A stretch of DNA of 64,000 nucleotides from Spirochaetota bacterium (GTDB lineage Bacteria > Spirochaetota > Spirochaetia > Treponematales > Rectinemataceae): contig JAPLSO010000051.1 of assembly GCA_026398595.1 (NCBI GenBank), forward strand, positions 170,198 to 234,197. The letters are read 5' to 3'. Position 1 is the stretch's first letter; every line of letters starts with the position of its first letter. Position numbers and translations under genes: made by a program. Of the stretch, positions 1 through 64,000 are shown one piece after another. The notes beneath the pieces were generated by a model. The model did no database searches and was not told where the DNA came from. It saw only the letters and a list, made by a program, of their open reading frames with translations.

Positions 1-449
1 GGGATGGTCTCCTCGAAGATGCCGAGGAGGGCTCCTATGGTCATGAAGAAGAAAGTCACCGCCGCGAGAAGGAGATAGCGCCGGGAGGAGAACATCGTGG
101 CAATGATGGCCACGGCCTCCTTCAAGGCCTTAGCCGCGTCGAGGATGGCGAAGGATCCCCCGACGATCATAATAAACAGGATAATGACGATAGCCTGAAG
201 GCCGTCCTCTGAGAAGAGGACCTCGACGGGGGCGCTCAGCCATCTCCAGACAGGATACGTGGCTTTCTCTGTTTCGTGATAGGAGTCGGCCATGACTTGG
301 AGGCCGGAGCTGCCCGGAACTCTCTCGTAGCATCCCGAGGGCACGAGGATGCCGAGCAGACCCGATCCAGCCATGAGGGCGAGTAGGACGAGAAAGCTTG
401 TAAGAAAGGCCTTCTTGGATATCCGTATCCCTGCCCGTGCGTTTCCCAT
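1..449 (-). CDS. YfcC/C4-dicarboxylate-carrier-like membrane protein (partial, C-terminus outside the window)
   Basis: My reverse-strand translation from ATG at 449 gives MGNARAGIRISKKAFLTSFLVLLALMAGSGLLGILVPSGCYERV...IVIILFIMIVGGSFAILDAAKALKEAV...LGIFEETIP, open to the window edge; resembles YfcC-family permeases. Confidence 0.7.
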   Translation of the reverse strand, partial: MGNARAGIRISKKAFLTSFLVLLALMAGSGLLGILVPSGCYERVPGSSGLQVMADSYHETEKATYPVWRWLSAPVEVLFSEDGLQAIVIILFIMIVGGSFAILDAAKALKEAVAIIATMFSSRRYLLLAAVTFFFMTIGALLGIFEETI

Positions 450-545
450 CTCGCCCTCCGTTTTCGGGTCCTGGCTTTGATTCCAGGCCATCGTTGACCT
501 GGGCCCCATGCTATTCCATACTCAGCCGAAAAGGAAGGAAATCCC

Positions 546-1901
546 ATGGAAGCCCAAAAGCCCCAGCCGGCCTACCCCGATCTGCCGCGCAAGCTGTCGG
601 CCCTCATTCGCCTGCCGACCATATCGGCCTTTAAGCCCGAGGAAGAGAACGAACAAGCCTTTTCCGACCTGAAGGATAAGCTGGCTGAGCTTTTCCCCAA
701 AGTCCACGCAACTATGGAAAAGGAAGAACCCTCGCCGCGAGCCCTGCTCTTTACGTGGAAGGGCATGGATCCAAGCCTCAAGCCAAGTCTCCTCTGTGCC
801 CATTTCGACGTCGTTCCGGCCAAGGATGACAATACCTGGAAGCATGGTCCCTTTTCGGGCGACATAGCCGAGGACGCAGTCTGGGGCCGAGGGGCCCAGG
901 ACATCAAGGTTCTCCTCAGCTCCATTCTCGAGGCGGCGGAGACGTTGATCTTAGAAGGTTTTAAACCAAAACGGACCATCTATTTAGCTTTCGGCGGCGA
1001 CGAGGAGGTCGGGGGCCTGCGGGGCGCTGGTGCGATCGGCGCCCTCCTCGCCTCAAAGGGAGTGAAAGCATCCTTCCTCATCGACGAGGGAGGACCGATC
1101 TCCCTGGGGATGCTCTCTTTCGTCCGACGAGACCTCGCCTTGGTCGGGGTCGCCGAAAAAGGTTATATCGACCTCGTCCTCAGGGCCAAGGGCGAAGGAG
1201 GCCACGCCTCCATGCCTCCCAAGCGGACAGCCCCAGGCAACCTCGCGAGAGCCATCGTCGCGCTAGAAGCCAAGCCTTCGAAGGCAAGGCTGACAAAGAC
1301 CCTGCGGTCTTTTCTCATCAAGCTCGCCCCCGAGTCAGCCCAACCCTACCGCTTCCTCTTCAGCAACCTCTGGCTCACCGCACCCCTCATCCTCACCGCT
1401 TTTGGGGCCGCGCCGACGACGAACGCTCTCATCCGCAGCACCAACGCCGTCACCATGCTCGCAGGCAGTCCTAAGGAGAATGTCCTCGCCGACTATGCCG
1501 AGGCTACGGTAAATGTCCGCATCCTGCCCGGGGAAAGTTCGGCATCGGTCATCGAGCGCATAGACTCCCTGGTGAGGCCTTTCGGCGTCGAAGCCAAGGC
1601 CAAGCGCGAAGGCCACGCAGTCGAACCCTCGGACGAATCAGGCACGGATCATGAGGGCTGGAGATTCATCGAAGCCGCGCTCGCGGCTTCCCATCCCGAG
1701 ACGGCCTGCGTCCCCTTCCTCTTCAGCGCAGGCACGGACACCAAGCACTACCGGAACGTGGTGGAAGCCATGTACCGCTTCACCTGCCTTCCCCAGACCA
1801 AGGAGGATCTGGCCGGCGTGCATGGGGACAACGAAAAAGTGAGGCTCTCCGATCTCGACCGCTGCGTGCTGTTCTACGTCAAGCTGATCGCCTCGCTCTG
1901 A
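546..1901 (+). CDS. M20/M25/M40 family metallopeptidase
   Basis: 451 aa; AHFDVVPA, WGRGAQDIK, GGDEEVGG, EKGYIDLVLRAKGEGGHAS motifs. Confidence 0.9.
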   Translation: MEAQKPQPAYPDLPRKLSALIRLPTISAFKPEEENEQAFSDLKDKLAELFPKVHATMEKEEPSPRALLFTWKGMDPSLKPSLLCAHFDVVPAKDDNTWKHGPFSGDIAEDAVWGRGAQDIKVLLSSILEAAETLILEGFKPKRTIYLAFGGDEEVGGLRGAGAIGALLASKGVKASFLIDEGGPISLGMLSFVRRDLALVGVAEKGYIDLVLRAKGEGGHASMPPKRTAPGNLARAIVALEAKPSKARLTKTLRSFLIKLAPESAQPYRFLFSNLWLTAPLILTAFGAAPTTNALIRSTNAVTMLAGSPKENVLADYAEATVNVRILPGESSASVIERIDSLVRPFGVEAKAKREGHAVEPSDESGTDHEGWRFIEAALAASHPETACVPFLFSAGTDTKHYRNVVEAMYRFTCLPQTKEDLAGVHGDNEKVRLSDLDRCVLFYVKLIASL

Positions 1902-1953
1902 AACTCCCCGAAGGTCTCTCGGAAACGGGCCCCGCAGCGCACTCCTGCGTCCA

Positions 1954-3777
1954 TCACTCCACGGTGACGCTCTTGGCGAGATTCCTGGGCTGGTCGACAT
2001 CGCGTCCCAGTTCGAGGGCGCAGAAATAGGCGAGGAGCTGGAGGGGTACAACCATCGTGAAGGGGTAGAAGCGCGGATCCGAATGCGGCACGGGTATGAA
2101 ATCGTCGGCTACCCGCCTTGCTTCCTCGTCCCCTTCGACGCCCACGGCGATGATGGGGCCGCCCCTTGCCTTGATCTCCCTTATGTTCGACAGGGTTTTC
2201 TCACGCAGATAGTCGTCGGAGATCAGGAAGACCGAAGGTACCTCGCCGCTGATAAGGGCGATAGGCCCATGCTTCATCTCGCCGGCCGAACAGCCCTCGG
2301 CGTGAATGTAGCTGATCTCCTTGAGTTTAAGCGCCCCCTCTAAGGCTATCGGATAGAGCATGCCCCGGCCGAGGAAGAGAAAGTCCTTGGCATGGCAGTA
2401 TTTCTTCGCGACCGCCTGAATGAGGTCCCTTTGCTTCAAGGCAGCCGCTACAAGGGAAGGCACGTTCTGAAGCTGAGCCAGGAAAGCCGCTCCATCCTCC
2501 CTGGCCATATGTCTCATTCGCGCCATGAGAAGGGAGAAGAGGTAGAAAGCGGCCAGTTGGCTCGTGAAGGCCTTGGTTGACGCGACGGCGATCTCGGGGC
2601 CGGAATGCACATAGATGCCGCCGTCCGACTCCCGCGCTATAGTCGATCCCACCACGTTGCAGATGCCCAGCACCGTGGCACCCTTGCGCTGTATCTCCCG
2701 CATGGCATAGAGAGAATCGGCCGTCTCCCCCGACTGGCTCACCGTGAACCAGAGACTGTCTTTTTCGACGACCGCGTTGCGGTAACGGATCTCGCTCGCG
2801 AGTTCGGCCTGGGATGGCAGCCGCGCCAGCCCCTCGAGAAGCTGGCAACCGATGAGGCCGGCGTGCCAGCTCGTCCCCGCGGCTATCACCTTGACCCTGC
2901 CCACGGCCGAGAGCTGTCTTCGGTCGAGGTTGAGGCCCCCCAGCTTGGCCGTAGCGTTCTCCGCGTCGAGTCGCCCGCTTAAGGCTCGCTCTATGGATTC
3001 GGGTTGCTCGAAGATCTCCTTCTCCATGTAACAGGGGTAGTCCCCTTTTTCGATCGATCCCAGCTCCCAGGTGATCTGGTCTATCTTCTTGTCGACCTTT
3101 CGCTCCTCCCTGTTGCTTATCGAGTAATGATCCACCCCCAAGTCGACGATCTCCCCATCGTTGAGATAGATGACCTTGTCGGTATAGGCGACCATGGCCG
3201 TAATGTCGGAAGCGAGGAACATCTCGCCCGAACCAACACCCACGACGAGGGGACTGCCATTCCGGGCTCCCACGATCCGCCCAGGCTCATCCGCGTGAAT
3301 GCAGGCGATGCCATAGGTTCCCTGGAGCTTAGGTAGGGCTTCCTTGACCGCTTCGAGGAGGTCACCCTTGTAATACTGGGCTATAAGATGGGGGATGACC
3401 TCAGTGTCCGTCTCGGAGACAAAGACGCAGCCCTTTTTCTCGAGCATAGCCCTGAGGGCATGGTGGTTTTCTATGATTCCGTTGTGAACGACGGCCAGCT
3501 TTCCGCTTCCGTCCATGTGAGGATGGGCATTGATCTGGGTCACGCCGCCGTGGGTCGCCCATCGTGTATGGCCAATGCCCCAGTTGCCTTCCAGGTCGGC
3601 TGGTATGGCCGCCTTAAGGGCGGCTATCTTGCCAACTGTCTTGACTATGCGGAGGGATTTGCCCGATCCCAAGGCGATGCCCGCCGAATCGTATCCCCGG
3701 TATTCAAGGCGCCTCAACCCTTCCAGGAGGATCGCCGTTGTTTTTCGCGGACCGGAATACCCAATGATACCGCACAT
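1954..3777 (-). CDS. glmS: glutamine--fructose-6-phosphate aminotransferase (isomerizing)
   Basis: MCGIIGYSGPRKT N-terminal Cys amidotransferase, GHTRWATHGG, SQSGETADS, C-terminal DQPRNLAKSVTVE; start trimmed from the longer ORF. Confidence 0.98.
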   Translation of the reverse strand: MCGIIGYSGPRKTTAILLEGLRRLEYRGYDSAGIALGSGKSLRIVKTVGKIAALKAAIPADLEGNWGIGHTRWATHGGVTQINAHPHMDGSGKLAVVHNGIIENHHALRAMLEKKGCVFVSETDTEVIPHLIAQYYKGDLLEAVKEALPKLQGTYGIACIHADEPGRIVGARNGSPLVVGVGSGEMFLASDITAMVAYTDKVIYLNDGEIVDLGVDHYSISNREERKVDKKIDQITWELGSIEKGDYPCYMEKEIFEQPESIERALSGRLDAENATAKLGGLNLDRRQLSAVGRVKVIAAGTSWHAGLIGCQLLEGLARLPSQAELASEIRYRNAVVEKDSLWFTVSQSGETADSLYAMREIQRKGATVLGICNVVGSTIARESDGGIYVHSGPEIAVASTKAFTSQLAAFYLFSLLMARMRHMAREDGAAFLAQLQNVPSLVAAALKQRDLIQAVAKKYCHAKDFLFLGRGMLYPIALEGALKLKEISYIHAEGCSAGEMKHGPIALISGEVPSVFLISDDYLREKTLSNIREIKARGGPIIAVGVEGDEEARRVADDFIPVPHSDPRFYPFTMVVPLQLLAYFCALELGRDVDQPRNLAKSVTVE

Positions 3778-3996
3778 GCTGGACTCCTTGGCGTTTCGGT
3801 TGGCGACCGGCGGCAAAGCGACAAAGCGGGTCGCTTCGTACATCATATACTCAGGCAAGGGGAAAGCAAGCCGAAGACGCTTTTTGTCGTAGGCATTCTT
3901 GCCGAAAGCGCTCCGCTCGCCCGGGAGTTGACTCAGTTCCCCATAAGCCCCTTGGGCTTCCTTGCAAATCCCTCCACTCCCGGCTAGGGTTGAGCC

Positions 3997-4737
3997 ATGG
4001 AATTCACCTTTCATCACGTAGGCGAAACCGCGTCGACCATGGGTCTGGCCAGGGAGTCCGCGGCAGGCAGCCGAACGGGAGCGCTCATCGTCCTCGCCGA
4101 CAGCCAGATAGCCGGACGAGGAAGGATCGAAGGGAGGAGTTGGTCGGGAAGCCCAAGCGCATCCCTTCTCTTTACCCTTGGTCTGCGCGGCCTGGACCAA
4201 GGACTCCCCGCCCTCCCCCTGCGCGTGGGTCTCGCCGGGGCCTGCGCGCTCCGTTCGCGTTATCCTGGCCTCGATATACGGCTGAAATGGCCCAACGATC
4301 TCATGGCGCTGAATAAAAAAATGGGGGGTATTCTCTGCGAATTCTCGAATGAATGGTTTTTCGCCGGTATTGGCCTCAACCTGAGCCGAGCCGCTTACCC
4401 CGACCAGCTCGCCTGTAAGGCTACGAGCATCGACGAGGCCCTTGGCCGCGAGGAACGGCATGGCTATGGTTTAAAGGCGCGAAAGGAGTTGGCTTTTCTC
4501 ATCAGCCAGGCTCTTGTTTCTCTCCTGGCCGATGAAACGTGGAAAGAGGACTACGAAAAGCTGATGTGGGCCGTGGGCGAGGAAGTCGCCTTCACGGTCG
4601 GCCACCCCCTGCTCGGGCAGAGCGAGGGAGGCATTATACTTGGTGTCGCAAATTCAGGAGCCCTCCTCTTGAAGGACAAGAACGGCAAAACGAGGAGCTT
4701 CACATCAGGCGAAATAAGCGGATTGCGGCGAACCTAG
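3997..4737 (+). CDS. birA: biotin--[acetyl-CoA-carboxylase] ligase
   Basis: ADSQIAGRGRIEGRSWSG and LKWPNDLMALNKKMGGILCE motifs. Confidence 0.93.
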   Translation: MEFTFHHVGETASTMGLARESAAGSRTGALIVLADSQIAGRGRIEGRSWSGSPSASLLFTLGLRGLDQGLPALPLRVGLAGACALRSRYPGLDIRLKWPNDLMALNKKMGGILCEFSNEWFFAGIGLNLSRAAYPDQLACKATSIDEALGREERHGYGLKARKELAFLISQALVSLLADETWKEDYEKLMWAVGEEVAFTVGHPLLGQSEGGIILGVANSGALLLKDKNGKTRSFTSGEISGLRRT

Positions 4738-4773
4738 GCTCGGGCGGGGGAGAGTGCCGGCAGCCGGCCATTC

Positions 4774-6048
4774 TCAGGACTGGCGGTACTTGCCCAGCCT
4801 GTCCATAAGCCTCTCGGGAACCCTGCACCTCACAACAGTGCACTCATCCTCCGAACGTTCCTCTATCACCGATCCTTCCCTCCTGATGAGAGGCACAAGG
4901 GCGTATTCGGAATGGGGAATGGCGACGATGATTTCCTCCATGCCGGCGGTGAGCATCTTTTCGATCAGGGCGGTGAGGCCTTCGAGCCCCAGCTTCGTCT
5001 TGACCGAAATGGGCAGACCATCGGGATGGAGCCTTTGCCAGGTGTCGACAATTCCCCTTTCGGCGATATCGATCTTATTGAGTACGATTATCTTCGGCAG
5101 ATTCCCTGCCCCTATCTCCGAGAGAACCTTCTCAGTCGTCGCCATGCGTGATTCGACCTCAGGGTCCGATGCGTCGGCGACGTGGATAAGCAGGTCGGCG
5201 CTCGATGCTTCCTCTAGGGTTGCCTTGAAGGCGTCGACGAGACCGTGCGGCAGATTGCGCACGAAGCCCACCGTGTCGGTAAGGAGAAGGCTCGCGCCTG
5301 ACCTGAGGATGAGCCTCCGCGTCGTCGGGTCGAGGGTGGCGAAGAGCTTGTCCTCGGCCAGGACCTGGGCTTCGGTGAGGACGTTGAGAAGGCTCGATTT
5401 GCCGGTGTTGGTGTAGCCGACGATGGCCGCTCTCGGCACTTGTATCCTCTCGCGCTTCTTCCGCTGTACGTCCCTCGATTTGTGAACGTCCTTCATTTCT
5501 TCCTTGATCTCGTGGACCCTAAGCTCGATTTTCCGCCTGTCCAGCTCCAGCTTCTGCTCGCCCGAGCCTTTGGTGCCGTAGCGCCCTCCCCGCTGCCGGG
5601 AGAGACTTCCGTAGGAGTGGGTAAGGCGTGGCAGGGAGTATTCGAGCCGCGCGAGTTCGACCTGGAGGCTCGCCTCCCTGGTGAGAGCCCTTGAGGAAAA
5701 TATCTTGATGATGAGTTCGGCCCGGTCGTAGACCTTGAGGCCCGACAGATCCTCCCAGTTGCGCTGCTGGGAGGGAGTGAGCTGGTGATCGAAGACGATA
5801 GAGTCGGCGTTTTCGGCCTTGGCGGCGGCTACTATCTCATCGGCCTTGCCCGTGCCGACGAGGAGGCTCCCTGTTCTTTCCCTCAACTTGACGGGAAAAG
5901 AGCCGGCTATCTCAAGCCCGAGGCTTGTGGCCAATCCTCCCAGTTCACGAAGCAGACTCGCCGCCTCTTCCTTCTTGATGTCTTCGAACTCGATGCCTAT
6001 GAGGAAAGCGCGTTCAGCCTTGGGGCGGGGATCTACTGTTTCGCTCAC
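4774..6048 (-). CDS. hflX: GTPase HflX
   Basis: GYTNTGKSSLLNVLT, TDTVGFVRNLPHGLVDAFKATLEE, NKID; 424 aa. Confidence 0.96.
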   Translation of the reverse strand: MSETVDPRPKAERAFLIGIEFEDIKKEEAASLLRELGGLATSLGLEIAGSFPVKLRERTGSLLVGTGKADEIVAAAKAENADSIVFDHQLTPSQQRNWEDLSGLKVYDRAELIIKIFSSRALTREASLQVELARLEYSLPRLTHSYGSLSRQRGGRYGTKGSGEQKLELDRRKIELRVHEIKEEMKDVHKSRDVQRKKRERIQVPRAAIVGYTNTGKSSLLNVLTEAQVLAEDKLFATLDPTTRRLILRSGASLLLTDTVGFVRNLPHGLVDAFKATLEEASSADLLIHVADASDPEVESRMATTEKVLSEIGAGNLPKIIVLNKIDIAERGIVDTWQRLHPDGLPISVKTKLGLEGLTALIEKMLTAGMEEIIVAIPHSEYALVPLIRREGSVIEERSEDECTVVRCRVPERLMDRLGKYRQS

Positions 6049-6166
6049 GTAAGGTACCTACTGTGACAAGTCTAGCACAGGAGGCCAGGATAATACAGCG
6101 CGTGGGGAACATATCGACCTAAGCCCTGCGGCGGCCCCGGCTCTTATTTGGCTCAGGCCTGTCCAT

Positions 6167-7528
6167 TCAGTCCAATCCGAAACCGGCGACGGCGTCCCGG
6201 TAGTAGTAGAAACTATCCTTGGGTTTCCGTGCGAAACTGCCGGGTTCGACCGCTGTGATCCCGAATTTGCGCGTGTAGCCCCAGGCCCACTCGAAGTTGT
6301 CCAGCAAGCTCCAGACGAAGTATCCGCGAAGAGGAACCCCGTCGACGATGGCTTCCCTGCAGGCGCCAAGATGGCTCTTCAGATAGTCGATCCTGCCCGG
6401 ATCGTGGATCCCGCCGTCCTTTGAGACTTCGTCCTTGAAAGCCGCCCCGTTCTCGGTCACGTAAATCGCTTTTGGCGAGTATTCCCTGGAGATATGTCGA
6501 AGCACCCTGCGCAGGCCCTGGGGCACTATGTACCAATCCATCTCCGTCTTTTCCTGCCAGCTCGGCACCTTGGCGTATCCCCAAGGTGCGTCAGGCGTTG
6601 GCTTGCATTCCGCGACGACGTTTTCGTCGTAATAATTGACACCTATGAAATCGACGGGACTGGCTATGAGGTCCATATCCCCGGTCTTTACGGGGAATTC
6701 GGCCGGAGCTGCATCTGTGTATTCCTTCGGGTATCCCCTGCCAAAAACAGGGTCCAGCCAGAGGGCCGTCCGCTCGAGAGACGCCCTGCGGGCGGCCGCC
6801 AGATCGCCAGGACACCCTGTCGCCGGCCTCGGGGTCGACGGATTGATGACGATGCCGAAAACACCGCCCTTACCGCTGTCCCTATGGGCCTGGGCACAGA
6901 GGCCATGGGCCAGAAGGAGATGATGGACGGCGGCGATGGCGGCCTTGGGGTCGTGCAAGCCCGGGGCGTGCTCGCCATATTGGTATCCCAGGAAGGCAGA
7001 GCACCAGGGCTCGTTTACGCTGGTCCAGCTCTTTACGCGGCCGCCGAGTTTTTCAAACATGATCGCCGTGTACTCAACGAAACGATATGATGTCTCGCGG
7101 TTAGTCCAGCCCCCGGCACGCTCCAAAGCGAGAGGCAGGTCCCAATGGTAGAGGGTAGCCCACGGCTCGATGCCCTTTTCCAAAAGCGCGTCGACCAGAC
7201 GGGAATAATAGTCGAGTCCCGGATTCAGCGGCTTTCCTCTGCCTTCGGGCTGTATTCGGGGCCAGGCTATGGAAAAACGATAGGCTCCGACGCCCAGGGT
7301 CTTAAGGAGTTCTATGTCCTCCATGTAGCGATGATAGGAATCGCAGGCCTGCGAACCATCGCTCCCGTCCAGTATTCTCCCCGAAAACGAGGCCTGCTCG
7401 TCCCAGATGGAAGGCCCTCTTCCGTCTTCTTTAGCCGCCCCCTCGATCTGATAGCTCGCGGTTCCGCAGCCCCAGATAAAATCGGAAGGAAAACCGTCAT
7501 TGCGCAGAGGACTTTTCATGATGTTCAA
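6167..7528 (-). CDS. GH1 beta-glucosidase
   Basis: FIWGCGTASYQIEGAAKEDGRGPSIWD, TSVNEPWCSAFLGY, YVTENGAAF, GYFVWSLLDNFEWAWGY. Confidence 0.96.
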   Translation of the reverse strand: MNIMKSPLRNDGFPSDFIWGCGTASYQIEGAAKEDGRGPSIWDEQASFSGRILDGSDGSQACDSYHRYMEDIELLKTLGVGAYRFSIAWPRIQPEGRGKPLNPGLDYYSRLVDALLEKGIEPWATLYHWDLPLALERAGGWTNRETSYRFVEYTAIMFEKLGGRVKSWTSVNEPWCSAFLGYQYGEHAPGLHDPKAAIAAVHHLLLAHGLCAQAHRDSGKGGVFGIVINPSTPRPATGCPGDLAAARRASLERTALWLDPVFGRGYPKEYTDAAPAEFPVKTGDMDLIASPVDFIGVNYYDENVVAECKPTPDAPWGYAKVPSWQEKTEMDWYIVPQGLRRVLRHISREYSPKAIYVTENGAAFKDEVSKDGGIHDPGRIDYLKSHLGACREAIVDGVPLRGYFVWSLLDNFEWAWGYTRKFGITAVEPGSFARKPKDSFYYYRDAVAGFGLD

Positions 7529-8409
7529 CCCTTCACCGCACCGGCGGCGACGCCTTTCGTTATCTGCTTCCTGAACACAATGTAGAAAGCCAGCATAGGA
7601 ATCATGCCTATGGTCAAGGCGGCGAATTGCTTTCCATAGTCCGTGGAGAGAGATCCCGAGAACTTGTAGATGCCCAGGGGGAGGGACTTCAGCTCTGTCT
7701 TGGATACGAGGATGTTGATGAGAGCGAACTCGTTCCAGATCGAACAGATATTGAGGATCGCCAGAGTCGTGGCGACCGGGATGCTCATGGGCACAATGAT
7801 CTTTCGCAGTATCGTGAAGAATCCGGCCCCGTCGATACGGGCGGATTCAACGATGGCGGTGGGAATGGATTTTATGTACTCGGTGGCGAGGTATATCCCG
7901 ATGGGCAGGCCTGCGCCGATATAGACAAGGAAGACCGATAACCGCGTGTTGTAGATATGGAGGAGGTTCACCTCAAGGAAGAGAGGAATCATCAGGGTCT
8001 GGGTAGTGAGAAGGATTCCAATGACGAAGGAGTTGTAGATGGGCTTCGTCGCCCGCGAATGGAGTTTTGCGAAGGCAAAGCCAGCCATCAGGGAGAGGAG
8101 AATGATGCCGAGCGTGGAACCGAAGGTGTAGAGGATGGAATTCGGGAAGAGCCTGCCAAATTCGCCCATCTTCCAGGCCTCGACGTAGTTGTTCAAAGTG
8201 GGATCGATAGGCAGCCGCATCTGGCTTACCTGAAATTCCCTCGTCGCCTTGAAGGAGTTCATGATGAGCCAAAGGATGGGATAGATGGTCATGACCATGA
8301 AGACGATCATGATGGAGTATGCTAAGATCTTGAAGAAGATCCTGCCGAAGTTTTCGAGCTTTTCGCCTGCGCCAGCCATGGTTCCACTGTCTAAATTGTT
8401 TGTGCCCAT
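7525..8409 (-). CDS. carbohydrate ABC transporter permease (MalG/AraQ-like)
   Basis: 294 aa, multi-TM, EAA-like loop ESARIDGAGFFTILRKIIVPMSIP; downstream of the second permease. Confidence 0.93.
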   Translation of the reverse strand: MGTNNLDSGTMAGAGEKLENFGRIFFKILAYSIMIVFMVMTIYPILWLIMNSFKATREFQVSQMRLPIDPTLNNYVEAWKMGEFGRLFPNSILYTFGSTLGIILLSLMAGFAFAKLHSRATKPIYNSFVIGILLTTQTLMIPLFLEVNLLHIYNTRLSVFLVYIGAGLPIGIYLATEYIKSIPTAIVESARIDGAGFFTILRKIIVPMSIPVATTLAILNICSIWNEFALINILVSKTELKSLPLGIYKFSGSLSTDYGKQFAALTIGMIPMLAFYIVFRKQITKGVAAGAVKG

Positions 8410-8410
8410 C

Positions 8411-9535
8411 TCACTCCTCCTTTCCGCCGAAACGCTTCTCGACGACTTTGGTAAGCACGATAAGGAGGAAGCTGATCAGGACCATGATGAGGGAAATGGC
8501 ATTGGCGAGAGGGAAGTTGGACCTGCCCAGGAAGGCGTTGTTGTACATGTAGATGGCCAGATTCTCGGTCACCCGCGAGGGTCCTCCGCCCGTCATCGCG
8601 AATATGAGGGCAAAGCCCGAAAGGGAGCCGGAGATAGCCAGGATGGCCGAATTGACCAGTGTACCCGACAGGGCGGGGAGGATGATGTAGCCCATGATCT
8701 GCGATTCATTAGCACCGTCAATCTTTGCCGCCTCGATGATCTGCGCGTCGATCTTCTGCATGTTGGCGAGGAAAAGGATGAGGTACATCCCCGTGTACAT
8801 CCAGAGGATGACGAAGAGGATAGGGAGCATGGCCACATCGGGCTTTGTCAGGAAGGTGGGGCTCCATTTCTGGACGAAGAGGTTGGAGATGGCTCCGAGG
8901 ATCTCCTTCATAGGAGCTCCGGAATAGGAGGAAAGCAGATCCCTCAATTCCGGGATAGGATTGGTGAACATCCCCTTGCCCGCCGGTCCACCCAGGTCCA
9001 GGAGTTTGTGCAGGACATCATCCGACGTAGAGAATCCCCCGGCGCCGGTAAAGATGGCGCTTACCTGCTTCTGAAAGGCGGCGACGTGGATGTTGTTGAT
9101 CACCTCTGCTATAGGGCCGTGAGGTGAAAAGATGGTTTGCCAGAGCAGGGCGACGACGATGACCGAGATAATGTTGGGCACATAGAGGATGCCCTGCCAG
9201 AAGCCCGGCGCCTTGACCAGCTTGGCGTAGATGAAGTAGGCGAAAATGAAGCCCAGGGGAAGTTGACCTAACACGGAGATCAAAACGATATAGAGATTGT
9301 TTTTGAGCGCGTTCCAGAACCATGGATCCTTAAAGACCTGGATATAGGCGCTAAAGCCCGCAAAGCCCCATTTCTCACCGCCGAACATCTTTCCGCCCGA
9401 ATAGTTCGAGACGGAGAGAACGACGGAGAGGACAATGGGGAAAGCCATTACAAGCAAGTAGATGATGAAGGCAGGGAGGATAAAGGCCCAATAGGCCCGG
9501 CCCTCCTCTCGGTCGATTCGTCTCGTCTTTTTCAT
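8411..9535 (-). CDS. sugar ABC transporter permease (MalF/UgpA-like)
   Basis: Multi-TM; EAAKIDGANESQIMGYIILPALSGTL EAA loop; start trimmed to MKKTRRIDRE. Confidence 0.93.
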   Translation of the reverse strand: MKKTRRIDREEGRAYWAFILPAFIIYLLVMAFPIVLSVVLSVSNYSGGKMFGGEKWGFAGFSAYIQVFKDPWFWNALKNNLYIVLISVLGQLPLGFIFAYFIYAKLVKAPGFWQGILYVPNIISVIVVALLWQTIFSPHGPIAEVINNIHVAAFQKQVSAIFTGAGGFSTSDDVLHKLLDLGGPAGKGMFTNPIPELRDLLSSYSGAPMKEILGAISNLFVQKWSPTFLTKPDVAMLPILFVILWMYTGMYLILFLANMQKIDAQIIEAAKIDGANESQIMGYIILPALSGTLVNSAILAISGSLSGFALIFAMTGGGPSRVTENLAIYMYNNAFLGRSNFPLANAISLIMVLISFLLIVLTKVVEKRFGGKEE

Positions 9536-9605
9536 TGCGGTCCCATGGCAAAGCCTTTTAGGGCTGTCCACGTTGTCTTGTGGACAGCCCACGGCATTTT
9601 TTTAT

Positions 9606-10864
9606 CTATTTTTTATTTGCATTCCAGGTTTCGAAGGCCTTCTGCACATCGGCGGCCACCTTTTCGGGGGTGGAAGTGCCGAGGCCGATCGCGATGAGCC
9701 CGTCGTTCACGACGTTGTAGACCGCGAGGTCGAAGGCGCCGTCGAAGACATAGCAGGTCTTGGGATTGTCGGCATAGAATACCGGCACTTTCGCTACGAG
9801 CGGTTCGACATTAGCCTTGACGCCCTTGCGAGTAGGGACATAGGCGCCGGTGCCATAGCGGATCGCCTGGACCTCGTTGGAATAGAGGTATTTGATCAGG
9901 CGCGCCGCGGCTTTTTCCTTGGCTGATCCAACAGGGAGGGAAGCGGAGGCTGCCCAACCGGTTCCGGCGACGGCCGAAGGGCAAAATCGGATTCCTGGGC
10001 TGCGGGGGTTATAAGGGCCTTGCCCGAAGCCTTGTCCGTGATGTAGGCGCCTGCTCTCCAGTCGCCGTCGATGTAGATCGCGGCCTTTTCAGAAACGAAG
10101 AGTCCGGGTGCTTCGCCATAGCCGACCTGATTATCCTCACGGGCTATGATGCCGTCCTTGTAGAGATTAGCGATGACGGTCAGCGTATCAACGAAGGGTT
10201 TGTCGGTGAATTTGGCTTTGCCGGCGACGATGGCGTCGACGAAGGAATCGCCGGCCATGCGTCCAAGAACCGTGGAGAAGAGGCAGGACTGCATGGGCCA
10301 GCCGTCTTTATCCGGGAGCATGACGACATTGACACCTTTCGCCTTGAGCTTGGGCACCATCTTCTTCAGATCGTCATACGTCTTGGGCAGGGCGAAGCCG
10401 TTGTCGGCGAGTAGTTTCTTGTTGACGTACATAACCGAAGTGTAGGTGAAGGACTGGGGCAGCTCGACGAGGTACTTTCCCAGCTGGTTGTCGGGATTGG
10501 TGGCTGCTCCGGAGAAATCCTTGAGGAAATCGGCGCCGAGAAGCTTGTTCAGGTCCTTGGCCAATTTCTTCTCATGGATGACCGCGCTCCGGGCGCCTGG
10601 CCAAACGTAGAAAACGTCGGGGAGGGTCCCTGCGGCCGCATAGGCCTGGAGCTTCTGATGGTAGGGCTCGTTGAAGAGCACTTCCATGTTCAGGGTTATG
10701 TCGGGATTGTCGGCCTGGAATTTCTGCCAGATCGCCACGTCCTCCTGATAGCCGGCCTGGTCGGCCTGCTGGTAGTTGAGGACATTGAGAGTCACCTTCT
10801 CCTGCGCGGCGGCACCCGCCACGAGGAGGGCGATCGCCATCAGCGCGAGAATCGCCTTCTTCAT
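9606..10864 (-). pseudogene. sugar ABC transporter extracellular substrate-binding protein, apparent frameshift near 9980-9985
   Basis: N-terminal ORF (10864-9896) MKKAILALMAIALLVAGAAAQEKVTLNVLNYQQADQ... leaves frame after AAQESDFAL; the continuation AVAGTGWAASASLPVGSAKEKAAARLIKYLYSNEVQ...FETWNANKK lies in another frame and ends at 9606. Confidence 0.85.
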
Positions 10865-10903
10865 AAAAACCTCCTTGGAGCGGGACCTTTGCCCGCTTGA
10901 TTC

Positions 10904-12067
10904 CTATGCTTTGGCCGCGGCAGTCTGCCTGCCGGCCGTAAAGCCAAATTGTGGGTCCAGGCCCAGAGGCCTGTGCTGGGCCATAAGCCTCTCGAAGACC
11001 ATACCCGCCGCCCCGTAGGCGACGGCCTTGTCCTTGAGGCTCGAATAATCGATGTCGACTTTCTTGGAGGTCGGATACATCCAGTTCTCCTCGAGTTTCC
11101 TACGCAGCATCGCTGGCAGATCGACGTCCAGACCTTCGATGTCGCCGCCTATGAAGACCTTGGGGAAGTCCATGGTGTTGATCAGCATCGCCATGTTCCG
11201 GGCGAGCTCCTCGATGGCCCGCTCAAGGATGACCTTGTCCGATCGCATCGCCTTGAGCTCCTCCTTGCCCAGGGAGAACTGGAGGTCGTTCTTCCCCTCG
11301 CAGAGGACGGATCGGAATTCACCCGCGTAGCCGTGGGAACCCGTATGGACCTTGCCGCCCAGGACGATGCCGAAGCCCACACCGATGCCTCCGTAGCAGC
11401 GCAGCGAGGTCTGGTCCTGCCTGCATTCGACGAGGGCGTAGAGAAAGTCCTTCAGCTCTTCCTTCCTGTTGAAGGCGAGCTCGCCCCAGGCACAGCAATT
11501 GGCGTCGTTGTCGATGCAGTGAGGTACCAATATCTTGCCCTCCGTCGCCGCGGCGAAGTCGAAGGGCTTGGCAATACCCAGAGGAACCGAGTATCGGATC
11601 CTGTTGCGATAGGTGTCGACGAGACCGGCTGTGCCGACCCCGACGCCGAGAAGGATGGAGTCGCCGCAGTATGCCGACTCGGTCTCCTCGACCATGTTGA
11701 CGATAGTGTCGGCGAAGTTATCGTACTCTATTTCGACGGGACTGCGTTCCGATGCAAGGACGGCGCCCGAGGCATCGACGACGACGGCCTCGCAGAGCCC
11801 GACCTGGACCTCGATGCCGATGAAACGACCGTATTCCTTCCTGACTGCGAGTCGGATGGGCTTGCGGCCGCCCTTGGAAGATGCCTCGCCCTCATCCTTC
11901 TCCTCGACGAGTCCGGCATCCATGAGGAAGCCAACCTGATTCGTCACCGTCGATTTATCGAGTTCCAGAAGCTTGGCGATGTCGATTCGGCTGATCCCGG
12001 GATTGCGCCAGATCGCGCGGAAAATGCGCGATGTCGTCCTCGTTCCCGAATCTCCGCCTCTCACCAT
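10904..12067 (-). CDS. ROK family transcriptional regulator (NagC/XylR type)
   Basis: N-terminal wHTH (NPGISRIDIAKLLELDKSTVTNQVGFLMDAGLVEE) plus ROK domain (CIDNDANCCAWGEL). Confidence 0.93.
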   Translation of the reverse strand: MVRGGDSGTRTTSRIFRAIWRNPGISRIDIAKLLELDKSTVTNQVGFLMDAGLVEEKDEGEASSKGGRKPIRLAVRKEYGRFIGIEVQVGLCEAVVVDASGAVLASERSPVEIEYDNFADTIVNMVEETESAYCGDSILLGVGVGTAGLVDTYRNRIRYSVPLGIAKPFDFAAATEGKILVPHCIDNDANCCAWGELAFNRKEELKDFLYALVECRQDQTSLRCYGGIGVGFGIVLGGKVHTGSHGYAGEFRSVLCEGKNDLQFSLGKEELKAMRSDKVILERAIEELARNMAMLINTMDFPKVFIGGDIEGLDVDLPAMLRRKLEENWMYPTSKKVDIDYSSLKDKAVAYGAAGMVFERLMAQHRPLGLDPQFGFTAGRQTAAAKA

Positions 12068-12102
12068 CGTTCCCTGCTCCTCTTGCGGGCCTGTCTACCC
12101 TA

Positions 12103-12121
12103 ATTGGTTGATTTAACCAAT
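12103..12121. promoter_or_regulatory. perfect inverted repeat ATTGGTT-N5-AACCAAT, candidate ROK operator
   Basis: attggttgatttaaccaat between the divergent ROK regulator (start 12067) and GH2 gene (start 12190). Confidence 0.6.
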
Positions 12122-12189
12122 CAATTATCATATACCCCCATCTTACGGAACTGTCAAGAAGACTTTAGAATTACCCCCGGAGGTCGACG

Positions 12190-14730
12190 ATGAGAAAATT
12201 ATCCCTGGCCGGAATCTGGAATCTGCGCGAATCGGGAGCGCCTGAAAAAGTCCCCATCGAACTGCCCGGGGACATCGTCTCAGCCCTCCTCGCCGCGGGG
12301 CTGATATCCGACCCCTACGCAGGCGAGGATGAATCGGCCGTCCAATGGGTCGGACGCAAGGATTGGTTCCTCGAGAAGGAATTCTCCGTCGATGAGGAGT
12401 TCCTTTCGGCCGGAAGAGTCTTCCTCGATCTCGAGATCGTGGACACCATGGCTGATATAAGTCTCAATGGCACCAGCCTTGGTTCGAGCTCGGACATGTT
12501 CACGCGGTTCAGGCGCGAGGTAGCAGAATACCTGGTCCCCGGACTCAACAGACTTTCCGTCCTCATCCACTCGCCTGAACTCGCTGCGCAAGCCCTGGCG
12601 GAAGCCCTTCCCTACCCCATTCCTGCATCGACGTACCCGATCTCCTCTCCCCACAGAAATCTTGTCCGCAAGGCCCAGTGCATGGGAGGCTGGGATTGGG
12701 GCCCCTGTCTGATGACGGGAGGAATCTACGACTGGCTGGAACTGACCGCCGTCGACGGCCCCCGGATCGACTACCTCAAGGCCGAGGCTAAGCCCGTAGG
12801 CGAGATGGACGTCAAGCTGGGCGCCGAGCGCGGCCCTGACTTTGAACTCAAGGTTTCGATCGAGGTACATTGCATGAAAGCCGGTCCTGCCCTCGTCGGT
12901 ATCCGATTCGAAGAGAAGGAGATCCTGCGGCAGGTCAAGCTTGGAGTGGGGTCGAATCTCGTCTCGGAGACTTTCAAAGTCGAGAAACCCCGGCTCTGGT
13001 GGCCGAACGGCTGCGGTCAGAGGAAGCTCTACCGGCTCGAGGTCTCCCTCGGTCCGGTGGAAAGCCCTTCTGCCATAGGACCACATGTCGTTCAGACTGC
13101 CATAGGATTCCGATCCTTATTGGTACGGACTAAGGAGGACGCCATCGGCCGCGAGATGGTCCTCATGGTCAACGGACATAAAATCTTCGCCAAAGGCGCC
13201 AACTGGATACCCGCGGATGCCCTGCCCTCACGCTGGACACAGTCGAGGCTCCGCAGCCTCCTTACGTCGGCGGCGGAGGCGGGGATGAACTGCCTCCGCG
13301 TCTGGGGAGGGGGACGCTACGAGAGTGACTATTTCTATGCTATCTGCGATGAATTGGGCATTATGATCTGGCAGGATTGCATGTTCTCCTGCGCCCTCTA
13401 TCCCTCGTCTCTCGACTTCCTCGCCAAGGTTGAGGAGGAGGTACGCCATCAGGTCAAGCGCCTGGCCTCCCACCCCAGCCTCGCACTCTGGTGCGGCAAC
13501 AACGAAGCCCTGGGAGCGATCACCTGGTACGAGGAATCACGAAAAAGCCCGGCGCGTTACATCGTCGACTATGACAGGCTCACCGCAGGCGTACTGGGCA
13601 GGGTCATCCATGAACTCGACCCCGGTAGGCTTTTCTGGCCCTCCAGCCCCTCGGCGGGACCCGACGACTTTTCGGACAACTGGCATTCGGACGAGCGCGG
13701 CGACATGCACTTCTGGCAGGTATGGCACGAGGGCAGGCCTTTCTCCGACTACTTGAGCGTCCAACCCCGCTTCTGCTCGGAGTTTGGCTTCCAGTCCTTC
13801 CCCTCCTTAAGAACCATAAAGAACTTCGCTCCCGCCTCGGGGCTGAATGTCACGTCGCCGGCCATGGAAGGCCACCAGCGACATCCGAAAGGCAATTCTC
13901 TCATCATGGACACCATGTTGCGTTATTTCCGGATGCCCAAGGACTTCCCCTCCACCCTCTACCTCTCCCAGGTCCAGCAAGCGCTTGCCATTAAGACGGC
14001 GGTCGAGTACTGGAGGACAAATCGACCGCGCTGCTCGGGAGCTCTCTACTGGCAGCTAAACGATGTGTGGCCGGTCACGAGCTGGTCCAGTCTCGAGTAC
14101 GACGGGTCGTGGAAGCTCCTCCAGTACGAGGCCAAACGCTTCTACGACTCCCGGCTCCTCGCCTTTTGCGCCGTGAAGGAGGGCCTCGAGCTGCGGGCGG
14201 CAAACGATGCGGACCTTCCCTGGAAGGGGGAGTATAGGATCGGCTTCAGGGACTTCGATGGACGCCTCGTCTCGAGCCTGTCGGGCCCGGCCGTGGTCGA
14301 TGCCGAATCCTCGGCTCTCTTTTGCTCCATTCCCAAAGCCGAATTCCCCGGCTCCGCCCGGGGGCTCTTCGTCGAGGCGGAATTCCTGTCCATCGGAGAC
14401 TATAATAATCGCAGGGCGCTAGCCTTCCTCGCCGAACCCAAACGCTGCGAACTGGCCAATCCCGCCATCGACGCGAAAATCGGCGTCGCGACCGACGGAA
14501 GCCTCTGGCTGACGATCGAGGCCGTCCAGGCTCCAGCCTTCTACGTGGCGCCCGAGCTTCCGGCCCTCGAGGGCCGCTTCGAGGATTCGGGTTTCCATCT
14601 GCTAAAGGGTGAGAAGCGGCGGCTGAGGTTCATCCCCCGTGAGGAAGCGGCTTTCGAAGCCGGAGGCGCCGGACTCCAAGTCCTGTCGAAGGACATGGTC
14701 GTGCGCCACCTGCGTTCGAGTTACGAATAA
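12190..14730 (+). CDS. glycoside hydrolase family 2, beta-mannosidase-like
   Basis: 846 aa; ANWIPADALPSR, MNCLRVWGGGRYESDYFYAICDELGIMIWQDCMFSCALYP, WCGNNEA, FCSEFGFQSFPS. Confidence 0.93.
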   Translation: MRKLSLAGIWNLRESGAPEKVPIELPGDIVSALLAAGLISDPYAGEDESAVQWVGRKDWFLEKEFSVDEEFLSAGRVFLDLEIVDTMADISLNGTSLGSSSDMFTRFRREVAEYLVPGLNRLSVLIHSPELAAQALAEALPYPIPASTYPISSPHRNLVRKAQCMGGWDWGPCLMTGGIYDWLELTAVDGPRIDYLKAEAKPVGEMDVKLGAERGPDFELKVSIEVHCMKAGPALVGIRFEEKEILRQVKLGVGSNLVSETFKVEKPRLWWPNGCGQRKLYRLEVSLGPVESPSAIGPHVVQTAIGFRSLLVRTKEDAIGREMVLMVNGHKIFAKGANWIPADALPSRWTQSRLRSLLTSAAEAGMNCLRVWGGGRYESDYFYAICDELGIMIWQDCMFSCALYPSSLDFLAKVEEEVRHQVKRLASHPSLALWCGNNEALGAITWYEESRKSPARYIVDYDRLTAGVLGRVIHELDPGRLFWPSSPSAGPDDFSDNWHSDERGDMHFWQVWHEGRPFSDYLSVQPRFCSEFGFQSFPSLRTIKNFAPASGLNVTSPAMEGHQRHPKGNSLIMDTMLRYFRMPKDFPSTLYLSQVQQALAIKTAVEYWRTNRPRCSGALYWQLNDVWPVTSWSSLEYDGSWKLLQYEAKRFYDSRLLAFCAVKEGLELRAANDADLPWKGEYRIGFRDFDGRLVSSLSGPAVVDAESSALFCSIPKAEFPGSARGLFVEAEFLSIGDYNNRRALAFLAEPKRCELANPAIDAKIGVATDGSLWLTIEAVQAPAFYVAPELPALEGRFEDSGFHLLKGEKRRLRFIPREEAAFEAGGAGLQVLSKDMVVRHLRSSYE

Positions 14731-14750
14731 GGACGGCTTTCCGTTATAAA

Positions 14751-14790
14751 AATGAGGGCGCCCGCCATTACCGGCAGGCGCCCTCATTAT
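14751..14790. terminator. bidirectional intrinsic terminator between GH2 and argF
   Basis: 12-bp arms AATGAGGGCGCC (14751-14762) / GGCGCCCTCATT (14777-14788). Confidence 0.75.
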
Positions 14791-14805
14791 CCATCAGATT
14801 CTATA

Positions 14806-15807
14806 TCAAATATCCCCTATCGTGGCGACCATGACAGCCTTGATGGTGTGGAGCCTGTTCTCGGCCTGGTCGAAAGCAGCGGAGTGCCGCGATCGGAAGA
14901 CCTCGTCCGATACTTCCATTTCCTTGATGCCGTGCTTGGCCGCGATCTCGGCGCCCACAACCGTCTCGGTGTCGTGGAAGGCGGGAAGGCAGTGGAGGAA
15001 GACGCAGTCTGGATTCCCTGTTTTCAGGACGAAGTCCATGGTGACGCGGTACTTTTCGAGCTGGGCGATCCGTTCGGCGAACTTGGCTTCCTCACCCATC
15101 GATACCCAGACGTCGGTATAAAGAACATCGGCGCCGGCCAGAGCCTGGTCCACCTTGCCGATGTCGAAAAACTCGATCTTGCCGCCGGTCGACGCGGCTA
15201 TCTTGTTCATTTCGGCGGTTAGAGCCTCGTTGGGCCAGAGTTCCCTGGGTGCGAGGGCCACGAAGCTCATCCCCATCTTGGCGCATCCGATCATGAGGGC
15301 GTTGCCCATGTTGTTGCGGGCGTCGCCGCAATAGACGAGCTTCACCTTGTCAAGCGGTTTGGCGACATGCTCCTCGACCGTCAGAAGGTCGGCGAGAATC
15401 TGGGTGGGATGGTCCTCGTCGGTGAGGCCGTTCCATACAGGAACGCCTGAGTAACGGGCGAGGTCCTCGACAAGCTTCTGCGAAAATCCCCGGTACTGGA
15501 TGCCGTCATACATGCGGCCCAGAACCTTCGCTGTGTCCTCGACCGATTCCTTCTTGCCCATCTGGGAGTTGGTGAGGAAGGTCGCGTTGCCTCCCTCGTC
15601 CCAGCAGGCCGCCTCGAAGGCGCATCGCGTGCGGGTCGAAGTTTTATCGAAGATGAGAACGATGTTCTTCCTGTAGAGGGAATTCCCTTTCACGCCCGAA
15701 CGCTTTTTGGCCTTGAGATCGGCCGAAAGATCGAGGAGATAGCGGATCTCCTCGGGGCTGAAATCCTTCAGGGTCAGAAAACTGCGTCCTTTCAGATTGA
15801 CGGGCAT
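14806..15807 (-). CDS. argF: ornithine carbamoyltransferase
   Basis: STRTRCAFE, DEDHPTQILADLLT, FLHCLPAFHD; start at MPVNLKGRSFLTLKDF. Confidence 0.94.
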   Translation of the reverse strand: MPVNLKGRSFLTLKDFSPEEIRYLLDLSADLKAKKRSGVKGNSLYRKNIVLIFDKTSTRTRCAFEAACWDEGGNATFLTNSQMGKKESVEDTAKVLGRMYDGIQYRGFSQKLVEDLARYSGVPVWNGLTDEDHPTQILADLLTVEEHVAKPLDKVKLVYCGDARNNMGNALMIGCAKMGMSFVALAPRELWPNEALTAEMNKIAASTGGKIEFFDIGKVDQALAGADVLYTDVWVSMGEEAKFAERIAQLEKYRVTMDFVLKTGNPDCVFLHCLPAFHDTETVVGAEIAAKHGIKEMEVSDEVFRSRHSAAFDQAENRLHTIKAVMVATIGDI

Positions 15808-15968
15808 GAGAACCTCCACGGCGGAATCCGGACCGCTTAAAATCCGGCGGTATGGAATTGGTATATACTTGTCGCGGGGGCAAGGTCAAGTTTGACTCGC
15901 ATCCCCTATTCGGCTATACTCGATTTTCAACCCTATCCTTTGCGGGCATCCTACTTTAAGGAGCAGCT

Positions 15969-17339
15969 ATGCCACTGACCCTTTCCGAGCTTAGCGAAGC
16001 AGTCCTGGCGACACAATACGCGGTACGCGGCCCCATCGTCGCCAAAGCCCAGGAACTGGAGCGATCGGGCAGGAAGATCATCTACTGCAACATCGGCAAC
16101 CCCCAGTCCCTCGGGCAGAAGCCCTTGAGCTACATGCGCCAGGTTCTGGCCCTCGCTGAGTGCCCAAATCTCGCACAAAAGGCGCCCGGCGCCTTCCCCG
16201 ACGACGTCAAGGAAACGGTGAAGACCATATTGACGGGCTCCAAGTTCGGCCTCGGCGCCTATTCGGACTCCAAGGGTCTAAAATTCGTCCGGGAAGCCGT
16301 CGCTTCCTTCATAGCGAAGCGGGACTCCGATCCTGTCCTCAAGGTCGAGTCCGACCCGGAGCATATCTACCTAACGGACGGGGCTTCCAAGGGCGTCCAG
16401 GCCGCCTTGCGCCTGCTCATCGCCTCCGAGCGGGACGGGATCATGATCCCCATCCCCCAATACCCCCTCTACTCGGCCACGATCACCCTCTACGGTGGCC
16501 TCCAGGTGGGCTATTACCTCGACGAGTCCGCCGGTTGGAGCCTGTCGCGGAAGAATCTCGACGAAGCCTACAGGAGGGCCTCGACCTCGGGCACGCGAGT
16601 GAGGGCGCTCTGCGTTATCAATCCAGGCAACCCCACGGGTTCCCTCCTCTCAAGGGACAACATCGCCATGGTCATCGCGTTCGCCCGGGAACATAGCCTC
16701 TCAATCCTCGCCGACGAGGTGTACCAGGAGAATGTCTACAGTGAGGGCGATGCGTTCGTCTCCTTCGCCAGGGTCCTCGCCGAGCTGGACGAAAAGGAAG
16801 TGAGCCTTTTCAGTTTTCACTCCTGCTCCAAAGGCTTTCTCGGGGAATGCGGACAGCGCGGCGGCTACATGGAAGTCAGGAACATCCCTTCCGAGGTCCT
16901 GGCCCAGATTACCAAGCTCCAGTCCGTCTCGCTCTGCGCCAACCTTCCCGGCCAGATCCTCGTCTACCTCATGGTCAAGCCGCCCCGCCCCGGCGACCCT
17001 TCCTGGGAACCCTACGACAAGGAAAGAAGGGGTATCCTCGCCGAACTCGCGCGGCGGGCAAAATTCCTGGCCGAGGGCCTCAATCGCATCCCGGGCTACT
17101 CCTGCCAGCCCATCGCGGGTGCCATGTACGCCTTCCCGACCATCCAGCTTCCGGCGGGCAAGACGGATGAGAACTACTGCATGGCCCTTCTCGAGGACAC
17201 GGGCATCTGCGTCGTGCCGGGGACGGGCTTCGGCCAAGCCGCGGGGACAGCCCACTTCAGGACGACTATCCTGCCCCCGGCCGACCAGATCGAAGAAGTC
17301 GTAAAGAAAATCGCAGAATTCCACGGTGCGTGGAGATAG
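15969..17339 (+). CDS. class I PLP aminotransferase, alanine-aminotransferase (GPT) like
   Basis: IIYCNIGNPQSLGQKPLSYMRQVLALAECPNL, INPGNPTGSLLS, SFHSCSKGFLGECGQRGGYMEV. Confidence 0.9.
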   Translation: MPLTLSELSEAVLATQYAVRGPIVAKAQELERSGRKIIYCNIGNPQSLGQKPLSYMRQVLALAECPNLAQKAPGAFPDDVKETVKTILTGSKFGLGAYSDSKGLKFVREAVASFIAKRDSDPVLKVESDPEHIYLTDGASKGVQAALRLLIASERDGIMIPIPQYPLYSATITLYGGLQVGYYLDESAGWSLSRKNLDEAYRRASTSGTRVRALCVINPGNPTGSLLSRDNIAMVIAFAREHSLSILADEVYQENVYSEGDAFVSFARVLAELDEKEVSLFSFHSCSKGFLGECGQRGGYMEVRNIPSEVLAQITKLQSVSLCANLPGQILVYLMVKPPRPGDPSWEPYDKERRGILAELARRAKFLAEGLNRIPGYSCQPIAGAMYAFPTIQLPAGKTDENYCMALLEDTGICVVPGTGFGQAAGTAHFRTTILPPADQIEEVVKKIAEFHGAWR

Positions 17340-17348
17340 GAGAACGCT

Positions 17349-17621
17349 ATGGAATGGAGAGCCAACCATATTCTCGCCAAGAACAGGGCCCTCGCTCAGG
17401 AACGACAAAAGCGGCTCAAGACAGGGGCGAATTTCGAAAGCCTGGCGCGTGAACACTCCACCCTTCCCTCCCGCTCCTCAGGAGGCGACCTTGGCTGGTT
17501 CGGTCCAGGCAAGATAGTCCCTGCCTTCGGAGTGGTCTGTAAAGGCCTCGGCCTCGGATCGATCTCCGACGTCGTCCAGACCCAGTTCGGCTATCATCTG
17601 ATCAAACTCCCCGGGCGGTAA
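17349..17621 (+). CDS. PpiC-type (parvulin) peptidylprolyl isomerase, single domain
   Basis: 90 aa: RANHILAKN...GANFESLAREHSTLPSRSSGGDLGWFGPGKIVPAF...VQTQFGYHLIKL. Confidence 0.9.
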   Translation: MEWRANHILAKNRALAQERQKRLKTGANFESLAREHSTLPSRSSGGDLGWFGPGKIVPAFGVVCKGLGLGSISDVVQTQFGYHLIKLPGR

Positions 17622-17623
17622 CA

Positions 17624-18553
17624 ATGGAAACACAACAACCTGAATTTAATGTAGACTCAGACTCCCTTAAAACCATCCTGAGAGTTCTCGGCGAGGGAGC
17701 GTACACGGTGGACAGGGACAGAAGAATCGTCTTCTGGAACCAGGCCGCGGAAAGACTGACAGGTTACCGAGCCGACGACATTGTTGGAAGGAAGTGTTCC
17801 GACAACCTCTTGCGACATGTGCTGGCCGATGGAACCGAGCTCTGCCTGCACGGCTGTCCCCTCCTGGCTACCATGGAAGACGGTAATTCTAGGGAAGCGC
17901 AAGTCTACCTGCACCACAGGGACGGGCACCGCCTTCCCGTCTTCGTCCGATCGGCCCCCTTGCGCGATAACGACGGAAGCATCGTGGGTTCCCTGGAGAT
18001 CTTTTCGGACCGAAGCGACGGAAACGCCCTGCTCGCCGAACTCGAAAGCCTGAAACGGGAGATCCTCACGGATCCCCTCACCGGGTTGGGCAATCGCCGC
18101 TACCTGGATATCATGTCCGAGACCCGATTCGCCGCCCTCAAGGAGGAAGGCCTGCATTTCGGCCTTATGCTCGCCGATATCGACCATTTTAAAAGGGTGA
18201 ACGACGACTACGGCCATCTGAACGGCGACAGGATTCTCACGATGACGGCCAAGACCATAGCCGGGGCCGTCGGTTCCCTGGACGCTGTCGTTCGATTCGG
18301 CGGCGAGGAATTCGTCGTCCTCTGCCCGAATTGCGGCGGCGCCGATCTGGCCAAGATCGCCGAACGCATCTGCACACTCTTGCGGCATGCATGGATAGAC
18401 ATCGGACCCGAGGAGAAACTCTCCGTCACGGTTTCGATAGGCGGCGCGATATCAGAGCGGGAAGACGATCTTAAAAGTCTGGTGGCCAGGGCCGACAAGC
18501 GAATGTACGAGTGCAAGAAAACCGGCCGCGACCGGTACCTCATAGGGGACTGA
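17624..18553 (+). CDS. PAS-domain diguanylate cyclase (GGDEF)
   Basis: PAS with DRRIVFWNQAAERLTGY; GGEEF active site (VVRFGGEEFVVLCPN), LGNRRYLD. Confidence 0.94.
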   Translation: METQQPEFNVDSDSLKTILRVLGEGAYTVDRDRRIVFWNQAAERLTGYRADDIVGRKCSDNLLRHVLADGTELCLHGCPLLATMEDGNSREAQVYLHHRDGHRLPVFVRSAPLRDNDGSIVGSLEIFSDRSDGNALLAELESLKREILTDPLTGLGNRRYLDIMSETRFAALKEEGLHFGLMLADIDHFKRVNDDYGHLNGDRILTMTAKTIAGAVGSLDAVVRFGGEEFVVLCPNCGGADLAKIAERICTLLRHAWIDIGPEEKLSVTVSIGGAISEREDDLKSLVARADKRMYECKKTGRDRYLIGD

Positions 18554-18564
18554 GACTTACCGAC

Positions 18565-19281
18565 CTACAGTTTCCGGAGTTGCGCGAGGAGAGCCGCGAA
18601 GTCGCGGGGGGCTTCTGCCTCGAAAACCATGGGTCGGCGGTCGGCTGGATGCGCGAAGGCTATGCGCCGGGCGTGGAGGGCAGTCCGCGCGATAAGGGGT
18701 TTCTCTTCGAAGGGGTCACCTTTCCATTTTCGTTTCAGACTCGACAGAAGAATAGGCTTGCCGTCCCCATAAAGGGGATCAGCCACGATGGGGTAGCCCG
18801 TCGCGGTGAGATGGACGCGGATCTGGTGTGTCCTCCCCGTTTCAGGCAGAGCCCTGACGAGGCTGAACTCGCCGAAGCGCTCCATGGTCTCGAATCGGGT
18901 GAAGCAATCCTTTCCCCGCCTTTTGTCCACAATCGTCCGGTGGAGGTGATCGGCGTCGGCCCGCAGGGAAAGCCCGCAGTCCCAGCTATCCTCCATGGTT
19001 CTTCCCCTGACGATAGCCAGGTATTCCTTCTCGACCGCCCTTGTAAAGAAGAGCTCGCCCAAGGCTTTATGGGCCTCGGCCGATCGCGCGTACAGAAGGA
19101 GGCCCGAAGTGTCCTTGTCGATCCTGTGCACGACAAAGAGCCGGCCGAAGTCCTTCTCCAATTGATCGAGGGCGACGGGAGCCTCGGAATCGTAGCGGTC
19201 GGGGATGCAGAGGATGCCGGCGGGCTTGAAGACGACGATGAGTGATTCGTCTGAATAGAGGGTTTCCAAGGTACTCTTCAC
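18565..19281 (-). CDS. RluA-family RNA pseudouridine synthase
   Basis: VVHRIDKDTSGLLLYARS, GRTHQIRVHLTATGYPIVADPLYG; likely GTG start at 19281. Confidence 0.9.
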   Translation of the reverse strand: MKSTLETLYSDESLIVVFKPAGILCIPDRYDSEAPVALDQLEKDFGRLFVVHRIDKDTSGLLLYARSAEAHKALGELFFTRAVEKEYLAIVRGRTMEDSWDCGLSLRADADHLHRTIVDKRRGKDCFTRFETMERFGEFSLVRALPETGRTHQIRVHLTATGYPIVADPLYGDGKPILLSSLKRKWKGDPFEEKPLIARTALHARRIAFAHPADRRPMVFEAEAPRDFAALLAQLRKL

Positions 19282-19330
19282 GGTTACCACTCTAGCACGG
19301 GGGCGCTTGCCTTGTCTTGTCCGCCGATCC

Positions 19331-21544
<2,214 letters not shown>

Positions 21545-21580
21545 ATCCAGTTCAAAGCCGTTTATCGTAAAAGCACAGAG

Positions 21581-21607
21581 AGGCGCTCTGAAAGGAGCGC
21601 CTTTTTT
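21581..21607 (+). terminator. intrinsic terminator of groEL
   Basis: AGGCGCTC-TGAAAG-GAGCGCCT followed by TTTTT. Confidence 0.85.
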
Positions 21608-21702
21608 GTCGTCTCGCCAGTTTTGACAGTTCGGTCAGCTGATGGTAAGCTCCGTTGATCGACGGTCGGCCAGCCTGCGGTCAGACCAAGGAGGGACACA
21701 GA

Positions 21703-22464
21703 ATGCGCGATACCGAAAACCCTGTTCGCCTGGGCGCAGGCGACATGCTCAAGCTCAAGCGCTGGAACAGTCCCACCGTCTACAACGGCTGGGAGGCGAT
21801 AACCCGGCGCGACCGCCTCGAGGGGCTGTGGAACAGGGATGAGGCGCAGGACTTCACGCCCTCCCTCGGCATCATGGTCGGCAGGGCAGTGACGGTGACG
21901 ATTGCTCCGGCCGATCCGTCGGGCCCCCGCGAACTGTCCGATGCCTGGGACCAATGGTACGAACATGTCGCCTCCATCGAAGGACCCAAGATCATCGTGA
22001 TGCGCGATCTCGGGAGTCCGCCCGGCCTCGGCTCTTTCTGGGGCGAGGTGAGCGCCAACACGCACCGCGCCCTGGGCTGCGTCGGTACCATCGTCGACGG
22101 AGCCGTCCGGGACATCGACGAGATGACCAATGCCGGCTTCAAGGCCCTGGCCCGCCGCCTCTGTGTGGGCCACCTCTACGCCTGGCCCCTCTCCTGGGGC
22201 GGGGAAGTCGAGGTCTTCGGCGTACGGATCGCCGAGGGCACGCTGATCCACGCCGACAAGCATGGATTCATCGGCATTCCGCCCGAGGACGAAGCCCCCC
22301 TTCTCGCTGCAGTCAGGGCGATGGACGAGGCCGAATGCGACACAATCATCCCCGCCGGGCGCTTCGGGGCGAATCAGGATGCAGGCGCAGTGCTCTCAAA
22401 GAGGCGCGCCGCGACTGCGGCCTATCACGCCCTCGCTGGAAAGGTGGGACAAGGCGAGTGGTAA
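21703..22464 (+). CDS. RraA-like family protein (demethylmenaquinone methyltransferase-like fold)
   Basis: GEVSANTHRALGCVGTIVDGAVRDIDEM, HADKHGFIGIP. Confidence 0.85.
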   Translation: MRDTENPVRLGAGDMLKLKRWNSPTVYNGWEAITRRDRLEGLWNRDEAQDFTPSLGIMVGRAVTVTIAPADPSGPRELSDAWDQWYEHVASIEGPKIIVMRDLGSPPGLGSFWGEVSANTHRALGCVGTIVDGAVRDIDEMTNAGFKALARRLCVGHLYAWPLSWGGEVEVFGVRIAEGTLIHADKHGFIGIPPEDEAPLLAAVRAMDEAECDTIIPAGRFGANQDAGAVLSKRRAATAAYHALAGKVGQGEW

Positions 22465-22504
22465 ACATTCAGCGAGGAATCTTTCTTCCAAAACGGGAAA
22501 AGAG

Positions 22505-22532
22505 AAAGGCGCGGCTAATGCCGCGCCTTTCC
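22505..22532. terminator. bidirectional terminator between the RraA-like gene and the ABC exporter
   Basis: AAAGGCGCGGC-TAAT-GCCGCGCCTTT perfect 11-bp stem. Confidence 0.8.
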
Positions 22533-22576
22533 TATTTCAGACCGCAGGTCGAACCTGCGCCAGGACACGCCGTCCT

Positions 22577-24496
22577 TTACGCGATCTCCACGTTCTCGAA
22601 CTGGCTGTTGTACAGGCCTGCGTAGAAGCTTCCGGCGGCAATGAGGTCGTCATGGGTACCCTGCTCCACAATGTCGCCGTGATTCATGACGAAGATCCAG
22701 TCGGCGTCGCGTATGGTCGAGAGGCGGTGGGCGATGATGAAGCTGGTGCGGCCCTTCATGAGATTGTTCGTCGCCTTCTGGATCAGGACTTCCGTATGGG
22801 TGTCGACCGAGCTTGTCGCCTCGTCGAGGATGAGCATGGGCGGATTCGCGAGGATGGCCCTAGCTATGGTGAGGAGCTGCTTCTGGCCCTGGGAGATATT
22901 GCTTGTCTCCTCGTTCAGCTCGGTCTGGTAGCCCTGGGGCAGAGCTCGGATGAAGTGGTCGACGTGCGCCGCCTTGGCTGCTTCCATCACTTCCTCGTCC
23001 GTGGCGCCCAGTCGGCCATAGCGGATGTTCTCCATGATGCTGCCGTTAAAGAGCCAGGTGTCCTGGAGTACCATGCCGAAATGGCGCCGCAAAGCCGCTC
23101 GGGTGAAATCGCGGACGTCCACGCCATCGACGCGTATGGCCCCTGAGTTGACGTCGTAGAAGCGCATCAGGAGTTTGACCATGGTCGTCTTGCCCGCGCC
23201 CGTCGGTCCGACGATTGCAACGCGCCTGCCGGGCTCTATCCGGGCAGAAAAATCGTTGATGATCGTTTTATCGGCGAGATAACCGAAGTGGACATGGTCG
23301 AACTCGACCAGGCCCTTGATTGTGGCAGGATCGCACTCGCAGGTGCTTTCGGGCTTTTCCTCCTTCTCGGCCAGGAACTCGAAGACCCGCTCCGCGGCTG
23401 CGGCCGTTTGCTGGAGCACGTTGGAGATGTTCGCGATTTGGCTGATCGGCTGGGTGAAGGAGCGCACGTACTGGATGAATGCCTGGATGTCTCCCAAGGT
23501 GATCGCCTTCTTTGCGGCCAGGTAGCCGCCCAGTATGGTAACCCCGACGTAACCAAGGTTGCCGACGAAATTCATGATGGGCATCATGATCCCCGAGAGA
23601 AACTGGGATTTCCAGGCCGAAGAATACAACGAGCCGTTGATGCCCTCGAATTGCCTGATGTTCTTTTCCTCGCCGTTGAAGGCCTTCACCACGGCGTGGC
23701 TTCCGAACATCTCCTCGACGAGGCCGTTGGCGTGGCCAAGGTAGTCCTGCTGCTGTTTGAAGTACTTCTGCGACTGGCTGATGATGAGCTTTATAAAGAC
23801 CAAAGACAGGGGCAGGATGAGTACGGCCAAAAGGGTCATGGTCAAGCTGATTGAGAGCATCATGACGAGGATACCGAGGAGAGTGACCACCGAAGTGATC
23901 ATCTGGGTAAGGCTCTGACTCAAGGTCTGGTTGACCGTATCGACGTCGTTGGTCATCCGGGACAGGACTTCGCCGTGGTTAGTCCCGTCGAAGTACCGCA
24001 AGGGCATCCTGTCAATTTTCGCCAGTATGTCCTTCCGGAATTGATAGCTGATCTTGATCGAGACACCCGACATTATCCAGCCCTGGATATAATTGAAGAC
24101 GGCTGAAGTGACGTAGAGGCCGAGCACGGTCAGGAGAATCCCGCCGATATAGCCAAAATCAATGCCGCTTCCCGAGCCGGCAATCTTGGACATTACGCCC
24201 TCGAAAAGCTTGGTCGTTGCATTGCCGAGAATCTTGGGACCGGCGATTGAGAAGATCGTCGATCCGATGGCGAAGATGAATACTACGATTATCGAGGTGG
24301 TGAAGGGCTTCATGTAGGCAAGCAGCTTCTTCATGGTGCCCTTGAAGTCGCGTGCCTTCTCGCCTTTCATCATGGCCATGGGACCACCCCCGGGGCGCCC
24401 GCCCATGGGGCCCATCCCTCTGCCTCCCATGTGCCCAGGCCTGATCGCCGGCCTTCCAGTCCCTGAGGATCCTGATGTTTTATCGGCGTCGCTCAT
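22577..24496 (-). CDS. ABC exporter, fused permease/ATPase (MdlB-like half)
   Basis: Walker A VGPTGAGKTTMVKLL, NISQGQKQLLTIARAILANPPMLILDEATSSVD; Met/Gly-rich N-terminus. Confidence 0.94.
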   Translation of the reverse strand: MSDADKTSGSSGTGRPAIRPGHMGGRGMGPMGGRPGGGPMAMMKGEKARDFKGTMKKLLAYMKPFTTSIIVVFIFAIGSTIFSIAGPKILGNATTKLFEGVMSKIAGSGSGIDFGYIGGILLTVLGLYVTSAVFNYIQGWIMSGVSIKISYQFRKDILAKIDRMPLRYFDGTNHGEVLSRMTNDVDTVNQTLSQSLTQMITSVVTLLGILVMMLSISLTMTLLAVLILPLSLVFIKLIISQSQKYFKQQQDYLGHANGLVEEMFGSHAVVKAFNGEEKNIRQFEGINGSLYSSAWKSQFLSGIMMPIMNFVGNLGYVGVTILGGYLAAKKAITLGDIQAFIQYVRSFTQPISQIANISNVLQQTAAAAERVFEFLAEKEEKPESTCECDPATIKGLVEFDHVHFGYLADKTIINDFSARIEPGRRVAIVGPTGAGKTTMVKLLMRFYDVNSGAIRVDGVDVRDFTRAALRRHFGMVLQDTWLFNGSIMENIRYGRLGATDEEVMEAAKAAHVDHFIRALPQGYQTELNEETSNISQGQKQLLTIARAILANPPMLILDEATSSVDTHTEVLIQKATNNLMKGRTSFIIAHRLSTIRDADWIFVMNHGDIVEQGTHDDLIAAGSFYAGLYNSQFENVEIA

Positions 24497-26733
24497 GCTA
24501 GTTCCTCCTGTTTCAGCTGGGACAGGGCAATGTCCTGGTAGACCTCGCAGGTCTCCATCAGATCGTGGTGCGTGCCTACGCCCACGAGCCTTCCCTCGTC
24601 CATTACCAGGATCTGGTCAGCTTGCTTGATGGCCGCCACACGCTGTGTGACGAGGAACACTACGCTGTTCCCTAGTTGGCTCTTCAGGGCCTGCCTCAGC
24701 TTCGTGTCTGTCTTGAAGTCCAGGGCCGAGAAGCTGTCGTCGAAGATGTTGATGGGGGCTTGCTTGACAAGAGCTCGCGCGATGGTCAGCCGCTGTCTCT
24801 GTCCGCCTGAGACGTTGATTCCGCCCTGGGCTATCTCGAGTCCTCTTCCCTCGGGCTTGGCATCCACGAACTCCTTTGCCTGGGAGATCTCGAGGGCCAG
24901 ATCCATCTCCCCGGAACTCGCTTTTTCGTTAGCGTAGAGGAGGTTCGACTCGATAGTCCCGGAAAAGAGCGAGACTTTTTGGGGCACGAAACCTATCTTC
25001 TTGCGGAGATCGGCCTGGGCAACCTTCCGGATGTCTATACCGCCCACTTCTATCGTTCCCTCGCTGACGTCGTAGAAGCGGGGAATGAGGCTGACGAGAG
25101 TGGATTTTCCCGAACCCGTCGTACCGATGATGGCCGTCGTCTGGCCTGGTTTCGCGGTGAAGTTTATTCCGTGGAGTACGTCCTCGGAGGCCCCCGGATA
25201 CCTGAAGCTGACGTTCTTGAATTCGACTTTTCCCGTGAAATCCTCACCGAGGCTCGCAGGCGCATGAGGGTCGACGATGCTTGGTTCCGTCTCCAGAACC
25301 TCGGCTATCCTGCCACCTGACACGGAGGCTCGGGGCAGAATGATGAACATTATCGACAACATGATGAAGGCGAAGAAGATCTGCATCGCATACTGCATGA
25401 AGGCCATCATGTCGCCGATGCGGATCTGGGACTGAGCAACCTCGTGGGCGCCCGTCCAGATGATGAGGAGGGAAACGAGGTTCATGATCAGCATCATAAG
25501 AGGCATCATGATGACCATGATGCGATTGATGAAGAGCATCGTGCCCGTGAGGTCCCTGTTCGACTTGTCGAAGCGCTTTTCCTCCTCGCCTTGCATCGAG
25601 AAGGCGCGGATGACCATCATACCCGAGAGGTTCTCCCTGACGACGAGGTTGAGCTTGTCGATGAGCTTCTGAATGCTCTTGAACCGGGGCAGGGCAAATA
25701 TAAAGACGGTAAGGATAACGGCGAGGATGATGGCGACCGCGAGGGCAATGATCCACCACATCGATGAAGCCTTGCCTGTCGCCCTGATGACGCCTCCTAT
25801 ACCGATGATGGGGGCGTAAAAGAACATGCGCAGGCCCATCACGGTCACCATCTGCATCTGCGTAATATCGTTCGTCGATCGCGTGATGAGTGAGGCTGTG
25901 GAGAATTTGTCGAATTCGGCGAAGGAGAAGCTTTCCACCTTCCTGAAGAAATTGGCGCGCAGGTCGCGAGCGAAGCCGGCGGCCGTTCGAGCGCCTAAAA
26001 AACCCACGGTGACCGTGGCCAGGGCCGAGAGGAGGGTCAGGAGGAGCATGAGTCCGCCCATCCTGAGGATGTAGCCTGTCTGGACTCTGGTGACATCGAG
26101 TCCGAGCCGCTCGTACTCGCGCTTAACCGCCTGTATGCCCATCTGTCCCGTGAGGGAGGGATCGATGCCTGTCACCCTGGTCTTGATCCCGGTCAGGATG
26201 GTTGAGCGCTGGGCCTCGGGCAACATCGGTAGCACCGAAAAGAGATCCATACCAGCAGGGATTCTGGACAGGTCCATGCCCAGGCCCTGGGCCATCGTCC
26301 CGGCCTTGACAGGATCGGAAGAGGCCGTCTCGATGAAGGCGACCGTCGTAAGGGCGGGCCCGAGGAGGCCGTCGAGAGTCTTCCGCGTCCCGTCATCAAT
26401 CTTCTTCAGGATATAGATGGTCTCGCCTTGTGCCTTGGAGTAGTCTTTGAGGAGATTCTGGTAGGCCTCGGTACTCGGCTCGACAGCCTCGTAGGCGGAA
26501 AGAACGATCTCCTTCTCTTCCGGAGAGAGGAAGAGCGTGAGCTTATCAAAGCTTTTTCCACCAATCGCCTGGGGAACCGAATCCGCAATACCGCTCTGCT
26601 GTATGCCCGTATTGACGATTTTTGACATATAGTCGGGCAGGGCCAGGTCGGCGTTGGCCTGGAGAAAGAGAAGCGCTACGACCAGGACGATGTATCCCAG
26701 GTAGGGTTTTAGATAGCGAAATAAACGAATCAT
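24493..26733 (-). CDS. ABC exporter, fused permease/ATPase (MdlA-like half)
   Basis: IGTTGSGKSTLVSLIPRFYDV, NVSGGQRQRLTIARALVKQAPINIFDDSFSALD; 4-nt overlap with the downstream half. Confidence 0.94.
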   Translation of the reverse strand: MIRLFRYLKPYLGYIVLVVALLFLQANADLALPDYMSKIVNTGIQQSGIADSVPQAIGGKSFDKLTLFLSPEEKEIVLSAYEAVEPSTEAYQNLLKDYSKAQGETIYILKKIDDGTRKTLDGLLGPALTTVAFIETASSDPVKAGTMAQGLGMDLSRIPAGMDLFSVLPMLPEAQRSTILTGIKTRVTGIDPSLTGQMGIQAVKREYERLGLDVTRVQTGYILRMGGLMLLLTLLSALATVTVGFLGARTAAGFARDLRANFFRKVESFSFAEFDKFSTASLITRSTNDITQMQMVTVMGLRMFFYAPIIGIGGVIRATGKASSMWWIIALAVAIILAVILTVFIFALPRFKSIQKLIDKLNLVVRENLSGMMVIRAFSMQGEEEKRFDKSNRDLTGTMLFINRIMVIMMPLMMLIMNLVSLLIIWTGAHEVAQSQIRIGDMMAFMQYAMQIFFAFIMLSIMFIILPRASVSGGRIAEVLETEPSIVDPHAPASLGEDFTGKVEFKNVSFRYPGASEDVLHGINFTAKPGQTTAIIGTTGSGKSTLVSLIPRFYDVSEGTIEVGGIDIRKVAQADLRKKIGFVPQKVSLFSGTIESNLLYANEKASSGEMDLALEISQAKEFVDAKPEGRGLEIAQGGINVSGGQRQRLTIARALVKQAPINIFDDSFSALDFKTDTKLRQALKSQLGNSVVFLVTQRVAAIKQADQILVMDEGRLVGVGTHHDLMETCEVYQDIALSQLKQEELA

Positions 26734-27218
26734 GCTCTGTCCATTCCTTTACCGCCGCACTCGGAGCCTTGGATCTCCGAAGCGATGGATTTTGTCTTGC
26801 TTAGAAGCCAGGATATCGTCCTCGACGCGTCCGCCATCTCATCAGGGGAAAGCTCGCGCGCCAGTTCGTCGATCCAGAGCTGACGGGCCTCGGTGATTTG
26901 CTGGAGGATTTCCTGGCCCTTGTCGGTCAGGCTCAGGCATTTGCTTCGCCTGTCCTCGGGGTTCTCGCTCCGGCTTACGATGCCCTGCTGGACGAGTTTG
27001 TCCAGCATCTGGCTCGCTGCCGCGCTCGAGATGTGCAACTCTTCCCCCAAGTCCGTGACCCCGTTTTCCTTGTGGCGCTTGATGTTGAAGAGGGCGCTGG
27101 CCTGCGACATGGACAGGCCGCTGTCCTTGATATACCGAAAGAAGCCACGCATCGATTGGCGGGTCGTTTCCCTAACCCATTCGCGCATGACTAGCTGAAA
27201 TTCCGTTTCGGTTGACAT
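26730..27218 (-). CDS. MarR family transcriptional regulator of the exporter operon
   Basis: LGEELHISSAAASQMLDKLVQQGIVSRSENPEDRRSKCLSLTDKGQEIL; ATGA overlap with the exporter. Confidence 0.92.
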   Translation of the reverse strand: MSTETEFQLVMREWVRETTRQSMRGFFRYIKDSGLSMSQASALFNIKRHKENGVTDLGEELHISSAAASQMLDKLVQQGIVSRSENPEDRRSKCLSLTDKGQEILQQITEARQLWIDELARELSPDEMADASRTISWLLSKTKSIASEIQGSECGGKGMDRA

Positions 27219-27220
27219 AT

Positions 27221-27279
27221 ATAAGATCCTTAAATAGATAAGATAGCTTAATAATAAAGATTGCTTGATATCTTGTCAA
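27221..27279 (-). promoter_or_regulatory. marR-exporter promoter with tandem operator-like repeats
   Basis: -35 TTGACA / 17 nt / -10 TATTAT (27279-27251); repeats ATAAGATCCTTAA (27221-27233) and ATAAGATAGCTTAA (27238-27251). Confidence 0.7.
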
Positions 27280-27421
27280 TGTTTTTCCTGGAGTTTCAAG
27301 GTTCCGCGATCGACCGGAATGAAGGTTTTTCTCTTTCAGACAGGAATATCTCTCCTGGGTGCATTACCATGTACTCAGAAGATTCTCGAAAGAGGGTTGT
27401 GCCCCCTTATGGGAGGAAGTT

Positions 27422-28492
27422 ATGAGAAAAAGCATGGTCGCAGTCCTGGCTATCTTCGCCCTGTGCGTCCTGTCGCCAGGTGCCGCGTATGCCCAGGATC
27501 TCGTTTCGCTCAAGGCTGTACCAGGCTTGCTGCCGGGCTCGATTCTCGTTCTTTCCATGACGGGCAGCGCTGCCGGAGGCTCAATCTGGGGTTCGGGCAT
27601 CTATACGAGCGATTCCAGCCTGGCGGCTGCGGCTGTCCACGCCGGCGCCCTGGCCAACGGTGAAAAGGGACAGATCATCGTGGAAGTTCTGCCAAGTGAA
27701 TCCTCGTATAAGGGGAGTGTTTCAAACGGAGTTACAAGCGCGTCCTGGGGTTCATATGGTATGAGCTTCCGCTTTCTGCGTTTCTTGCCATCTTCGCAGG
27801 GCTTTTTCAGTTCCGAAGGCTCGAAAGCGAATATCCCTTCCGTTCCCGCGACGTCCGCCGTCGTCCGCGTCTATGGTTTCGAGGATCCGACAGTTCTGAC
27901 GAAGATCCGAACTGTACCTGGGGCGGTTATCTACTTCAGGGTCACTGGTTCGACAAGCGGAAGAGTTTGGGGCAATGACGTCTACACTATTGATTCCTCG
28001 TTAGCCACGGCGGCAGTGCACGCGGGTCTGCTGTCCCCCGGGCAGACGGGAATCGTAAAGCTGACCGTGCTGCCGGGAAGGTCGTCCTATGAAGGAAGCT
28101 CGCGCAACGGCGTGACAACGGCAAGTTACGGCCCCTACAGCGGCAGTTGCAGCCTTGAATCCTTTGCCGGCGCCAGTGAATTCAAGGCCATGATGCCCGA
28201 CCCTGGAAACCCTGCCTCCATCCCGGGCTCCGCTCCTGGCAAAAGCTATACTATCTGGCTCGTTGGCTCGGCCTCAGGCGGAACTATATGGGGCAGCGGC
28301 ATCTACACTGCCGATTCGTCCCTTGCCAGAGCCGTGGTACACGCCGGCCTCATCCCCGACGGGGGCTCGGGGGCCGTCCTCGTGCGGATACTGCCAGGAC
28401 AGTCCTCATACGCGGGGACCTTGAGCAATGGGGTGAGTTCAACGGCCTATGGGGCCTACGGCCTCAGCTACTCGCTGGAACCTGCGCGCTGA
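27422..28492 (+). CDS. secreted protein with three tandem LCCL-like domains
   Basis: Signal peptide MRKSMVAVLAIFALCVLSPGAAYAQ; three repeats of (I/V)WG(S/N)..YT.DSSLA.A.VHAG...G..(G)...V.(V/I)LP..SSY.GS..NGV.(S/T)..(W/Y)G.Y..S. Confidence 0.82.
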   Translation: MRKSMVAVLAIFALCVLSPGAAYAQDLVSLKAVPGLLPGSILVLSMTGSAAGGSIWGSGIYTSDSSLAAAAVHAGALANGEKGQIIVEVLPSESSYKGSVSNGVTSASWGSYGMSFRFLRFLPSSQGFFSSEGSKANIPSVPATSAVVRVYGFEDPTVLTKIRTVPGAVIYFRVTGSTSGRVWGNDVYTIDSSLATAAVHAGLLSPGQTGIVKLTVLPGRSSYEGSSRNGVTTASYGPYSGSCSLESFAGASEFKAMMPDPGNPASIPGSAPGKSYTIWLVGSASGGTIWGSGIYTADSSLARAVVHAGLIPDGGSGAVLVRILPGQSSYAGTLSNGVSSTAYGAYGLSYSLEPAR

Positions 28493-28524
28493 AACGCCGG
28501 CTGAAGGATGCCAGGATCTGAGGT

Positions 28525-29552
28525 TCAGCGGGTGGAATAGCGGATCGAGAGACCGGCGCCCAGGCTCCCTTTTGGCGTGTCGCCCAGCCAGAGCTCCGTC
28601 CTGCCCCAGATCCCCAGATTCCGGGTCAGGCTCGCCTCAACGCCGAGTCCGAGCAGCAGGTTGCTGATCACGAGGTCGTGGAGAATGAACCAGTCGGCAG
28701 CGCCATCCGATGTGGAGTAGCCGCTGTCGATCGTGTTAGCCCCCTTCTGGAGCCAGGCGAGGCTCAAACTGGCCTTTAGCGCCCTGTCTACCCAATCGAG
28801 CTTGAGCAACTCCAGCCGCGTATCCGGTCCCCAGGGAAAGCCGAGGCAGAACGCGTTGGCCGTGAAGAGGTAGAAGGAAGAGGCGCTCACGAGCCTGTGG
28901 TCGGGGATGGTCCATTTGCCGGAATCGATTTCCCTGTTGTAGAGGTACGCCGTGGTCCGATAGTGCTCGAAGCTCAGGCTGAGACCGCCTTCCCTGCAAA
29001 ATCCTCTGTCCTTGAGTTTGTAGTCCTTCTCGCGCATCTCTCCGAAACCGTAGGCGGCGCCTTCCTTCAGGTTCCATTCGAAGCCGGCAAGGAACCCCAG
29101 GGCCGTAGGCCGGACAGTCGCGTTTTCCCAGAGCATGACGAGGTCGTCCATGACGAACTTGCCGTAGGCTCGGGCCGGGCCCAGCTTGGCCTCAGCCGAC
29201 GCCTCGAGCATGACGTTGGAGTAGGCGTCCTGATACATGTTGTGGAAGACGGCGAAAGGGGAGATATCGATGAGGCCGGGAACGATGTCGTGGACGAGGT
29301 TGAGCTCACCCACGGCTATACGCAAGGATTCGCCCTCCCAGCCTATCCGGGGAACTCGTAGTATCGGCTGTAATCGATCCTTTCGATCGCAAAAACTGTG
29401 GACCGGGGCGCTTCGCTCGTCCATGCAAAGGCGGGCGCCGATTGGACGAAGAACTGGGCCCCGGCCGATGCGGGGCTAAGGTCCGCGGCGAGGAATACAC
29501 AGGCGACGAACAACCGTACCGGGACAAGGACTCGCTCTATGAGCCTCTTCAT
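28525..29552 (-). pseudogene. outer-membrane/beta-barrel-like protein, frameshifted near 29345
   Basis: Signal-peptide ORF MKRLIERVLVPVRLFVACVFLAADLSPASAGAQFF...RIDYSRYYEFPG* (29552-29343) continues in another frame as (I)GWEGESLRIAVGELNLVHDIVPGL...LGAGLSIRYSTR (to 28525). Confidence 0.72.
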
Positions 29553-29560
29553 CCTGGTGT

Positions 29561-31678
29561 CTATCTTCCCAGGAGAGGATTGATCCAGCCCAGGAAGTAG
29601 GCCGCCACCGCCGCGCCGATCACGATGACGATAGCGAGGTAGAGCCCCCAGGGTTTCTTCTTCTCGGCGAAGGGGTCGACGACCAGCCGGATCGATCCTG
29701 CGGGCAGAGTCGACAGGTGGCTTAGGGTCGCGCCGAAGGGAACGTTGATCTTCAGCCTTCCATTGACCGCCCAGCCCTCGGCGTTGAGCAGGGGGCCGAT
29801 GTTGCGCTTCCTCAGCTTCATGTAGGCGAGAATCATCGAGGGACCAGATATAAGGAAGAGTACCCCCACGATCCCGATAGGCATCCACGCGCCCAAGCCG
29901 AAAAACAGACCCAGGATGCCAGTCACCATGGCGCCGATCGATCCCAGGGCGACGCCGATCGCGGCGACCGTTCCAACATCAATTTTCTTTGGGATGCCCG
30001 CGACCTCGGGTTTCCCCTGCGCCTTGTCGGCGTTGGCCGTTGTGGCCGCGGCTGTCTTCAACTTGTCCATGTTGGCGGCTTCGGCCGTGGCCGCCCGCTT
30101 CATCGCGAAGTCCTCGAGACTCTTGGCGAACCACTTGTAGGGACTGAAGAAGGCTTCCCTGATGCTTATGGGCTGGACGACGATCTTCGTGATCACGGCG
30201 TCCCAATCACCCCCCTCGGTGTCATAGAAGACGCCGTTCCTGCCAATGAAGATGTTATTGGCATCGCCCGCGGTCAAGGCAGCTACAATCGATTTCTGCT
30301 GGCCGGAGTGGCTCGTCAAATTGCAGTAGATCAGGTACATGGCCGAGAGCCCCGCCATGGACGCGTGGTTGGCCACATTCTTCACTTCAAGGCAGAGCTT
30401 GAGTTCCCTACCGTCGAGGAATAGCCGGCCGGCCCTAAAGAGCCCCTTGCCCTTGCTGTAGAAGTCGTCGAGGTTAACAAAGTTTTGTAGGACTGAGAGA
30501 AAGTCCCGTTTCATGACGATGAGCTTTCTCAAAGCCCTGAGTCCATCGGCTTTTAGGGCCATGGCCGCGTCCTTCTCGATGAGACCGCCGATCACCGCAA
30601 GCTCAGGTCCTGAGAGGATGGTCTCGAGGTTGTCTTTGTCGAAGCTGGCGAGGTTTGGGAAAGATTCGGCCTTGACCCATGCGCCATAATTCTCAAAGGA
30701 CTTTTTCACGGTCTCCCAGGCTGACTGGCCAATATTGGGGCCCAGGCTAAAGGGTTTGGAAACGAGAGCCATGAACGCGGAAAAGGCATTAGCATCGCGA
30801 GGGTTGATCGCCCCGCCCGACTCCAGGAGAGCCGAAACCCTGGGCATGGCTATCGGAAGTTTCTCGAGTTCAGCTCCCCCGTCCGCGTCAAGCCCGGCGG
30901 CTACAATGGCCGACAGTACTTTCCCAAGTTCGACGACGACTTCATCCGAACCAGACATCGCGAGTACCATACAGCGCTGGAAATAATCGTCCAGCCGGAG
31001 AGCAAGTCCCGAGAAGAGGGCATAGCCCCTGCCCCGTTCTTCCTTTGGAATAGGAAATTCCTGGCTTGAAGGTTCGACGGAGAGCCAGGCGAGCCTGGCC
31101 TTCGCCGCATCGATGAAATTAGCGAGCGATACGGCAGCCAAACCTTGCTTGCCCGCTGAATCGCCGGCCGAGAAGCCCGCAGCTATGATTCCCCTCGCAA
31201 GACCGGCGACTTCGCTGTCCTCGATGCAAGCCGGATCGACTACACCGTCCCCGTTGAAGGGCAGGGAGGAAAATATCTCGATCTCTTTATCCACTTCGGC
31301 AAGGCCGATCCGGTTGGAGGAGTTCGCCTGGGGATTGGCCTCGAGCAGATGGGCAACAGCCTCTTTGGCCGATGTATCCACAATCTGGTCGACCGGGAGG
31401 GAATCCCCTGAATCGAAAAGCTGGTCGAGACTGGCCAAGCCGGCCTGAAGTTCCTCGACGCTGCGAAGAATATCGGGAACCCTGACCTTGCCATCCTCGT
31501 CCATATCCATGATCTTGAGACACTCGCCAAACGCCGGCTGGCTGGTCGGCAAGGCTAGCACAGCCCAGAGTTTGTGGTCGAGATTCTTCAGATTCCCGAC
31601 ATCGTTCCCATCTCTGAGCACAACTTGATCAACGCCGCCTATCCTGGAAAAGGTCCATCTCGCCGCAGCAGCCTTCAT
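29561..31678 (-). CDS. large conserved hypothetical membrane-anchored protein with EF-hand-like motif
   Basis: 705 aa; N-terminal KIMDMDEDGKVRVPDILRSVEEL; C-terminal hydrophobic segments GVALGSIGAMVTGILGLFFGLGAWMPIGIVGVLFLI and LYLAIVIVIGAAVAAYFLG. Confidence 0.8.
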   Translation of the reverse strand: MKAAAARWTFSRIGGVDQVVLRDGNDVGNLKNLDHKLWAVLALPTSQPAFGECLKIMDMDEDGKVRVPDILRSVEELQAGLASLDQLFDSGDSLPVDQIVDTSAKEAVAHLLEANPQANSSNRIGLAEVDKEIEIFSSLPFNGDGVVDPACIEDSEVAGLARGIIAAGFSAGDSAGKQGLAAVSLANFIDAAKARLAWLSVEPSSQEFPIPKEERGRGYALFSGLALRLDDYFQRCMVLAMSGSDEVVVELGKVLSAIVAAGLDADGGAELEKLPIAMPRVSALLESGGAINPRDANAFSAFMALVSKPFSLGPNIGQSAWETVKKSFENYGAWVKAESFPNLASFDKDNLETILSGPELAVIGGLIEKDAAMALKADGLRALRKLIVMKRDFLSVLQNFVNLDDFYSKGKGLFRAGRLFLDGRELKLCLEVKNVANHASMAGLSAMYLIYCNLTSHSGQQKSIVAALTAGDANNIFIGRNGVFYDTEGGDWDAVITKIVVQPISIREAFFSPYKWFAKSLEDFAMKRAATAEAANMDKLKTAAATTANADKAQGKPEVAGIPKKIDVGTVAAIGVALGSIGAMVTGILGLFFGLGAWMPIGIVGVLFLISGPSMILAYMKLRKRNIGPLLNAEGWAVNGRLKINVPFGATLSHLSTLPAGSIRLVVDPFAEKKKPWGLYLAIVIVIGAAVAAYFLGWINPLLGR

Positions 31679-31853
31679 ATGATCATACCCCTTTCATCTT
31701 CTGCTTGGACGCTATGACTTTAGTATCCCTTTTTTTTCTGCCTTGCACAATACTTGATCGTTACCAAGGCATTTGACCGGGACGGGAACTGTGGCATATA
31801 TTCTATTTGTCAGAGAAAAACCAATACTGCTTCCGAAAGAGCAAGGAGCCCTC

Positions 31854-32177
31854 ATGAGCGCAGAAGTAACCATCACCTCCGAGAACTTCAAGAGCGAAGT
31901 TCTGGAATCCAGCCTCCCCGTCCTCGTAGATTTTTGGGCTGAGTGGTGTATGCCCTGCCGCATGATCTCCCCCTCGGTTGAACAATTAGCCGAAACTTAC
32001 AAAGGCAAGTTGAAAGTCGGCAAGGTTAATGTAGACGAGCAGAGCGAGATAGCCGCCCAGTTTGGCATTATTTCTATCCCCACCCTCTTCATCTTCAAAG
32101 GTGGACAGGTTGCCAGACAGAAAGTAGGCGCCTTACCCAAGCACGAGATAGAGAATCTTTTCAAGGATCTTCTGTAG
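31854..32177 (+). CDS. trxA: thioredoxin
   Basis: VLVDFWAEWCMPCRMISPSVEQLAE, WCMPC active site, SIPTLFIFKGG. Confidence 0.95.
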   Translation: MSAEVTITSENFKSEVLESSLPVLVDFWAEWCMPCRMISPSVEQLAETYKGKLKVGKVNVDEQSEIAAQFGIISIPTLFIFKGGQVARQKVGALPKHEIENLFKDLL

Positions 32178-33221
32178 TCAGGGCTTTTTAGAAGTTTTTC
32201 TTTTACTCTTCGGTGACGACGAGGCCTTCGCTGGCGCCTTCGTTATGGCAGCCGCTCCCGGACTCTGGCTTCCCGCTTCTCCAATCCGCCAACCCTCTTT
32301 CCCTCCTTCTGCTTCTCTCAGAAGCGGCCGCGATGATGAGCTTTTCCAGAGAAAGGCATCCTCCCATCGCGGTGTCGGAGAACAAACCCACAGATCAGCC
32401 GAGGTGAGACTTTCCAGTTCCGAGCTTATTTTCTCCGAATCGATCTCCCCGGATTTGTCTTCGGCGGCATAAAAAAACCCATCCACGGGAGATGATTCCT
32501 CCCGCTCGCGCAGGGTGATGATTCCCGTCTCGTCCGGTATTCCCCCCGAGGAAGCCCAGAAGTCGCGTCCTCCGGGACTCGAGTCGACCCCGCCGGACAG
32601 CGTGAGATCGGCTCCCGTCTCATCCAGCTCGGCCGCCAGCCCTTCAGGGGCACAATGGAGGACGATGAAGTCCCCGGTTCGTACCTCGCACGAGGGAAAG
32701 CTGTACTCCATCGCCTTAGTCGAACTGGCCCATCTCACTTGGATCCCGCCCAAGGACCCGGCGCCCTCGGCCAGGAATTCCAGGTAGTCCCGATGGGTAT
32801 TGCTCGCCGAGCTGTTTTTCCCCGTCTGGACCTCGTTAAGCCTCAAGCGCGCGGGGCTGGCGTTGTAACCAACAAATTCGAAGATAAAACGTGTCGAGTT
32901 ACCCGAGCCATCCATTGCCTCGCCCGAGAGAAGGCATTTCGCCCCAGCCTTAACCTCAGGTGCGATGGCGACGAGGATGATGGTCCCTTGAACGCTGGGC
33001 GTTGCGATGGAAGTTTCGGGAGAGAATCCGAAACTCCCCTTCACGGGCGTAACAATCTCATCGAAGCCAATCTCGAAACAGCCAGTTGCCCTCTGACGAG
33101 CGGCCAGGATCGATGGCGGGCGGATATCCCCCGCAGGCATGAAGATATCGGCTGAATCGGGGCTGCATCCACAGACGAGGATAAGGGAAAGGCAGAGCAC
33201 GGAAAGAAGCTCGGATGACAT
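32178..33221 (-). CDS. putative lipoprotein with lamin-tail-domain-like region
   Basis: MSSELLSVLCLSLILVCGCSPDSADIF lipobox-like; RLRLNEVQTGKNSSASNTHRDYLEFLAEGAGSLGGIQVR; basic C-terminus KSKRKTSKKP. Confidence 0.65.
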   Translation of the reverse strand: MSSELLSVLCLSLILVCGCSPDSADIFMPAGDIRPPSILAARQRATGCFEIGFDEIVTPVKGSFGFSPETSIATPSVQGTIILVAIAPEVKAGAKCLLSGEAMDGSGNSTRFIFEFVGYNASPARLRLNEVQTGKNSSASNTHRDYLEFLAEGAGSLGGIQVRWASSTKAMEYSFPSCEVRTGDFIVLHCAPEGLAAELDETGADLTLSGGVDSSPGGRDFWASSGGIPDETGIITLREREESSPVDGFFYAAEDKSGEIDSEKISSELESLTSADLWVCSPTPRWEDAFLWKSSSSRPLLREAEGGKEGWRIGEAGSQSPGAAAITKAPAKASSSPKSKRKTSKKP

Positions 33222-33315
33222 CGCGAATCTTCGCCTCCTCGCTAGGAGAACGCGCGCGAATCCCGCCGACGCTTCAAGCTTGCCCACAATCGCTGGCTCA
33301 CGATAGAATCACGCC

Positions 33316-33747
33316 ATGAACGTACTGCTTGCAAACGATCACGGAGCCGTTGAGCTAAAGCTGCGTATCCTCGCCTGGCTCCTGGAAAAGGGACATAAGG
33401 TCACCAACCTGGGCGTCGATACCGAGGATAGGGTCGATTATCCAGACATAGCTGACAAGGCTGTCGCCGAGTTTCAAAAAGGCGGCTACGATTTCGGTAT
33501 CCTCTTCTGCGGCACGGGTATCGGTATTTCTATAGCCGCCAATCGGCACAAAGGTATACGCTGCGCCCTCGTCCACGACGCCTTTACGGCCCTGATGGCC
33601 AAGAAGCACAACAACGCCAATTTTCTGGCTTTCGGGGGCAGGGTGACCTACAGGGAATCACCGGAATCCCTGATCGATGTCTTCATGGGAGCAGAGTTCC
33701 AGGGCGAGCGGCACGCCACGAGGATCGAGAAACTCGATCGGAATTAA
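33316..33747 (+). CDS. rpiB: ribose 5-phosphate isomerase B
   Basis: VLLANDHGAVELK, DYPDIADKAV, GILFCGTGIGISIAANRHKGIRCAL, NNANFLAFGGR. Confidence 0.95.
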   Translation: MNVLLANDHGAVELKLRILAWLLEKGHKVTNLGVDTEDRVDYPDIADKAVAEFQKGGYDFGILFCGTGIGISIAANRHKGIRCALVHDAFTALMAKKHNNANFLAFGGRVTYRESPESLIDVFMGAEFQGERHATRIEKLDRN

Positions 33748-33772
33748 AGGCGGCTTGGGCCGCCCATCCTGC

Positions 33773-34855
33773 TTAGGCTCGGTCCACGGCCGCCGCGGCG
33801 AGCCCAAGCGCAAAGTCCTTTCCGGCGGCCTGCGCGGCCCCATACCATGCGGCGCCCAGGAGCCCGGCCTTGTGGGATAGCATCGCCCGCTCGAAGCCGC
33901 AGCTTATCCAGGCGTCCCGATAGACGAGGTTCGGCACGAGGGATGCAACTTTAACGGGAATATGGGGCGCTCCTTTAATGACGCCGCCGCCGAAGACAAC
34001 AAGGTCGGGCGCCAAGAAGGCCAGAGCCGTGGCCGTCGTTCGGGCAAGAGATTCTATCATGATGGCGTCGGCGAAAACGCCCAGTTTATCGCCCGATGCG
34101 AATGCTTCATATACTTCCCGGGCATTTATGGACTCGCCAGCCTGGGCTCGGGCCGCCAGCGCCGATCCCTCGATGAAGGACGTGTAGTCGCGTTCAGTGG
34201 CTCGCCTGCCGAGCAGGGCTTCGGCGGCCGCGATGCCTATCGAGCCGAGCCTGGCATCCTCGCCCCTTGCCAACGCAGCGGCTATCCTTCCTACGGAGGG
34301 GCCCGAAGCGTAGGCTTCCGAACAGCCCTCTACCCCGCAGGCGCAATGGCGTCCCCGAGGTTCGATGATGAAGTGGCCCACTTCAGGGGCTCGATCGTCC
34401 CGGCCGCCCAGTATTCTTCCATCCTCGACGTAGCCGCCACCTATCCCCGTGCCCAGGCCGAGGAAAAGAAGGTTCTTTGTCCTCCCTCCTCGGACGGCCC
34501 ACTCTGCATAGGTGGCGATATTGCCGTCGTTGCGCACGCCGCAGGGAATGCCGCTGGCCATAGAGGATATCTCCCGGCCCAGTTCTGTACCGTACCAGCC
34601 TTTGATATTAGCTGCCATGCCAACGATGACTCCCTGAGGGTCGACGCCGCCCGGCGTTCCCACGCCCACGGATTTGAGTCGTCCGACCTCGGATAGTTCA
34701 CGGACGACCTCGGAAACCGCGGCCAGAACGGCCTTCGCCCCCGATGAAGCCGGCGTCGCCCGCGACGCCTCGGCTGCCACGACGCCACCGGCATCGACGA
34801 CGATTCCCTTAATGCTTTGTCCCCCGATGTCCAGTCCGGCGAAGAGATCGGTCAT
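33773..34855 (-). CDS. ROK family sugar kinase (glucokinase-like)
   Basis: GLDIGGQSIKGIVVD, RNDGNIATYAEW, LGLGTGIGGGYV, HCACGVEGCSEAYAS zinc motif. Confidence 0.92.
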   Translation of the reverse strand: MTDLFAGLDIGGQSIKGIVVDAGGVVAAEASRATPASSGAKAVLAAVSEVVRELSEVGRLKSVGVGTPGGVDPQGVIVGMAANIKGWYGTELGREISSMASGIPCGVRNDGNIATYAEWAVRGGRTKNLLFLGLGTGIGGGYVEDGRILGGRDDRAPEVGHFIIEPRGRHCACGVEGCSEAYASGPSVGRIAAALARGEDARLGSIGIAAAEALLGRRATERDYTSFIEGSALAARAQAGESINAREVYEAFASGDKLGVFADAIMIESLARTTATALAFLAPDLVVFGGGVIKGAPHIPVKVASLVPNLVYRDAWISCGFERAMLSHKAGLLGAAWYGAAQAAGKDFALGLAAAAVDRA

Positions 34856-36282
34856 TTTAAATCAGGCTCCAGGTAGTAGGTTTCACCCCGAACCACGATC
34901 GTCGCCTCGGGGATTCCCACTTCCAGCACCTTATCCTTGAGGAAGTTCAAGGCTTTTGTCTCGCCATGGACGAGGAAGACCCGCTTCAGGTTCGCCGGCT
35001 TTGAGCCTTCGAGCCATCCGATGGTCTCCTTCCAGTCGGCATGGGCGGAAAAGGCGCCGATCGACTCGACGGCGCAGTTCACCTTGTAGAAATCGCCGTG
35101 GATTCGGACTTCCTTGGCCCCGTCCTGGAGCCGCCTCCCCAGGGTCCCGTCGGCCATAAATCCGATGATAAGGAGACTGTTGGCCGGACTGCCCAGGTTA
35201 TGCATCAGGTGGTGTTGTATCCTGCCGACTTCGCACATTCCGTCGGCCGATATGATGATCATGCTCTCCTTGGCACCGTTGAGGGCCTTGGAATCCTCGA
35301 CGGACCGGGAAAAATGGAGGGAAGAGAAGCCGAAGGGATTCTTGGAATGGGCGATGAAAGCATCCCTCGTCTCGGCATCGTAGCACTCGGGATGGAGGCT
35401 GAAGATGGCCGTCGCGTCGATGGCCATGGGCGAGTCGACCCAGATGGGCAGGTCAGGGATCTTGCCCTGGTCCAGAAGGAGATGGAGGTCGAAGACGAGC
35501 TCCTGCGTGCGTTCTACAGCGAAAGCCGGTATGATGACCTTGCCCCCGCGTGCCCCTGTCCGCGAGATGATGTCGGCGAGCCTTTCGATGGCCCCCGATC
35601 GCTCCTCGTGGATCTTATCGCCGTAAGTGCTCTCGAGGACAAGGTAATCCAGGCCAGGAAGAAGCTCTGGATCCCGGATTATGGGCTTGCCCGCCCTGCC
35701 CAGGTCGCCCGAGAAGCCGATGATCAGCTCCTTGCCTCCCGGTCTCCTAATTCGGATCTTGACCAGCGCCGAGCCGAGGATATGGCCCGCGTCGAAGAAT
35801 TCGATCGATACAGTATCCGAAAGGAAGATCGGCCTGTGGTAATCAAAGGTGACGAATCTGCCTATGGTCTTGACTACATCGAGGTCGTCGTAGAGGGGCT
35901 TGAAATCGAAGACCTGGCCCTTCTGTTCGGCCTGCCGCGACAAGTAGTCGGCATCCCTGGCCTGGATGTGGGCCGAATCCATCATGACCAGGTTGGCGAG
36001 GTCCCGCGTCGCCGAAGTCGAATAGATATTCCCCGAAAACCCCTTTTTGACGAGAAGTGGAAGCAGTCCGCAATGGTCGAAGTGGGCATGGGTGAGGACG
36101 ACGGCGTCCAGGGACCCAGGAGCAATATCGCCGAGGAGGGCCCTGTTCTTGGCATCGGACTCGGCTCTCTTACCTTGGAAGGCTCCGCAGTCGATGAGGA
36201 TCTTCGTCCCATCCACGTCGAGAAGGTGTTTGGAACCCGTCACTTCGCCGGCAGCTCCCAGTGATCTCAAGGTTACGCTCAT
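34852..36282 (-). CDS. MBL-fold metallo-hydrolase with RNA-specificity (beta-CASP) domain
   Basis: LTHAHFDHCGLLPLLVKKGF, GAAGEVTGSKHLLDVDG, LVLESTYGDK, C-terminal GAFSAHADWKETIGWL, VHGE. Confidence 0.94.
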   Translation of the reverse strand: MSVTLRSLGAAGEVTGSKHLLDVDGTKILIDCGAFQGKRAESDAKNRALLGDIAPGSLDAVVLTHAHFDHCGLLPLLVKKGFSGNIYSTSATRDLANLVMMDSAHIQARDADYLSRQAEQKGQVFDFKPLYDDLDVVKTIGRFVTFDYHRPIFLSDTVSIEFFDAGHILGSALVKIRIRRPGGKELIIGFSGDLGRAGKPIIRDPELLPGLDYLVLESTYGDKIHEERSGAIERLADIISRTGARGGKVIIPAFAVERTQELVFDLHLLLDQGKIPDLPIWVDSPMAIDATAIFSLHPECYDAETRDAFIAHSKNPFGFSSLHFSRSVEDSKALNGAKESMIIISADGMCEVGRIQHHLMHNLGSPANSLLIIGFMADGTLGRRLQDGAKEVRIHGDFYKVNCAVESIGAFSAHADWKETIGWLEGSKPANLKRVFLVHGETKALNFLKDKVLEVGIPEATIVVRGETYYLEPDLK

Positions 36283-36387
36283 GGTTCGATTATACATCGT
36301 CACCGGCTCTGGGCATAGGACAACCGGAAGGTCTGAAGGCACGCCATACTTGCGGAGGCTTCGGCAATCGGCGTAGTATGGCCAAGC

Positions 36388-37584
36388 ATGGTTGGAGAAA
36401 AGCTGGTCCTCGATGTCGAGAAACTCGCCTCGGGCGGGGACGGCATAGCTTTCTCGGGCGGCCAGGTCGTCTTCGTCCCCTATTCCATCCCCGGGGAGAA
36501 GATCAATGCAAGGGTCGTCCTCCAGGGCAAAGGTTACCTCAGGGCTGAAATTCTCTCCGTCCTCGAACCAGCGGCTTCCCGGATTCGTCCTCCCTGTCCA
36601 GTTTTCGGTTCCTGCGGCGGCTGCAAGCTTCAGCACATCGACTATCCCGCACAGCTCACCTTCAAGGTTGCCTCGATCAAGGAGACCTTCGAGCGTATAG
36701 GTGGATTCGTTCTGGACGAACTCCCCGTGGAGTCAGGCTCGCCCTACGCCTACAGGAACAGAATCCAGCTGCACGAGACTCGGGACGGAGGTCTTGGCTT
36801 CATGGGAGAGGGCTCGGAGCTGGCAATCAGGGCTCCGGGCTGCCCCATCACCGTTCCCACCCTCGATCAATGGCTGAGGAAACAGAACAGGAAAGCCAGA
36901 CCCTATAAGGAACTCCGAAGCCGGATTGGCGACCGGGATAGGTTCGTCGTATTCGCCCAGGGCGAAGAACTCTTTATCGAGGGAGAAACGGCCAAGGCTT
37001 CCGCCCGGATAGGCTCTTTGACCTACAGCTTCCCCCTTGCCCATTTCTTCCAGAGTAACCTCGCCATGGCCGAACGCCTCGTGGATAGGGCCGTAGCCGG
37101 GCTCTCGGGCGGCACGGCTCTCGACCTCTACAGCGGTGCGGGCCTCTTCGCCGCGCGGCTTGCCTCGAGCTTCGACCAGGTCATCTGCGTCGAAAGCGAC
37201 GCCGTTTCCCTCGAAGCAGCGCGAGGCAATGTCCCCCCCGGAAAAGGCCGATTCCACCCTCAGGATGGAGAGACCTGGACAGGAGCCCAGGGGAAGAAGG
37301 CCGAGGGCCTTGGTGGTACGCGCTTCGACTGGGCCTTCGTCGACCCGCCAAGAGAAGGTCTCTCGCCGAAGATGCGGACTTGGCTGAAGACAGCTCTCCT
37401 GGGCGGCCTAACCTACGTCTCCTGCGACCACGCGACTTTAGCCAGGGACCTGGGCGAACTGCGCGGCGCGGGCTGGAGGCTCGACTCCCTCGTCCTTTTC
37501 GATTTCTACCCACAGACAGGCCGCATCGAAGCGCTGGCGCGGCTCTTGCCGCCCTACGCAGTCAGAAGCAAGGAGGCTGTATGA
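36388..37584 (+). CDS. class I SAM-dependent 23S rRNA (uracil-5) methyltransferase, RlmD/TrmA-like with TRAM domain
   Basis: N-terminal TRAM, CPVFGSCGGCKLQHIDYPAQLTFK Fe-S motif, FVDPPREGLSPK, YVSCDHATLARDL. Confidence 0.92.
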   Translation: MVGEKLVLDVEKLASGGDGIAFSGGQVVFVPYSIPGEKINARVVLQGKGYLRAEILSVLEPAASRIRPPCPVFGSCGGCKLQHIDYPAQLTFKVASIKETFERIGGFVLDELPVESGSPYAYRNRIQLHETRDGGLGFMGEGSELAIRAPGCPITVPTLDQWLRKQNRKARPYKELRSRIGDRDRFVVFAQGEELFIEGETAKASARIGSLTYSFPLAHFFQSNLAMAERLVDRAVAGLSGGTALDLYSGAGLFAARLASSFDQVICVESDAVSLEAARGNVPPGKGRFHPQDGETWTGAQGKKAEGLGGTRFDWAFVDPPREGLSPKMRTWLKTALLGGLTYVSCDHATLARDLGELRGAGWRLDSLVLFDFYPQTGRIEALARLLPPYAVRSKEAV

Positions 37585-39161
37585 ATCGCGACGGACCATT
37601 CAAGGGACGGACGATAGCCGTGGTGAACGATCTTTCTCTCGATGAGCAAAAATATCTCTACCGCAAGACAAGGAAGCTGAAGACCCTGGTACGCGAAGGC
37701 GGAAGCGTAAAGCCCTTCAAGATCGACGACAGGGACTACCAGGTCTACCTCATCTTCATGGAGGACTCGACGCGGACGCGTGAGTCCTTCCGCAATGCCG
37801 CCAAGTTCCTTGGTTGCAGGACGAATATCTTCGATGCCGCAACCAGTTCCTTCAACAAGAACGAGTCCATCACCGACGCGATAAAGATGCTGTACGGCTA
37901 CTCCTCCGACTCCTGCTTCATCCTGAGGACGAAGCTAGAAGGGACCTGCCGCTGGCTCCAGGGTGCCCTGGCCCAGTACGCCGAAACCTCAGGAGGCCCC
38001 CGCCCCGGCTTCATCAACGCGGGCGATGGCAAGCACGAGCATCCGACCCAGGAATTCCTCGACGAGTTCTCCTTCCTCGAGCAGCTCGACTGGAACGAGG
38101 ACCACATCCACATCGCCCTGACTGGCGACCTCTACCACGGCCGGACCGTACATTCCAAGGCCGACGGTCTGCGGATCTTCCGTCAGGTCGAAGTCGACCT
38201 GATCGCCCCCGAACTCCTGTCCATGCCGCCCTACTATATCGAGAAGATGAAAGCCAACGGCTACGAAGTCAGAGTCTACGAATCCCTGGACGAATATCTC
38301 GCCTCCGGCAAGGTCGCGTCGCTCTGGTACTTCACCCGCCTCCAGCTCGAGCGGATGGGCGAGGCCATCCTCGAAAGGGCACCCTCCCTGCGGAAGAGCG
38401 TCACCTTCAGGAAGGACATGCTGGGTCTGCTTCCCGACGACGCGCGATTCTACCATCCCCTCCCCCGCGACCGTCTGGCGCCCACCAACCCCACCTTCCT
38501 CGACGCCCTGCCTTTAAACCGATGGGACGCTCAGTCGGCCAACGGCTACTGGAGTCGTATCGTCGAGATCGGCATGGTTTCGGGCCTCCTTGGCCATGAC
38601 TTCGATGGATCCTTCGCCATGGAGCCCGAAATTGTCGAGGATTTTATCCTTGAAGCTCCGGCCTCAGAACACAGCAAGCCCGAGTACAAGGTGGGCATCA
38701 AGCCCGTCGAGGAAGGCATCGTCATCGACCACATCGCCACTGGTGAATCGATCGAAGCGATCTGGAGCAACATCGAGGCAGTGCGGAAAATTCTCAAACT
38801 CAATGTGCGCTCGAGCCAGGGCGTCTACCATTCCTTCAAGGGGCTCGAGGTCTATAAAGGCATCATCTCACTGCCCGACATCATCAGTTTCGGTGAAAAG
38901 GATCTGAAGAAGCTCGCGGCCATCGCCCCGGGCTGCACCCTAAATCTGATCCGAGATTCCAAGGTGGCCAAGAAGTACAGGCTCTCGATGCCGCCCCGTA
39001 TTTACGGCTTCGAAGAGATATCCTGCAAGAACGAGAACTGCATTTCCAACCCCAGCCACAACGAAGGAGTGACCACCGAATTCCTGAGAAAATCAGGATC
39101 GACCTTTGTCTGCAGGTACTGCGAAAAGGAGCACCCCTTCAGAAAAATCTGGGACATCTGA
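37581..39161 (+). CDS. pyrBI: bifunctional aspartate carbamoyltransferase catalytic/regulatory chain fusion
   Basis: EDSTRTRESFRNAAKFLG, HPTQEFLDEF, FYHPLPRDR; C-terminal PyrI region VKPVEEGIVIDHIATG... with CKNENC...CRYC zinc motif. Confidence 0.94.
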   Translation: MNRDGPFKGRTIAVVNDLSLDEQKYLYRKTRKLKTLVREGGSVKPFKIDDRDYQVYLIFMEDSTRTRESFRNAAKFLGCRTNIFDAATSSFNKNESITDAIKMLYGYSSDSCFILRTKLEGTCRWLQGALAQYAETSGGPRPGFINAGDGKHEHPTQEFLDEFSFLEQLDWNEDHIHIALTGDLYHGRTVHSKADGLRIFRQVEVDLIAPELLSMPPYYIEKMKANGYEVRVYESLDEYLASGKVASLWYFTRLQLERMGEAILERAPSLRKSVTFRKDMLGLLPDDARFYHPLPRDRLAPTNPTFLDALPLNRWDAQSANGYWSRIVEIGMVSGLLGHDFDGSFAMEPEIVEDFILEAPASEHSKPEYKVGIKPVEEGIVIDHIATGESIEAIWSNIEAVRKILKLNVRSSQGVYHSFKGLEVYKGIISLPDIISFGEKDLKKLAAIAPGCTLNLIRDSKVAKKYRLSMPPRIYGFEEISCKNENCISNPSHNEGVTTEFLRKSGSTFVCRYCEKEHPFRKIWDI

Positions 39162-39187
39162 GGAAGGATCACGATACGATGACGAGA

Positions 39188-39214
39188 GGGGCGGCTTGGA
39201 TACCGCCCTTTTTT
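39188..39214 (+). terminator. intrinsic terminator after pyrBI
   Basis: GGGCGG ... CCGCCC followed by TTTTTT. Confidence 0.8.
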
Positions 39215-39944
39215 ATCCTTGGTAGATTCTCCTGTATTCATACATGCAGAGGGCGGCGGCCACCGAAACGTTGAGGGAATCCACGTGGCCTAGCATGGGT
39301 ATGGACAGAGCCTGGTCCGCTTTTTCCAGGAGGAGCCTGGAGACGCCGTCCCCTTCGTTGCCCAGGATAAAGCAGGTTCGGGGAGGAAAGGCAAAACCCG
39401 GAAGGGGCGAACCGCTCATGTCGGCCGCGTAGACCCAGAATCCGGCATTCTGGATCTTCCTAAGGGCATCGGCGAGATTCTGGACGAAGGCCGTGGGTAT
39501 CCAGGCGGCTGCCCCGGCGCTCGTCCGGGCAGCCGCGTCCCCCAAAGGTGAGGCCCTTCTCAAGGGTGCCACCACGAGGCCGACGCCGAAGGCGTCGGCC
39601 GACCTTAAGATGGCTCCAAAGTTCTGGGGATCCTCGATGTGATCGAGGACGATGATCATGGCTTGTTCCGGCGCAGAGGCCAGGAATTCTTCGAGGGAGA
39701 GGCTCTGCTTGGCATCCCCATCCAGGAGAGCCAGGATGATGCCCTTGTTATCTGGATCTATCCGATCGAGGAGGGTTGCATCCACCTGTTCCACGGGGAT
39801 GCCGGTCTTCTTCGCCGTCTCCAGGATCTCCCTGACCCTTGGCCCCTTTTTCGCCCCCATGCTCCCCGCGATGAGAAGCTTGGCTTGGCTAGGTTTGGAA
39901 CGTAGGGTTTCGAGAATGCCGTGAAAGCTTGTCAGGTAGTCCAC
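39213..39944 (-). CDS. TrmH/SpoU family 23S rRNA 2'-O-methyltransferase (RlmB-like)
   Basis: VLDHIEDPQNFGAILRSADAFGV, FILGNEGDGVSRLLLEKADQALSIPMLGHVDSLNVSVAAALCMYEYRR. Confidence 0.94.
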   Translation of the reverse strand: MDYLTSFHGILETLRSKPSQAKLLIAGSMGAKKGPRVREILETAKKTGIPVEQVDATLLDRIDPDNKGIILALLDGDAKQSLSLEEFLASAPEQAMIIVLDHIEDPQNFGAILRSADAFGVGLVVAPLRRASPLGDAAARTSAGAAAWIPTAFVQNLADALRKIQNAGFWVYAADMSGSPLPGFAFPPRTCFILGNEGDGVSRLLLEKADQALSIPMLGHVDSLNVSVAAALCMYEYRRIYQG

Positions 39945-39976
39945 GCCCGGATCATAGCAGAGCCACGCCCCTATGA

Positions 39977-40016
39977 AAAGCGCGCCCCGGAAGAATTTTG
40001 GAGCGCGCTTTATTTT
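39977..40016. terminator. intrinsic terminator hairpin
   Basis: AAAGCGCGC (39977-39985) / GCGCGCTTT (40003-40011) then ATTTT. Confidence 0.65.
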
Positions 40017-40034
40017 ACTTGATCCAGCCTATTT

Positions 40035-40856
40035 TCAGGGCATGACAGTAAATTCCTGCACCAGCTGTATAGCGCTTTCCGCCTGTTTGACGCCCGAAAC
40101 CTCGTGCGCGGCCGCAAGGGCCGTGTCGATAGATGTCTGGGAATTGGCCACGCCGTGGAGGACGACAGCGCCCTTCTCCACCGTCGCCTCGAGGAAATGC
40201 ACGAGTACCTTCCTCTTGTAGACGATCTCGGTCACTACCTTCTGGGCAAGAACGAGATCGGACACCTTCTGCACGCCCGTATCCTCTTTCGCCTTGTCGA
40301 CAAAAACCTTGACCAAGGCTGAGATGGCGACGGCGGCATGGGCGGGGTCGGTGCCCGCCGTGTTGATTGTCAGGTCGTACTCGCGCGCGTCCGACCAGTT
40401 GGTCGAGAAAAAGTACTTGTGGAAACCGCTCCTGTCGTGGTCGCTCTGCTCGAGTATCTGAAGGGCCCGCTTGTTGTCGCAGGAGTAGAGTTTCTTGACC
40501 CGCTCCAGGCGCAGAGAGAGAGGAGCGGTGATCTTGACCGAAAGCATGTGCGGCACGCCCCGCAGAATGGCGCAGCCTCCCCGGCCCATGATAATGCAGC
40601 TATTCCCCTGCGCGGCCTCGAGAATGGCCGATTTCAGGTAGTGGAGATAGTCGTCCCTCTGTTGGGAGAGAGATGCCCAGAACCCGGGATTCTTCTCGTC
40701 GTACTTTTCCCTCTTCTCGGCGCTGATGCCGATCGACATGAGGCTCTTTTCCAGGTATTCCTTGTCTATGAGCTTATAGCCTGTGATGCCGGCAAGCTCC
40801 TGAGCGGTCTCTTCGCCGAGGGATGCGAGCTCTCGCGCAATAGTGATTATTGCCAT
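40035..40856 (-). CDS. cytidylate-kinase-like protein fused to C-terminal BON-like domain
   Basis: AIITIARELASLGEETAQELAGITGYKLID, CIIMGRGGCAILR, YDLTINT; C-terminal VTEIVYKRKVLVHFLEATVEKGAVVLHGVANSQTSIDTALAAAHEVSGVKQAESAIQLV. Confidence 0.82.
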   Translation of the reverse strand: MAIITIARELASLGEETAQELAGITGYKLIDKEYLEKSLMSIGISAEKREKYDEKNPGFWASLSQQRDDYLHYLKSAILEAAQGNSCIIMGRGGCAILRGVPHMLSVKITAPLSLRLERVKKLYSCDNKRALQILEQSDHDRSGFHKYFFSTNWSDAREYDLTINTAGTDPAHAAVAISALVKVFVDKAKEDTGVQKVSDLVLAQKVVTEIVYKRKVLVHFLEATVEKGAVVLHGVANSQTSIDTALAAAHEVSGVKQAESAIQLVQEFTVMP

Positions 40857-40955
40857 ATTGTCCCTCCTTAAATCTCACTGTATGACCAGATTCGCGCAAA
40901 GTCAAATAATTTCCGCTATTCACGCGCCTAGACCTTTGGTAATATTTCGGCGTAC

Positions 40956-41858
40956 ATGGAAAAGCTTGGAGTCCTTGCCGCTTTAACTACGGCGTGCTTC
41001 TGGTCCCTGGCAGCCATCTTCTTTGAGAACGTCACACATCGGGCTGGCCCCCTCGCGGTCAATTTCTGGAAAGTAACCTTCGCCTTATTCTTCCTCACGA
41101 TCAGCGCGGCCTTCGGCAGAGGTCTGCCTTTCCCGACGGACGCATCGCTCCATGCGTGGGTCTACCTTTCCATCTCAGGCCTTCTAGGATTCGTGATAGC
41201 CGACTATTTTCTCCTGAACGCCTATCTTCTCATCGGATCGCGGACCACCGTGGTATTTCAAGCCATCACGCCTCTCTTTACGGCTTTCTTCGCCCTGATA
41301 TTCCTCGGCGAGCGGATGAATCCCCTCTCCCTTCTGGGCATGGCCGTCGTCATCGCCGGCATCCTTATCGTCGTTCTTTCTCACAGGAAAGGCCGGGAAG
41401 CGGCCAATTCCAACTCCCCCTCCACCCTGAAGGGCTACCTTTTTGCCTTTCTCTCAACCCTTTTTCAGGCCTTTAGCATGATCTTCTCCAAGGCGGGCCT
41501 GGGCGATTATTCGGCCATCTCGGGAACCCAGATCAGGATCATCACCGCCATTCTTGGTTTCGGGCTGCAGGCGCTCATTCTGCGCCAGGGAAAGCAGGTA
41601 TTCGTCAAGCCTCTCAAGGAAGGCAAGGTTCTTAAGTTTCTTCTGCTCGGCTCGATAGTCGGCCCCTTCCTCGGCGTAACCTGTTCCCTCTTCGCCCTGC
41701 AGAACACCGCGGCTGGGACGGCTTCCACACTCATCGCCCTCACTCCCGTCTTCATCATTCCGCCATCCATCATTATCCTCAAGCAGAAGGTCAAACCGGT
41801 CGAAATCGCCGGGGCAGCGATAGCCGTCTGCGGGGTCGCACTCTTCTTTCTTCTCTGA
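40956..41858 (+). CDS. EamA/DMT superfamily transporter
   Basis: 10-TM pattern, two EamA halves (ALIFLGERMNPLSLLGMAVVIAGI; ALQNTAAGTASTLIALTPVFIIP). Confidence 0.92.
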   Translation: MEKLGVLAALTTACFWSLAAIFFENVTHRAGPLAVNFWKVTFALFFLTISAAFGRGLPFPTDASLHAWVYLSISGLLGFVIADYFLLNAYLLIGSRTTVVFQAITPLFTAFFALIFLGERMNPLSLLGMAVVIAGILIVVLSHRKGREAANSNSPSTLKGYLFAFLSTLFQAFSMIFSKAGLGDYSAISGTQIRIITAILGFGLQALILRQGKQVFVKPLKEGKVLKFLLLGSIVGPFLGVTCSLFALQNTAAGTASTLIALTPVFIIPPSIIILKQKVKPVEIAGAAIAVCGVALFFLL

Positions 41859-41928
41859 TGATGGATCGGAAGTGAAACAGCGCTTCGCTTAAGCCTGAAG
41901 CGGTGTATACTGAAGCCAAGGAGTCGCG

Positions 41929-42954
41929 ATGAAAGCTCTTGTTAAAAGCAAGGCCGAGCCTGGCCTCTGGATGGAAGAAGTTCCTCTCCCCACGATTGGA
42001 GACAACGATTTATTGATAAAAGTGAAAAAAACGGCCATCTGCGGCACGGACGTCCATATATGGAAATGGAATCCCTGGGCACAGAAAACCATCAGGATAG
42101 GTCAGACTGCCGGCCACGAATTCGTCGGCGAGATCGTGAAAATGGGCAGGTCGGTATCGGGCTACAAGATAGGCGAACGCGTCTCGGCCGAAGGCCACAT
42201 CGTCTGCGGCGTCTGCCGGGCCTGCAGGGCAGGCAAACGCCACCTCTGCCCCAACACCATCGGCATCGGCGTGAACAGGAACGGCTGCTTCGCCGAGTAT
42301 ATCTCCGTACCCTCGAGCAACGCCTGGCACGTGCATGAGTCCATCCCCGACGACATCGCCGCCATCTTCGACCCCTATGGCAACGCGACCCACACGGCCC
42401 TCTCCTTCGACATGATCGGAGAGGATGTCCTCATCACGGGCGCGGGGCCCATCGGCTGCATGGCTGCGGCCATAGCCAAACACGTGGGGGCGCGGAACGT
42501 CGTCGTCACCGACATCAACCCCTGGAGGCTCAACCTCGCGATGAAACTCGGGGCGACACGAACGGTCGACGTGTCCAGAGAGTCGCTGAAGGACATCCAG
42601 AAGGAACTCGGCATGGTGGGAGGCTTCGACATTGGCTTGGAAATGTCCGGAAGCCCCCAGGCTCTCGAACAGATGATCGAGAATATGTACAACGGCGGCC
42701 GGATGGCTCTTCTCGGCCTTCTGCCCGACGGTGCTGGAATAGAATGGAGCAGGGTCATCTTCAAGGGTCTCTTCATAAAGGGGATTTATGGCCGCGAGAT
42801 CTTCGAAACCTGGTACAAGATGCAGGCGATGCTCCGTTCCGGACTCGATATCAGCCCGGTCATCACCCATCGCTACGCCTTCGACGATTTCGAGAAAGGT
42901 TTTGCCGTCATGCTTTCGGGCGAGTCGGGCAAGGTCGTCCTAAGCTTCGACTGA
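41929..42954 (+). CDS. tdh: L-threonine 3-dehydrogenase
   Basis: [103 protein letters not shown]. Confidence 0.96.
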
Positions 42955-42992
42955 TCAGGCGTACTGAGGCTGATTTAGCTTGCCTCGACTGG

Positions 42993-43799
42993 TCAGGCCT
43001 GCTTTGTCTGAGCCTCGATGAGGCCCAGACAATCGTAGACTGTTCGGCCTCCCGAATAGGTGGAGCTGTTCCTGCGCACGAGGCGCCAGGTATCGCTTCC
43101 GAAACTCCCCTCGGTCTCGAGTCTCTCGGCCAGGCCCACGGCTGATTCCACCCAGGAGAGAAGTGCGCCGTTCTGTGTCAGGGCGAGGGTCTTCATCCCC
43201 GGTCCCACGACGACGGTGACCGGCTCGATGGTCAGACGAGCCAGGTCGGGCGAAGCCGCCGCCGCGGCGAGCCCAGCCGTCTTGGTCTGAAGCCTGATCA
43301 TACGTGCCCGGGCGTCGGGGCCCCCGCTCTCCTTGCTTGCCGCAATCAGGTCGAGAAGGTAGTTGCGTACCTCGTTCAAGTCGTGGATCGAGGGAAGCTT
43401 GTCCGGGATGACGGCGCTTCTCAGCACCTTGGCCAGTATGGATATCTCGCGGAGATAATGATTCCGCTGGTTGGAGGGTACGAGATACATGACGATGATC
43501 TGTATCGGCCTTCCGTCGGCGGCACCGTAGTCTATGCCGCCGGGGCTCCATCCCACCACGCACATCAAGTCCTCTTCGAACTCGACGCGGGCATGGGGAC
43601 AAGCCCAGCCTTTACCCAGAGCCGTGTTCGTCGCCTTTTCCCGCTCCTCGACGTTGCCGACGATATCGGTTCCCGTGGGGATCTGGGGAAATGCCTCTAT
43701 TACATGGGCCAGGAACTGGAGAGCGTGAGTCTTATCGTTTTCGGGAAGCTCGAAAAGCCGGCCTTCCTGAAGGGCGTCGAGAACAGTATCCATGATCAA
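42993..43799 (-). CDS. PTS EIIA type-2 (PtsN/fructose IIA-like) protein with C-terminal extension
   Basis: VEEREKATNTALGKGWACPHARVEFEEDLMCVVGWSPGGIDYGAADGRPIQIIVMYLVPSNQRNHYLREISILAKVL; ATGA overlap with mgtA. Confidence 0.82.
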   Translation of the reverse strand: MIMDTVLDALQEGRLFELPENDKTHALQFLAHVIEAFPQIPTGTDIVGNVEEREKATNTALGKGWACPHARVEFEEDLMCVVGWSPGGIDYGAADGRPIQIIVMYLVPSNQRNHYLREISILAKVLRSAVIPDKLPSIHDLNEVRNYLLDLIAASKESGGPDARARMIRLQTKTAGLAAAAASPDLARLTIEPVTVVVGPGMKTLALTQNGALLSWVESAVGLAERLETEGSFGSDTWRLVRRNSSTYSGGRTVYDCLGLIEAQTKQA

Positions 43800-46450
43800 C
43801 CTCCCTCTGACTTACGCAGAACTCTCAACTTCATAAAATGGGCGAGTATCGAATAGAGGACCAGGAAGCCCCCTATCCAGAGCCAGTAGACCGCGGGCAG
43901 AGGCACGAGGCCGAGGACGGGCGCGAAGAAGGAGTAGGGAAGCCAGATCCCTATTCCGGCGATGATGAGGGTTGTGGCCATCAAGGGAGCCGAGGCCCTG
44001 CTCCGCAGGAAGGGTATCCTTCGCGTCCTGATGATATGGACGATGAGGGTCTGGGTGAGGAGGGACTCCACAAACCAGCCTGTCTGGAAAAGCCGAATGA
44101 GGTAGTCCCTGTTCACCTGGGAGAGGTTCGGATCGAGAACCCTTTGCGCCCCAAAGAAAAACCACATGAGGGCGAAAGTAGCGTAGTCAAAGAGCGAGCT
44201 GACCGGACCCACCCCCACCATGAAGCGCTTGATGCTCTTGATGTCCCAGGATATGGGCTTGGCGATGAGTTCGGAATCGACTTTATCCATCGGTATTCCC
44301 GTCTGGGACAGGTCGTAGAGAAAGTTGTTGGCGAGGATCTGGATGGGCTTCATCGGCAGGAAGGGCAGAAGGACGCTTGCTCCCAGCATACTGAACATGT
44401 TACCGAAGTTGGAGCTGGAACCCATTCTGATGTACTTGATGATGTTGGCGAAGATCCGCCTGCCCTCCATGATCCCCTCCTCGAGGGCGAGGAGGCTCTT
44501 CTCCAGAAGGATAATATCGGCCGATTCCTTGGCTACGTCGACGGCCGAGTCTACCGAAATGCCCACATCGGCCGCCTTGAGGGCCGACGTGTCGTTGATG
44601 CCATCGCCCATGAAGCCGACAATGTGGCCCTGCCGCTTGAGCTCCTTGACAATGCCTTCCTTCTGGCTTGGGGTCAGCTTGTAAAAAAGGTCGCAGGATA
44701 CGGCCTTGGCGGCCAGCTCCTCGGGGGAGAGGCGCGCAAGCTCCTCGCCTGAGACAGCCGATTCCACGGCTATCCCCACCTCCTGGCAGACCTTTCGCGA
44801 CACGAGGCCGTTGTCTCCCGTCAGGACCTTGACCCGGACGCCTGCAGCCCCGAGGAGCTGTATGGCCTCGGCCGCCGAGTCTTTTGGGGGGTCCATGAAG
44901 GCAATGTAACCCAGGAGGACAAGCTGGCTTTCGTCGTCCACCACGAAGACCTTCCTGTCCTTCGGGAATTCACGGTAGGCGATACCCAGGACCCTGAAAC
45001 CCTCGCGGTTGAGTTTCTCCACTTCCTCGAAGAGATCAGCCTGCATCATGTCGAGAAGAGGATAGATGTCCTCGTCAATCTGGTAGTATGTGCAGCAGCG
45101 GAAGATTTCCTCGACGGCGCCTTTGCAGATGAGGACGTTGTCACCCTCGTATTCGACGACCACCGACATACGGCGCCGCTGGAAATCGAAAGGCAGCTCG
45201 TCGATGAGGCGGCAGGTGCCGGCGTCGAGGTCGACGTATTCCAGGACTGCTCTGTCGAGAAGGTTCTTCAAGCCGGTCTGGAAATGACTGTTCAGATAGG
45301 CGTAGTTGAGGACTTCCTCGCTCTCGTGTCCGATGATGTCCACATGGTGCTCGAGCATGACCTTGTCCTGGGTCAGAGTGCCCGTTTTGTCCGTGCAGAG
45401 GATATCAACCGCTCCGAGGTTCTGGATCGAAGGAAGACGTTTGACAATCACCTTCTTCTTCGCCATGGAAAGGGCTCCCTTGGCGAGGTTGACCGTGACG
45501 ATCATGGGCAGCATCTCGGGCGTCAGGCCGACGGCTACCGAAAGGGCGAAGAGAAGCGCTTCGATCCAATTGCCCTTGGAGAGGCCTACGATCAGGAAGA
45601 CGGCGGCGACCATGACGACCATGGTGCGGATCATGAGCCAGGTAAAGGAGCTCAGCCCCTTGTCGAAGCTTGTCGTCTCCCTTTTTCCCAGGAGGGCCGC
45701 GGCCAAGGCGCCATAGAGGGTCTGAGCGCCTGTGTTGACGACGAGGGCCTTGGCCGTACCGCTGGTCGCCGAGGTGCCCATGAAGCAGGCGTCGGTAAGG
45801 TGGAGGGCTGAAGCTGGTGTCCCGCCCTGGATGGCGGATGTCTTTTCAACCGGCATGGATTCGCCCGTGAGGGCGGCCTCGCCAAGGAAGAAGTCCTTGG
45901 CAGCGATGAGGCGCAGGTCGGCCGGCACGCTCGAGCCGGCCTGGAGAAGTACAATGTCCCCCGGAACCACCTCCGAGGTCTTAATCTCCTGCTCCGTGCC
46001 ATCACGAAGCACGTAAGTCCGCGATTGGACACGCTTGCCGAGGGCTTCAATTTCCCCGGCCGACCGGCGGTCGAGGATGAAGGAAAGCCCCACGCTGAGG
46101 AGAATCATGGCGCCGACGATGATGGCCGACCGGTATTCCCCCACTAAGGTGGATATGGTGGTTATCGCAAGGAGTTGGACGACAAGAGGGCTTCGCAGAC
46201 GTTCAAGCATGTCAGCCCAGAAGCCCAGCTTGCCCGGCTTGGTCAGCTCATTGGGTCCATAATGGCCCAGCCGGGTCGATGCCTCCTCCGACGACAGGCC
46301 GCCCTGGCTTGAAGCCATGGCCGCCAGCCCTTCTTCGGGCGTGCATAAACAGATCTTTATAAGTTTCTTTTCGTTGTCGCGCAGGGCTTTATCCTGCGGA
46401 GAGGACATCTTCTCCCGAATGGAAAGTATCTGCCCTGAAAGTTTAGCCAT
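43796..46450 (-). CDS. mgtA: magnesium-translocating P-type ATPase
   Basis: CTDKTGTLTQDKVMLEHHVD, ALTGESMPVEKT, VGFMGDGINDTSALKAADVGISVDSAVDVAKE; MgtA/B-type sequence. Confidence 0.95.
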   Translation of the reverse strand: MAKLSGQILSIREKMSSPQDKALRDNEKKLIKICLCTPEEGLAAMASSQGGLSSEEASTRLGHYGPNELTKPGKLGFWADMLERLRSPLVVQLLAITTISTLVGEYRSAIIVGAMILLSVGLSFILDRRSAGEIEALGKRVQSRTYVLRDGTEQEIKTSEVVPGDIVLLQAGSSVPADLRLIAAKDFFLGEAALTGESMPVEKTSAIQGGTPASALHLTDACFMGTSATSGTAKALVVNTGAQTLYGALAAALLGKRETTSFDKGLSSFTWLMIRTMVVMVAAVFLIVGLSKGNWIEALLFALSVAVGLTPEMLPMIVTVNLAKGALSMAKKKVIVKRLPSIQNLGAVDILCTDKTGTLTQDKVMLEHHVDIIGHESEEVLNYAYLNSHFQTGLKNLLDRAVLEYVDLDAGTCRLIDELPFDFQRRRMSVVVEYEGDNVLICKGAVEEIFRCCTYYQIDEDIYPLLDMMQADLFEEVEKLNREGFRVLGIAYREFPKDRKVFVVDDESQLVLLGYIAFMDPPKDSAAEAIQLLGAAGVRVKVLTGDNGLVSRKVCQEVGIAVESAVSGEELARLSPEELAAKAVSCDLFYKLTPSQKEGIVKELKRQGHIVGFMGDGINDTSALKAADVGISVDSAVDVAKESADIILLEKSLLALEEGIMEGRRIFANIIKYIRMGSSSNFGNMFSMLGASVLLPFLPMKPIQILANNFLYDLSQTGIPMDKVDSELIAKPISWDIKSIKRFMVGVGPVSSLFDYATFALMWFFFGAQRVLDPNLSQVNRDYLIRLFQTGWFVESLLTQTLIVHIIRTRRIPFLRSRASAPLMATTLIIAGIGIWLPYSFFAPVLGLVPLPAVYWLWIGGFLVLYSILAHFMKLRVLRKSEGG

Positions 46451-46811
46451 TGCTCGCCTCCGCATTGCCACGCCACGTGACCGGTCGGAGGGAGGAGAAG
46501 CGACGCTATCGAGCCTGCCGCCATCTCCAGGGGCCGAAACCGGCGACATGAAGAATGCTACATGGGAATGGATCTTCGGAATCGGTGCGTGCTTCGCAGC
46601 TTATCGCTGAAACGCGACTATAACTGCCATCCGCATCGTTCATGCATGTTCTCCTTTCGTCGTGTGGGGATCGACCTCATGGTCTTCAGGTAGTATGAAC
46701 GATCGAGAGCCTTCGGGCAAGTTCCCCGAGACCTGTTACCGTGAGAAAGGTCGAAAAATTGCCTGGGCCGGATGGCTCGATACCCTTCCCTCTTCCTGGT
46801 ATAATCAAGCC

Positions 46812-48203
46812 ATGAGCGAACATCACGGCAAATCGCGCCGACCGCATTCAGGCGACAGGCCCAGGCCACGGCCCGGCCTAAAAACCCAACCAAGCGTTTA
46901 TAGCCAATCCGGCCGCTCGACCCACGCTCAGGAGCCTCCCAGAACCGAAGTGCCCAGGCTCGAGCCCCTTCAATCCTTCAAGCTCGGTGAGGACTGCCTC
47001 AAAGCCCTGACTGAACTTCCCTCTATCCTCGACGAAATCGCGCCCATGACGCCCAGGCAAAAGCATGAACTCGGACGAAGCGTCCGATCCCTCTGGGAAG
47101 ACCTCACCTCGGAAAAGGAACACAGGACAGCCGAATACCTGAGTTCACCTGCCGACGCATCGGCGTACATGCGCTATTTCCTGCCATGGAACCTGATCCG
47201 TCTGGCCTCCATCTTCTCCTCCCTCCCCCTGCAGCTGGACGATGGAGCCTCGGTGATGGACATCGGTTCGGGCCCCTTGACCCTTCCCATCGCCCTCTAT
47301 CTCTCCAGATCCGACCTCCGCTCCAAACGACTGACCTTCTATTGTGCCGACAAGACGGAACGAATCCTCAAACAGGGACAGAACCTCTTCGAAAGCATCT
47401 GCGCCAGGGTTTCGGGCGCCCTCTCCCCCTGGAAAATTGTCCTCCTCCACCAGCAGTTTGGAGATTACCCGCCTGAAAAAGTCGATCTGGTGACAGCGGC
47501 CAACGTCTTCAACGAATTCTTCTGGAAGAGCAAGGCTCCTCTCGGCATGCGGGCATCCCTCACTGCCAGACAGCTTCTAGGCTATCTCAAAGGCTTGGGC
47601 TCGGTCTTCCTCATGGAGCCGGGCGATCCGAGATCGGGTTCCTTCATCAGCGCGATCCGAGCGGCTCTCTCCACCTTCGGTGCCCTGCCTGCCGCCCCTT
47701 GCCCCCACGTCTTCGCCTGTCCCCTTCCCGGCATTTTCCGCAGCCTCGAAACACCAGGGAACGAGAGCCCGACTGTTCTGGGAGCCAAGCATTTCCGTGA
47801 ACTCGTCATGCCGAAACGGCGCGAGAAATATCCTTGGTGTCATTTCACGATTGGCACCGGGGCCACGCCGCCATGGCTTAAAGCCCTCTCGGACGAGGCG
47901 GGATTATCCAAGGAGAAGCTGGTTTTTTCGTATCTGTTGTCCACCGTGCCCGCCGAACTTCCCCAGCCGGGGAACCAGAAATCCAAGCCGGGCGGACAAT
48001 CCTTCACCCGCGTCGTGTCGGAGGAGTTCCCCCTGCCGGGCAGGCTTCTCGGCCGTTATGCCTGTTCGGCAGAAGGCTACTCGCTGGTGCAGTATCCCCC
48101 CTCGGGCCGAAAGCCTTCGAGCGGAGATCTTTTACGCACGCCTTTTACGTCCAAGGACCACGTCATCGATGAAAAATCCGGGGCGATAATCGTTTCCTAT
48201 TGA
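46812..48203 (+). CDS. Rsm22-like SAM-dependent methyltransferase
   Basis: YMRYFLPWNLIRLASIFSSLPL, VMDIGSGPLTLPIALYLSRSDLRSKRLTFYCAD, conserved CPH/C-rich C-terminal region. Confidence 0.72.
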   Translation: MSEHHGKSRRPHSGDRPRPRPGLKTQPSVYSQSGRSTHAQEPPRTEVPRLEPLQSFKLGEDCLKALTELPSILDEIAPMTPRQKHELGRSVRSLWEDLTSEKEHRTAEYLSSPADASAYMRYFLPWNLIRLASIFSSLPLQLDDGASVMDIGSGPLTLPIALYLSRSDLRSKRLTFYCADKTERILKQGQNLFESICARVSGALSPWKIVLLHQQFGDYPPEKVDLVTAANVFNEFFWKSKAPLGMRASLTARQLLGYLKGLGSVFLMEPGDPRSGSFISAIRAALSTFGALPAAPCPHVFACPLPGIFRSLETPGNESPTVLGAKHFRELVMPKRREKYPWCHFTIGTGATPPWLKALSDEAGLSKEKLVFSYLLSTVPAELPQPGNQKSKPGGQSFTRVVSEEFPLPGRLLGRYACSAEGYSLVQYPPSGRKPSSGDLLRTPFTSKDHVIDEKSGAIIVSY

Positions 48204-48250
48204 CAGCACAGGATGTTCCCGGTATAGTCGATTTTCGTCAGCGATAACAC

Positions 48251-48325
48251 GGGGGCGTAGCGAAGCTGGTTTATCGCGCTGGCCTGTCAAGCCGGAGATC
48301 ACGGGTTCGAGCCCCGTCGCTCCCG
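48251..48325 (+). tRNA. tRNA-Asp (anticodon GTC)
   Basis: Acceptor GGGGGCG/CGCTCCC, anticodon arm GGCCTGTCAAGCC, T-arm ACGGGTTCGAGCCCCGT. Confidence 0.93.
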
Positions 48326-48386
48326 ATTCGCCTTCGGGCGTCGCCTTTGGGCGTTGAACCCGTCAATTCTGACGGGTTTTTTATTA

Positions 48387-48459
48387 CGGGCTGTAGCGCA
48401 GGGGCTAGCGCGCTTGGTTCGGGACCAAGATGTCGGAGGTTCAAATCCTCTCAGCCCGA
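48387..48459 (+). tRNA. tRNA-Pro (anticodon CGG)
   Basis: Acceptor CGGGCTG/CAGCCCG, anticodon stem-loop CTTGG-TTCGGGA-CCAAG, T-arm GAGGTTCAAATCCTC. Confidence 0.92.
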
Positions 48460-48560
48460 CAAGGAACGAAAGACGATTGCCCGGCAAAAATGCCGGGCAT
48501 CGTTGTTTTTAAGGACATTCTCCTTCTCATCGACCTGACAAGTTGATATAGTCTCTCCCA

Positions 48561-49676
48561 ATGCGTGATTTCCTGTGTGCGATGCTCATCGCCATCCTCG
48601 GCGGCGCGACGCTTTCGGCAGCTCCTTCTTCCCATGAAACGGGCTTGCCTCCTTCGAAAAGTATCCTGACCGTTTTATGTTACCACAACATAGACATCAG
48701 GTCGCCGAAGAATTCCCCGTATTCGGTGACCTCGGCCCAATTGACCGATGAGCTGAATGCGCTCAAGGCAGCGGGCTTCGATTTTGTCTCACTGGAACAG
48801 GTACAGGCTTTCTACGCATCGGGCAAGCCGCTTCCCTCCAAATCTGCCCTTATCACCTTCGACGACGGACATGAGAATATCTATGAACATGCCTACCCGA
48901 TCCTCAAAAAAATGAATATTCCCTGGCTCTTGTTCGTCTTTCCTACCGCTATCGGAGGCGGCCACGAGAAAGGGTTCATGAACTGGGATGAGGTGCAACA
49001 GCTCAACAAAGAAGGAGTCGCGATCGGGAGCCATTCCTTTGATCATCCCTATCTGACACGTCCCGGAAAAGAGATATCGACTCCTGAGGCTTATGACGCA
49101 TGGCTCGATAAGGAACTCATCCGTTCCAAACGGCTGATCGAAGATAAGCTTGGTTCCCCAGTAAACGCGTTCGCTTCGCCTTTCGGAGCGCTCAACAATG
49201 TTGTGCAGCAACATATCAAAAACGCAGGGTATTCACTCGCGTTCAACATATTCGGCTCGAACAACGACGCACTGAACAATCCCCTTGAATTGAACCGGAT
49301 TATCGTGCTCAGCACCCATTCTCCCGAGATGGTCGTGAAGAAGGCTGAAGAGCGGCCCCTGCATTTCACTAAGGAGTTCCCAGGATCGCTGCAAGTATAT
49401 ACTGGGATGCTTGCGACGGCAGGTTTTTCCCTCGAGGGGATCGATGACTACATTCCTGGCTCGATTCAGGTGCTCATCAATGGAACCAGGATCGAAACAT
49501 TGAAAGAGAACGGTTCGTCCTTCATGTTCGATGTTCCCGCTCCTGGTCGTTCGAAAGGCTATATCGTTACAGTATATGCTCGAGGCAGGTCAGGCGAGAT
49601 CTTTTCGCAGAGCTACTATTTTATCTATGCCACAAAAAAACCGGATTTCCTCAAGCTGGCGCCGGCCAAAACGTAG
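48561..49676 (+). CDS. polysaccharide deacetylase family protein
   Basis: LTVLCYHNID, ALITFDDGHENIYEHAYPILKKMNIPWLLFVFPTAIGG, IGSHSFDHPYLT. Confidence 0.92.
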   Translation: MRDFLCAMLIAILGGATLSAAPSSHETGLPPSKSILTVLCYHNIDIRSPKNSPYSVTSAQLTDELNALKAAGFDFVSLEQVQAFYASGKPLPSKSALITFDDGHENIYEHAYPILKKMNIPWLLFVFPTAIGGGHEKGFMNWDEVQQLNKEGVAIGSHSFDHPYLTRPGKEISTPEAYDAWLDKELIRSKRLIEDKLGSPVNAFASPFGALNNVVQQHIKNAGYSLAFNIFGSNNDALNNPLELNRIIVLSTHSPEMVVKKAEERPLHFTKEFPGSLQVYTGMLATAGFSLEGIDDYIPGSIQVLINGTRIETLKENGSSFMFDVPAPGRSKGYIVTVYARGRSGEIFSQSYYFIYATKKPDFLKLAPAKT

Positions 49677-49761
49677 TCCCAGGCCGAATGAAGCACAGCG
49701 AGCTGAACGTAGAAGTTTTAAGGCAATCGGCCTGCGTGGATTAATCTTCAAAGGCAGACCC

Positions 49762-49796
49762 AAAAAAAGCCCACTGCGGGAAATCCGCAGCAGGCT
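49762..49796 (-). terminator. intrinsic terminator of the secreted-protein array (minus strand)
   Basis: Minus strand AGCC-TG-CTGCGG-ATTTC-CCGCAG-TG-GGCT then TTTTTTT. Confidence 0.75.
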
Positions 49797-49819
49797 CCAA
49801 TAGCTAAAAGTTGCAGAAT

Positions 49820-50281
49820 TTAGTGTGAATAAAGCGAAACGGTCAACGTATCCTGATATACACCAGCAGGAAGGCTCAGGCTCGACGCGGTTGCATAGGT
49901 TGCGGAGACCGCCAAGGTTGTTACAGGCTGTGTTCCGGTTGGTGCCAATGAATATGCAGTAGCTAGGTTAATGGCTGTTACAGATCCAACATTTAGCTTA
50001 TAGGGATACGCATTCGTACCATACATCATCTTGCCGCCATTCGCGGAAGTAATAGTGAGAGTATATCCATTAAGGTTCGAAGATATAACAATATTGCCCA
50101 AGCTTTTGCTTGTTTCCGTTGGATCAAGTGTGGAGGGTGAAGGTATAGTCGAACTCAGAGTAAGCGTATAATCCACACTCGCACTCAAGGTAATGTTCGA
50201 TGAACTGACCAATGTGTCGGTGGCAAACACTGGTACGCCGATAAGCGCGATCAAGAGAGCGATAATCAAAGGCTTTTTCAT
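49820..50281 (-). CDS. small secreted pilin/spore-coat-U-like beta protein, array member 1
   Basis: Signal peptide MKKPLIIALLIALIGVPVFA; LGNIVISSNLNGYTLTITSANGG...PAGVYQDTLTVSL; RBS GAGGAG. Confidence 0.7.
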   Translation of the reverse strand: MKKPLIIALLIALIGVPVFATDTLVSSSNITLSASVDYTLTLSSTIPSPSTLDPTETSKSLGNIVISSNLNGYTLTITSANGGKMMYGTNAYPYKLNVGSVTAINLATAYSLAPTGTQPVTTLAVSATYATASSLSLPAGVYQDTLTVSLYSH

Positions 50282-50361
50282 TTCTTTCTCCTCATAAAAA
50301 CTTTAAAACATAATACTTGGATAGACTTTTACAATACACATAGCTTCATGTCAATACACCA

Positions 50362-50853
50362 TCAATCACCTAATAGTGATATTGTAATTGTATCGTGGTA
50401 GATGCCCATGGGCCAAATAATCCCAACATGCGGAAGAAAAGTAAGGTATAAGGTCAATAATTCCCCGCTGGAGGCGGTTTTCTGCTGGGCAGCACTCTGG
50501 ATCGCAAACCGGGACACAACCACCGTATCCCCATCTTTTATGGCAAATAAATAAGGAATATAGGTTTCCCCATCGTCAAGCTTGAGCCTTCCGGTATCTT
50601 GATTCTGTGCGTAGCTGGAACTGATGCTCATTTTCCACGCTGCTTGGTTACTGATGACAAGTGCGTTGCTGACTGCCTTGGTGGTTATCACATCATCGTT
50701 TTCGTTCAGCAAATCAATAGTCTCGGGATCAGCCATTGTGATATGCAGAATTGATGGAACATCACCTATCACGACAAGACGATTGTTGTCTTGGGCAAGA
50801 ATAGATAATTGAATAAAGAAAAAAGCAATCAAGAAAGATACTATCTTTTTCAT
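50362..50853 (-). CDS. small secreted beta protein, array member 2 (most divergent)
   Basis: Signal peptide MKKIVSFLIAFFFIQLSILA; ALVISNQAAWKMSISSS...PMGIYHDTITISLLGD. Confidence 0.68.
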   Translation of the reverse strand: MKKIVSFLIAFFFIQLSILAQDNNRLVVIGDVPSILHITMADPETIDLLNENDDVITTKAVSNALVISNQAAWKMSISSSYAQNQDTGRLKLDDGETYIPYLFAIKDGDTVVVSRFAIQSAAQQKTASSGELLTLYLTFLPHVGIIWPMGIYHDTITISLLGD

Positions 50854-50892
50854 TTACTTATTCAACCAAAACTTTTTGGAAATCGGACATAT

Positions 50893-50926
50893 AGCAAGGC
50901 GACAATCAATTGATCAACGCCTTGCT
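50893..50926 (-). terminator. hairpin downstream of array member 3
   Basis: AGCAAGGCG/CGCCTTGCT 9-bp arms (50893-50901 and 50918-50926); no long U tract. Confidence 0.5.
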
Positions 50927-50939
50927 GCTTAATAATCAC

Positions 50940-51476
50940 TCAGGTTGTAGCTGTAATAGTGATAGTGATTGTATCAGTGTAAGCAGTACTGGCTTGGTAA
51001 AGCAATGCGCTGTCGTCCTGGTTGCTGGCTGCAACAGTAAGTACATAATCGACACCAGTTTTAGTCGTTCTGCCGCCATCGGTAATCGTAACATCCTTAG
51101 CCGCAGTAAGCTGAACGGCGGTTAGGACGGTTCCGGTTGGAGTAGTACCAGCTGCAGTGCTGACCGCAAGCGTGTAAGGGATTGCCACGCCACTAATAGC
51201 AGGGTCCTTCAGAGTACCAAGATTCGTAGAAGTGAAAGAAAGCTTGTACGCCTTTTTATTTGAGATGACCGTAAGCGTTCCATTCTTGTCTGCACTGGGG
51301 TTTGTCGAAGCATTGTTGAAGTTGTCGGGAAACGTAATACTGATCGGCGTATTGGTCACATTAACATACAAAACCGGGCTGACGGTAGCGTTTACCACGA
51401 GATCGGGATTGGATGCCGCCGAAACGGAGCCGACTGCCACAAGGGCAGCGATCAGAAGAACCGCAAACTTTTTCAT
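50940..51476 (-). CDS. small secreted beta protein, array member 3
   Basis: Signal peptide MKKFAVLLIAALVAVGSVSA; LTVISNKKAYKLSFTSTNLGTL...YTDTITITITATT. Confidence 0.72.
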   Translation of the reverse strand: MKKFAVLLIAALVAVGSVSAASNPDLVVNATVSPVLYVNVTNTPISITFPDNFNNASTNPSADKNGTLTVISNKKAYKLSFTSTNLGTLKDPAISGVAIPYTLAVSTAAGTTPTGTVLTAVQLTAAKDVTITDGGRTTKTGVDYVLTVAASNQDDSALLYQASTAYTDTITITITATT

Positions 51477-51598
51477 ATACACCTCACAATTCTTTACCCT
51501 GCTCAAGCAGGATTTTTTATCGTGTGGAAAAAGACAGAAGGCAGAACACAGAAGCAGATCATCTGTACTTTCTCACAATCACAACTTTGATCAACTTA

Positions 51599-51628
51599 AT
51601 TGTACCAACAACACTAAAAGCATGTCAA
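51599..51628 (-). promoter_or_regulatory. sigma70-like promoter of array member 3
   Basis: Minus strand TTGACA-18 nt-TACAAT. Confidence 0.65.
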
Positions 51629-51645
51629 TTACTTCCTATAGTTCC

Positions 51646-52164
51646 TCAAGCACCGATAACCGTAACGGTGATGGTATCAGCGTAATCTGTGGCGGTTTGC
51701 CAGAGTGTATCAGTCACATTCTGAGCAGGAATGGAAATCGTCAGCAGATAACCGACACCCTGCTTGGGAGTTTTGCCGCCCGCGGTTGCCTGGATGGTTT
51801 TACTCGCGCCCATCAGAACGGTGCTCGACATAGAATTCGTTACGGTACCAGTGAAAGTTCCCTGGAGGGCAGCCTGGATATAATAAGGAATACTCGTTGT
51901 GGTAGCAGTGCTGTAAAGGCTCCCCGATTTGGCTGAAGTAAGCGTAACAGTCCAGGCAGTAGTATTGGCAAAAACCGTTAAAAGGGATGTAGAGGCTGCA
52001 GCGGTTCCAGCGCTTCCATCACCCGTGAAAGAAAATGCCATAGAGGAAGTGCCAAGTGTTACATTTGTGTAATTCGCAACGCTTCCAGTGAGTCCGAGAG
52101 TCGCGGCTGAAGCCGAACTCACGGCGATGAGCGTGGCAACCAGAAGAAGAACCAACTTTTTCAT
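51646..52164 (-). CDS. small secreted beta protein, array member 4
   Basis: Signal peptide MKKLVLLLVATLIAVSSASA; LTVFANTTAWTVTLTSAKSGSL...GGKTPKQGVGYLLTISIPAQNVTDTLWQTATDYADTITVTVIGA. Confidence 0.72.
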   Translation of the reverse strand: MKKLVLLLVATLIAVSSASAATLGLTGSVANYTNVTLGTSSMAFSFTGDGSAGTAAASTSLLTVFANTTAWTVTLTSAKSGSLYSTATTTSIPYYIQAALQGTFTGTVTNSMSSTVLMGASKTIQATAGGKTPKQGVGYLLTISIPAQNVTDTLWQTATDYADTITVTVIGA

Positions 52165-52442
52165 ATAGGCCTCCGAGAACTTTTCCTGTCAGCGACAGGT
52201 TTTAAATATGTTGATTGGAAGAAAGATGCCTGACAAACAGAAGTTGTACTTTTTTTATGCCCGATGTAGAACTTTTTCCTTCTCAATCAGTTGAAAAGAT
52301 TGTCTTCATTTATAAGAAATAAGTCAATGGGTCTAGATTATATTTCACTCCATAATTACCGATGCGTACCGATTTTAAAATTCTTTTGGAAATCAACGGT
52401 GAACGCGATCTATTAAAGCGGAAAAGCAAAAGACGGCATTTT

Positions 52443-52471
52443 AAAAAACCGACGGGATTTCTCCCGCCGGT
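52443..52471 (-). terminator. intrinsic terminator of array member 5
   Basis: Minus strand ACCGGCGGGAGAAATCCCGTCGGTTTTTT. Confidence 0.8.
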
Positions 52472-52492
52472 CAGTGCCCTGGTCCGCCTCCG

Positions 52493-52969
52493 TCAAGATC
52501 CGGAGATCGTCACCGTAAGCGTATCGCTGTAGGTTCCAGTCTGCCAGAACGTTGTCGTGCTGGCGGTGAACGCGATCGACAACGCGTAGGTGGTGCCCGC
52601 CTTCGGCGTCTTGTTCTGAGCCGTACTGGTCCACGTGGTGTTCAGACTCTTGGCCGAAGCCAAGGATCCAAGCGTCATCGTGTACGTGGCCGTCTCGCTG
52701 GCATCGGCGGTATTCTTCAAATAGCCGCCGTTAACAGACGAAATCGCTATGGTCCAGCTGTTATAGTTGCTCGTCACACCTATATTGCCAATGCTCCAGG
52801 TGTTGGCCGCTCCGGACGTATCATCCATCACAGCAGTAAAAGAACCCGGGAGCGTCAGCGCGAGCTGGGGAGCCACCGTTCCAGTCATGCCAACCGTACC
52901 AGTCGTAGCCGCAGACGCAAAACCCAACATGGCAAGCGCGAACAGAGACACGAAAGCAAACTTTTTCAT
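52493..52969 (-). CDS. small secreted beta protein, array member 5
   Basis: Signal peptide MKKFAFVSLFALAMLGFASA; IGVTSNYNSWTIAISSVNGGYL...NKTPKAGTTYALSIAFTASTTTFWQTGTYSDTLTVTISGS. Confidence 0.74.
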   Translation of the reverse strand: MKKFAFVSLFALAMLGFASAATTGTVGMTGTVAPQLALTLPGSFTAVMDDTSGAANTWSIGNIGVTSNYNSWTIAISSVNGGYLKNTADASETATYTMTLGSLASAKSLNTTWTSTAQNKTPKAGTTYALSIAFTASTTTFWQTGTYSDTLTVTISGS

Positions 52970-53057
52970 GAGAGACTCCTGAGCCATGTATGCCATGGCA
53001 ACTTTTGTAAATTTGCGCCTCTGCGCCATAGGGGCGTGAGACGCATACTTTGAAAAA

Positions 53058-53087
53058 AGTATATGCGGCATTAAAACCTAATGTCAA
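53058..53087 (-). promoter_or_regulatory. sigma70-like promoter of array member 5
   Basis: Minus strand TTGACA-18 nt-TATACT. Confidence 0.65.
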
Positions 53088-53117
53088 TAGTTGGCAGAAT
53101 AGACAAGCGCTTCGATT

Positions 53118-54410
53118 TCAGCTTTCCCTGATCACGAGATCCTCGTAGTTCTCCCGTCGGACGGAAAGTCTGTACCCTCCGCCTCGGGTCATGACTACGG
53201 CTGGCCTCGGGATGCGGTTGTAATTCGAGGCCATGGAGTGGTTATACGCCCCCGTCGAGAATACGGCGAGGATATCACCCGTTTCAGGATCGGGAAGCCC
53301 GAGGTCGCGAATGAGGATGTCGCCCATTTCGCAGCATTTTCCCGCTATAGTCACGGTCTTGGAGGGCTCAAGGCCGGCTTTATTGGCTAAAAGTCCATAG
53401 TATTTTGCCTCGTAAAGCGCCGGTCGGATGTTGTCAGCCATGCCTCCGTCGACGCCTACGTAGGTTCGGATCCCCGGGATGGTTTTTACCGATCGGATGG
53501 TGTAGAGAGTCAGGCCGGCCTCGCCAATGATCCACCGGCCCGGTTCTATCGCCACCCACGGCATGGGGAGCCCGGCCTCGGCTGTCTTTTCGGCAATGAG
53601 GGCCATCATAGGGTCGAGGAAGTAGGAAAGGCCTGGCGCATTGTCGGATGGCAGGTACTTGATGCCAAAGCCGCCGCCCAGGATAAGTTCCTTCGTCTCG
53701 AAGCCGTATGAAGCTTTGACGTCAGCCATGAGCTTCAGGGCTATGCCTGTGGCAGCCAGATGGGAGAAATTGTCGTAGAGCTGGGAGCCGATGTGGAAGT
53801 GAAAGCCCCTGAAATCGATATGGGCCGCGTCGAGGACTGCCCGCATGTAGAGGTCACATACGGAAGGGTCGAGAGGGATCCCGAATTTGGAGTCGAGGCT
53901 CCCTGTCGATATGAATCGATGCGTGTGACTGTCCACACCCGGGGTTATCCGGTACAGCAGGGCTTGGCGCCTTCCCAGGCCGGCGGCAATCCGTTCGATC
54001 TCGGCCACCTCGGCCAGATTGTCGGAGACGATCCTCCCGACGCCAACCCGTAGAGCGTAATCCAGCTCATCGGTCGACTTGGCGTTGCCGTGGAAGGTGA
54101 TTCGACGGGGATCGACTCCAGCCTTGAGGGCCGCAAAGAGCTCGCCGCCAGACACGGCATCCATGCCCAGGCCTTCCTGGATGACGATCCTGCACATGTC
54201 GAGAGTCTGGAAAGCCTTGCTGGCGTAATAAGCAGCCGTATTGGGGTATTTTTCGAGAAAGGCCGAGCGGATTTCCGCGCAGCGTTCCCTGACCAGGGAT
54301 TCCGAGACAACGTAGAGGGGAGTGCCCTGTTCGGCGGCAAGCTGGACAAGGTCGACGCCGTCGAGAAAGAGTCTGCCGTCTTTTACGGATGCGTGGGAGT
54401 TCGGTACCAT
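53118..54410 (-). CDS. lysA: diaminopimelate decarboxylase
   Basis: GTPLYVVSESL, YYASKAFQTLDMCRIV, ITFHGNAKSTDELDYAL, GFHFHIGSQL, STGAYNHSMASNYN. Confidence 0.95.
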   Translation of the reverse strand: MVPNSHASVKDGRLFLDGVDLVQLAAEQGTPLYVVSESLVRERCAEIRSAFLEKYPNTAAYYASKAFQTLDMCRIVIQEGLGMDAVSGGELFAALKAGVDPRRITFHGNAKSTDELDYALRVGVGRIVSDNLAEVAEIERIAAGLGRRQALLYRITPGVDSHTHRFISTGSLDSKFGIPLDPSVCDLYMRAVLDAAHIDFRGFHFHIGSQLYDNFSHLAATGIALKLMADVKASYGFETKELILGGGFGIKYLPSDNAPGLSYFLDPMMALIAEKTAEAGLPMPWVAIEPGRWIIGEAGLTLYTIRSVKTIPGIRTYVGVDGGMADNIRPALYEAKYYGLLANKAGLEPSKTVTIAGKCCEMGDILIRDLGLPDPETGDILAVFSTGAYNHSMASNYNRIPRPAVVMTRGGGYRLSVRRENYEDLVIRES

Positions 54411-54504
54411 AGCGAGGATAGTACACGATTCATCCGCGGTAATAAAGAGAGAAAATGATCCGCCCCGGTGGAACGCGAAGGACGGGTCGTATAGAATGTG
54501 CTGT

Positions 54505-55227
54505 ATGAAACCGCTTATCGGAGTATCGACATTCAATGAAAAACAGCCAAGGTCCGTATACTGCTCGGTCAGCGTCCGCTACCTGCAATCGGTCTCAGAC
54601 GCGGGGGGCCTCGCCGTCACTCTGCCAGTGAGCTCCCCCGGCGAAGCTGAAGCCTTCATCGTCAGGATCGACGGACTCATCCTCACTGGCGGCAAAGATA
54701 CCGATCCCGAGTTCTACGGACAAGAACCGGCCAGGGGCCTGCGAACTTTCGACTCCCAGCGCGATGAATGGGAATTGGCCCTCTTCCGGGCAGCCCTCGA
54801 GAGAGGAATCCCCGTGCTAGGCATCTGCAGGGGACATCAACTCATCAACATAGCCCTGGGTGGAAACGTATACCAGGACCTTTTAATCCACCGTCCCGGC
54901 ACGAACCTCCACAATCCTGAGGAATTCCCCGTCGATCGTCCATTTCATGGCATTTCCATCATCGAAGGTTCATTGCTCCACAAGGTTTTAGGGGAAACCT
55001 TGACGAGGGTGAACAGCTTCCACCACCAGGCCGTGAAGGATCTGGGCCAAGGCCTGACGGTTACCGCCCTGGCCGCGGATGGGGTCGTGGAAGCCATCGA
55101 GTCGACCGATCCGGATCGATTCATCCTGGGTGTACAATTCCACCCCGAGGGGCTCACCAGGATTTCCCCTAAGTTCCTGGGCATCTTTTCAGCCTTTGTG
55201 AACGAAGCGAGCAAGCCGAAAGCCTGA
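54505..55227 (+). CDS. gamma-glutamyl-gamma-aminobutyrate hydrolase family (peptidase C26, class I GATase-like)
   Basis: LILTGGKDTDPEFYGQEP, RDEWELALFRAALERGIPVLGICRGHQLINIALGGNVYQDL, VNSFHHQAVKD, GVQFHPE. Confidence 0.92.
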   Translation: MKPLIGVSTFNEKQPRSVYCSVSVRYLQSVSDAGGLAVTLPVSSPGEAEAFIVRIDGLILTGGKDTDPEFYGQEPARGLRTFDSQRDEWELALFRAALERGIPVLGICRGHQLINIALGGNVYQDLLIHRPGTNLHNPEEFPVDRPFHGISIIEGSLLHKVLGETLTRVNSFHHQAVKDLGQGLTVTALAADGVVEAIESTDPDRFILGVQFHPEGLTRISPKFLGIFSAFVNEASKPKA

Positions 55228-55239
55228 GGTTCCGGATAT

Positions 55240-56214
55240 TCAATCCGAAAAAGGCGACTCGAGCAGGCAGAAATCCCCGGCAGTGGCGTCGAGAAGGTAT
55301 CGTACACCCAGCGCCAGTGTGAGGCTCGGCTTCCCGTGGCCTGCCTGCAGTCCGGCGAGGATGGGTTTGCCGGCGGATACCAAAAGATCCTCAAGGATCT
55401 GCCGTATCGCAAGCGATCTTTTTTCCTTCGGAGCCTCGCAGCGGGTCCAGGAACCGATGAGAATCCCTTCGCATGCCTCGAAGACGCCGGCCAGTCTCAG
55501 CTGGTTCAGCATGCGATCGATCCTGTAGGGCGCCTCGTCCACATCCTCGATGAAGAGGATCTTTCCCCCGGCGTCTATCTGCCAGGGCGTGCCCATGGTC
55601 GCGGCCAGAAGGGAGAGGTTCCCGCCCGTGAGTTCGCCCTCCGCGATGCCCGCCGCGATGGTTTCCAGCGCCAAGCCATCAGGGTTAGCCAGGAAACGGG
55701 GAAATTGCTCCCCGAAGAGAGTCTCTTCAAGAGATGATCGGGAGACCGGGTCGAGCTCGGGCACCATGTCCGAGGAGGGCATTGGACCGTGGATCGTGAC
55801 AAGACCGGCGACCTGCCTGAAAGCCGTGTGGAGGGCCGTGATGTCACTGTAGCCGAGGAAGAGCTTGGGGTGGGCTGCCATGATGCCATAGTCAATGCGG
55901 TCGAGGATCCGGGGCGTGCCGTAGCCCCCCTTCAGGCAGATGACGGCATTCGTATCGGGATCGAGGAAGGCCCTCTCCAGTTCAGCAGCCCGTGTTTCGT
56001 CGCTTCCGGCGAGATAGCCATAGACGTCGGCGCAATGGGGCGAAGCCGATACCTCGAATCCCAGGGATTCGAGAGCGTGGATCGAAGCCTCGACCCTGGC
56101 TGAGTCGAAGGCCGAGCCCGAGGGTGCGACGAGGAATACCCTATCGCCCTTGTGGAGCCGCCGGGGCTTGATGCGCAGGCGGGCTTTAGGCGCGCCGCCA
56201 GATCCGCGGTTCAT
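55240..56214 (-). CDS. LD-carboxypeptidase (muramoyltetrapeptide carboxypeptidase, S66)
   Basis: VFLVAPSG, AVICLKGGYGTPRILDRIDYGIMAAHPKLFLGYSDITALHTAF, TIHGPM, LFIEDVDEAPYRIDRML. Confidence 0.93.
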   Translation of the reverse strand: MNRGSGGAPKARLRIKPRRLHKGDRVFLVAPSGSAFDSARVEASIHALESLGFEVSASPHCADVYGYLAGSDETRAAELERAFLDPDTNAVICLKGGYGTPRILDRIDYGIMAAHPKLFLGYSDITALHTAFRQVAGLVTIHGPMPSSDMVPELDPVSRSSLEETLFGEQFPRFLANPDGLALETIAAGIAEGELTGGNLSLLAATMGTPWQIDAGGKILFIEDVDEAPYRIDRMLNQLRLAGVFEACEGILIGSWTRCEAPKEKRSLAIRQILEDLLVSAGKPILAGLQAGHGKPSLTLALGVRYLLDATAGDFCLLESPFSD

Positions 56215-57398
56215 GGCTTTTTCCCGAGAAGGGCCAGGGTCGTCGCGACATGCATGGCGACACCCACGGGCAGACAGGCTTCGTCGATGTCGAAGTCCCT
56301 GGAGTGCAGGGCAGCCGTGATTCCTCTTCCGGGATTGCCGCAGCCCAGGTGATAGAAGGCTCCTGGGCGCTCCTGGAGGAAAAAGGAGAAGTCCTCGACC
56401 CCGAGACTCGGCTTTTCCTTCCAATGAATGGAGTCGGATCCCAGGATTTCCCTCGCCTTTTCGGCCATGAGATCGACGACCCAGTCATGGTTGATCAAGG
56501 CTGTATAGCCGGGGATTATCTCGGCTTCCCCCGTGCCGCCGAGAGCTTCCGGGATACCGGAGACAATAGAGCGGACCCGTGCGCCCACAACGGCCCGCAC
56601 CGCTGGATCGGTTGTTCGGATCGTCCCAGTCATCTCGACCCTATCGGCGATGATATTGTTCCTCGTGCCCCCGTTGATCGTCCCCAAGGTAATGACTGCT
56701 TCCGAGAGCGGCGATACGTATCGCGATACGACCGCATGGAGGGCGTCCACGACCTTGGCCGCTATCATGATGGCATCGATCCCCAGATCCGGGTAAGCGG
56801 CGTGGCCACCCTTCCCTTTCACCACGAGACGCAGGACATCGGAGGCGCCGTTGAATGCTCCATGCTTGAGTTCGACCATGCCGACAGGGACGCTGGGCTG
56901 GACGTGGCAGCCGATGATATAGTCGACATGGGGATTCTCGAGGCATCCCGCCGCTATCATATCGGCGGCGCCACCTGTCGTCTCCTCAGCCGGCTGGAAG
57001 AGTAGTTTGACGGAACCCTTAAGCCCTTGTTTCCGGGCGGCGAAGTATCTGGCCGCGCCAAGGGCTACCGTCATATGGGCATCGTGGCCGCAGGCATGCA
57101 TGTAGCCTTCGTGCCGGGATCTATTGGGCCTGTTCTCCGGCTCGACGACAGGCAGGGCGTCCATGTCGGCTCGCATGCCCACGACGGGCCCTGGCTTTCC
57201 GCCCTCGACGAGAGCTACCACAGAGGTTTTGCGTTTTTCGTAAGGCAGGCCCAACCCATCGAGGATCCTGCAGAGTTCCCTTTGCGTCTCGTATTCCTCA
57301 TCCCCGCCTTCCGGTATCCTGTGCAGGGATCGCCGCGTATCCACGAGCCAATCCATCATGGCCCAGGTCTCGCCGAGTAGGCTGTCCTTAGTCATCAT
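56211..57398 (-). CDS. M20 family amidohydrolase (N-acyl-L-amino acid / IAA-hydrolase-like)
   Basis: VVGMRADMDALPVVEP, MHACGHDAHMTVALGAARYF, LLFQPAEETTGGAADMIAAG, GKGGHAAYPDLGIDAI. Confidence 0.94.
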   Translation of the reverse strand: MMTKDSLLGETWAMMDWLVDTRRSLHRIPEGGDEEYETQRELCRILDGLGLPYEKRKTSVVALVEGGKPGPVVGMRADMDALPVVEPENRPNRSRHEGYMHACGHDAHMTVALGAARYFAARKQGLKGSVKLLFQPAEETTGGAADMIAAGCLENPHVDYIIGCHVQPSVPVGMVELKHGAFNGASDVLRLVVKGKGGHAAYPDLGIDAIMIAAKVVDALHAVVSRYVSPLSEAVITLGTINGGTRNNIIADRVEMTGTIRTTDPAVRAVVGARVRSIVSGIPEALGGTGEAEIIPGYTALINHDWVVDLMAEKAREILGSDSIHWKEKPSLGVEDFSFFLQERPGAFYHLGCGNPGRGITAALHSRDFDIDEACLPVGVAMHVATTLALLGKKP

Positions 57399-57454
57399 CG
57401 ACACTCCTTGCGACTCAGGGCGGACCCAGGTGGGCCACCCACCCCTTTTATGTT

Positions 57455-57733
57455 CTACAGAAACCTCAGTGTAGATCCCCAAAGCCTGTCATCCATCGCT
57501 ACGGGCTTTCCGCCTCTGAGATAGAGAAGAGACACCCTTCTTCCAATCCCGCAGAGGATTTCGTTCCTGTTCGTTGTTCCCCAGGCCGCAGCAAGGAGGT
57601 AGTCGGGCGTATGGCCCATAACGAGGAATTCGGCGTCCTTGAAACGCGAACGCAATTCCATGGCCTCGGAGAGGGTGGCGACGGCGAAGCAGGTCTGGCA
57701 TCTCAAATCCGTGAGGATGGATGCATCGATCAT
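57455..57733 (-). CDS. hypothetical 92-aa protein, weak alanine-racemase N-domain resemblance
   Basis: ATGA overlap with the dapF stop; CFAVATLSEAMELRSRFKDAEFLVMGHTPDYLLAA. Confidence 0.5.
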   Translation of the reverse strand: MIDASILTDLRCQTCFAVATLSEAMELRSRFKDAEFLVMGHTPDYLLAAAWGTTNRNEILCGIGRRVSLLYLRGGKPVAMDDRLWGSTLRFL

Positions 57734-58656
57734 CGTCTAATACCCGGAGATATCGCGCCTGCTTCGGCGAGTATGGAGAGCATGACTGGGGAGAAAACGC
57801 CGCCGTAGATCCTCACGGCCGGCCCTGTCATCCGAATCGAGGGAAAGGAAAGGTCGAGGTGCAGAGTGCCGCCCGGCATTTGCATCTCAACCTTGCCCGA
57901 GACGTAGCCGAGCCGTCGAGCAGCCGCGGCGGCGGCACAGGAGGAGGAGCCGCTTGAGAGCGTGTAGCCTGCCCCTCGCTCCCAGATCTCAATCCTCATG
58001 CGGTGAGGCCCGAGAACCTTGGCGAACTGTACGTTCGTCCTCCTCGGAAAGAGGGCGTTGTTTTCGACAAGAGGACCGAGCCGTTTCGCGAGTTCGGGGC
58101 TGGGATCATCCACGAAAAGAACACAGTGGGGGTTGCCCATGGACACGAAGATCGCGGGAAGTCGCTCGCCTCCGAGTTCGAGTTCTCCGAGAATGAATTC
58201 GGCCGCATCGCATGCCAGTCCTCCGTCTCGCGCGGAAAAGGAGGGCTCGCCCATATCCACACGTATCCTGGGCGGATCGAGGCTCTCGACTTTCGAGCGC
58301 ACAACGCCGCCCAAGGTTCCTACGGCAAACTCCTCGCCGCCTACATAGCCGGCCTCAGCCAGATACAGGGAGAAAATCCTCAAGCCGTTGCCGCTTTTCT
58401 CGGCCTCCGATCCGTCGGGATTGAATATCCTCAGCCAGGGGGTCACCTCCGCCGCGAGCCGTCCGATCGTCGGAAAACCCTGGAGATCGCCGGCTCCGGC
58501 CAGGGGACCCAGAAGGATGCCATCGGAGCCGGCTCCCCTGTTCCTTTCGCAGATAGCCTTGATCGCATCTGGTTTGGGGACGAAAGGGAATTCGCGCGGA
58601 TCGATCACGATGTAGTCGTTGCCGAGACCGTGGTACTTCAGGAAATCCAATCGCAT
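57730..58656 (-). CDS. dapF: diaminopimelate epimerase
   Basis: FLKYHGLGNDYIVID, CERNRGAGSDGILL, GNGLRIFSLYLAE, VSMGNPHCVLF, ERGAGYTLSSGSSSCAAAAAA. Confidence 0.94.
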   Translation of the reverse strand: MRLDFLKYHGLGNDYIVIDPREFPFVPKPDAIKAICERNRGAGSDGILLGPLAGAGDLQGFPTIGRLAAEVTPWLRIFNPDGSEAEKSGNGLRIFSLYLAEAGYVGGEEFAVGTLGGVVRSKVESLDPPRIRVDMGEPSFSARDGGLACDAAEFILGELELGGERLPAIFVSMGNPHCVLFVDDPSPELAKRLGPLVENNALFPRRTNVQFAKVLGPHRMRIEIWERGAGYTLSSGSSSCAAAAAARRLGYVSGKVEMQMPGGTLHLDLSFPSIRMTGPAVRIYGGVFSPVMLSILAEAGAISPGIRR

Positions 58657-58662
58657 CGAGAT

Positions 58663-59769
58663 TCACTCCTCGTAGATTCTTGGCACCCTTTGCGAGATGC
58701 CGCAGGTGATCTCGTAATCGATCGTGTCCGCAATTCGGGACAGTTCGCCGACAGGCAGTTCGGGAGTGCCAAAAAGGATAACCTCGTCGCCAATGCCCGC
58801 CCCGGGGATATCCGTGAGGTCGATCAGCGTCTGGTCCATGCACACCCTGCCCAGGACGGACACCCTCTTTCCCCCCACCAGGACTTTGGCCCTGTTGGAG
58901 AAGGTCCGCCAATAGCCATCCGCGTACCCCAACTGGAGGAGGCCGACCCGGGTATCTCGGGCCGCCGTGAAAATCCTTCCATAGCTCAATCCGTCACCCC
59001 TTGGGACGATCCTCAGATTGGCGATTCTGGATCGCAGGCTCATGACCGGTTTTAATCCTTCCGGCAGCGTCATCTCACCCCCCGGCGACAGGCCATAGAG
59101 TATGATTCCCGGCCTTACCATATCGAACCGCGCCTCGGGAAGGTCCAGGATGGCGGCGCTGTTGGCGATATGGGCAATCTCGGGCGGAGTGCCCGCTGCT
59201 CTCATCGCCTCGAGCGCCTCTTCGAAGCGCCTTATCTGGAGGAGGCTGAAACTCTTGTCCGGACTGTCCGATTCGGTGAAATGCGAATAGGCGCCCTCCA
59301 GGGATAGGCCTTTTAAACCGGCCAGGACCCCAGCGAAGCGCCTCGCCTCCTCGTATCCGATGCCCTGCCGGTGCATGCCCGTATCGATTTTGACATGTAT
59401 TTTGGCTCTCTTGCCCAGGCGGACGGCCGCCTCCGAAAGCGCCCGCGCCAGCTCCTCGGTATAGACCGTCTGGCTGATGCCCTTCGCCACGACGATCTCG
59501 GCGTTCTCGGGATCTGTCGTGCCCAGGACGAGAATAGGCGTCCCGATGCCTTCCTTCCTCAAATCCAGGGCTTCCTCGATGAAGGCCACGGCCAGGAAGT
59601 CCACTTTAGCCTTTTCCAGGGCGCGCGCCACAGCGATGGCCCCATGGCCGTACGCGTCGGCCTTGACGATGGCGCAGATCCTGGCTCCAGGCGACAGGCG
59701 CCGTATTTCCCGGTAGTTCCCGATGAGCTTTCCCAGATCGACGAGAGCCCAGGTAGACCGTCCTTTCAC
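58663..59769 (-). CDS. alr: alanine racemase
   Basis: ICAIVKADAYGHGAIAVARAL PLP lysine motif, HVKIDTGMHRQGI, VLGRVCMDQTLIDLTDI. Confidence 0.96.
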   Translation of the reverse strand: MKGRSTWALVDLGKLIGNYREIRRLSPGARICAIVKADAYGHGAIAVARALEKAKVDFLAVAFIEEALDLRKEGIGTPILVLGTTDPENAEIVVAKGISQTVYTEELARALSEAAVRLGKRAKIHVKIDTGMHRQGIGYEEARRFAGVLAGLKGLSLEGAYSHFTESDSPDKSFSLLQIRRFEEALEAMRAAGTPPEIAHIANSAAILDLPEARFDMVRPGIILYGLSPGGEMTLPEGLKPVMSLRSRIANLRIVPRGDGLSYGRIFTAARDTRVGLLQLGYADGYWRTFSNRAKVLVGGKRVSVLGRVCMDQTLIDLTDIPGAGIGDEVILFGTPELPVGELSRIADTIDYEITCGISQRVPRIYEE

Positions 59770-60938
59770 GATTCACCCCCCGCGAGCTCCCGCAAGGAAC
59801 GGCAGGCTTTAAGATCCCTGTCCCAAGCGTAGAGATCGTCGGATGCCCCGATTTCGATGCTGCCGCCAGCCTCTGCCGGATCAAGGCCCAGGGCCTCGCC
59901 GGGTGTTTTCGACATCGAGACTATGGAAGCCGCTAGAGAGGAGCCGGTCGCCTTCGAAAACGAGAGGACAATTTCAATTCCTAGCTTGTTGGATCCTATC
60001 AGTGTACCCAAATCCTCATACCTGACCCCTCTCGAGTCCGATACGACGGCCTTGCCGAAGTAGGAGTACTTCCCATAGGACAATCCCGCCGCGGCGATCG
60101 CGTCGCTCGTCAGGATGAGGGACCGAAGGGGGATGCATTGAGAGACCACCTTCATCGCGCCGGCGTTGACGTGGATGCCGTCCGCGTTGAGTTCGGCCCA
60201 TCTTGCCCGCCCCGAGAGCGCGACAGTCGCAAGCCCGCCCTCGCGGTGGTCGAGGCCCGTCATGGCGTTGAAGAGGTGGGTAACCGAGAAAGAGGGGCTG
60301 GGCAGAGCGGTCGCCCCAGAGGCGGCGCTGTGTCCCAGGGAGATGAGCACCCCTGCTTCTCTCAGCATCGGGTAGAGCGCCTCAATCCCCTCCAATTCCG
60401 GGGCAAGGGTCATCACCTTGAGCAAGCCCTTCGTCAATTCGAGTATTCGCGCCAGGAAAAGCGGATCGGGTTCGTGGATCTGCTCGAGGCCAATGCCGCC
60501 GCGTTTTTTCGGATTTATGAAGGGACCTTCTAAATATATGCCCGGAATGACCGTCCGCGGTAGTCCCGAGTCCTCGATGGCCGACACGAGGGAAGTCACG
60601 GCGGTCTCGTCCCAGAGTATGGTCGGCAGAAAGCAGCCAATTCCCCTCTTTCGCAAGGCTCCGGCCAAGAAGCGGAGCTCCTCTTTTCCCCTCAAGGCTT
60701 CGAAGCCGATGCCGAAGGCTCCGTGGATATGCATTTCGGTCAGTCGAGGCAGGACGACGGAATCGCAAAGATCGATGAATCTGCGGCCTCGGTAGCGGGG
60801 ATCTTCCGCGGCCAAGGCGTTCCGATCCTTCGCGCCGACATAGTCGATGATGCCCCTTTGCACCCCCAGGGTTCCGCTTTCCAGCATAGTCCCGGGCAGA
60901 GCGAGCGCGCCGGCCTTCAGAATATAGGAATCAGCCAT
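59766..60938 (-). CDS. nagA: N-acetylglucosamine-6-phosphate deacetylase
   Basis: LPRLTEMHIHGAFGIGFE, GIYLEGPFINPKKRGGIG, ISLGHSAASG, VTHLFNAMTGLDHREGGL, ILTSDAIAAAG. Confidence 0.94.
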   Translation of the reverse strand: MADSYILKAGALALPGTMLESGTLGVQRGIIDYVGAKDRNALAAEDPRYRGRRFIDLCDSVVLPRLTEMHIHGAFGIGFEALRGKEELRFLAGALRKRGIGCFLPTILWDETAVTSLVSAIEDSGLPRTVIPGIYLEGPFINPKKRGGIGLEQIHEPDPLFLARILELTKGLLKVMTLAPELEGIEALYPMLREAGVLISLGHSAASGATALPSPSFSVTHLFNAMTGLDHREGGLATVALSGRARWAELNADGIHVNAGAMKVVSQCIPLRSLILTSDAIAAAGLSYGKYSYFGKAVVSDSRGVRYEDLGTLIGSNKLGIEIVLSFSKATGSSLAASIVSMSKTPGEALGLDPAEAGGSIEIGASDDLYAWDRDLKACRSLRELAGGES

Positions 60939-61090
60939 GGTTTTTGTATTGTGTGCATTCGAGGCCTCGATGTAAAGACGAATCGGGCCGCTGGGCTACC
61001 TGACACAGCGCCGCCCAGCACGAACAACCCGACATCGTTGGCAAGGTCCGCCCTTCCGCGCTACTATGTTCCCATACCTTCGCCCAAGGA

Positions 61091-61897
61091 ATGAAGATGG
61101 CTCACGACGAAATCCGATACATCGCCATGGATATGGACGGCACCATCCTGAACAAGGACTATGTCCTTTCCCCCAAAGTCGCCTGGATCCTCGGTATCTG
61201 CAGGAAGCAGGGAAAGAAGATCATCATCTCCACGGGCAGGGTCTATTCATCAGCGGCCAAGCATGTCGAAGCCATGGGCGGAGCGGATGGTTTCGTCTGC
61301 TCGAACGGGGCCGATGTTTACGCGGATGGGGATACGCCGATCTTCGAGAAGCACATGGATGAGGCTCTTTCCCGGACGATCGTCGATATATCGCGACGTT
61401 ACGACTCCCATTTCCATGCCTTTATCGGTGAGAACTGGTACTACGAAAGGGAAAAATCCTATACAGACTTCTATACACGCCGGACAGGTCTTTCTGGCCA
61501 TCACGGCGACTTCGACACCTTCAAAACCCTCAAATTCACGAAATGCATGTTTCTGGATGATCATGACAGACTCGAATTCATTGCCCGGGAACTGAGGAAG
61601 GAACTGGAAGGCAAGGTGCAGATCATGTACTCGAATCCCATCATGCTCGAAGTCGTGGTTAACGGCGTGAACAAGGCCGCAGGCCTCTCCGCCTGTGTCG
61701 GGTACTGGGGCGGCAGCCTCGGTCAGACGATAGCCTTCGGGGACGCCAACAACGATGAGGAAATGCTCCTCGCCGCTGGAGTCGGCGTGGCCATGGGCAA
61801 CGCCGACGATGACCTCAAGGCCAAGATCGGCAATGTCGCCCCGAGCGTAGACGATGATGGGGTGGCGGTCTTTCTCCAGAACTTCTTCCAACTCTGA
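61091..61897 (+). CDS. HAD superfamily Cof-like hydrolase
   Basis: IAMDMDGTILNKDYVLSPK, ISTGRVYSSA, TIAFGDANNDEEMLLAAGVGVAMGNADDDLK. Confidence 0.94.
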   Translation: MKMAHDEIRYIAMDMDGTILNKDYVLSPKVAWILGICRKQGKKIIISTGRVYSSAAKHVEAMGGADGFVCSNGADVYADGDTPIFEKHMDEALSRTIVDISRRYDSHFHAFIGENWYYEREKSYTDFYTRRTGLSGHHGDFDTFKTLKFTKCMFLDDHDRLEFIARELRKELEGKVQIMYSNPIMLEVVVNGVNKAAGLSACVGYWGGSLGQTIAFGDANNDEEMLLAAGVGVAMGNADDDLKAKIGNVAPSVDDDGVAVFLQNFFQL

Positions 61898-61967
61898 CCG
61901 GCGCTGCCAGATGCGCCTATCCTTGACCCACCTCCGTATCGGCGGCTAGTATTATAAAGGTTTGAAC

Positions 61968-62053
61968 GCCGGGGTGGTGGAATCGGTAGACACCAGGGAC
62001 TTAAAATCCCTTGCGCCGCAAGGCGTGTGCGGGTTCGATGCCCGTCCCCGGCA
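61968..62053 (+). tRNA. tRNA-Leu (anticodon TAA)
   Basis: Acceptor GCCGGGG/CCCCGGC, anticodon stem-loop GGGAC-TTAAAAT-CCC, long variable arm, T-arm GCGGGTTCGATGCCCGT. Confidence 0.93.
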
Positions 62054-62066
62054 ATCCTTTTAATTT

Positions 62067-63533
62067 CTAGATTTGTCTCCAGGCAGCTTCCAGCTTGGCC
62101 TCGGTCTCACTCTGGCGGCTGCTAAAAATTGCCAGCCTTTCATTTAACGACTTTATTATTATGTCTACGCGTCTGTAGACGGGCCTCATACCCTCTGGGG
62201 CTGGACCGCCTAAGGTCTTTCGGGCTCGGATGAACCGCCAGGGGGAGAGAACTTCTTCTATTTCGGTATCGGACCAGGAAAGAGATTTCCCCGTGGTTTT
62301 AAGGAAAGCCTCCCGAAGGATGGTGACTTTCCCGCCCGATCGCGCGAAGGCGGCGGCAATCCCGTGGGCGGCCCTGAAGCCCATGCCAAAGTCCCTGACC
62401 ATGGTGTCGGCGAGTTCGGTCGTTGTCACGCCGAATTCGGAACAGATTTGGGCGGCGCGCTCTTCGTCGGCTTCCATTTTGTCCGCCGTCTCGGCAAGAA
62501 GATCCAGAACGGAATTAGTTTGTCCTATCGTATTCAGGAAGGAACAGACTGGGGCGTCGGCGTTTTCGTTGACATCCTGGAAGGGCACGTTTCTGAAAAT
62601 CACACCTATCCCGGCGCAGGCGTTTGCGACTGATCCCGCCTGGATCCTCAGGTGCTCGATGATGACCGGATTCCTTTTCTGGGGCATGATCGATGAGACT
62701 TGGACGAGTCCGTCCGGGAAGAAATAGAGTCCCACCTCGCAGGAAGCCTTATGTAAAAGGTCGGCTGCGAAGCGGCCAATGTCGCCCATCAATGATTGCA
62801 GAGCCTGGGCTGGTTCCTCGAGCCAATGGGAAGAACAGATGGCCTCGTAGGTATTCGTTATGACGCCGCCGAAGCCCAGTAGTTCGGCGACTCGTTCCCT
62901 GTCGATGTCGAAACCAGTGCCCGTTATGGCGCAGGCGCCCATGAGACAGCTATCGACCGTGTCGATCGCTGCTAAAAGCCTCGCGCAGTCGTCGAGCAAC
63001 TCGAGCAGGAGCGCCGAAAGGTAGTGGGCTGTGGTCGATGGGTTGGCCGGCTGGCCGTGCGTATAGAGAACGATGAGTTCGTTTTCGCCCTTTCCGCACC
63101 GGACCAAGAGGCTTGCGCAGACCTCGAGGAGATGACAGGAAAGATCAAGAAGCATTGCCTTGAGGACCATCCTGAAGATGGTCCCGTCCATGTCGTTGCG
63201 GCTTCGGGCCGTATGGAGCCAGGCCGCGTTTTCATGACCGATTCGCTCGCCCAAGGCTTTTTCGTAGAGGAAATAGAGGTCCTCGACCCGTTCGGCCCCG
63301 GCCGCCTTATCGCGCCAGCCGGGCAGGTGTTCGGGCATTTCAAGCTTGTCCAGCTCCTCGATGCCCTTCTTTATCCTCGCGGCGATCTTTCCTGGCACGA
63401 TCCCCCGTTCGGCAAGCATGCAGAGGTGGGCACGGTGAACTTTTACGGAAGCGTCGAAAAATAGGCTTTTCCAGTTGCGGTAGGAAGGATCGAGGACTCT
63501 CTCGATGTAGACAGGGGAAAAAGGAGTTCCCAT
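62067..63533 (-). CDS. argH: argininosuccinate lyase-like protein
   Basis: TARSRNDMDGTIFRM, YTHGQPANPSTTAHYLSALLLELLDDCARL, VSSIMPQKRNPVIIEHLR. Confidence 0.86.
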   Translation of the reverse strand: MGTPFSPVYIERVLDPSYRNWKSLFFDASVKVHRAHLCMLAERGIVPGKIAARIKKGIEELDKLEMPEHLPGWRDKAAGAERVEDLYFLYEKALGERIGHENAAWLHTARSRNDMDGTIFRMVLKAMLLDLSCHLLEVCASLLVRCGKGENELIVLYTHGQPANPSTTAHYLSALLLELLDDCARLLAAIDTVDSCLMGACAITGTGFDIDRERVAELLGFGGVITNTYEAICSSHWLEEPAQALQSLMGDIGRFAADLLHKASCEVGLYFFPDGLVQVSSIMPQKRNPVIIEHLRIQAGSVANACAGIGVIFRNVPFQDVNENADAPVCSFLNTIGQTNSVLDLLAETADKMEADEERAAQICSEFGVTTTELADTMVRDFGMGFRAAHGIAAAFARSGGKVTILREAFLKTTGKSLSWSDTEIEEVLSPWRFIRARKTLGGPAPEGMRPVYRRVDIIIKSLNERLAIFSSRQSETEAKLEAAWRQI

Positions 63534-63534
63534 A

Positions 63535-64000
63535 TTAGGCATTCCCGGATGAAGGGTCGATGCCGAGAAGCCAGGCTGCGTTCCTGTACAGGACCTGATC
63601 CTTCTCATCCTCGGTATAGCCGACATCGCCCATGGCCCTCAGCTGTGCGTCGAGATAGGCCTTGGTGAAGCCTCTCGGAAACCAGGAGGAGTCGGTTCCG
63701 AAGAGGATCCGTGAAGTCCCGGTGGTCTCCCTGAATTTCCTGAAGAGCGATTCCAGGGTGACTTCGAAGGGCATCCAGCGCATCCACTGGTTGGAGCCCG
63801 ACGTGTCGATGAAGACGTTGGGACAGGCCCAGCAGAGGTTGAGCAGTTCGAAGAGATAGCCGGTGCCGAAATGGGGAACGATGAAGGGCAGACGGGGGAA
63901 GCGTTTGGCCGCGTCATGAATAGCCATGGGGCTCATGTTCACGTGGGAAGCTATGCCGCCCGCCGCTCCCATGATGCCGAAATGGATGAGGACGGGGATG
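63535..64000 (-). CDS. amidohydrolase family protein (partial at window edge)
   Basis: FPRLPFIVPHFGTGYLFELLNLCWACPNVFIDTSG, RILFGTDSSWFPRGF; reading frame stays open to 64000. Confidence 0.82.
   Translation of the reverse strand, partial: IPVLIHFGIMGAAGGIASHVNMSPMAIHDAAKRFPRLPFIVPHFGTGYLFELLNLCWACPNVFIDTSGSNQWMRWMPFEVTLESLFRKFRETTGTSRILFGTDSSWFPRGFTKAYLDAQLRAMGDVGYTEDEKDQVLYRNAAWLLGIDPSSGNA

Follow-up and report, generated by a model that had tools for sequence, protein, structure and literature searches.

A lysA-linked array of five pilin-like proteins in a spirochaete as probable subunits of a divergent chaperone-usher pilus

How are five adjacent genes for secreted, pilin-like proteins put to use in a spirochaete when no chaperone, usher or sortase is encoded around them? 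The question is raised by an array on the minus strand at 49820-52969 of the window, the term used here for the whole 64,000-nucleotide stretch of Spirochaetota (Rectinemataceae) DNA that was analysed. We consider it highly probable that the five proteins are subunits of a chaperone-usher pilus of a divergent, archaic-like type. The assembly machinery would be that encoded on a different contig, C11, of the same genome, with the array contributing in trans. The evidence is computational throughout, and consists of homology to usher-linked subunits, co-occurrence, gene order, fold similarity and a donor-strand pattern.

The five-gene array and its signals

All five ORFs are present. A first-pass annotation described five minus-strand ORFs of 153-172 aa, which is correct as to number and strand but not as to length, as the range found, with lengths and coordinates counted from the MKK starts, is 153-178 aa. 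The features of the locus are as follows.

49766..49798, minus strand: intrinsic terminator-like site 3′ of the last subunit gene (z -3.8, consensus scan)
49820..50281, minus strand: array subunit 5, P0001, 153 aa, pilin-like
50362..50853, minus strand: array subunit 4, P0002, 163 aa, pilin-like, with a weak SCPU match
50940..51476, minus strand: array subunit 3, P0003, 178 aa, pilin-like
51599..51628, minus strand: sigma-70-like promoter candidate 5′ of subunit 3 (TTGACA-18-TACAAT, TG before the second hexamer; consensus match only)
51646..52164, minus strand: array subunit 2, P0004, 172 aa, pilin-like
52438..52475, minus strand: hairpin followed by a T run, 3′ of subunit 1 (z -3.4)
52493..52969, minus strand: array subunit 1, P0005, 158 aa, with signal peptide, donor-strand motif VGMTGTV and C-terminal strand YSDTLTVTISGS; candidate rod-forming pilin
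53058..53087, minus strand: sigma-70-like promoter candidate 5′ of subunit 1 (TTGACA-18-TATACT; consensus match only)
53118..54536, minus strand: decarboxylase gene lysA, the name being assigned from a reading of the sequence; upstream neighbour of the array, kept in relatives

Each of the five proteins has, as read from its sequence, a typical Sec signal peptide, as had been claimed, and the mid motif and C-terminal Y-x-D-T-[IL]-T strand described in the first-pass annotation are both real. In the wider subunit family, the Tyr and Asp residues of this strand are present in 74 and 70, respectively, of 75 members. The array proteins were also said to be cysteine-free, and Cys is indeed absent past residue 22 in all five; at least one Cys is present in 12 of the 75 family members. 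The reported AT-richness is readily apparent, with 46.5% G+C in the array versus 58.5-59.1% in its flanks. Sequence complexity is low, and alignment of the five gives identities of 23-29% to the first array protein.

The hairpin and T run at 52438..52475, which is absent from the list generated by the consensus terminator scan, is a probable transcription terminator, possibly a partial one. P0005 is a candidate for the rod-forming subunit because it is encoded by the first gene, is followed by this hairpin and T run and has its own promoter-like site, signals that would allow high, separate expression. The product of lysA is probably functionally outside the array.

When searched singly against Pfam, NCBIfam and PDB sequences, none of the five array proteins gave a match above cut-off. 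The best match in the window to SCPU (PF05229) is that of P0002, at 13.1 bits (E 0.12) versus a gathering cut-off of 22.4 bits, and DUF4402 (PF14352) is matched by no window protein and by one family member at E 0.078, below the gathering cut-off. A match of P0003 to the PEP-CTERM FxDxF profile (E 8.5e-4) was rejected, having 19.6 bits versus a cut-off of 50. Across the family, 13 of the 75 members match SCPU at E<=0.1 (best 1.2e-5), and a profile of all 75, when searched against the PDB, finds the CupE pilin 8cio at E 0.009 and CsuE at E 0.44. Because all five array proteins stay under the Pfam SCPU threshold, they count as a divergent family of subunits within a system that is itself known.

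A chaperone-usher locus on contig C11

The statement that there is no chaperone, usher or sortase nearby holds for the window, in which the chaperone and usher profiles have zero matches at E<=10, but not for the genome, a draft of 2.85 Mb in 69 contigs with an estimated contamination of 5.6%. Contig C11 encodes a PapD_N chaperone (E 3.3e-9, above the curated cut-off) adjoined by an usher-like protein (PF00577), and the locus has, in the order of transcription, a pilin (157 aa), the chaperone, the usher (830 aa) and a two-domain, tip-like protein (about 318-334 aa). A profile built from the five array proteins recovers all five plus two chaperone-usher-linked proteins encoded on C11, namely the pilin just upstream of the chaperone (E 1.1e-12, in a search of this genome) and the tip-like protein just downstream of the usher, the C-terminal part of which matches at E 9.1e-8. 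One more single family member is encoded on contig C53. PF05229 has no match in this genome, so that the family is reachable only through a profile of the array itself. The array proteins are thus homologous to subunits encoded together with a PapD chaperone and an usher, a feature of chaperone-usher pilus subunits as a broad class, and the two-domain tip protein expected of an archaic (Csu-like) system is present within the usher locus.

C11 was judged unlikely to be a contaminant of the assembly, as its tetranucleotide composition resembles that of the window (r 0.93); the closest relative of its usher (54%) is the usher of genome G011, which also holds an array collinear with that in the window. 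Sortase assembly was rejected on the lack of a match to the sortase profile PF04203 across the whole genome, in searches for which the controls were positive.

The C11 usher scores 25.5 against PF00577, just under the cut-off of 27.1, and 12 of 15 aligned usher relatives match this profile (best 5e-12). The NCBIfam PefC/AfrB usher profile aligns with residues 178-636 (E 2.8e-9), and tblastn revealed an annotated Leptolyngbya usher, adjoined by a periplasmic chaperone gene, that is 24.7% identical over 88% of the C11 usher (E 5e-17). Among PDB sequences, neither the usher nor the chaperone profiles gave a usable match, so the usher identity rests on Pfam, NCBIfam, the Leptolyngbya usher and gene order. 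Alignment of the chaperones reveals a G1-like strand of alternating hydrophobic residues, SGVKVLFRYIAALYV, in which the Tyr is invariant. In CsuC, the conserved Tyr116 opens the donor motif (PMC4654587) and, judged by its place in the strand, the invariant Tyr resembles it.

The first-pass annotation had suggested that assembly might not follow the chaperone-usher route, and had named, as grounds for abandoning its reading, a chaperone-usher operon elsewhere of which these proteins are clearly subunits. The C11 locus is largely such an operon. With its pilin and tip protein belonging to the same family as the array, and with the co-occurrence of usher and family documented below, the suggestion of a different route is unsupported.

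Predicted fold and N-terminal donor-strand motif

AlphaFold models of P0005 and P0003, built from window and related-locus sequences, have pLDDT values of 91.4 and 83.7, respectively. For both, the leading Foldseek matches in the PDB are chaperone-usher pilins: CfaB, CsuA/B from the archaic Csu pilus, CS17, FimG, PapE and SafA. The modest TM-scores, about 0.3-0.6, plausibly reflect the donation of a strand to a neighbour by the chains in the comparison; the best E-values are 1e-4 to 1e-5. On the basis of these models, the array proteins have an Ig-like fold of the chaperone-usher pilin type.

The models do not build the N-terminal extension of P0005 or P0003 as a strand. Following the signal peptide, the family has the motif hydrophobic-x-hydrophobic-x-[G/A]-x-V; positions 26, 28 and 32 of P0005 are hydrophobic in 83, 100 and 99% of members, respectively, and position 30 is small in 83%. 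This donor-strand motif is present in 65 of the 75 members versus 36 +/- 4 in shuffled sequences. Subunits exported by Sec would most likely be held in the periplasm by the PapD-type chaperone encoded on C11, which would lend its own G1 strand, and polymerise by donor-strand exchange at the C11 usher in the outer membrane, with the N-terminal extension of each subunit filling the groove of the preceding one. The two-domain protein would sit at the pilus tip, as CsuE does in Csu pili, and the array would add rod, adaptor or alternative subunits in trans to the pilin encoded on C11.

Low sequence complexity and weak direct database matches could also be taken as signs of unrelated secreted beta-sandwich proteins that have become pilin-like through convergence of low-complexity Thr/Ser/Val strands. 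That would be most surprising given the profile matches to usher-operon pilins, the conserved neighbourhood, the co-occurrence and the dominance of chaperone-usher pilins among the fold matches, and the occurrence of operon-encoded members in independent families already contradicts it in part. The weaker Foldseek matches include a Pyrodictium cannula fibre protein (9h8b) and TLP/TasA fibres, and so lend some support to a second alternative, in which the array subunits would join through usher-free strand exchange into an extracellular fibre or coat of their own, like Pyrodictium cannulae or TasA-like fibres. Chaperone-usher pilins outrank these other folds, however, and the distribution of the family bears on the same point.

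Distribution, gene order and comparison with known pili

Among 61 related genomes, named relatives of the host including Rectinema subterraneum and Spirochaetaceae/Treponema assemblies, 21 have both an usher and the family, two have only the family, none has only an usher and 38 have neither. The association is significant across this set (Fisher 2e-14) and inside the host's own family (8e-6), both values being uncorrected for shared ancestry. For an usher-independent fibre, it can be argued that the array and usher are unlinked in most genomes and that two genomes, G015 (82% complete) and G020 (93%), have family members and no detected usher. The occurrence of an usher in 21 of the 23 genomes with the family, the lack of any usher genome without it and the fact that usher loci encode family members as their pilins and tip proteins all argue against such a fibre, which we regard as highly unlikely.

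Family members adjoin a chaperone or usher gene in G005, G010, G012, G013, G014, G018, G022 and G030, and the two-domain proteins with family domains located beside an usher have 305-347 aa. In a phylum-wide sample, strong matches outside the host's family come from four genomes, which belong to three further spirochaete families, and all four have retained the order pilin-chaperone-usher-two-domain protein. Weak matches in this sample (E 1e-3 to 1e-8) were left out, as many cover only the signal-peptide end.

Stand-alone arrays of two to five members are located beside lysA in G008, G011, G019, G021, G025, G028 and G029. In the collinear G011 array, the first gene (G011_a) is the orthologue of P0005 (57% identical), P0004 and P0003 both pair with the second (G011_b), and P0002 and P0001 are orthologues of the third (G011_c) and fourth (G011_d), respectively. 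As members pair with their G011 orthologues and not with one another, except for P0003 and P0004, the expansion is old, with the P0003/P0004 pair being one later duplication. The collinearity and the presence of a lysA-side array in seven genomes identify an old, conserved subunit locus, and assembly in trans is the most likely fate of its products; the lack of linkage to the usher counts against the chaperone-usher reading. The profile, synteny and fold evidence together bear out the earlier view that the proteins form a divergent family of structural, fibre-forming type that grew by duplication and resembles SCPU and chaperone-usher subunits.

A variant of the chaperone-usher reading is that the array provides alternative subunits, interchanged with the pilin from C11 so that the surface varies or its stickiness is tuned, and not the main structural subunits. 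The divergence of the five paralogues, their separate candidate promoters and terminators, and an array composition that varies from two to five members among genomes, would fit this possibility, which we put forward only tentatively; the stable order of orthologues in two genomes suggests fixed rather than switched roles. Rather less likely is a spirochaete-specific class of chaperone-usher pili with a conserved bank of divergent subunits, linked to lysA and separate from the machinery, that either forms a second fibre independent of the usher or is swapped into the usher-built pilus.

Csu pili have single-domain pilins and a two-domain tip protein, with CsuE at the tip, a PapD-type chaperone and an usher (PMC9452303). 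The spirochaete system resembles the archaic (sigma) Csu system of Acinetobacter and CupE of Pseudomonas in having these same four components, in its resemblance, by fold and weakly by profile, to CsuA/B, CsuE and the CupE pilin, and in the invariant Tyr of the chaperone G1 strand. It differs in that the spirochaete sequences are mostly under family thresholds, the array is located away from the machinery and its proteins lack Cys, and we designate it archaic-like rather than archaic. CFA/I-type pili are also similar, with the CfaB major pilin the best Foldseek match of both models, but identity to CfaB is only 11-16%, the TM-score is about 0.45-0.6 and there is no match at the sequence level. 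Unlinked subunit genes are also a feature of cyanobacterial SCPU/PapD/usher loci (PMC4390875). In Synechocystis, the cccSP subunit and chaperone genes lie apart from the usher homologue slr0019, a proposed precedent for assembly in trans (PMC4390875); there, the subunit and chaperone genes are together, whereas here the five subunit genes are alone beside lysA.

The complete chaperone-usher gene set is present in several spirochaete families. Chaperone-usher pili have been studied mainly in Proteobacteria, and we found no description of them in spirochaetes in open papers; the system to which the array belongs is one of an ordinary kind, in a bacterial group for which no description was found. 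As most of the subunit family falls below standard database thresholds, automated annotation would tend to label its members 'hypothetical'. The array and its relatives illustrate that subunit genes can stay stably separate from the assembly machinery, and such pili, if adhesive, suggest a way, open to testing, in which Rectinema and other free-living spirochaetes may become attached to surfaces.

Conserved genes around the array

Beyond the array of five pilin-like subunit genes lie two genes, both named by reading of the sequence:
window 46662-48203, methyltransferase-like gene, far side of the array
window 54322-55227, glutamine-amidotransferase-like gene, other far side

Gene-neighbourhood comparison revealed that both are also kept around the array in relatives, for example in the spirochaete genome G028, and the array is therefore a marker of a stable neighbourhood.

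Usher-profile matches and chaperones in other spirochaetes

Genomes of family f13, G272 for example, contain frames of ~1050-1310 aa that align with the N-terminal part of the usher profile; in this other spirochaete family they may represent a larger usher of a different type. Within single loci of G013 and G022, one subunit gene lies between two PapD-type chaperones, an arrangement that suggests a dedicated chaperone for this subunit.
G272, contig C6, 9079-10026, usher-profile match in a long f13 frame
L070, 7552-9842, and L074, 3098-5278 (G013, G022), two PapD-type chaperones around one subunit gene

Lone members and a tip-like protein

L012, 4828-5394 (contig C53 of the genome that holds the window), one more member of the family, 188 aa
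L066, 8492-9371 (G011, contig C96), two-domain tip-like protein, truncated by the contig end

The C53 member is solitary, adjoined by housekeeping genes, and comparable lone members are present in several relatives (L082, L085, L096, L097). The tip-like protein is encoded by the last gene of the lysA-linked array of G011, and arrays may therefore carry their own tip subunit.
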